From IMG/VR virus record IMGVR_UViG_3300042945_001297, positions 1-28,433 of that record: a stretch of 28,433 nucleotides of DNA; one strand, 5' to 3'. The DNA comes from a virus. Below, in pieces: positions 1 through 28,433 of the stretch (within the stretch, counting starts at the first letter, position 1; the number at the start of each line of letters is the position of its first letter). A program made the position numbers and the translations under genes. The notes under the pieces are model-generated. The model made no database searches, was not told the origin of the DNA, and saw only the letters and a program-made list of their open reading frames with translations.

Positions 1-96
1 GTCTACGTCGATGGCTCCAAGGTGCGTGTCGCTGATCGGCCACACGCGAATGGTGTCGTTGTTCTTGTAGGTTTCTTTGATACGGGCTACGCGCAT
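1..96 (-). CDS. Calcineurin-like metallophosphoesterase (N-terminal fragment, runs off window)
   Basis: Only the first 32 codons are in the window. The start ATG (94-96) has a strong AGGGAGG Shine-Dalgarno about 8 nt upstream. After a short lead the protein reads VWPISDTHLGAID: a beta strand followed by the D-x-H motif (SDTHLG) that supplies the first metal ligands of the calcineurin-like phosphoesterase fold. Members hydrolyse phosphomonoesters or phosphodiesters with two metal ions. Phage versions may act on nucleotides, nucleic acids or protein phosphates; the substrate cannot be told here. It follows the endolysin by 30 nt and probably belongs to the same transcript. The family call rests on this motif alone because the rest lies outside the window. 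Confidence 0.72.
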   Translation of the reverse strand, partial: MRVARIKETYKNNDTIRVWPISDTHLGAIDVD

Positions 97-126
97 TACT
101 TAGCCTCCCTTTTGGTTTCGCGGAAG

Positions 127-867
127 TTACTCTACGACCCGGACGAATCCGATGACCTGGGCCTTGTTGCGGACACGGATCATTACTTGGCCGCCGTCGC
201 TCTGCGACCCGCCGGGACCAGCCGTGTTTCCCTCGCAACACTGGAAGTTCCCAGCATTGTCGGGCGGCGTCAACACGATGCCAACATGATCAGCTACGCC
301 ATCCCCAGCCCAATCGAACAACGCAATGTCGCCCTGGTTGATGCCAGTCGTGACGACGGTGATGCCGCGCTGCTCTCGAGCGTCAGCCAGCATGAACGGA
401 CAGTACGCCCACTTAGAGCCACGCTTGAACGCCTTGCTGCCAGCCTGCACAAAGCAGTACGTGACGAACATCGCGCACCACGGGCCGATCATGCCGTACC
501 ACTCAGAGAACATCACGCGGTTTGAGTTCGGCGGATTCTCCTTCACGCCGACAAACGAGCGCGCGATGCGAGCGGCCTCTCTGCCAAGCGGCTTCTTCTT
601 CATCCGCCGGTTCGCGCGCACAACCATGGCTGGCGTGCGACGCTTCTTTCCCGACAAGTAGCCCTCAAGCATCGCGCCGTACGACGGCTTGATGTTCGTC
701 GTCTTGTAGCCCAGCTCGTACTTTGCCTGCGAGCAGGCGCGCCCGGTCATCTCTCCGAACACGCCGTCGATCTCACCAACCCAGTAGCCGTGATTCTTCA
801 GGATCGTCTGGGCGCGCTCAACGTCGTCGCCGCGCGTCAACGGACTGGTAAGGGTAAGCGTTCTCAT
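127..867 (-). CDS. Endolysin: peptidoglycan-binding domain plus CHAP amidase/endopeptidase
   Basis: 246 aa. Residues about 10-75 resemble a PG_binding_1 domain (ERAQTILKNHGY, then EIDGVFGEMT), the wall-anchoring module of many lysins. Residues about 97-246 form a CHAP domain: the catalytic Cys is in GPWCAMF (C131), the His in ADHVGIV (H194), and the third polar residue is probably in CEGN (211-214). CHAP enzymes cut the peptide part of peptidoglycan. There is no signal peptide, so export would need a holin, and the XhlA-like gene just upstream is a candidate. The reading frame is open upstream, but the chosen ATG has GGGAGG 5 nt before it and the earlier one has no site. Its place at the end of the structural region favours host lysis over a virion enzyme; the latter remains possible. 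Confidence 0.9.
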   Translation of the reverse strand: MRTLTLTSPLTRGDDVERAQTILKNHGYWVGEIDGVFGEMTGRACSQAKYELGYKTTNIKPSYGAMLEGYLSGKKRRTPAMVVRANRRMKKKPLGREAARIARSFVGVKENPPNSNRVMFSEWYGMIGPWCAMFVTYCFVQAGSKAFKRGSKWAYCPFMLADAREQRGITVVTTGINQGDIALFDWAGDGVADHVGIVLTPPDNAGNFQCCEGNTAGPGGSQSDGGQVMIRVRNKAQVIGFVRVVE

Positions 868-881
868 GCGACCTCCCGTCG

Positions 882-909
882 GGTTCGCTTCCAAGATACC
901 ACGCGAACC
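882..909 (-). other. Inverted repeat between holin-like gene and endolysin
   Basis: A perfect 7-bp inverted repeat (GGTTCGC / GCGAACC; arms 882-888 and 903-909, 14-nt loop) fills the short gap after the holin-like stop codon and ends just before the endolysin Shine-Dalgarno. There is no U tract. It could modulate endolysin translation or mark an RNA processing site. The role is inferred. Confidence 0.35.
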
Positions 910-911
910 AA

Positions 912-1142
912 CTAAATCCTATCGAGCACGTTCATCATCACAGCAGTCGTCGTAGACACCAGCGTGCAAGCAAGCACAATGATCTTGTAGATCTGCGCCT
1001 TGCTCATCGACCTCTGGTTCTCGCGAGCCTCCATCTCCACAAGCTTCTTCTCAAGTTCGTGCAAGTCCTGCCGGTACTCCTGCACGTCAAGGCGCAAAGC
1101 CTCAATGGCGCGAAAGAGTCGCTCTACCTCCGCCTCGGACAT
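912..1142 (-). CDS. Small coiled-coil/transmembrane protein, XhlA-like; candidate holin or lysis accessory
   Basis: 76 aa. Residues about 3-42 form a charged heptad-like helix (AIEALRLDVQEYRQDLHELE and onward), then a short linker, then one hydrophobic segment at about 52-70 (YKIIVLACTLVSTTTAVMM). An N-terminal coiled coil with a C-terminal membrane anchor is the plan of haemolysin XhlA/DUF1043-type lysis accessory proteins. It lies directly upstream of the endolysin and 3 nt downstream of the NlpC/P60 gene. GGAGGG lies about 12 nt before the ATG, rather far for a Shine-Dalgarno. With one TM it could be a pinholin-like or XhlA-type partner; no sequence motif proves pore formation. Alternatively it anchors a virion protein. 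Confidence 0.55.
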   Translation of the reverse strand: MSEAEVERLFRAIEALRLDVQEYRQDLHELEKKLVEMEARENQRSMSKAQIYKIIVLACTLVSTTTAVMMNVLDRI

Positions 1143-1145
1143 AAC

Positions 1146-1856
1146 TCAAACAGCCCTCCGCTGCGTAACGCGCGCTCGCCTGCCACCCTTCTTACCACCA
1201 CCACCAGCACCAGCGCTAGCTCCGATGCCGTACCGGCGAACACCGACAAGATCACTGCGGTCACTCACGTTGCTGATTTTAACAACGTCGCCAGTCTGGG
1301 GAGCATGCAAGAACTTGCCATTGCCAATGTACATACCGACATGCCCAGGCCCCTGAGCGCTCGGGCTGAAGAACATCAAGTCTCCAGCCTGCATACGATT
1401 GACTGGCACTGGCGTGCCGGCGCGGAACTGGTCGTACGTCACTCGAGGAATGTCCACGCCGTACTTGGCAAAGGCGTACTCCATCAAGCTGGAACAGTCA
1501 AAGCCAACCGTGTTCGCGCCCTGAGCAAACCCTCGGCTCGGGCCGCCAGGTCCACCACCACCCCAAGAGTACGGAACGCCACGCATCATCAGCGCAGCGC
1601 GCACAACAGCCTTCCCGATCTGCGACGTAGGCGGAATCGGCACATCATCAGCTCTGCCAAACGGCATACCCGTAGTCGGACTGATCCCGCTAGCAACAGC
1701 AGTGGCGACACCAGTATCCGGAGCTGCGATCTCCGGCAAGTCAATCTCCACAGGCACATCGATGTTCGGCACGCGAAACCGCGTCTGCCGCTGCATGATC
1801 TTCAGATTCTGACGAAGCGCATCATCCTCATCGATTGACAGCTGCGGAAGTCTCAT
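1146..1856 (-). CDS. NlpC/P60 peptidoglycan hydrolase, probably virion-associated
   Basis: 236 aa from the ATG at 1856. The C-terminal part (about 80-212) is an NlpC/P60 papain-like domain: Cys121 in VGFDCSSLMEY, His172 in GPGHVGMYIG, His184 in FLHAPQ. These enzymes cut D-gamma-Glu-diaminopimelate or related stem-peptide bonds. Residues 1-80 are a Pro/Val-rich, low-complexity N-terminus, and the tail is Gly/Arg-rich (GAGGGGKKGGRR). It directly follows the giant ejection-type protein and precedes the lysis genes, so it may be carried in the particle to open the wall at infection. The frame stays open upstream to a GTG at 1931 through a C8-A3-C8 tract. The chosen ATG overlaps the stop of a 38-aa ORF (ATGA) but has no Shine-Dalgarno. 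The true N-terminus is uncertain: coupling, or a -1 slip on the C tract, could both supply it. Confidence 0.85.
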   Translation of the reverse strand: MRLPQLSIDEDDALRQNLKIMQRQTRFRVPNIDVPVEIDLPEIAAPDTGVATAVASGISPTTGMPFGRADDVPIPPTSQIGKAVVRAALMMRGVPYSWGGGGPGGPSRGFAQGANTVGFDCSSLMEYAFAKYGVDIPRVTYDQFRAGTPVPVNRMQAGDLMFFSPSAQGPGHVGMYIGNGKFLHAPQTGDVVKISNVSDRSDLVGVRRYGIGASAGAGGGGKKGGRRARVTQRRAV

Positions 1857-1969
1857 GTAGCGTAGGGGGGGGTTTGGGGGGGGTCCAAGACCAATAAGCG
1901 GTACAGCTCGTTGGCCTGATGAAGGATACACTCCTCATCAAACAACAAAGAACAAGCCGCCCCGATCAC
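1853..1969 (-). CDS. Possible 38-aa gene overlapping the NlpC/P60 start
   Basis: GTG (1967-1969) to TGA (1853-1855), 38 aa, not matched to any family I know. The middle (DEECILHQANELYRLLVL) reads like an amphipathic helix and the end is DPPQTPPYAT. Support: (i) TAAGGT lies exactly 6 nt before the GTG, the spacing seen at other genes here; (ii) AAGG could also act as a weak Shine-Dalgarno; (iii) its stop overlaps the NlpC ATG as ATGA, the usual coupling arrangement in this genome. It contains C8-A3-C8, where a -1 slip would join it in frame to the NlpC protein. Alternatives: the N-terminal part of one longer NlpC protein broken by a homopolymer error, or chance. Confidence 0.42.
   Translation of the reverse strand: MIGAACSLLFDEECILHQANELYRLLVLDPPQTPPYAT
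1865..1883. repeat. G8-TTT-G8 tract (C8-AAA-C8 on the coding strand)
   Basis: Two runs of eight G on the plus strand separated by TTT. On the coding strand it is C8-A3-C8 and lies in the overlap of the 38-aa ORF and the upward extension of the NlpC frame. A closely similar G8-AAA-G8 occurs at 28121-28139. The plus strand could form a G-quadruplex, and the C runs are typical slippage sites. Confidence 0.9.
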
Positions 1970-1975
1970 GCATCT

Positions 1976-1981
1976 ACCTTA
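1976..1981 (-). promoter_or_regulatory. Candidate leaderless -10 box TAAGGT for the 38-aa ORF
   Basis: TAAGGT followed by 6 nt (AGATGC) and GTG. It fits the TANNNT-N6-8-start pattern found at eight other genes in the window. No clear -35 is seen. It overlaps a possible weak AAGG ribosome site, so the two readings compete. Confidence 0.3.
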
Positions 1982-1991
1982 AAGGTTGTCG

Positions 1992-4900
1992 TCACTGCGC
2001 GTGAATCTCAGCGACGCTCTGCGCCGTGTTCGCATCCTCGGCACTCTTCCTTCGCGCCTCGTCACGCAAGAAAGATTCCCAATCGCGCTCCTGACGCTCC
2101 CGCCAAATAGGCCCATACCCAGGATACGAAGCTTCAGGAAAACCAAGGATCTTCCACATAAACGCGGCAAAGTTCTTCTTCGGATCATCAACAACAGAAG
2201 CAATGTCGCCACGCCGCTGCTGCTCAAACTCCTCAGGCAACTCAAACGACTCAGTCTGCCGCTCGTACACGCGACCAGGGAACGGCAGCGCGTTCGACGC
2301 TCGACCAGAGCTGCTCATCAACGTCGGGCTAAGCGGCACCATCCTAAAGAACTTGTTGAACACAAACTCCCAAAACTGTCCGCTGCGCCAACTATCAATC
2401 GGAAGACCATACTGATCCCTAGCTTCCTTCAGCGCGCCGTTCCGATCAAATTCCTCAACAGGCTCGCCACTTAGAGCGCTTTGAGCAGCCATACCAATAA
2501 GCATGCTATTCGTGATTACTGGATTGAAGTACGAAGCAAGAGAACCAGGAGCAGTAGACAACGAACCACTACGACTGCCAAGATCAGCAACAGTCTGAAG
2601 CGGCCACCAACCACCAGTGCTACGACCAATCGTCACAGTCTGAGGCGTCATCCCACCAACCTCAGTCTCAACCTGAAAGAACGGAATGAAGTCCTCAGCG
2701 TAAGGAACCTGCACACCATGCGCCTCCTGATACATAGCGCCAAGCTCAGACAACTGCTGAATAAACAACGCTCGACCAGGGTACTTCGCCGGCATCGTAA
2801 AGAACGTCAACTTCAGCATGTGCGCGTACCACTGCCAGAACGGCACAGCGATACGCATGATTGAAGCAGCGCGCCCACCCTGATGAAGGTTCCCCAAGAA
2901 ATCCATCGACTCTTGCATCCACCGCTGATGCAACAACAAGAAGTTCGGATCACGATTCGCCATCGCATCAAGCATCTCTATCGCACCATCATTCAACCGC
3001 TGCGCGCTCCCCATAAACCGTCGCCCCTCAGGAGAGTTCTTGATCGCGTACGGATACGCCCTGGAATACCACACGGCAAGACGACCAAAGTCCTCGCTCA
3101 TGCCATTGATCTTACGCATCGAATTCATCCACCAACCAATCCACGAAAACGCTCCCTCAGCAAGCGTCGGCGGGCGAAGATCACCAGGCTTACGACGAAC
3201 ACCACCAATTGCAGCTGTCTGCTGCTCAAAGTAACGCTGACGCAACTCCGCCGGCATAGGCATCTTCTTACCATCAGGACCAACCTCAACGCCACGCAAC
3301 GCAAGCGCCGCATAATAGAACGCTCGAGGCCCAGCCCCAGCCATAATCGCCAGCATCGTTGACCCAATGAAATTGTTGACCGCGGTACGCGGAAGCACAT
3401 TCAGCGTCAACGTACGCCACGCCCGAGCAGCCTGATCAATCCGATAAAAGAAACCACCAGTAGCTGTGTTCTTCTTAGGACGCACCCTGTACGCATCTTT
3501 CTCAAGCGCATCCTGAATACCATCCCACGTCCTTCGCGGCATCAAGTAATACTCGCCAGGACTCTCAGGATCAATCGTCCGCTCATTCAAAACATTCCGC
3601 ACCATGTCACCAAGCTCAACATCCTCAGTGCCACGCGTCACACCAAACGACACACGCTCCGAAGGCTTCGTCGCCCTTGGCGCTCGAGGATTGATCACCA
3701 CAAAATCCGTAATCTCATACTCAATACCCTGCGCGCGAATCACACGCTGCAACGCCTCCTGCTCAGTCAAAGCGACACCATCATTAACCATCTCCTGAGC
3801 GCGCTCAAGCGTTTCCCTGGTGAACTGAAACTTGATACTCGTAGCATCCACAAGTTCCTGCATCTTCTTACGCCAACCAGCAGCAGCCACAAGCTCAGCC
3901 GTATCAAACAACAAGTTCTCCCACATCTGAGCGCTCTCCTGAGCCGTCTCAAAAAAGAAACCCTCACTGCGCTTCAAACGACCAGCACGCATTGGGCCGC
4001 CACCAGGAGTCAAATCAATCGTCTTCGGACCACGAACATCAATGATGCTCCCGAGACTCTCAAAGTCTGGCGTCTGCACAAGATGCAACACAGCACCCTG
4101 ATCAGTCGCCTCAACCCTGGCAATGAACTCGTCAAGTACCTCGTTGCGCGCTCGAGCAATCGTATACGCATCAAAAGCGCGCCAACCCTTAATCTGCACC
4201 ACCGCAAACCGCTCACTCACATCAATAGCTGCGCGGATCTCGCCCGTGTCAAGAACCGTATTCCCAGTCTCAAGTACGCGCTTAGCCTCGCGCACAGCAG
4301 CATCACGCGCCTTCAAACGCTCCTTCAACGTCACCTTCTCAGCAGACAACCGAGCGCCAATCTCAACCGCACTAGCAAGACCAGCAACACGCTCCTCAGC
4401 CTTAGCCAACTTAGCCTTAGCCCTAGCAACGGCCTTAGCATCAGGAGTCGGGAACGACAACAAACGCTCCACATCATCACGAAGAAGCTCCGCCCGCTGC
4501 TGAGCCAAACCAAGTTCGCGCTCACCAGCACGACGCATACCAAGCGACTCCAACACACCAGCACGCTCAGCCTCAACCTCACTAACCACACGCTCCTGAG
4601 CAGCACGCTCAGCCTCCGCCGCGCGAGCAGCCTCATACGCACCACGCGCCTGCTCAGGCAACTCGGCCAACCGCTCCTCAGGAAGATTCAACCCAGACAA
4701 CGAAGCAACAGCCTCTCGAGCACGCTCGCGCCGATACTCGCCACCAAGCCTCGCAACACCCATTTCCTCAGCCGCCCGACTAAACCTAGCCGCCATCTCC
4801 TCATCACCAGCACGACGAGCAAGCTGCGCCCCGCGAAGCAAATTCTTCAACAAGTCAGCACGAACACTTTCATACCTGGCAACACTCTTAGACCGCCCAT

Positions 4901-7235
4901 ACGAACCCCAGCCAGTCTCATCACCAAACCTAAGAACAATCCTGCTAAGACGCTGCACACGCTTCTGCACCTTCACAAGCTCAGCAATACCGCGATTAAC
5001 CTCACTACGCCTAGCACGCGCCTTAATCTCAAACTCTGGATCAAGAACGGTAAGACGAATATAATTCGCGCGCCTAGCCGTCATCGGAGTTTCACCAACA
5101 ACAGACTCCGAAATCAGAATGTCATTCTGCCGACCAAGAGGCATAGCCGCCTCACGCACCCGAGCCATCACAGCAGGATCAACCTCAACACGCTCCAACT
5201 CATCAAGATAATTCGCAGCCTCATTCCACCTACGAATCTGCTTCTGATCCTCAGCATCAAGCCTTTCACCATCACGCTTCCGCTGAGCAACCAACTCCTC
5301 TGACTTCTGACGATAAAACGCAGCTTCAACCTTAGGCGTAAGCGGAGTCTTCTCATCAAACATCACGCCAGACCTGTTCAAGTTCCAAGCAACACGCTGC
5401 TTCACAGCCGGCGTAGCATCACGCCCAATAGCCTCAGTCAGAATATTCGCAATCTCAACCCTGACGTTATCCACCACATTCGCCTGAAGCTGCGTCTCGC
5501 GAAAAGCAGGACGCCTCTGCAACCGGCCACGATACCTCTCAGCAAACGGAAGAGTTGAACCTGCATAACGCTGCCGAGCAGCAAGCGCAACATTCCCAAC
5601 CAACCCGCGACCCGAATACCCAACAAGAACCTCAGGCCGAATCGTCTCAACCTCACCAGCCGCAACACGCTCACGCAACGCAGCATTCTCACGCAACACG
5701 CGCTCACGCTCAATCGTATCCTGAAGCCACGTACCCGAACGAACCTCCGGCACAGCCCTCGGAGTTGGCACAACCTGAGCCGCCGCACCACCAACTGTCA
5801 CTCGACGCCCAGCCTGAGCAAGCCCACGACCCCTAGCACCCAAAGCACCAGCACGACCAGCAATGCCACCAGCACGACTGGCCGTCCGAGCAGCAATGTT
5901 CAACGCAAGAACAAACTCCATCGGATTGTCCCTGGCAAAATTCAAAAGCGCACCAAAGAATCCGATGCGATCATTCTCCGAGTACGCGAAACCATAGGGC
6001 TGAAGAGAACCACGAATAAGATTCATCGCCTCAGTCGTATCCCCACCAGCAGCATCAGTAGTCGCATCAACAATCGCTGCCACGCCAGCAGGCGTTGCGC
6101 CCAGCTCGCCAACTCCACGAACAAGGTTACGACCAAGAAGCGTGAAATAATCGTTCTTATTGCTAGCCTGGAAGATCTTCTCCTCAACAGGAGTCGCCGC
6201 CCAATTAGACGTATCAAACCCATTCTGCTCAGCCCGGTACCGCATCTGCTGATCAACCATCGGCGGAAACGGCGTCTCGTACTGCTCTCGAGTTAGATTC
6301 TCCGACAACAAAGACCTCTGCATTGCCGGCAATTCGCCCTCAGCTGAGCGCTGCATCATGTCAACAAGCCACGGCTCAGCGCCAGGAACAGGCTCTTTGA
6401 TGTCGCTAGACGCATCAATGTACTGATTCGGATTCGCCGACATATCAAGAAACATCTCGTTAACATCGCCATACGTCGTCATCGTCTTAGCACCAGGAGC
6501 AACAGCCTGGGGTCCACCAGCAAGGCCCCTAATGCCAGACGGCGTAGGAAGAAACGGCGTCTGCGAAATGCCCCTTCGAATAGAAGGCAAACTAACCGCA
6601 GCAGGAGCCGTTGCAATGCGCGCAAGCGCCATACCAGTACCAGCCGCAGCCTCCCCAATTGTCTCTTCGCCACGCGTCCCAGGCTCGTCTCCAGCCGTAG
6701 GAAGCCCACCAACGAAACGAGCGCCTCTTAGCGCCTGCTCAGCCGCATACTGCGGAATACCAAGATCAGTAGCGATTCCACCAATACGCCCAATCGGAGT
6801 GCGGCGAACACCTTTCTGAATAAGTTTCGGAATTCGCTCAGAAACAAAATCCCCAACTTCTCCGCTGAGAAAATCAAGCGCGTCCGCAGCAGACGCAAAC
6901 ACAGGCGGCTCATCCCTATCACGCAACCGTCGAGCACCAGCACCACGCGCACCAACGCCACGCAAAAGACCAGCCTGCTCAGAAGCCTGACGAAGATCAG
7001 GCTCATCATCAGGCTCGCGCCCAACTTGCGAACGGTACAGTTCGCGGAATGCTTCTCGCTCAGCCTGGTTGACAGGATCTTCTCGAGGATCAAACACCAA
7101 CCCGTACCTGTCGTACAAGGCGGCAAGCGGAGCTGGGCGACCAACAGGCCTAGCCGCAGCAGGCTGCTGCGCCTTTGGCGTAACACTAGGTGCTTTTACA
7201 ACAGTACGAGACTTGACAATTCTGCGCTTAGCCAC
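1992..7235 (-). CDS. Giant internal virion/ejection-type protein (1747 aa)
   Basis: The largest gene of the window. The N-terminus is basic (MAKRRIVKSR); residues about 90-260 are Ala/Gly/Arg-rich. Residues about 745-1000 are long charged helical coiled coil. Around 1285-1312 is a hydrophobic stretch (NNFIGSTMLAIMAGAG). The C-terminal 450 residues (NVLPRTAVNNFIG, later FWQWYAHMLKLTFF) recall the large polyvalent-protein C-terminal domains (LPD38-like) of other phages, a tentative match from memory. No enzyme motif was found. Size and place after two smaller structural proteins parallel T7 gp14-gp15-gp16, whose products leave the virion and form a conduit across the envelope. The start is GTG with TAGAAT 6 nt upstream and no Shine-Dalgarno. 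The assignment as ejection protein is inferred from size, composition and order. Confidence 0.65.
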   Translation of the reverse strand: MAKRRIVKSRTVVKAPSVTPKAQQPAAARPVGRPAPLAALYDRYGLVFDPREDPVNQAEREAFRELYRSQVGREPDDEPDLRQASEQAGLLRGVGARGAGARRLRDRDEPPVFASAADALDFLSGEVGDFVSERIPKLIQKGVRRTPIGRIGGIATDLGIPQYAAEQALRGARFVGGLPTAGDEPGTRGEETIGEAAAGTGMALARIATAPAAVSLPSIRRGISQTPFLPTPSGIRGLAGGPQAVAPGAKTMTTYGDVNEMFLDMSANPNQYIDASSDIKEPVPGAEPWLVDMMQRSAEGELPAMQRSLLSENLTREQYETPFPPMVDQQMRYRAEQNGFDTSNWAATPVEEKIFQASNKNDYFTLLGRNLVRGVGELGATPAGVAAIVDATTDAAGGDTTEAMNLIRGSLQPYGFAYSENDRIGFFGALLNFARDNPMEFVLALNIAARTASRAGGIAGRAGALGARGRGLAQAGRRVTVGGAAAQVVPTPRAVPEVRSGTWLQDTIERERVLRENAALRERVAAGEVETIRPEVLVGYSGRGLVGNVALAARQRYAGSTLPFAERYRGRLQRRPAFRETQLQANVVDNVRVEIANILTEAIGRDATPAVKQRVAWNLNRSGVMFDEKTPLTPKVEAAFYRQKSEELVAQRKRDGERLDAEDQKQIRRWNEAANYLDELERVEVDPAVMARVREAAMPLGRQNDILISESVVGETPMTARRANYIRLTVLDPEFEIKARARRSEVNRGIAELVKVQKRVQRLSRIVLRFGDETGWGSYGRSKSVARYESVRADLLKNLLRGAQLARRAGDEEMAARFSRAAEEMGVARLGGEYRRERAREAVASLSGLNLPEERLAELPEQARGAYEAARAAEAERAAQERVVSEVEAERAGVLESLGMRRAGERELGLAQQRAELLRDDVERLLSFPTPDAKAVARAKAKLAKAEERVAGLASAVEIGARLSAEKVTLKERLKARDAAVREAKRVLETGNTVLDTGEIRAAIDVSERFAVVQIKGWRAFDAYTIARARNEVLDEFIARVEATDQGAVLHLVQTPDFESLGSIIDVRGPKTIDLTPGGGPMRAGRLKRSEGFFFETAQESAQMWENLLFDTAELVAAAGWRKKMQELVDATSIKFQFTRETLERAQEMVNDGVALTEQEALQRVIRAQGIEYEITDFVVINPRAPRATKPSERVSFGVTRGTEDVELGDMVRNVLNERTIDPESPGEYYLMPRRTWDGIQDALEKDAYRVRPKKNTATGGFFYRIDQAARAWRTLTLNVLPRTAVNNFIGSTMLAIMAGAGPRAFYYAALALRGVEVGPDGKKMPMPAELRQRYFEQQTAAIGGVRRKPGDLRPPTLAEGAFSWIGWWMNSMRKINGMSEDFGRLAVWYSRAYPYAIKNSPEGRRFMGSAQRLNDGAIEMLDAMANRDPNFLLLHQRWMQESMDFLGNLHQGGRAASIMRIAVPFWQWYAHMLKLTFFTMPAKYPGRALFIQQLSELGAMYQEAHGVQVPYAEDFIPFFQVETEVGGMTPQTVTIGRSTGGWWPLQTVADLGSRSGSLSTAPGSLASYFNPVITNSMLIGMAAQSALSGEPVEEFDRNGALKEARDQYGLPIDSWRSGQFWEFVFNKFFRMVPLSPTLMSSSGRASNALPFPGRVYERQTESFELPEEFEQQRRGDIASVVDDPKKNFAAFMWKILGFPEASYPGYGPIWRERQERDWESFLRDEARRKSAEDANTAQSVAEIHAQ

Positions 7236-7241
7236 AAAAAC

Positions 7242-7247
7242 ATTCTA
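7242..7247 (-). promoter_or_regulatory. Candidate leaderless -10 box TAGAAT for the 1747-aa gene
   Basis: GG-TAGAAT then 6 nt (GTTTTT) then GTG. No purine-rich ribosome site lies between. The same GGTAGAAT at the same spacing precedes the 464-aa gene. No convincing -35 was seen. Confidence 0.5.
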
Positions 7248-7251
7248 CCGG

Positions 7252-8646
7252 CTAACGCCCCGCCGGACCCACAACCGGATTAGAACCAGCAGCACCACTC
7301 CCACCAAGCACGTTATTCCTAATCCACTTGATTGCAGCCTGCCGATTCATACCAGCACCAACAAGGATAGGAGTAAGCCTGCGAATAACCTCAGCATCCG
7401 AACGCGGCTTTTCCGCAGTCTGCTCATCGCCACGAATAGGCGCAGAACCACTCCAAACGCCATTGCGGTAAAGAGCCGGCGGCAACAACGCGCTAGCGTC
7501 GCGAAGCGCATCATTCGCCGTAGCAGCAACTCGACTAACACTTCTCGGCACACCACCCTCATCAACCCACTCAATACGCCACTCATACGTCCCACTCGGA
7601 GACTCAATAGGACTCGTCCACTTATCAACATTATTGAGAATCTTGTCCTTCGCGCTCTTCACATCCTTCTGCTTATCACCAGTCTTCGTTGCCCTGATAC
7701 GCGAAGTCTCAGCATTGAACCACCCCTGAGCGACACGCTCCTGGCCCAACGCAAGATTTGCCATATCCATCTGCTGCTCCCACGACTGCTGCTGCTCTTG
7801 GAAACCAAGACGAGCAGCGTTCTGCTCAGCAGCCTGCACAGCCAACGCGCGATCAACCTCCTCACCACGCAACTGCTGAAGATACCTAGCCGTCGCCTCA
7901 CTAACCTTCTGCGCCCGCTCAGCAAGAGCGCGCGTCAAGTTCTGCTGCGAAGCCCCGAGCATCCGAGTGCTCGTCGCAGCGGCAGCCGGCACATACCCAG
8001 CAATCGCCCCACCAATACCAGCCAAGCGCTGAGCAACAAGCGGATCACCACCAACAGCAGCAGTCGTACCAGGCGCAACACCAGCAGCGGCAAGCGCAGA
8101 CTGACCAGCCTGCTGAGCCGTCCCAGCAATATCAGCGTACAAGTTCCCCAAGCCGCGCAACCCAGCCTGAGCCTCCTGCGTGTACCCAGCAAGACGCTCA
8201 GTCAGAGCCGAGCCAATACCACCAAGCGACTCGAACTCTCGAGCCTGCTCGGCACGAAGGGCCTCCTCGCTTACGACGCTAAGCGCGGCAAGGCGAGCTG
8301 CCTCTTCGCGTAGCTGGCGGGGAGTCTTGAATGGCGCGGTAAGCGGGTTGTATGTCTGGCGGTTACGGTTGCGGTTCCGGTTGCGGTTGCGATTTCGATT
8401 GCGGTTGCGGCCAGTCCCAGTAGAAGCAGCTCCGCCACCGCCACCAGTGCCACCACCGCCGCCACTACCAGCGCTTCCGCTAGGAGCCGAGGAGCCATCA
8501 CGCTTTTCGTCCTCTTCATCCTGAACAAAACCAGGACTCCAAACATACCCAGGCTTATCCTTAACTGGCGTGCCAATACCACCACCACGCGCAGGGTCAA
8601 CATAGTAAGCAGTGGGATTAGATAGGTCCTTTACAAACTGCGGCAT
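7252..8646 (-). CDS. Probable internal virion protein with (Arg-Asn) repeat (464 aa)
   Basis: Not a family I recognise. Order: residues 1-55 unique; 56-79 Gly/Ser-rich linker with two runs of five G; 80-96 an uninterrupted alternating Arg-Asn tract (RN eight times, then R); about 105-230 Ala/Gly-rich helices (QAGQSALAAAGVAPG); about 240-315 Gln/Glu-rich coiled coil (QEQQQSWEQQMDMANLALGQ); the remainder globular, ending in VLGGSGAAGSNPVVGPAGR. Position between the 420-aa and 1747-aa proteins, and the helical Ala-rich composition, fit an ejection/internal core protein such as T7 gp14 or gp15. The basic repeat suggests contact with packaged DNA or a membrane. The ATG has TAGAAT 6 nt upstream and no Shine-Dalgarno. 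The gene ends 16 nt before the next start. Confidence 0.6.
   Translation of the reverse strand: MPQFVKDLSNPTAYYVDPARGGGIGTPVKDKPGYVWSPGFVQDEEDEKRDGSSAPSGSAGSGGGGGTGGGGGAASTGTGRNRNRNRNRNRNRNRNRQTYNPLTAPFKTPRQLREEAARLAALSVVSEEALRAEQAREFESLGGIGSALTERLAGYTQEAQAGLRGLGNLYADIAGTAQQAGQSALAAAGVAPGTTAAVGGDPLVAQRLAGIGGAIAGYVPAAAATSTRMLGASQQNLTRALAERAQKVSEATARYLQQLRGEEVDRALAVQAAEQNAARLGFQEQQQSWEQQMDMANLALGQERVAQGWFNAETSRIRATKTGDKQKDVKSAKDKILNNVDKWTSPIESPSGTYEWRIEWVDEGGVPRSVSRVAATANDALRDASALLPPALYRNGVWSGSAPIRGDEQTAEKPRSDAEVIRRLTPILVGAGMNRQAAIKWIRNNVLGGSGAAGSNPVVGPAGR
8359..8409 (-). repeat. Hexanucleotide tandem repeat encoding (Arg-Asn)8-Arg
   Basis: Seventeen codons alternating CGN and AAY. Third positions vary (CGC, CGA, CGG, CGT; AAC, AAT), so the amino-acid pattern is kept while the DNA repeat has drifted. 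This argues for selection on the protein or an old expansion, not a fresh slippage product. Confidence 0.9.
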
Positions 8647-8652
8647 CGTCTA

Positions 8653-8658
8653 ATTCTA
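8653..8658 (-). promoter_or_regulatory. Candidate leaderless -10 box TAGAAT for the 464-aa gene
   Basis: GG-TAGAAT, 6 nt (TAGACG), ATG. A possible -35 (TTGGGG) lies 16 nt upstream of the box. No ribosome site is present between box and start. Confidence 0.5.
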
Positions 8659-8663
8659 CCCGC

Positions 8664-9926
8664 TTACGTCCAAGCCCCAACATTTACACCAGTACGAGGC
8701 GGACTCGACTTCACACGCCGATACCGAATCCGCAACGGATCAACCCCAACAACAACAGCCTGAATCTCATAACCCTTGTTAGGACCAGACCCGCGATACG
8801 ACGTAACAATCGCACCCTCGCGCCAACCACCAGGCGGAACATTACGCACAAGAATGTTCCGCATCTCACTAATCCGAGCAGCAGGAACAACCACGCCGCC
8901 CCTATCAACATCAACACGCTGCGTCTGCGCGCCAGCCGAATACTGCGCGCCGCCGCCACCAGGACTGCCAGCAGGAACTTCAGGAACAGCAAGCGACGGA
9001 GACTCAGGAGAAGGCGGCGGAGGAGCGGCCGCCGTAATCGACGTAATCGCCGTCGTGCTCGGCGGAGGCGCAGGCGGATTCTTCAACAAGTCCTGATAAA
9101 TCTCGTTGTACAACTCCATGTACCTACGCTGCGTATCCGTAAGACTCTGACCACTCTCAACCGCAAGACGCGACAACTCCGACTGCAACGCCTGCGACTC
9201 AGCAGAAGAACCAACCGCGCGCATACCACTGAACTGCGCACCAGCCGCAGCAGCCTGCTCACCAACCTTGAGCTGGCGCCCAGCAGACTCAGCAGTCGTC
9301 CGACCAAGCGCGCCACTCAAATACCCAGCTTCATCAGGACGGACCTGGCGCACATCAAGCATCAGCGTCTGCGGATCAATCGTCACGATCTCACCAGTCG
9401 TCAAGTCTCGATACACAGGACGCCCAGTCGCAGGATCAAAATCCTGCACATACGTCCCAGCGCCACCAGCTTGATTACCTGTGCGGAAAATCGTCCGCCC
9501 ATAATACGGAGACGTGGTATCAGCTACGCGATTGATAACCAGCCCGTATTTTGTTTCGGTACCGACAAGCTCCGAAGCGAGTCCGCCAGACTGAGCCAAG
9601 TATCGAGGATCACTGGTGTACTGACTCTGCCACCACGCTGACGTAGGAACACCAGGGACAGCAGTAACCGCCGTGATCGTTACCGGAGCAGCAGTTGGAA
9701 TCGGCGGCAACGCAAGCGGTACCGAAGACTCGCCAGGGCGCGCCCCTGGAATCGGAGCAAGAGGCGGCAAGCTTGCGGATGGCTTAGTCTGAACAGGCTT
9801 GCGAACAGGAGGCTTCCGCTTCGCCTTTGACTTCGACCCCGGCGGCTTATACCCAGCAGCAATAGCAGCAGGCGAACCAGGCCGAATACCCTGCATACCC
9901 GGAGGAGTACCACCACGCACAGCCAC
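8664..9926 (-). CDS. Pro/Ala-rich structural protein, likely internal virion component (420 aa)
   Basis: No family recognised. Residues 1-90 are a basic, proline-rich disordered region (KPPGSKSKAKRKPPVRKPVQ). About 95-200 looks globular (SAWWQSQYTSDPRYLAQSGG). About 200-285 is helical (ESQALQSELSRLAVESGQSL). About 288-335 is a Pro/Ala/Thr-rich linker with PPPP blocks, and a small C-terminal domain follows (VPPGGWREGAIVTSYRG, then IRYRRVKSS). The GTG start overlaps the preceding TAG (TAGTG), so translation is probably coupled to the 86-aa gene. It is first of three growing proteins (420, 464, 1747 aa) in the slot where podoviruses carry ejection proteins; the role is inferred from that. Confidence 0.55.
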   Translation of the reverse strand: MAVRGGTPPGMQGIRPGSPAAIAAGYKPPGSKSKAKRKPPVRKPVQTKPSASLPPLAPIPGARPGESSVPLALPPIPTAAPVTITAVTAVPGVPTSAWWQSQYTSDPRYLAQSGGLASELVGTETKYGLVINRVADTTSPYYGRTIFRTGNQAGGAGTYVQDFDPATGRPVYRDLTTGEIVTIDPQTLMLDVRQVRPDEAGYLSGALGRTTAESAGRQLKVGEQAAAAGAQFSGMRAVGSSAESQALQSELSRLAVESGQSLTDTQRRYMELYNEIYQDLLKNPPAPPPSTTAITSITAAAPPPPSPESPSLAVPEVPAGSPGGGGAQYSAGAQTQRVDVDRGGVVVPAARISEMRNILVRNVPPGGWREGAIVTSYRGSGPNKGYEIQAVVVGVDPLRIRYRRVKSSPPRTGVNVGAWT

Positions 9927-10186
9927 TACGCGCCACCCATACGAGCAGCACGACGACCAACATCACCAACACCAAGACTCCGCAACCCTGGCGCAACATC
10001 AGGCGGATTCGTCAACGCACCCATTACCGCAGCCGGCGACTGATCAAGAATCGCCTGCGTACGCTTATCGCCCAACGCCTTGAGCTGTTCAAGCAGCATT
10101 TCGCGCGGCGTCTTCGAAGCCATGCCGTAGGGAGCAGCGGGCTTGTAGCCGACGCGCTGCGGCGCATAGATGGTACTAATCGCCAT
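9926..10186 (-). CDS. Small hypothetical protein opening the internal-protein cluster (86 aa)
   Basis: Unrecognised. It has an N-terminal IYAPQRVGYKPAAPYG segment, one predicted helix (TPREMLLEQLKALGDKRTQA) and an Ala/Gly-rich tail ending in RRAARMGGA. No signal peptide or TM. The stop overlaps the start of the 420-aa gene. Upstream there is no Shine-Dalgarno but a TATACT box 8 nt before the ATG, so it probably heads the transcript for the ejection-type proteins. A minor structural or assembly role is a guess from position. Confidence 0.6.
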   Translation of the reverse strand: MAISTIYAPQRVGYKPAAPYGMASKTPREMLLEQLKALGDKRTQAILDQSPAAVMGALTNPPDVAPGLRSLGVGDVGRRAARMGGA

Positions 10187-10194
10187 TAGGCGAA

Positions 10195-10200
10195 AGTATA
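10195..10200 (-). promoter_or_regulatory. Candidate promoter -10 box TATACT before the 86-aa gene
   Basis: AGG-TATACT-TTCGCCTA-ATG. The box and its flank TATACTTTCG recur before the 110-aa gene, and as TATAGTTTCG before the 58-aa gene. It lies in a 37-nt gap after the membrane-protein gene. The -35 is not clear. Confidence 0.5.
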
Positions 10201-10223
10201 CCTACACGGTGACGAGTGAAGGC

Positions 10224-10358
10224 TTAGCGTCGAGCAAGGCCCAGCACAAGCATGCCGATACCAGCGACAAGGCCGATGCCGAAGATGATGCCGTGATGGG
10301 CGTGGTCGGCCGTATCAGAGCCGAGCGTGTGAAGAAGAAGCATGCGCGAATCATACAT
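10224..10358 (-). CDS. Small single-pass membrane protein (44 aa)
   Basis: MYDSRMLLLHTLGSD, then a His-containing stretch (HAHH) and one strong hydrophobic helix (GIIFGIGLVAGIGMLVLGLA) ending in RR. The gene starts inside the end of the 133-aa gene (ATGTATGA overlap), with AGGAGG 10 nt before the ATG, so the start is well supported. The frame is open further upstream without a site. One TM with a positive C-terminus is common among phage holins, antiholins and inner-membrane virion components; which applies is unknown. Confidence 0.65.
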   Translation of the reverse strand: MYDSRMLLLHTLGSDTADHAHHGIIFGIGLVAGIGMLVLGLARR

Positions 10359-10752
10359 TCTTGTCCCACCTCCTGCGAGGCTTATTGCGAGTTCTCCGCA
10401 CAGCAACAAGCTTAGGGTCTTTGTACCTAGCGGGACGGCTAGGCTCAGGCGGGAACTCATCATCATCCATCAGCATGATGTGCTCGCGCTCATGCTCGTC
10501 ACTAGCCAAATTCAACATACGGTCGCGCATTGACAATGGGTGAACAGGATTCGTATTTCCCTCGCTGATTGTCCCAGCAGTAAGGCTTGCCGCCCACACA
10601 TCATCAAACGCATCAACCAAGTCAACAACATCAGCGTCACGACCAGCTACTTCTACGGTCTTTCGGGCAACAGCCTCAGCCTCATCGGGCAAAAGACCAC
10701 AGTAAATTCTGCCAAACAACGCCAACGCAAGAACAATAGGATCTACCGCCAT
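10351..10752 (-). CDS. Hypothetical protein (133 aa)
   Basis: Not recognised. The N-terminal part (VDPIVLALALFGRIYCGLLPDEAEAVARK) is helical and moderately hydrophobic. The middle is acidic and His-rich (DEHEREHIMLMDDDE). The C-terminus is basic (RRTRNKPRRRWDKNV), giving strong charge segregation. The ATG overlaps the end of the 246-aa gene by 10 nt (ATGGCGGTAG). Placed after the tail fibre genes, it may be an assembly or accessory factor; no evidence beyond position. Confidence 0.6.
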   Translation of the reverse strand: MAVDPIVLALALFGRIYCGLLPDEAEAVARKTVEVAGRDADVVDLVDAFDDVWAASLTAGTISEGNTNPVHPLSMRDRMLNLASDEHEREHIMLMDDDEFPPEPSRPARYKDPKLVAVRRTRNKPRRRWDKNV

Positions 10753-11483
10753 GTCTTAAACGACCTCCAATTGTCCTTGTACCTATGCATCATCCGCTTC
10801 GTAGACGCCCGAAACTCTCGAGCGCCATCATGGTTAGGCTCGTCCAAAACCACAGACTGCCATTTGGTTCGCTTAAACGGGATAATCTGAACAAACGGCG
10901 TGCCAGCAGGCAGAATCCCATCAAACGAGTTTCGCAAGATAAACGGAAAGTTCACTTCAACAGGATGACGATCAGTGTCAACAATCCCCGAAAACACGCG
11001 AAACGGCAAATCATCCCTCCAGCTTGGCTGGCGAAACAAACACGAATAACCCTTAGGAGTTCTAATCCGATAATAGTTCGTCAACTTCCACACCTGCTGA
11101 AAAAACTCCTCAGGAATGTGAAGATGCGAAACCTGCTCAAACGCATGACTTGTAATCACAGGATCGCCAAGAGCTTCCAATCCGCGCTCAGGCATACCAC
11201 CGATTTCCAAACTCCATGTTACGTCGTACTTATGCGGATCAACTCGATCAAACTGAATATCGCAAGGCGTCGTGAACAAGTAGCCAGCAGTCATGTCATC
11301 AAGAACAGGCATACACTTTTTGATAGTCGCGTTCGCCTTGCCGTTAATTTCCATCCTGGTGTGCTCAGTAGTCGAAGCTGGCTGTTCTCGATACCAGTTT
11401 GGAAGCATCTTGTGGGCAGGGATAGGAGGGGCGACAGCGCCAACAACTCCACTTGTAACTGGAATGAACTGAATGGTTTTCAT
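10743..11483 (-). CDS. Conserved-looking phage protein of unknown function next to the tail fibre (246 aa)
   Basis: The N-terminus has the pattern IPAHKMLPNWYR followed by TIKKCMPVLDDMTAGYLFTTPCD (split: TIKKCMPVLDD, MTAGYLF). I recall similar MPxWY...KKCxPxxD...GY proteins from structural regions of aquatic phages, where they are unnamed. The rest is mixed alpha/beta with many aromatics (FRQPSWRDDLPFRVF). No TM, no signal. The ATG overlaps the fibre gene stop (ATGA), so the two are probably made in step and it may be a fibre chaperone or fibre-associated protein. This is inference. Confidence 0.6.
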   Translation of the reverse strand: MKTIQFIPVTSGVVGAVAPPIPAHKMLPNWYREQPASTTEHTRMEINGKANATIKKCMPVLDDMTAGYLFTTPCDIQFDRVDPHKYDVTWSLEIGGMPERGLEALGDPVITSHAFEQVSHLHIPEEFFQQVWKLTNYYRIRTPKGYSCLFRQPSWRDDLPFRVFSGIVDTDRHPVEVNFPFILRNSFDGILPAGTPFVQIIPFKRTKWQSVVLDEPNHDGAREFRASTKRMMHRYKDNWRSFKTWR

Positions 11484-13018
11484 GTTTTGATGATGTAGTT
11501 GACCTCAACGTACGCTGGAATATGGCTTTGCGAAACAATAGTTCCAGCGCTTATGTTTGTCGCTAGGTTAATTGTCGGAGCAGTGATGTTGCCTGATGGT
11601 GTATAGGTAAACGTGTGTCCGTGCCCTCCCTGTCCTGTAAACAAGTGGTTGTGCGCTCCGTCTCCACCAAAAGCATGTCCGTGCGTTAGGTTACCGGCTG
11701 TGCCAAGGTTGCCAGAAGCTCGGTTGACGTTAGGAGTTGTGCTTTGGGCAAACCCGTGGTTGTGGTTTCCGGTGTTTGCCCAACTATGATCATGGTTTCC
11801 AACAGCAGTAATTTGATTGTTACTTGAAACAGCGTTGCCTGTAAATGTGCCTGCGGTAATTGACGCAACATTAGTCGTAGCACTAAACGCATTCATGTTA
11901 TGCGTATGCGTATTCGTATTGTTCGTCGTAACACCAGCCGTAACAGACGACACGCCTCGAGGAAACCGCTCCCGCAAATCAGGCAAAAAGAAATCGCCAC
12001 CACTATCAGTGCCATACCTATTCGGCCCCAGCACCGCATACAACGTCGCGTACGTTGTCTGAGAAGCCGGACTCCCATCACACCACAACCAATCAGACGA
12101 CGGAAGACTCGTACCGCCAAACGGAAGAATCGATCCAGTTGGCACACCAACACCAGCAGCACCCTGCGGAATGCCAAACGTCAACACCGCAGCGCTACTC
12201 GTCCCAACATTCGACACCGTGGCTGGCGAACCAGGGGCAAGCGTCGTTGTTGAGCTGATCGTCACCGTCGCTGCCGAGCCAGCAGGGATGCCAAAGTCAA
12301 ACACGGCAGCGCTAAGCGATCCACTGTTGACCACCGTTGCGGACGAGCCGGGGCTGAGCGTTGTCGTCGTGCCGGCGCTTACCGTTGCGGCAGCGCCAGT
12401 AGCGCCCGTGTCGCCTCTTGGAATGGTGAAGTCAAACACAGCGGCGCTAGTGCTGCCTGTATTCACAACAAGAGCGCTAGACCCGGACACGCCAGTAGTT
12501 GTCGTGCCGACGTTGATCGTGGCGGCGGCACCAGCAGGGCCGGTCGCGCCAGTCGCGCCAGTGTCGCCTCGAGGGATCGTAAAGTCGAACACCGCAGCGC
12601 TGCTAGTGCCACTGTTGACAACGCTGGCATTCGACCCGGAAACACCAGTCGTCGTCGTCCCAACATTTACCGTCGCTGCAGCTCCCGGCGTGCCGACCGC
12701 AACCCAATTCGACCCGTCCCACACGTACATACCGGTCGTGTCGATCTCGTAGATCATCTGACCAATCGTCGCGTTCAACGGGCGATCAGTGCTGATGCAT
12801 CGAGTCGGAGCTTTGAGCACGTCAGCGGGAAGAGCGCTCTCAAAAGCGTACGCATTGTTTGTAAGCACAGCCTGCGTCAATGGACCAGCCGTAGACAAGC
12901 CAAACCGCATCTGCTCAACAGCCTCAGTAGTTGGAGGTGTGCGCTGCTCCAACCCCTGCACTCTTGGAATGTCCGCTACCGGAAGATTCTCGGGCGGCTT
13001 GATCTCGCCCTCAGCCAC
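11480..13018 (-). CDS. Tail fibre with phage collar domain and His-rich tip
   Basis: 512 aa. Residues about 1-110 are a virion-attachment region. About 111-295 hold four imperfect repeats of roughly 45 aa built as AATVNVGTTTTGVSG...SAAVFDFTIPRG, with short collagen-like GDTGATGATGPAG segments. About 297-360 match the tail collar domain (GSILPFGG...WLWCDGS...FFLPDLRERFPRGV). The C-terminus carries six HxH motifs (THTH, NHDH, NHNH, HGH, HNH, HGH) and closes with IPAYVEVNYIIKT, as in T4 gp12-like fibres, where such His pairs bind metal along the trimer axis. Likely role: host recognition or baseplate fibre at the tail. The GTG start overlaps the nozzle stop (TAGTG). Confidence 0.85.
   Translation of the reverse strand: MAEGEIKPPENLPVADIPRVQGLEQRTPPTTEAVEQMRFGLSTAGPLTQAVLTNNAYAFESALPADVLKAPTRCISTDRPLNATIGQMIYEIDTTGMYVWDGSNWVAVGTPGAAATVNVGTTTTGVSGSNASVVNSGTSSAAVFDFTIPRGDTGATGATGPAGAAATINVGTTTTGVSGSSALVVNTGSTSAAVFDFTIPRGDTGATGAAATVSAGTTTTLSPGSSATVVNSGSLSAAVFDFGIPAGSAATVTISSTTTLAPGSPATVSNVGTSSAAVLTFGIPQGAAGVGVPTGSILPFGGTSLPSSDWLWCDGSPASQTTYATLYAVLGPNRYGTDSGGDFFLPDLRERFPRGVSSVTAGVTTNNTNTHTHNMNAFSATTNVASITAGTFTGNAVSSNNQITAVGNHDHSWANTGNHNHGFAQSTTPNVNRASGNLGTAGNLTHGHAFGGDGAHNHLFTGQGGHGHTFTYTPSGNITAPTINLATNISAGTIVSQSHIPAYVEVNYIIKT
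12140..12690 (-). repeat. Four imperfect tandem repeats within the tail fibre gene
   Basis: Repeat units of about 130-150 bp encode GTTTTGVSG / AVFDFTIPRGDTGATG modules. The two upstream copies are nearly alike; the two downstream are more diverged. Boundaries are approximate. Confidence 0.7.
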
Positions 13019-14943
13019 TAGACCACGCGCCCAGGCCGCAACTGGTTAAAGCCATTAGTGATCTCGTACAACTCAAACGAGTCGGGGGAATTTGACGTAC
13101 TAATTGTGTACGTCACAGCCTGACTCAGCGTCTGATGATCAAAACGATCAACCGTCGCCCCATTCGCTGACGACGAACCAAGATTAGAAGAAGCACCCTG
13201 ACCATCCAAACCAGCAGTCGCAATCACACCATACGAACCATTCAGCGTCTTATGGGCAATCATCGTGTGCCGATAACGACGCTTCTGCGCCGGATCGCCC
13301 TCCGTATACGCCTTTGTCGTGATCGAACACTCAATCACAGTCCCATCAGCATCAGTCGTCGTAGCTGCCGGCGTGACCACGGGATCAATTCTGATCACTC
13401 GGTCCGTACCGCTTACGCTCGTACTCGCCCCGTACTTCACAGCGTAAATCCGGTTAGTGGTCTGATCAGCATCAACCGACGACGCGGCAATCTCAACCTC
13501 GCCAGCGTTGATCCTGGTCCACCCGAACTTAGCCCTCAGGTCGCACAAGAATCCGCCGCTCGGAAGGCTAACGTAATAGTGCGAGTCGTTGATATTCGCC
13601 GATCCGTAAATGCCAGTAATGCCAGCGTCGGGAGCGTAAACGTCATTGCCGTTGAACAACGACAAGTCGAACGTAAACAGCGCGCTGCCAGCCAACGACT
13701 CCGACCAAAGATTGCTGACCTTGTTCGTCATCGTGTTTACCAGCGACGAACCATCCGTGATGTACACACCATCAGCAGCAGCGAACATCACGCCAGAAGC
13801 TGTGCGCTGCACGCTCTTCGCACTCACACAACCAACCTGCTGAGCAAACCCGCGAATACTGGCAGTCAGTCCTCCTCGAGCCAGCGTGCTCGGCGTAGCT
13901 GCCTGCTGTGTCAGCAACGAACCAGTCAGCATAAAACACTGCTTGGTGCCGACAACCAACATGCTGCCAGAACCAACAGGCACAAGCGAAATGACCTGGC
14001 CAATGTCTTCAATGTCAATAAAGTTCAGCTTTGGAAAACCAGCCCGAGTTGCCTGCACCAATCCGTCAACGCCGGTCACCGTAGCGTCGGCAGCCTCGCC
14101 AACACTCCATACAATCCTACTTGGATGCCACGTCTCAGCGCTAGTCGCCGTGGTTGTGATCTTCACGTTCCCCATCACAAGACGACTATCGCCACCAACG
14201 GAGAACGTGCCGATGCACCCAGCGGCGGACACGTACTGACCATCATCCTCGGTGCCGACCTGAGGGAGAACCGGGTAATAGTCGAGGCTTGAATAGCCAG
14301 TAATTGCGCTGATCGGCGGAGGATCAACGGTCACATCGCTGCCGCCTTTACCGACAACGCGCCCCGTATACTCGTTCCCGCTCTTCGACAAGTGAATGTA
14401 CCCGCCAACCTGAATTGCGCTCACGGCAGTAGCGCCAACCGTAATCGTGTTCGTGCCAGCGCTTGTCGCAACAGTAAGGCCAGTCACCGAGTAGTTAGCC
14501 GACGCGGCAGAAAAGTCCGCGCCGCCACACCACACGCCAACACCATCCCCATCAGTAGGAAACACAATTGAGTCGCCAAACGTTGTCGGCGCGCCAATGG
14601 TCGAAGCGGAAATGCTCGTCGTGAACTGCGGCATTGTCACCGCGCTCGACGAGAACTGCATTGACCCGAACTTCAACACGCCAGCGCTGATCGCAGCCGG
14701 ATACAGCCTGGACCGACCATCAATGTTCGATGAGCGCTGCGAACCAAGCTCGGTAAACGCAGAAGTCGTCGCAGCACTAATTGCCGCCACCGTACCTCCA
14801 CGCTTTGCAAGCGAACCAGAGTTCGTAATCACCACGTTCACCGCGTCATACACAGCTCCCTCAGGCAACAAGTGCCTGGGAATGTCGCGGACCATGCCAA
14901 CGCTGAAGTTAGCGTGCGAGGCGTACTGGAGCGCCCCGGCCAT
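13018..14943 (-). CDS. Tail nozzle / tubular protein B-like (P22 gp10 / T7 gp12 type)
   Basis: 641 aa, beta-rich. The N-terminus (FSVGMVRDIPRHLLPEGAV, YDAVNVVI, SLAKRGGT) matches the opening typical of podovirus nozzle proteins, where the first strands describe a row of genes setting up a beta-propeller. Later repeats such as VVGTKQCFMLTGS, GVMFAAADGVYITDGS and THRIYAVKYG-like blades fit a propeller. Such proteins form the distal part of the short tail and hold the DNA channel shut. The ATG overlaps the adaptor stop (TAATG). Order adaptor, nozzle, fibre is the usual podovirus tail order. No catalytic motif seen. Confidence 0.78.
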   Translation of the reverse strand: MAGALQYASHANFSVGMVRDIPRHLLPEGAVYDAVNVVITNSGSLAKRGGTVAAISAATTSAFTELGSQRSSNIDGRSRLYPAAISAGVLKFGSMQFSSSAVTMPQFTTSISASTIGAPTTFGDSIVFPTDGDGVGVWCGGADFSAASANYSVTGLTVATSAGTNTITVGATAVSAIQVGGYIHLSKSGNEYTGRVVGKGGSDVTVDPPPISAITGYSSLDYYPVLPQVGTEDDGQYVSAAGCIGTFSVGGDSRLVMGNVKITTTATSAETWHPSRIVWSVGEAADATVTGVDGLVQATRAGFPKLNFIDIEDIGQVISLVPVGSGSMLVVGTKQCFMLTGSLLTQQAATPSTLARGGLTASIRGFAQQVGCVSAKSVQRTASGVMFAAADGVYITDGSSLVNTMTNKVSNLWSESLAGSALFTFDLSLFNGNDVYAPDAGITGIYGSANINDSHYYVSLPSGGFLCDLRAKFGWTRINAGEVEIAASSVDADQTTNRIYAVKYGASTSVSGTDRVIRIDPVVTPAATTTDADGTVIECSITTKAYTEGDPAQKRRYRHTMIAHKTLNGSYGVIATAGLDGQGASSNLGSSSANGATVDRFDHQTLSQAVTYTISTSNSPDSFELYEITNGFNQLRPGRVV

Positions 14944-15638
14944 TAGCGACTCGCAGCAGAGTAGTACGTCGAGTTGTCGTGGAACGGACGACGAGGCGTA
15001 CGCAAGTAACCATGCTGAATGCGACGAGCCGTGCGACCACCGCGCCGCGTCAAGAACTTCTGGAACCGATCCATGCCAAGCATAAACTTCGCCTCAAGCG
15101 CATTGCTCAAATTCACATCCTCGCCAACCGCGTCGGCAAGGCGAGCGGCAGCTCCCGTGCTGATCAGCCAATGCCACTGCGACGGGATATCCGTCGGCAC
15201 GTCAGACCCGGCAGACAAAGCGACAGGCGTCTTGGCGTAATAGATCGTCATGGTGTCGCCAGTTGTCTGCGGCTCGGGCCACGTCCGAATTGTGTCCAAC
15301 CCGAGGAAAGCGTACTGCCTGGTCGCGCCAATCGGATTGGTCGCGTTCAACGCGATGATCTCGTCGGCGCTGATAGGCTCGAGAATGTACGACTGGGTAG
15401 AACCAAGCGCAAGGTACTCCATGTACTGAAGCGCGCCGAAATCCGTGATGCTGAAGTCGCCGCTCATCGTGTACACAGACTGGCCACTCGTAAGCGTCCC
15501 AGTCGCCGTGCCGACCTTGAGCTGGCACGACACAACGATATCCGTCAACGCATCGTTGACCGCAAGCCCAGCCTCAGTATCATCATCGTCAAGCGCAAGA
15601 TTCTTCGTGCGCGTTTTAAGCTGATCGTACGTAGCCAC
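14943..15638 (-). CDS. Head-tail adaptor protein
   Basis: 231 aa. The start MATYDQLKTRTKNLALDDDD with NDALTDIVVSCQL is the pattern of phage adaptor proteins (P22 gp4 / T7 gp11-like fold): an N-terminal helix pair, then a beta region (ILEPISADEIIAL, IRTWPEPQTTGDTMTIYY), then C-terminal helices (ALEAKFMLGMDRFQKFL) and a basic tail. Adaptors form the dodecameric ring below the portal and receive the nozzle. GTG start overlaps the previous TAG. Its place directly before the nozzle supports the call. Confidence 0.75.
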   Translation of the reverse strand: MATYDQLKTRTKNLALDDDDTEAGLAVNDALTDIVVSCQLKVGTATGTLTSGQSVYTMSGDFSITDFGALQYMEYLALGSTQSYILEPISADEIIALNATNPIGATRQYAFLGLDTIRTWPEPQTTGDTMTIYYAKTPVALSAGSDVPTDIPSQWHWLISTGAAARLADAVGEDVNLSNALEAKFMLGMDRFQKFLTRRGGRTARRIQHGYLRTPRRPFHDNSTYYSAASR

Positions 15639-16021
15639 TACTCGTCCATGCCCTTCGGTCGCAGCGGATCAAGGCCACGGTGCATCAAATCGTGCATCTC
15701 GTCACGCACCTCGCTAGCGCATGTCGGGCATTTACCCTGGGCGACAAGCGCAAGTACCTCGGACTCAGTGCGAATCGGGTACCACTCGTCAGCGAACTCG
15801 CGCCACACGCGCGTATTCTCAATCGACGGCTTAGCTGGAAACACGGCAAGACACACGCCACAAGCCAAGCCACGCGCAAGCCGATCAGCGTCCTCTTCCT
15901 GGTGCGGGCCATGCAAGTACCACATGATGCTGCGCTGAGGCTCACCCCACGTATAGTCATACGTTTCCTCAGCGTGCGCCTGAATAGGGCGTCGCCACGC
16001 CTGATTCTCAAGAACGATCAT
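15638..16021 (-). CDS. CxxC-pair (probable zinc-binding) protein of unknown role (127 aa)
   Basis: Two knuckles, CGVC (C54, C57) and CPTC (C98, C101), spaced as in a zinc ribbon or treble clef. The N-terminus is Trp-rich (QAWRRPIQAHAEETYDYTW). No DNA-cutting HNH residues were seen between the knuckles. It is bracketed by the glycosyltransferase (ATGA overlap) and the adaptor (TAGTG overlap), so it is co-translated with head genes. It could be a head-completion protein or an accessory of the glycosyltransferase; neither is proven. Confidence 0.6.
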   Translation of the reverse strand: MIVLENQAWRRPIQAHAEETYDYTWGEPQRSIMWYLHGPHQEEDADRLARGLACGVCLAVFPAKPSIENTRVWREFADEWYPIRTESEVLALVAQGKCPTCASEVRDEMHDLMHRGLDPLRPKGMDE

Positions 16022-17550
16022 GCTAGTGCAGTATTGTACCTACTCCGCACCACTTCATTTCCAACGAGCCTATCTTGTACTACATGACGCATCGAGCGAC
16101 GCACAATCTGACGCCGACCAGACTCGTCGCGCAAAAGACTCATCAGTCCGTCAGCGAAGCCATCTGCGGACTGAACACGGACAAGGCAATCATCCGGCAC
16201 ACGCCGGTACGCTTCCGAGTCGCTGGCGATAAGTGCAGCTCCGCTCATCGTGAACTCGAGCCACTTCAGGTCACTCTTGCAGCGGGTCACATCATTGTCG
16301 ATTACGGGCGCAAGCCCAATATCCCACCGGCTTAGCACGCGCCGATACGCCGGCACACCAGGCGTAAACGCAATGTGCGTGTACTCAAAATCCCAATTCG
16401 GATCAAGCCCAACAACCTGAACATCAACGCCCTTCATGCGGCTTGCCTGCCGCATAGCGTCAGCGATCATCGGAATATGATGGTAATGGTTTGTGCTGAG
16501 AACCGCACCAACGATGCGCTTCTTCGTGTTCTTCTTCGGCCAGTCCGCAGGATCAACCGTGTTTTCACACACCACGACGTTCGGATTCTCCGCAGCGTAA
16601 ACCTCGGCCAAAGCTGGCGTAGCGCAGATAATGAAGTCCGCCTCCTGCACCATGCGACGATGCGACTCCTGCCTCTCGCCCCACAACTTCCCATTCTCCG
16701 GGTGGTATTCGCTTACAACGCTCGCAAGATCCTTTGACAAGTAATTATCGTCAACATCAATAACGCGCTTCTTGTTCATCTCAGCAGCCTTATCCCAGAA
16801 CTCCTGCGTATCAGAGTTCGGATACTGAAACACCCAAGCCTTAGCTTGGTGCGCATCACGATAATCAGGAGAGATACGACACACACCACCAACGGTACGC
16901 GCCGGCAACTCGCACCGCACATACCCCGTACCGTCCAAGCGCCACTCGTAGAACACGCCAGGGATCTCCGCTCGAGTGTCGTACGGCGCAAGATCACCCC
17001 ACGTCAACTGCATCTCAGCGGCCTGACGAATGGTCGTGCGATGCAAACCATCCTCGCGCTGACGATACCCATACCTCGCGTACGGAGCAGGATTCAACCT
17101 GTACCCGGCCTTGGCGACGCGGTACATCAAGTCCCAATCCTCAATCACCGCGTCGCTCCACCCACCGACCTTTCGCAACGCTTCGGTCTTGATCAAGAAC
17201 ACGCCGCACACGTTGGCGTCCTGAATGCGCTCAGCGCTCCACGGCTCAGCCTGAAAACGGAACCGCTGCACGCCGAACCCGAGCATCCACGGGTACGCGC
17301 CATCAGCGTCAAGTCCAGCTTCCCACAAGCGCCAAAGCGTGTTCTTATCGAGCACGTCATCAGACCCCATGCAGAACACGTACTTGGTTTTGACCATGCC
17401 AAGCGCAGTGTTCAACGCAAGCGCCATCTCATGCTTGCCTCGGTTCTGAGCGACAATCAGCCGAATGCCCTCTGGCAGCGACTTGATTGTTTCGCGCAGC
17501 AAATCATCGTTCTGCCCATGCCAAGGGATTAGCACGGTGACATGCCGCAT
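16018..17550 (-). CDS. Two-domain glycosyltransferase (GT2-type GT-A plus GT-B-like)
   Basis: 510 aa from ATG 17550. Residues 1-190 are a GT-A family 2 domain: MRHVTVLIPWHG at the N-terminus, the nucleotide/metal motif MGSDDVLD (63-65 SDD), and a catalytic-loop-like IEDWDLMYR (137-140). Residues about 230-510 look like a GT-B C-terminal half (VVGLDPNWDF, CKSDLKWLEFTMSGAALIASD at 424-444), the nucleotide-sugar-binding end of GT4-type enzymes. It is cytoplasmic, without TM. It sits inside the head operon, so it may glycosylate a virion protein; modification of host wall sugars is the alternative. AAGG lies 8 nt before this ATG. A GTG at 17586, 2 nt after the previous stop, would add 12 residues. 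Confidence 0.8.
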   Translation of the reverse strand: MRHVTVLIPWHGQNDDLLRETIKSLPEGIRLIVAQNRGKHEMALALNTALGMVKTKYVFCMGSDDVLDKNTLWRLWEAGLDADGAYPWMLGFGVQRFRFQAEPWSAERIQDANVCGVFLIKTEALRKVGGWSDAVIEDWDLMYRVAKAGYRLNPAPYARYGYRQREDGLHRTTIRQAAEMQLTWGDLAPYDTRAEIPGVFYEWRLDGTGYVRCELPARTVGGVCRISPDYRDAHQAKAWVFQYPNSDTQEFWDKAAEMNKKRVIDVDDNYLSKDLASVVSEYHPENGKLWGERQESHRRMVQEADFIICATPALAEVYAAENPNVVVCENTVDPADWPKKNTKKRIVGAVLSTNHYHHIPMIADAMRQASRMKGVDVQVVGLDPNWDFEYTHIAFTPGVPAYRRVLSRWDIGLAPVIDNDVTRCKSDLKWLEFTMSGAALIASDSEAYRRVPDDCLVRVQSADGFADGLMSLLRDESGRRQIVRRSMRHVVQDRLVGNEVVRSRYNTALA

Positions 17551-17588
17551 CACCGCCGCCTTGTAAGCGTCGATGTTGTTATGCACGA

Positions 17589-18233
17589 CTACGCAGGGAT
17601 CTCGCGCTGAAGCGACTCAGCCTCAGCAGCCTCAGCAGCCAACTCATCCTTCAACGCCTCAAGAGCGTCGATGACCTGCTGCCTGGGCCGCTCGCGCTGC
17701 TGCTCGTACGCCATCACGTAGTCGATGTCGTAGCCGCCCATGCGAATCATCTCGCAGATAATGGCGTGCGTCGGCTGGCCCTTCTTGCCCTTGTCGTTCT
17801 CGTACGTCGGCCACGGCGGATCAAGCTTCTGACCACTGACCTGAATGTGATCAATGCCAATTCCAGAATCGCTGAGAAGGCGCTCCTCGGCAAGCTTGCG
17901 ATCATCAAGATTCGCGATCTCGTCGGTGTCGTACACGCTGAACATCAAGTCGGGATTCCAGCCCTCATGGGCCTGTCCGTTGACAACGCCAACAACAGGC
18001 GAAGGAGTTGCCCCGTAGGCAACAGCAGTTCCATCTTCGCGACGCCCAAAGCCAAGCCAATGCTGCTTGGCAACCTCAGCCTCCTCGGGCCGGACCATGC
18101 CGTGATGAAACTGGCAGATAATTGCTGGCTGAATTGTCTGCGGCATCATCATGCCGCCAGGGCCGAGAACCATTTGAACCTTGTCAGGACGGGCGACAAA
18201 CATGTAGTTTGCGTGCTTGCTAACGAATCGCAT
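17589..18233 (-). CDS. Capsid-adjacent protein of unknown function (214 aa)
   Basis: The N-terminus MRFVSKHANYMFVARPDKVQ, with CQFHHGMVRPEEAEVAKQHW, resembles short phage proteins that follow capsid genes and read KxNPYLMVVxKPS...FxNGxYxTxDxE; I know them only as hypothetical. A middle region (GWNPDLMFSVYDTDEIANLD) and a long C-terminal charged helix (IDALEALKDELAAEAAEAES) follow. The ATG has AGGAG 5 nt upstream. The gene starts 70 nt after the capsid gene, beyond a strong hairpin, so its level may be set below that of the capsid. A head decoration or completion role is possible. Confidence 0.65.
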   Translation of the reverse strand: MRFVSKHANYMFVARPDKVQMVLGPGGMMMPQTIQPAIICQFHHGMVRPEEAEVAKQHWLGFGRREDGTAVAYGATPSPVVGVVNGQAHEGWNPDLMFSVYDTDEIANLDDRKLAEERLLSDSGIGIDHIQVSGQKLDPPWPTYENDKGKKGQPTHAIICEMIRMGGYDIDYVMAYEQQRERPRQQVIDALEALKDELAAEAAEAESLQREIPA

Positions 18234-18259
18234 TGTTGCTCCTGGTCGGTGGAGTGGGC

Positions 18260-18291
18260 GGGGGGAGCCGCCAGGATTAGCGGCTCCCCCC
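18260..18291 (-). terminator. Perfect 12-bp hairpin after the major capsid gene
   Basis: Arms 18260-18271 and 18280-18291 (GGGGGGAGCCGC with its exact complement) enclose an 8-nt loop. It lies 12 nt after the capsid stop codon. No U tract follows, so it may be a partial terminator, an attenuator, or a 3' stabiliser that lets capsid mRNA outnumber the downstream message. Confidence 0.7.
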
Positions 18292-18303
18292 GTTCGTGTT
18301 GGC

Positions 18304-19461
18304 TTAGTAGCCGGTGATGCCGCGAATGATCGCGTGCTTCTTCTCGTTCCCCAGCTCGAACGACCACTCGGTGAGGTACTCCTGCTTCACGGAGTCCTCG
18401 TCGTTGGCCTGCCGGTCCGGCTTGAGCACGGTGTCGCGGAGCGGACGCATCTTGATGTCGTCCATGTCCACGACGACGCCGATGCCGCCGTACTGGTTGG
18501 AGCCGGTCTGGAAGTCGAGCCAGTCGCGCTTGATCATGATCTGGATCACAGCGCCGGAGGCCGACTGGTACTGGCCCAGCGAGACACCGTACTTGTTGGT
18601 GTCAACGCTCGGGAGGGCCAGCTTGCCCTGCGCGAACGAGGACATGGCGCTCGCCACAAGCGGCGACACGAACATGACCTTGTTCTGCGAACCGTAACGG
18701 AACGCGGTGCGAAGGAACGTCTCCAACAGCGTCTCGGTGAGGTTGCCACCGATGGACGTGATGTTGGAAGTGACGTACTGGAAGATGCCGCCGACGTAGC
18801 CGACGGGCGTCGAGCCGCTGGTGTTCAGGTCGCGAACACCCCAGAACAGGGAGTTCTCAAGCTGACGCTTGTGCTCGATCATCTTCTTCTTGGCTTCCTG
18901 AGCAGGCTCAGGACCACCGTACAACTTCGACGCGACCAGCGTGTTCGTGAAGCCCCACGGGTCACGCTGGATCTGCGCGTAGTTGAAGTTTGCGACCTTC
19001 TTGGTCTGGATCAGCGTCCCGAGGGTTGCACCCTCAGCAGCCGCGTTGCCGACCTTGATCACGTCGCCGCCGGACGCCGCCGAAAGAGCGGTGACGCCGC
19101 CGAGCGCGCGCGTGACGTAGATCGTGTTGGCCGACACAGCCGACACAGAGCAGTTCTCGCCCGTGGTGGCAATGCGAACAACATCGCCAGGGCGGAAGTA
19201 CGTGCCGGTGCCAGTGGCAACCGGGATTGCCGTCAGGTCCGAAGCGGCCGAAGCCGAAAGGGTCGTGAGGCGCGGCACCAGCTCGTCAGAAAGCCACTCG
19301 ACCTTCTGCGAGAAAGCGGAGCGCTTCCCGACCTTCTGAAGCATCGTCGTCAGCGGAGCCTCGTCCGGCTCAAGCTGCGCGATGGTGGGGGACATGTCAA
19401 CGACGCGCTGGTTCGACAGAATGTCCGCGTCGTCAACCACCCCAGTGAGGATGGTAGGCAT
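18304..19461 (-). CDS. Major capsid protein, SU10/DUF5309 type
   Basis: 385 aa. Features of the SU10-type capsid family (HK97 fold): N-terminal MSPTIAQLEPDEAPLTTML, then GKRSAFSQKVEWLSDEL; an inserted small beta domain (YFRPGDVVRIATTGENCSV); long spine helix (EAKKKMIEHKRQLENSLFWG); P-domain strands with KVMFVSPLVASAMSSF; and a C-terminal QEYLTEWSFELGNEKKHAII. It assembles the icosahedral shell around the scaffold made just upstream. The start at 19461 has GTAGGA close before it and GGAAGG further up. The open frame reaching 19530 is unlikely to be used because it adds a basic tail not seen in the family. Codons are C-ending and avoid TTG, unlike the packaging genes. Confidence 0.9.
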   Translation of the reverse strand: MPTILTGVVDDADILSNQRVVDMSPTIAQLEPDEAPLTTMLQKVGKRSAFSQKVEWLSDELVPRLTTLSASAASDLTAIPVATGTGTYFRPGDVVRIATTGENCSVSAVSANTIYVTRALGGVTALSAASGGDVIKVGNAAAEGATLGTLIQTKKVANFNYAQIQRDPWGFTNTLVASKLYGGPEPAQEAKKKMIEHKRQLENSLFWGVRDLNTSGSTPVGYVGGIFQYVTSNITSIGGNLTETLLETFLRTAFRYGSQNKVMFVSPLVASAMSSFAQGKLALPSVDTNKYGVSLGQYQSASGAVIQIMIKRDWLDFQTGSNQYGGIGVVVDMDDIKMRPLRDTVLKPDRQANDEDSVKQEYLTEWSFELGNEKKHAIIRGITGY

Positions 19462-19542
19462 ATTCCTACGTTTCCTTCCTGCTAGAGGTTTACGGGATTC
19501 TGCGGTTGTCCAACGGTCGGGTTGGGCCACACATGGTCGGAA

Positions 19543-20448
19543 CTACGCATTCAGAATAGCATCGTTGATCCGCGCATCGTAGTCAGCCGCGCCCGTATCA
19601 GCGATGCCCTGGCGAGACTGCGTAAACGCCTGCTGCGCCATCTGCTGATGCTGAGCCTGCTGCTGCTGAAGCGGCGCCTCACGCATCCGCACAATCGCGT
19701 ACAAGCTCTTCACGCCCTCCTGGATCTTCTCCGGCGTGTCCATGCCCTGCGGGAAGAACGCCAAGTGAAGCTGGTCCACGGGGATATCGTCAATGTACTG
19801 CTGGATCTTGTCGGCGTAATCGCCAAGATCGGGGATCACCGACTCGAGACTGTCAATCGCGCCAGAGAACATCGTCTCGGTCTGCGCGTCACGCAGCGGA
19901 GCGACCTCAGCGCGGACCTGCTCAAGCTGCTGCTCGTAGTGCGAACGGATCTGCATGGCCTGCTGCTGCGTGTACCACGCCATCGCCTCAGTCGGCTTGC
20001 GCTCAAACCAGTGCTCCCACACCGCGTTCACAACCTCGTCAGGCACGCGATTGGAGTTGGCAATCGCCCACTGCGCCGCAGCGCCAGGGTCCTTTTCGGC
20101 CCACGAAACAAGCTGCTCCTCACTCTGCGGCTCGCCCGTAAACGGGGCGCCCCATGCAAGCGACGGCTCGTCCTCCTCGTCGTCCTCGGCGAAGAGCGCC
20201 TCGAGGTCTGCGAGGCGCTGGTTGTTGTGCGTGAACTGCTGCTCGAGGTTCCTGTACGCCTCAGCAAGATCATCAGAAGACTTGAACTTGCCAAGGATCA
20301 GCTCCTCAGCGGCCTCCTGCACAGGCTCAGACTCGGGCGCTGCCGGCGTCTCAACAACGTCAGCAGCCTCAGTGTTGGCGTTGAGAATCGCCTCAGCGAT
20401 AGGATCAGGCTGCTCAGCCTGCTCAACAGTCTCGTCGTTCGTGCTCAT
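19543..20448 (-). CDS. Scaffolding protein
   Basis: 301 aa, very acidic in the N-terminal 50 residues. It has the signature EELILGKFKSSDDLAEAYRN near residue 50, typical of podovirus scaffolds, then an acidic loop (FAEDDEEDEPS), a long helix region (YEQQLEQVRAEVAPLRDAQ), and a Gln-rich tail (APLQQQQAQHQQMAQQAF). Scaffolds guide procapsid assembly and leave before DNA packaging. It lies between portal and capsid genes as expected. The ATG has a strong GGAGG 4 nt upstream, fitting a protein needed in bulk. Confidence 0.85.
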   Translation of the reverse strand: MSTNDETVEQAEQPDPIAEAILNANTEAADVVETPAAPESEPVQEAAEELILGKFKSSDDLAEAYRNLEQQFTHNNQRLADLEALFAEDDEEDEPSLAWGAPFTGEPQSEEQLVSWAEKDPGAAAQWAIANSNRVPDEVVNAVWEHWFERKPTEAMAWYTQQQAMQIRSHYEQQLEQVRAEVAPLRDAQTETMFSGAIDSLESVIPDLGDYADKIQQYIDDIPVDQLHLAFFPQGMDTPEKIQEGVKSLYAIVRMREAPLQQQQAQHQQMAQQAFTQSRQGIADTGAADYDARINDAILNA

Positions 20449-20457
20449 CGTTCCTCC

Positions 20458-20480
20458 AGTCGGATAGTCGGATTAGTCGG
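20458..20480 (-). repeat. Triple CCGACT direct repeat before the scaffold gene
   Basis: On the coding strand the gap between portal stop and scaffold Shine-Dalgarno reads as three successive CCGACT units (CCGACTAAT, CCGACTAT, CCGACTGG). Short, possibly a protein- or RNA-binding site, possibly chance. Confidence 0.35.
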
Positions 20481-20481
20481 G

Positions 20482-22191
20482 TTAGGTAGTGCCGGGACCG
20501 GCCCCGAAAAGCGCTGCAAGATTCGCCATGCCCTCAGCGGGAATGACGGACTCCTGCTCCCCGCCTAGTGGGGTTGTCGGTCCCGGCTGTGCCATACCAG
20601 TCCCTCCGACCAAAGGACCAGCCTGCACCTGCTCGGCGTCCCCAAGGTACTCCTTGGGATCTTCATCGAACGCCTGCACCACGTCTTCGGCGACGCGACG
20701 CATGTTCGGAGTGACGCCACTCTGCGTAAGAAGCATGTAGTTCTGACCAAACCAATTAGCGAACGCCAGCGCCTCAGCTCGACGCTCCTGCCGCATAAGC
20801 GACTCGTTCGCATCCTCAACGCGATAATCGTACTGGCCCTGAATATCGGTCGGCGTGACAAGACGCCACTGATCCTCAGCCTCCTTGTCAATCCTCACCG
20901 CAACCGGGCCAGGAAGAAGCTGCTGATTCAACGCGATCTGCTGCTCGCCAGCTCGACGCATCGCATACATGATCTGCTGCTTCATCCTGATAATGCGCTT
21001 CGCAGCCATATTGCTGATCACGCTGATACCAGTCGCGGTCGTCTGATCAATCTGCGTGTTCGACGCGCCAGACAAATAGCCAACAGCACCAGTGATGTTC
21101 TGCAAGTCGCCCTTCAACAACTCCTCAGCCTGCACGCTCGGCTGAAGAATGCTGATGTTCGGCACCCACGCCTGCACCTGATCTGGCCGAAGCGGAATGA
21201 CAGCGCCAGGGTAAAGACGAAGATCCTGCTGCTCAGTGTTCGGATCAACAAACATCGCAGCGTTCGCCATGAACTTGGAGTTGTCGATGCGCTGGTTCTG
21301 AAGCTCCCACAACGCGATCTGAATGTCGTTGATGATCTCAACAATGCTTTTGCCTCGGAACTCAAACGGCGTCGGCATGATGTTCGCAACAACGAACGGG
21401 AACTGGCCGTGCCAGAACGGGCTGGCGCAATCACGGATGATGACCTGACGATTCGCAATAACGGTAAGGCGCATCATGTTGCCGTCTCGCCACCACCACT
21501 CAATGACCTCAACCCTGCCGCGCCGCTCCTTCTCCTCTGACGTAGACAGGTTCGACTGCTCCTCGATCTTGTCGAGGTTGTCGTAGACGCCGGCGGCTTC
21601 TAGGCTGCGCTTGGACTCGTAGGTGCGGAAGAACACGTACTCGGCGTCGTCAAGGCTGGTGGCGTTGCAGTCCCACAAGAAGTGGTTAGTGTCCACGTTG
21701 ACAAACCCTGGCTGCTGGCGGTACGGAACTGTCTCGTACGGCTGGCGCATGCCGAGCGGATCAGGCTTGTAGTTCGGCGTAGGGACGCGCCGCCACTCCT
21801 CAAGCCACGGAATCTTTGCGACGCTGATGCCGCGAATCAGCGCCTGCTTGACAAACAAGGCGTACTTCTCAGCAAAGTTGTCCTTGTAGCGCTGCGCCTT
21901 GAGGATGTGCGACAGCAACTCTGCGCCTTCGGCGTACTGCGGCTGAGCCGGCAGAACGCGCACGTCAGGCTCGTCATCAACAATGTTCGACTCGATAACG
22001 TCGATGATCTGGAGCGCGTATGGCGGGTGCAGGTCGGACTGCCATTCGATCTCGGACGGCTTGAGGACGGCGTTGTAACCGTCGTCGCACTTCTTGTAGA
22101 ACTCTCGATTCTCGCGGTGCTTCTGATCGCTGGATGCCCAGCACTTTTGGAAGCGCGTGAAGAGTTTCTTCTGGTCGGTGTTTTCCATCAT
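20482..22191 (-). CDS. Portal protein (podovirus, P22 gp1-like)
   Basis: 569 aa. It has the characteristic central segment PFEFRGKSIVEIINDIQIA followed by LWELQNQRIDN, shared by P22-like portals, plus an N-terminal clip/wing region (REFYKKCDDGYNAVL) and helical crown (QIALNQQLLPGPVAVRID, LMRQERRAEALAFANWFGQ). The C-terminus is Pro/Gly-rich (GGTGMAQPGPTTPLGG). The dodecamer at one capsid vertex docks terminase during packaging and the adaptor afterwards. Two ATG codons are in tandem. There is no Shine-Dalgarno, but TATACT lies 7 nt before the first, so a leaderless message is likely. The portal lies far from the terminase genes because the adhesin cassette is inserted between them. Confidence 0.9.
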   Translation of the reverse strand: MMENTDQKKLFTRFQKCWASSDQKHRENREFYKKCDDGYNAVLKPSEIEWQSDLHPPYALQIIDVIESNIVDDEPDVRVLPAQPQYAEGAELLSHILKAQRYKDNFAEKYALFVKQALIRGISVAKIPWLEEWRRVPTPNYKPDPLGMRQPYETVPYRQQPGFVNVDTNHFLWDCNATSLDDAEYVFFRTYESKRSLEAAGVYDNLDKIEEQSNLSTSEEKERRGRVEVIEWWWRDGNMMRLTVIANRQVIIRDCASPFWHGQFPFVVANIMPTPFEFRGKSIVEIINDIQIALWELQNQRIDNSKFMANAAMFVDPNTEQQDLRLYPGAVIPLRPDQVQAWVPNISILQPSVQAEELLKGDLQNITGAVGYLSGASNTQIDQTTATGISVISNMAAKRIIRMKQQIMYAMRRAGEQQIALNQQLLPGPVAVRIDKEAEDQWRLVTPTDIQGQYDYRVEDANESLMRQERRAEALAFANWFGQNYMLLTQSGVTPNMRRVAEDVVQAFDEDPKEYLGDAEQVQAGPLVGGTGMAQPGPTTPLGGEQESVIPAEGMANLAALFGAGPGTT

Positions 22192-22198
22192 TGTGTGG

Positions 22199-22204
22199 AG
22201 TATA
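22199..22204 (-). promoter_or_regulatory. Candidate leaderless -10 box TATACT for the portal gene
   Basis: TATACT, 7 nt (CCACACA), ATG. The 18-nt gap between the adhesin stop and portal start has no ribosome site. No strong -35 was seen. Confidence 0.5.
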
Positions 22205-22209
22205 GGTTA

Positions 22210-23217
22210 CTAGCCGAACACCCAGATCTGAATCTGAGCATTGCCACCATTACCGCCAGCGCCACTGGTAAAAGTAGAACCACAAGCTCCTCCACCACCA
22301 CCGCCACCACCAGGATTAGCACCATTGCCACCGTTGCCGCCATTAGTTGAGCTTGCCCCGCCTCCACCACCACCGCTTTTAGCAACAGTCGCATTTGACG
22401 CAGAAGTGTTGATTGCAGCACCGCTTCCGCCGCCTCCTACGCTGTCGTCTGAAAAAGGATCGTTTCTGGAAACCCCACCATCAGAACCAGCACTGAATGT
22501 CGTAGCGTTAGTGCGGCCACCGCCGCCACCGCCGCCACCGCCACCGCCAAAACCTGGGCCGCCAGGAGTGAAAACAGTTACTGTCGGATTTGCACCTCGA
22601 CCACCATACCCATAATTTGAACCAATATTGGCAAGACTTATGCTAATCCCTGGCACACCATAACTTCGATCCCAAGTCCTCTGCCTAAAAGAAGAATTAG
22701 GATTTGTTGAACCAGAACGCCCTCCAGGACTCCCCGGGAAAAACAAGTTCCCAAAATAACTGTTACCTCCAGTGCCGCCATTTTGCCCGTCGTTGTTAAC
22801 AACCCCACTTGCGCCAACGCCACCAGCTCCAATAACAACATTCACAGAAGTGCCCCCACCACCTAACGAACTAGCACTAACAACGGTCCTCCAAAAACAA
22901 CCTCCAGCTGCGCCACTTCCGCCATTCCCATCAAACAACGTAGAAACTCCACTGCCACCACCACCTCCAGCACCAATAGCTTCAACAATTACAATTTGAG
23001 CCTTTGCTGGCATCTGGTAAGTAAACGAACCAACAGTATTAAAGATCCTTGTGTCAGCAAGCATAATAGAAGAAATGCTTGAGCTAAGTGCTGGAACGGT
23101 TGCGCTTATCGCTTGAATGCTCAACTGGTGTTCGACAATGTCATTAACAATTACATTGTGATCGTTTGCATTCGGCTTATCGCCAGCAATAACAGTTCTA
23201 GGAGTTTCATAACTCAT
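22210..23217 (-). CDS. Glycine-rich adhesin/fibre protein, copy 2
   Basis: 335 aa. The N-terminal part (MSYETPRTVIAGDKPNANDH, then NVIVNDIVEHQLSI) is a short coiled-coil-like base. A beta segment (GSFTYQMPAKAQIVIVEAIG) leads into many poly-Gly blocks separated by short loops, ending GGNGGNAQIQIWVFG. Such blocks form polyglycine-II sandwiches in phage adhesins such as S16 gp38, where variable loops bind the host surface. It is a paralogue of the gene just upstream: base, poly-Gly layout and the terminal IWVFG are shared, but loop sequences differ. GATAGT lies 7 nt before the ATG and there is no clear Shine-Dalgarno. The frame is open 8 codons upstream, overlapping the previous gene. Confidence 0.72.
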   Translation of the reverse strand: MSYETPRTVIAGDKPNANDHNVIVNDIVEHQLSIQAISATVPALSSSISSIMLADTRIFNTVGSFTYQMPAKAQIVIVEAIGAGGGGGSGVSTLFDGNGGSGAAGGCFWRTVVSASSLGGGGTSVNVVIGAGGVGASGVVNNDGQNGGTGGNSYFGNLFFPGSPGGRSGSTNPNSSFRQRTWDRSYGVPGISISLANIGSNYGYGGRGANPTVTVFTPGGPGFGGGGGGGGGGGRTNATTFSAGSDGGVSRNDPFSDDSVGGGGSGAAINTSASNATVAKSGGGGGGASSTNGGNGGNGANPGGGGGGGGACGSTFTSGAGGNGGNAQIQIWVFG

Positions 23218-23225
23218 TTGTCGAA

Positions 23226-24236
23226 CTATCCGAAAACCCAAATAGTGATTTGTGCGTTCCCCCCGTTCCCTCCAGCGCCAGAGGCAATGCTCTGGTTAGA
23301 GCCTCCTCCGCCGCCGCCACCACCGCCTGGACTACCACCGTTCCCTCCATTTCCAGGAGCGGTAGAACTTCCGCCGCCTCCTCCACCACCCTGCTTTGCC
23401 GACCCATTGCTACCACTAATGCTTGCAGCACCACCGTTCGCTCCGCCACCACTATTGATTTCAAAAGCACTTGAAATCAAGACGGAAAAATCATTACTCG
23501 ATCCTCCACCCTGCCCACCAGAAACAGCAGTTGAGCCGCTAATTCCTCCGCCACCACCACCTCCGCCACCACCATTAAGGTGATAATAGCCATTTTGGAT
23601 AACAGACCCGCTTACAGCTGCGCCTCTTCCGGATCTACCGTAATCCCAAAAGCTACTACCAATTTCGTAATCCATAGAAAAAGAATTAGCTGCACTTGTA
23701 CTGCTCGAACCACCAGAGTTACCACCCTGTCCACCAGGGAACGAAAGAAAACCAAAACTACTTACTCCGCCATTGTTTCCGCTAATTCCACTTGTATCAG
23801 CGGTAACAGAACTACCACCACTACCGCCAGATCCAATTGTTGCGCTTATGGAAGCGCCAGCACCACCAAGAGCGCTTGCCGAAACTGTCTCCCTGAAAAA
23901 ACCACCACCACCTCCTCCGCCGCCACCACCAGCATTATTCGTGCTTGTTGAAGATCTTCCACTGCCTCCGCCGCCACCAGCGCCAATACATTCCACAACA
24001 ACAATTTGGGCGCTTGCGGGGATGGTGTACGTTGTAGTTCCAGTGACACTAAAGACCTGCGTAGCAAGCAACTGGATACTTGTAAGCGCAGTAATTGTTG
24101 CGCTAACAGCCGAGACACTTGAGCTGACAGCCTGGATGTCAGACTGATGCTGAATGATGTCGTTGACAATGATGTTGTGCTGGGAAGCTGGGTACTTATC
24201 GCCAGCGACAACAGTCTGCGGAGCAACGTACGTCAC
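23226..24236 (-). CDS. Glycine-rich adhesin/fibre protein, copy 1
   Basis: 336 aa. The N-terminus MTYVAPQTVVAGDKYPASQH has the GDxxxAxxxN pattern of phage fibre attachment regions, followed by a helical stretch (SDIQAVSSSVSAVSATITAL), a beta strand set (VTGTTTYTIPASAQIVVVE), and long Gly runs, ending NAQITIWVFG. It is expected to be a surface protein that contacts the host. It starts at GTG 12 nt after the spike-base gene; TAGGAT lies 6 nt upstream, and its AGGA could also serve as a weak ribosome site. Its neighbour, the spike-base-like protein, suggests that this adhesin may sit on a head vertex and not on the tail; that is inference. Confidence 0.72.
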   Translation of the reverse strand: MTYVAPQTVVAGDKYPASQHNIIVNDIIQHQSDIQAVSSSVSAVSATITALTSIQLLATQVFSVTGTTTYTIPASAQIVVVECIGAGGGGGSGRSSTSTNNAGGGGGGGGGGFFRETVSASALGGAGASISATIGSGGSGGSSVTADTSGISGNNGGVSSFGFLSFPGGQGGNSGGSSSTSAANSFSMDYEIGSSFWDYGRSGRGAAVSGSVIQNGYYHLNGGGGGGGGGGISGSTAVSGGQGGGSSNDFSVLISSAFEINSGGGANGGAASISGSNGSAKQGGGGGGGSSTAPGNGGNGGSPGGGGGGGGGSNQSIASGAGGNGGNAQITIWVFG

Positions 24237-24242
24237 GCAGTA

Positions 24243-24248
24243 ATCCTA
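24243..24248 (-). promoter_or_regulatory. Candidate -10 box TAGGAT before adhesin copy 1
   Basis: TAGGAT, 6 nt (TACTGC), GTG. The AGGA within could alternatively be a Shine-Dalgarno 7 nt from the start, so this is the most ambiguous of the set. Confidence 0.35.
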
Positions 24249-24524
24249 TCAGTACAACGCTGTGACAGTGGTCGCGCTTGTGCTCGTAGAGTAAACACGC
24301 ACAACGCGAATCGGAAGAATAGTTCCCCTAGCGCAAACAAGAACCACAGGGTCGGTATCGCCAACAAGAAGAACATTCACATTATGGTGCGAACCACTGC
24401 CCTCAGCCTGCAATGCGCGCGTAACCTCAGCAAGATCATTCTCATCGTCAGGCGTGACAAGTACCGCTCGAGTGTACGGCGCGAGAATCTCAGGCGCCGT
24501 CTGCGAAAAACTGTTAGTAGCCAC
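24249..24524 (-). CDS. Spike base protein, Rcc01079 (GTA head spike base) family-like
   Basis: 91 aa. The pattern VTPDDENDLAEVTRAL at 23-38, then VNVLLVGDTDPVVL at 49-62, and GTILPIRVVRVYSTSTSATT with TALY at the end closely follows the small family typified by Rcc01079 of the Rhodobacter gene transfer agent (the base on which head spikes sit). That recognition is from memory of the family pattern. The product is a small beta-sandwich-like structural protein. GTG start, with GAGG just before it, begins inside the preceding gene's terminal GGY region and overlaps its stop by reading frame. The two Gly-rich adhesins follow at once, as expected if this protein anchors them. Confidence 0.72.
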   Translation of the reverse strand: MATNSFSQTAPEILAPYTRAVLVTPDDENDLAEVTRALQAEGSGSHHNVNVLLVGDTDPVVLVCARGTILPIRVVRVYSTSTSATTVTALY

Positions 24525-24906
24525 CCTCGCCGCCCATCGCGCCGCCCATCGGAGCGCCCATCGGAGCAGCACCGCCACCCATCATCGGCGTCATCGGCGT
24601 CGAAACAGCAGCCTCGCCAGCAGGATTCGGCGTCGGCAGCGAAGCGATCAGCATCATGATCTCCTTCTGCATGCGCTCCTGCATCATCGCGGCCTGACGC
24701 TCCTGCTCCATCATCTGAAGCGTCTGCTCCTGCGCGAGCTGCGCGATACCAGGGAGAGCAGCAACGGCCGGCGGGGCGCCTGCGCCACCCATCGGCGCGG
24801 GCGGCATCGGAGCCATCGGCGCCATCATCGGAGCGGCGCCCATCATCTCGGGCGGCGGGGGCGGCAGCATCGGCCCAGCATTCATCATGTCAGGAGGAAC
24901 GCTCAC
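24514..24906 (-). CDS. Met/Pro/Gly-rich low-complexity protein (130 aa)
   Basis: No family recognised. Both ends are low-complexity: N-terminal PPPPPEMMGAAPMMAPMAPM and C-terminal MMGGGAAPMGAPMGGAMGGE. Between them is one amphipathic helix rich in Met, Gln and Glu (EQTLQMMEQERQAAMMQERM). About two dozen of 130 residues are Met. It may be a flexible linker or assembly factor near the spike base; the function is unknown. The GTG start has GGGGAG 7 nt upstream and overlaps the previous stop (GTGA). Confidence 0.7.
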   Translation of the reverse strand: MSVPPDMMNAGPMLPPPPPEMMGAAPMMAPMAPMPPAPMGGAGAPPAVAALPGIAQLAQEQTLQMMEQERQAAMMQERMQKEIMMLIASLPTPNPAGEAAVSTPMTPMMGGGAAPMGAPMGGAMGGEGGY

Positions 24907-25007
24907 GCCATACTCCCCTTGCGCTTCTTCAGCGCATTCTTCAGCATCTCAAGCTTAGGATCGGGCGTCTTCATCGAGCCCGGAGCCTTCATCCCGTACC
25001 CTGGCAT
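24903..25007 (-). CDS. Very small basic protein (34 aa)
   Basis: MPGYGMKAPGSMKTPDPKLE, then MLKNALKKRKGSMA. Pro/Gly/Met N-terminus and a short Lys-rich helix. Well supported despite its size: GGAGG 8 nt before the ATG, the ATG overlaps the preceding TAA (TAATG), and its TGA overlaps the next start (GTGA). Function unknown. The Met/Pro flavour resembles its 130-aa neighbour. Confidence 0.65.
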   Translation of the reverse strand: MPGYGMKAPGSMKTPDPKLEMLKNALKKRKGSMA

Positions 25008-25183
25008 TACGAAGCCCTCCGGCGACCCTCGGCAGCAAGCTGCTGGAACTTCTCCTTACCGTACTTCTTGCGACCAATCGAAGCGGCAAGCGCCTTAGGA
25101 TCATCCACGCCCTTCTTGGCAAGCTTGCTGGCAAGCGCAGAGAACTTGCCGCCGCCTCCGGTCTTCATGCTCTTGTCAGCCAC
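25007..25183 (-). CDS. Small basic phage protein with GRKKYGKEKF motif (58 aa)
   Basis: Gly/Lys N-terminus (KTGGGGKFSALASKLAKKGV), then DDPKALAASIGRKKYGKEKF and QQLAAEGRRR. I have seen this pattern (K..GV.nP.ALAA.IGRKKYGK..F...A..GRKR) in many phage genomes as a short uncharacterised protein near head genes. It may bind DNA or the capsid; unproven. GTG start with TATAGT exactly 6 nt upstream. The longer open frame extends through the previous gene without a site and is rejected. Confidence 0.7.
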   Translation of the reverse strand: MADKSMKTGGGGKFSALASKLAKKGVDDPKALAASIGRKKYGKEKFQQLAAEGRRRAS

Positions 25184-25189
25184 GTCGAA

Positions 25190-25195
25190 ACTATA
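25190..25195 (-). promoter_or_regulatory. Candidate leaderless -10 box TATAGT for the 58-aa gene
   Basis: GG-TATAGT-TTCGAC-GTG within a 14-nt gap. The same TATA(C/G)TTTCG string occurs before the 110-aa and 86-aa genes. Confidence 0.5.
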
Positions 25196-25197
25196 CC

Positions 25198-25530
25198 TTA
25201 CTTCCCGCCGGACTCTTCGCGCTTGATACGAGAAGCCTGCCGAGCAGCCCACGACGCACCAGCATCCCCACCCCACGCCTGCCACGCCACATACCCCGGC
25301 GTCTCCTTACCCGGCGTACCCCAACCAGGCTTCCTATTCACAGCATGCCTTGAGAAGAACGAGTGCATCCGCATCACATGATCCCTGGTCAGCGGCGCGC
25401 CGGCAACTATCTTTCGTGCGCGAGCAGCAGTAGCAGGCTCAAAACCGCCACCAGCCTTACCATCAGCAACAAGGTCCAACCCCCTGCGCGCCGCACTACG
25501 CATACCAGCACTAGGAACGTACTTGCTCAC
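25198..25530 (-). CDS. Conserved phage hypothetical protein, FFxRH / GYVAWxxWGGDAG type (110 aa)
   Basis: Pattern: KYVPSAGMRSAARRGLDL, GGGFEPATAARARKIVAGAP, MRMHSFFSRHAVNRKPGW, GYVAWQAWGGDAGASWAARQ. This layout (AAxRGL...ARxIxxG...MxxFFxRHxVDxK...GxVAWxxWGGDAGxSWA) is common in phage genomes near packaging genes and is also found as a domain of larger phage proteins; its function is not known to me. No catalytic motif can be claimed. GTG start, with TATACT exactly 6 nt upstream and no Shine-Dalgarno. Confidence 0.72.
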   Translation of the reverse strand: MSKYVPSAGMRSAARRGLDLVADGKAGGGFEPATAARARKIVAGAPLTRDHVMRMHSFFSRHAVNRKPGWGTPGKETPGYVAWQAWGGDAGASWAARQASRIKREESGGK

Positions 25531-25536
25531 GCCGAA

Positions 25537-25542
25537 AGTATA
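25537..25542 (-). promoter_or_regulatory. Candidate leaderless -10 box TATACT for the 110-aa gene
   Basis: CG-TATACT-TTCGGC-GTG. It lies just downstream of the hairpin that follows the terminase gene, so a new transcript probably begins here. Confidence 0.5.
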
Positions 25543-25562
25543 CGTGTGCTAGTGTGCGGCAC

Positions 25563-25619
25563 GCGGCTGGGAGGGGCATCCTCAACCCTAGTTCCATCGC
25601 TAGCGCCCCAACCAGCCGC
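25563..25619 (-). terminator. Long imperfect hairpin after terminase large gene
   Basis: Arms 25563-25577 and 25605-25619 pair as 8 bp (GCGGCTGG), a 2-nt mismatch, and 5 bp (GGGGC), with a 27-nt loop. It begins 8 nt after the terminase stop. No U tract. Likely a terminator or mRNA-end structure separating the packaging message from the next promoter. Confidence 0.55.
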
Positions 25620-25627
25620 CCAAAACC

Positions 25628-27208
25628 CTACTTCTTGCCGACAACAAACCGCGTAGCGCGCTTCTGAATGTCAGGCTGCGGCTTAGGCTTAGGCTTCTCC
25701 ACCAGTCGAATAGGCGTCACAGCTTCCTGCTGCCACACCGCCTGCGCGCCAGCCATAGCCATCACCAAGTCGTCGTGACAACCCTCATCCGCCTCGGGAC
25801 GCGGCTCTCGACCACCACGATCCCGGTACACAAACGTTTTCATCTCGCCAATCAAGTCCTCACTCTTGATTCGGTGCGGCTCATCACGCACAGCGGCCTG
25901 CAACGCCGCCAACATCAGCGGCCTGGTCGCGCTCGTCGTGTTCCACCCGAGAATCTGCTCGTACTTCGCATTCACACCAATCGGATTCTTCGGACGCCAC
26001 AAGCGCGGATACCCCATCGCGTTCTTCAGCTGCGTCAGCACCGCCGTTCCAGGCCCATTGCGCTCCACAGCGATAATCGCGTCGTTGAACAAGCGTCCGA
26101 CGCGCGCAAGATCATCAGCGAACTCGTCAACATCAGCCCGATACTTGATTTCCGCCACCTGCTCGCCATTATCAAGGCGTAGCACAATCGCTACGGAGTA
26201 ATCCATACCAGATCCGATACCGCCACGGTCCTCGCGCCGCTCATACTCCTCAAAACTGACCGAACCAGCAACGTCAGCAAAAATAATGTACCGAGAATCC
26301 CGCCTTGGCGCCTCCCACAGCTTCATCGCGCCACGATTATCCTCGTAGAACTCGATTCTTCCGCCAGGGACAGGCAAACCCCGCACAAAACCACGCTTCT
26401 TCGGCGCCATCCCGCGTACATTCTCCAAAAACTGGAAGTATTGGCGCCCAGTAGTCTCACAAAACTCGCCCAAAACGCGAATCTTGTACGCGCTCGAGTC
26501 CTCACCCCACTGTCGCTTCGCATCCTGCACCCACTCCTGCGTGATCAAAGCCCTCTGAGCGTCCTCAGACACCTTCTCACCCGTGAAACACGGCGCGTCA
26601 AACGCGCTCATATGCACCGTGTACCACCCAGAGTCAGGCTGGAACGCCTTATAGAACGTCCCCGTCGGCCTCGTAGGGTTCCCAATCAGCAGCACGCGCG
26701 CCTCATCAGCCGTCAAGAAACCCTCAGACGCCTCGTAAATAGCCTCATCCACACCACTAGCCTCATCCACCACCAGCATCATCCTCGGCGCGTGATGCCC
26801 CTGGAATCGCTCAGGCTTATCCGTAGACAAACCCATAGCAAACCAATCCGACCTGACCTCAAGGCTCGACTTGAACATCTTCCCAAACGCATCCTTACCG
26901 CCAGGGATCTTCGAGTGACGCAACGCGATCTCGCGCCACAACAACTGCTCAACCTGACTCCACGTCGGAGCAGTCGTAATCACACGACACGGCCCCTCCG
27001 TCATGAAATCAAGCACCGCAACAGCAGCCGTTGCCGTCTTACCAACCCCGTGACAAGACCTGACGGCAACCCTCTTGTGCTTCTTCAACGCCTTCAACAC
27101 TTCCTGCTGCTTCGACCAAGCATCAAACCCAAAAAGATTCTTAGCTTTCCACACAGGATCAGCCATCCGCGCCCTAAGCTGAAGCGCCTCTTTCGAGAAA
27201 TCACTCAT
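25628..27208 (-). CDS. terL: Terminase large subunit
   Basis: 526 aa from the ATG at 27208. ATPase: Gln-motif region FDAWSKQQEV, Walker A SCHGVGKT (51-58, Cys-His in place of the usual variable residues), Walker B MMLVVDE (143-149), coupling motif LLIGNPTR. Nuclease (RNase H fold): IIFADVAGS (Asp312), AIIAVERNG (Glu382), EGCHDDLVMA (Asp479/480). It drives DNA into the capsid and cuts concatemers. The C-terminus is basic (KPKPKPQPDIQKRATR) as in portal-docking tails. The ATG lies one nucleotide after the 3' end of the tRNA. There is no standard Shine-Dalgarno; only a GGGG inside the tRNA acceptor stem is near. A TTG start inside the tRNA would add three residues and is unlikely. Confidence 0.95.
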   Translation of the reverse strand: MSDFSKEALQLRARMADPVWKAKNLFGFDAWSKQQEVLKALKKHKRVAVRSCHGVGKTATAAVAVLDFMTEGPCRVITTAPTWSQVEQLLWREIALRHSKIPGGKDAFGKMFKSSLEVRSDWFAMGLSTDKPERFQGHHAPRMMLVVDEASGVDEAIYEASEGFLTADEARVLLIGNPTRPTGTFYKAFQPDSGWYTVHMSAFDAPCFTGEKVSEDAQRALITQEWVQDAKRQWGEDSSAYKIRVLGEFCETTGRQYFQFLENVRGMAPKKRGFVRGLPVPGGRIEFYEDNRGAMKLWEAPRRDSRYIIFADVAGSVSFEEYERREDRGGIGSGMDYSVAIVLRLDNGEQVAEIKYRADVDEFADDLARVGRLFNDAIIAVERNGPGTAVLTQLKNAMGYPRLWRPKNPIGVNAKYEQILGWNTTSATRPLMLAALQAAVRDEPHRIKSEDLIGEMKTFVYRDRGGREPRPEADEGCHDDLVMAMAGAQAVWQQEAVTPIRLVEKPKPKPQPDIQKRATRFVVGKK

Positions 27209-27209
27209 A

Positions 27210-27290
27210 TGCCCCAAGAAGGACTCGAACCTTCACGCCAAAGGCACTCGATTTTGAGTCGAGCGTGTCTACCAATTCCACCATTGGGGC
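27210..27290 (-). tRNA. tRNA-Leu (anticodon CAA)
   Basis: 81 nt, complete cloverleaf: acceptor GCCCCAA/TTGGGGC, discriminator A, D stem GTG/CAC, anticodon stem CTCGA/TCGAG with loop CTCAAAA (anticodon CAA, reads UUG), type II variable arm GCC-TTT-GGC, T arm GAAGG-TTCGAGT-CCTTC. CCA is not encoded. It begins 4 nt after the terminase small stop and ends 1 nt before the terminase large ATG, so it must be cotranscribed and cut out of the message. UUG is the leading Leu codon in the neighbouring small terminase gene. Confidence 0.97.
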
Positions 27291-27294
27291 GAAA

Positions 27295-27801
27295 CTACTC
27301 CTCAACAACAACTTCGCCCTCCACCTGGAGAGCACCACGCGCATCCTCAAGCGGAATCTGCGCCAACGCCACAAGACTCAACGTCTGCGGCGAAACCTCA
27401 TGCTCCACAACCTCCTGCTTATGAAACCCGAAACTCCGCTCCAACTGCCACGCCGCCGGCTTCCAATCCCCCTCAGCAGCAGCCTCATTGATCTTCCGAA
27501 GATTCTGCTTCATATGCTGCTTCCGAGCCTCATAAAACCGGCGAGAAAACTCCGCATACCGCTTCGACTCGCCCTTCTTCCCCTTATGCAGCGTACTCAT
27601 AAACACCTTCTCATCAACACCAAGAACACGCGCAATCGCACGCTCAAACGCACCCAAACTCGCCAACTCCACAGCCTCCTCAAGCTGCTCATCCGACAAA
27701 TCCCCCATCGTCCCCGCAGGCAAATACTCCGACACGCGAAACGCGCCAAGACGCTCCAATGCCTCCTCGCGCGCCTCCCGCAAATCAGCCCTCTTCGTCA
27801 C
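27295..27801 (-). CDS. terS: Terminase small subunit (putative)
   Basis: 168 aa. Helical N-terminus; RAIARVLGVDEKVFMSTLHK resembles an HTH-like segment; then KRYAEFSRRFYEARKQHMKQ and AAAEGDWKPAAWQLERSFGF followed by HKQEVVEHE. The segment 'RYAEF...FYEAR...A...GDWKAAxWxLER' is the usual C-terminal oligomerisation part of phage small terminases. It binds the packaging start on DNA and delivers it to TerL. It lies directly upstream of terL with the tRNA between. GTG start with GGGGG 7 nt upstream. Nine of its 17 Leu codons are TTG. The assignment rests on pattern and context. Confidence 0.78.
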   Translation of the reverse strand: MTKRADLREAREEALERLGAFRVSEYLPAGTMGDLSDEQLEEAVELASLGAFERAIARVLGVDEKVFMSTLHKGKKGESKRYAEFSRRFYEARKQHMKQNLRKINEAAAEGDWKPAAWQLERSFGFHKQEVVEHEVSPQTLSLVALAQIPLEDARGALQVEGEVVVEE

Positions 27802-27949
27802 GCGACAACCCCCACAAATCCACCCTCAACCCACTAACAACACTCATACACACCCACGCATCATACTCACACCCAGCCCACACCAACAACCCACCATCAA
27901 CACCATCCCGCGTCAAAAAACTAAAACGCCAACAAGACCAACCACCCAT
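27785..27949 (-). CDS. Possible 54-aa gene overlapping the terminase small start
   Basis: MGGWSCWRFSFLTRDGVDGG, LLVWAGCEYDAWVCMSVV, SGLRVDLWGLSRDEEG. Unrecognised, Trp/Cys-rich for its size. Support: TAGTTT lies 7 nt before the ATG, its T/G-rich codon style matches the terminase small gene, and all six Leu codons are TTG, matching the nearby tRNA. Against: it overlaps terS by 17 nt in another frame and has no homology I can name. It may instead be the untranslated leader of the packaging message. Confidence 0.38.
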   Translation of the reverse strand: MGGWSCWRFSFLTRDGVDGGLLVWAGCEYDAWVCMSVVSGLRVDLWGLSRDEEG

Positions 27950-27956
27950 AAATGCT

Positions 27957-27962
27957 AAACTA
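27957..27962 (-). promoter_or_regulatory. Candidate promoter -10 box TAGTTT before the packaging operon
   Basis: GG-TAGTTT, 7 nt (AGCATTT), ATG. It follows a terminator-like hairpin, so this is a plausible start of the packaging/structural transcript. An overlapping TAGCAT is an alternative box. Confidence 0.42.
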
Positions 27963-27964
27963 CC

Positions 27965-27987
27965 AAAACCCCGCCTCACCAGCGGGA
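27965..27987 (-). terminator. Terminator-like hairpin with short U tract
   Basis: Minus-strand CCCGC-TGGTGAG-GCGGG (plus a U-G pair) followed by GTTTTGG. Small stem but with a U run, positioned between the upstream GC-rich region and the packaging promoter. Confidence 0.4.
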
Positions 27988-28433
27988 GTCGCCCGTCAGA
28001 GGGGCAACCGCAACACGCGCATCAAGAACCCTCCGAACACACAATCGCGTGTTGCCGCCAACGACCAGCCAAGTTGGCAACCCACAAAAGCCAGCCACGC
28101 TTTTGGCACACCCCCACGGAGGGGGGGGAAAGGGGGGGGAGGACCAACACGAACCATTCCTCATCAGCCCATGAAGAAGACATACCCACAAAAAAACAAG
28201 CCCTCCCGTACCACGCACACGCGCGCGCGCTGGGGGGGTTGGTTGGTTGCGGCGTGGCCGAGGGCGCGGCGATGGCCGTAGCTGCGGCGGCGGGGGTGGG
28301 GGTCACCCCTTCCTTCCCCCGAGCTGCGCGGCGTGGTCGACCCGGCCGCAGTCCTGGACGCCCCGCACCACCGAACCCGGGACAAGTCGAGACGCCCCGC
28401 ATCGCGCGACACCGCTACCCCCACACGCCTGCC
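27988..28433. other. About 450 bp with no confident gene; structured region upstream of terminase
   Basis: Contents: an inverted repeat GTTGCC/GGCAAC (28051-28081); a 7-bp perfect hairpin CAAAAGC/GCTTTTG (28085-28105); a polypurine G8-AAA-G8 tract (28117-28142); a GC-rich, G-run-containing end (28220-28433) with GCGCGCGCGC and GGTTGGTTGG. A 53-aa minus ORF (28022-28183; starts MSSSWADEEWFVLVL) crosses the G/C tract but has no clear initiation site. Such a region next to terS is where a packaging site (cos/pac) or the genome terminus is often found. I see no proof of either. Confidence 0.5.
28121..28139. repeat. G8-AAA-G8 tract inside a polypurine run
   Basis: Eight G, AAA, eight G on the plus strand, flanked by further purines (28117-28142 is all A/G). 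The mirror of the G8-TTT-G8 tract at 1865-1883. It could form a quadruplex or H-DNA-like structure, or act as a slippage site if the overlapping ORF is translated. Confidence 0.9.

Follow-up and report, generated by a model that had tools for sequence, protein, structure and literature searches.

A tRNA-Leu(CAA) gene at the terS/terL junction of an uncultured podovirus may leave a nearly leaderless terL mRNA

In mitochondrial tRNA punctuation, tRNAs abut coding genes, their release by RNase P and RNase Z makes the ends of the mRNAs, and leaders are short or absent. The locus described in this study, a tRNA-Leu(CAA) between the genes for the small and the large terminase subunit (terS and terL) of a virus, resembles this organization in that the tRNA abuts coding genes and its release would likewise make mRNA ends with a very short leader. 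It clearly differs, however, in that the phage has one tRNA at one operon junction in a minority of relatives, in that the cleavage is a prediction here, and in that the phage terS has a stop codon of its own, followed by a 4-nt spacer. With a single tRNA at a single junction, tRNA punctuation is not the general organization of this phage genome. Bacterial mRNA-tRNA co-transcripts, such as E. coli secG-leuU and the tRNA-tufB operon, provide another comparison. In these too a tRNA lies within a protein-coding transcript and is excised by host enzymes, as predicted for the phage, but the phage terL starts 1 nt from the tRNA, which leaves no room for a normal ribosome-binding site. Like phage-encoded tRNAs, the tRNA at this locus is a complete tRNA for a frequently used codon (UUG); unlike them, it is a lone gene within the terminase operon, apart from any tRNA cluster.

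Leaderless mRNAs are the remaining point of reference. A 5'-terminal ATG or GTG is enough for translation in mycobacteria and works weakly in E. coli, and a start codon at +1 is what counts for leaderless translation (PMC4633059). The predicted terL mRNA would resemble the actinobacterial leaderless messages described there in having an RTG at or next to its 5' end without a Shine-Dalgarno sequence, and other genes of the phage have TANNNT 6-7 nt before RTG. However, the terL end would arise by processing, with 1-4 extra bases and a 5' monophosphate. For CCA-less tRNA precursors that are co-transcribed, the RNase Z cut falls directly 3' of the discriminator (PMC8549757). No description of a tRNA between terS and terL was found in the open-licence papers searched, which is a weak absence.

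The terS-tRNA-terL junction in the window

The window, by which we mean the whole stretch of 28,433 bases of the virus record that was analysed, has its genes on the minus strand and encodes an SU10-type major capsid protein and an SU10-type portal; the virus is a podovirus with this type of capsid and portal. Two adjacent glycine-rich proteins encoded at 22210-24236 (minus strand) are paralogue-like and possibly tail-fibre-like. At the right-hand end of the window terS, the tRNA-Leu(CAA) and terL all lie in the same direction (Table 1), and the earlier note on this DNA, which had placed the terS stop 4 nt before the tRNA and the terL ATG 1 nt after the discriminator, proves right to the base. 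The terS stop and the terL start are 86 nt apart in the window, neither overlapping nor adjacent, and the identity of terS to its relatives is about 60-73%.

Table 1. Features of the terminase operon in the window
Feature	Position	Strand	Evidence or remark
TAGTTT, -10-like hexamer	27957-27962	minus	7 nt before the ATG of the 54-aa ORF
Conserved 54-aa ORF heading the operon	27785-27949	minus	end overlaps the terS start by 17 nt
terS, terminase small subunit	27801-27295	minus	GTG start, TAG stop 27297-27295; PHROG_4102, E 1.9e-12
Spacer TTTC, 4 nt, terS stop to tRNA 5' end (RNase P side)	27291-27294	minus	direct reading
tRNA-Leu(CAA), 81 nt, type II	27210-27290	minus	ARAGORN, Rfam RF00005, compensatory changes
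Predicted 3' endonuclease cut	between 27210 and 27209	minus	
Spacer T, 1 nt, discriminator to terL ATG	27209	minus	direct reading
terL, terminase large subunit	25628-27208	minus	ATG 27208-27206; PHROG_2, E 1.2e-38

Both ARAGORN and Rfam RF00005 place the tRNA at the same position with the anticodon CAA, and the Rfam match is full length (60.8 bits, E 4.8e-11). The tRNA has a complete cloverleaf with a long variable arm, G1 at its 5' end and an A discriminator (A73), and no CCA is encoded at its 3' end. Across the six distinct junction tRNA sequences, 99.3% of the pair cells are intact, and two-sided (compensatory) changes occur among the relatives at 10 of the 23 pairs, a level reached in none of 500 shuffles. 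Because it recurs at the exact junction in diverged relatives with its pairing kept, the tRNA is more than a chance match, and the conserved pairing indicates that it is genuine and that its fold is under selection. It is the sole tRNA detected in the window by Rfam. ARAGORN also called a tRNA-Cys at 25866-25958 on the plus strand, which lies antisense inside terL and which Rfam does not find; this call is most likely false. A role of the tRNA-Leu(CAA) as an integration site was set aside, the gene being complete and inside the packaging operon. UUG makes up 199 of the 545 leucine codons (36.5%) in the main genes of the window, and this high use fits a decoding role for the tRNA. The UUG share of leucine codons is 0.34 in tRNA-bearing and 0.26 in tRNA-less records (Mann-Whitney p 0.001, kinship ignored), with the exception that L004, which has no tRNA, shows the highest share of all. 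The tRNA is accordingly one that we predict, from sequence features, to be functional and to supply this codon.

When terL of 15 relatives was aligned, the N-termini fell at or within 5 residues of the window ATG, and the conserved core of the protein started about ten residues past it. Since the N-termini of the relatives coincide, the ATG at 27208 is supported as the terL start; an upstream TTG inside the tRNA (27217) was rejected as a start because these N-termini do not support it. The sequence at the terL start, ATGAGTGA, is kept both with and without the tRNA, and in overlap relatives such as L017 the terS stop is encoded within the same letters, which suggests that the terS/terL overlap may have come first and that the tRNA was set in at its edge.

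The junction among related phages

A terL search of IMG/VR gave 79 loci, and 37 of these, all with terL identity above 80%, have a readable junction. A tRNA-Leu(CAA) stands at this place in 11 of the 37 (L001-L003, which carry the window's sequence, L005, L006, L008, L007, L013, L025, L037 and L026), in six distinct sequences with that of the window included; the tRNA locus of L005 is cut at the contig end. The gap between the discriminator and terL is 1 nt in the window, 3 nt in L007 and 4 nt in L013, in L025 and L037 and in L026, and thus 1-4 nt in five of the six distinct tRNA junctions, while in L006 and L008 it is 48 nt. The spacer between the terS stop and the tRNA is 4-13 nt across the relatives, and each of the six distinct junctions has a U no more than two bases from the discriminator. 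The tRNA-terL spacer of L006 (L006:1408-1455) contains a repeated ACGATTTGTGGGACAC unit. The 26 relatives without a junction tRNA mostly have terS and terL joined or nearly so: the two genes overlap or lie at most 5 nt apart in 15 of the 37, a hairpin of 43-46 nt occupies the junction in nine, and an extra gene does so in two (L022 and L023). The expectation that related phages would carry a tRNA at the same junction was therefore borne out in the 11 loci, with the close spacing in five of the six sequences, but not in the 26 others, nor as to spacing in the 48-nt lineage.

These four junction states are interleaved on the terL tree, implying several gains, losses or exchanges, and the terL tree does not tell which. 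As judged from the relatives compared here, the terS/terL junction is a reusable insertion slot. The tRNA-bearing records L013 and L037, of 39.3 kb, have no second tRNA. No tRNA at all is present in seven records (28-40 kb) whose junction is tRNA-less. Family-wide alignment searches with terS and terL added one contig, L405, which is 57% identical and in which terL overlaps the upstream gene. The insert in L022 and L023 is 519 nt long (L022:2583-3101, L023:5482-6000) and holds an ORF with its own leaderless-type start and promoter, and a GGAG Shine-Dalgarno sequence precedes terL in both, so that such phages can carry a Shine-Dalgarno sequence when coupling is lost. The hairpin, TGATCCAATGATCCA...TGGATTGGTGGATCA, is found in L015, L016, L018, L020 and L029-L033 (for example L016:5957-6000), once per contig, solely at the terS/terL junction and in these nine viral contigs only. 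It is nearly identical in two terL clades and could serve translation coupling, RNase III cleavage or recognition by the terminase.

Leaderless-type starts and transcription of the operon

We scanned 583 candidate ATG or GTG starts for an upstream TANNNT and found 36 at a gap of 6 nt and 19 at a gap of 7 nt (55 in total), where other positions have roughly 6 each. A further bump, at 25 nt, is probably due to related loci and to successive start candidates of one gene. This peak 6-7 nt before start codons confirms the proposal of the earlier note that the genome uses leaderless starts, and starts of this type, as identified by the motif, are widespread in this uncultured podovirus group. The operon is headed by an ORF of about 53 codons that stops at or near the terS start and has a CEYDAWV-type core in 12 of 14 loci, with a leaderless-type start in 10 of the 14. 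In the window, the TAGTTT hexamer before this ORF is likely to mark the start of a transcript that would run through terS, the tRNA and terL. No sigma-70-like promoter was found in 26900-28433, and TANNNT is absent 6-7 nt before terL at all 19 junctions scored; both results speak against a separate terL promoter. Since no promoter of its own was found for terL, the gene is probably carried on the terS transcript.

Release of the tRNA and translation of terL

We propose that a single transcript, which the lack of other promoters points to, would run from the leaderless 54-aa ORF through terS, the tRNA and terL, and that the host would release the tRNA from it with RNase P and with a 3' endonuclease, namely RNase Z if its tRNAs are CCA-less. 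If the tRNA is functional, it must be cut from the terS-terL message; this would split the message after terS, and the terL mRNA would then begin U-AUG, nearly leaderless but within reach of translation in a host able to read leaderless messages. Such punctuation would most likely be a by-product of the position of the tRNA, tolerated since leaderless initiation is available, and most likely not a device evolved to regulate TerS:TerL; the position of the insert, and not selection for a leaderless end, may account for the tight spacing. To this reading as a whole, a functional tRNA held in the slot and cut from one transcript with a near-leaderless terL mRNA as by-product, we give about an even chance of being right. 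The punctuation that the earlier note had put forward is plausible and partly supported: it agrees with a real tRNA, its abutment on both sides, the leaderless-type promoters, the lack of a terL promoter and the recurrence of the arrangement in relatives, and is weakened by the majority of relatives that have no tRNA, by the one 48-nt gap, by close tRNA-start spacing in other phages and by the G-rich acceptor strand, a potential Shine-Dalgarno sequence if the message stays uncut. Also counting against it, the predicted terL leader is 1-4 nt and not 0 (48 nt in the one lineage), and terS translation would end with a ribosome placed over the acceptor stem, where it could obstruct maturation of the tRNA. 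RNase Z and the ability to translate leaderless messages are presumed of the host, for which bacterial genomes gave no close match: a 40-nt core of the tRNA had no match in bacterial genome contigs, and terL had only distant matches in bacterial genomes, mostly in Acidobacteria. The leaderless architecture and the NlpC/P60 and CHAP lysis-type domains encoded in the window prompt the guess of an actinobacterial host.

The strongest rival is coupling through an uncut message, in which the ribosome that ends terS melts the acceptor stem and exposes its G-rich 3' strand as a Shine-Dalgarno sequence for terL. The hairpin relatives share this layout, with the terS stop in the 5' arm and a Shine-Dalgarno-like GGTGG and the terL start at the 3' arm, and their hairpin looks made for such coupling; the acceptor 3' strand places GGGC or GGGGGC 5-6 nt before the start in L007, L013, L026 and L037; and Shine-Dalgarno energies reach -8.4 in L026 and L037, where coupling could work well. 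Coupling also looks ancestral, because terS and terL overlap, or come close to it, in most of the relatives that have no tRNA. In the window, however, the G run is just 3 nt from the ATG and its energy of -4.3 is unremarkable beside a background mean of -3.1. Moreover, GCCC/GGGC is a common acceptor pairing among tRNA-Leu genes, and cutting out a functional tRNA would remove the Shine-Dalgarno-like signal. We regard coupling as a tentative possibility that falls well short of an even chance. A bridged Shine-Dalgarno sequence, GAGGAG at the terS end acting over the folded tRNA, was rejected, as it is absent from the terS ends of the tRNA-bearing relatives.

The tRNA may instead be cargo in a recombination-prone slot, its spacing without consequence and terL expressed from an undetected promoter or by weak reinitiation. 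A slot with four alternative contents interleaved on the terL tree and the tolerated 48-nt gap fit this explanation, and so does the frequency of such abutments elsewhere. In a phage tRNA sample drawn from IMG/VR by T-arm patterns, with tRNA ends called to within about 1-2 nt, 19 of 547 tRNAs without a tRNA close behind (about 3.5%) were followed, 0-4 nt past the discriminator, by the ATG of an ORF of 50 codons or more, and the stricter pattern tRNA-A-N-ATGA had at least 120 matches in IMG/VR, with 29 confirmed among those fetched. Abutment of a tRNA and an ATG in phages is uncommon but recurrent, and not unique; the special part is the place between the terminase genes and the recurrence there. 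Cargo without consequence seems unlikely to us, however, given that no promoter-like site was found and that the terL start is kept within 4 nt in five of the six distinct junctions. We hold it equally doubtful that the embedded tRNA is a processing signal through which RNase P and RNase Z would create the near-leaderless terL mRNA, making packaging-motor synthesis dependent on host tRNA maturation, with the sister hairpin as an alternative device at the same junction. That the tRNA is kept as a cutting signal to set the TerS:TerL ratio, or to tie packaging to host tRNA processing, appears highly improbable. The tRNA does occur solely at this junction, and on the midpoint-rooted terL tree it is present in both halves, but 26 of the 37 relatives manage without it and codon usage is an ordinary reason for keeping a tRNA; regulation of TerS:TerL by the tRNA is unsupported.

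If cutting and near-leaderless translation are true, the tRNA release proposed here would clearly exemplify, in a virus of bacteria, tRNA punctuation of the mitochondrial kind, and it would account for a gene standing behind a tRNA without a ribosome-binding site. The relatives form a natural series, with a tRNA, a hairpin, an extra gene or an overlap at one base position, which makes this a question that can be tested with reporters.
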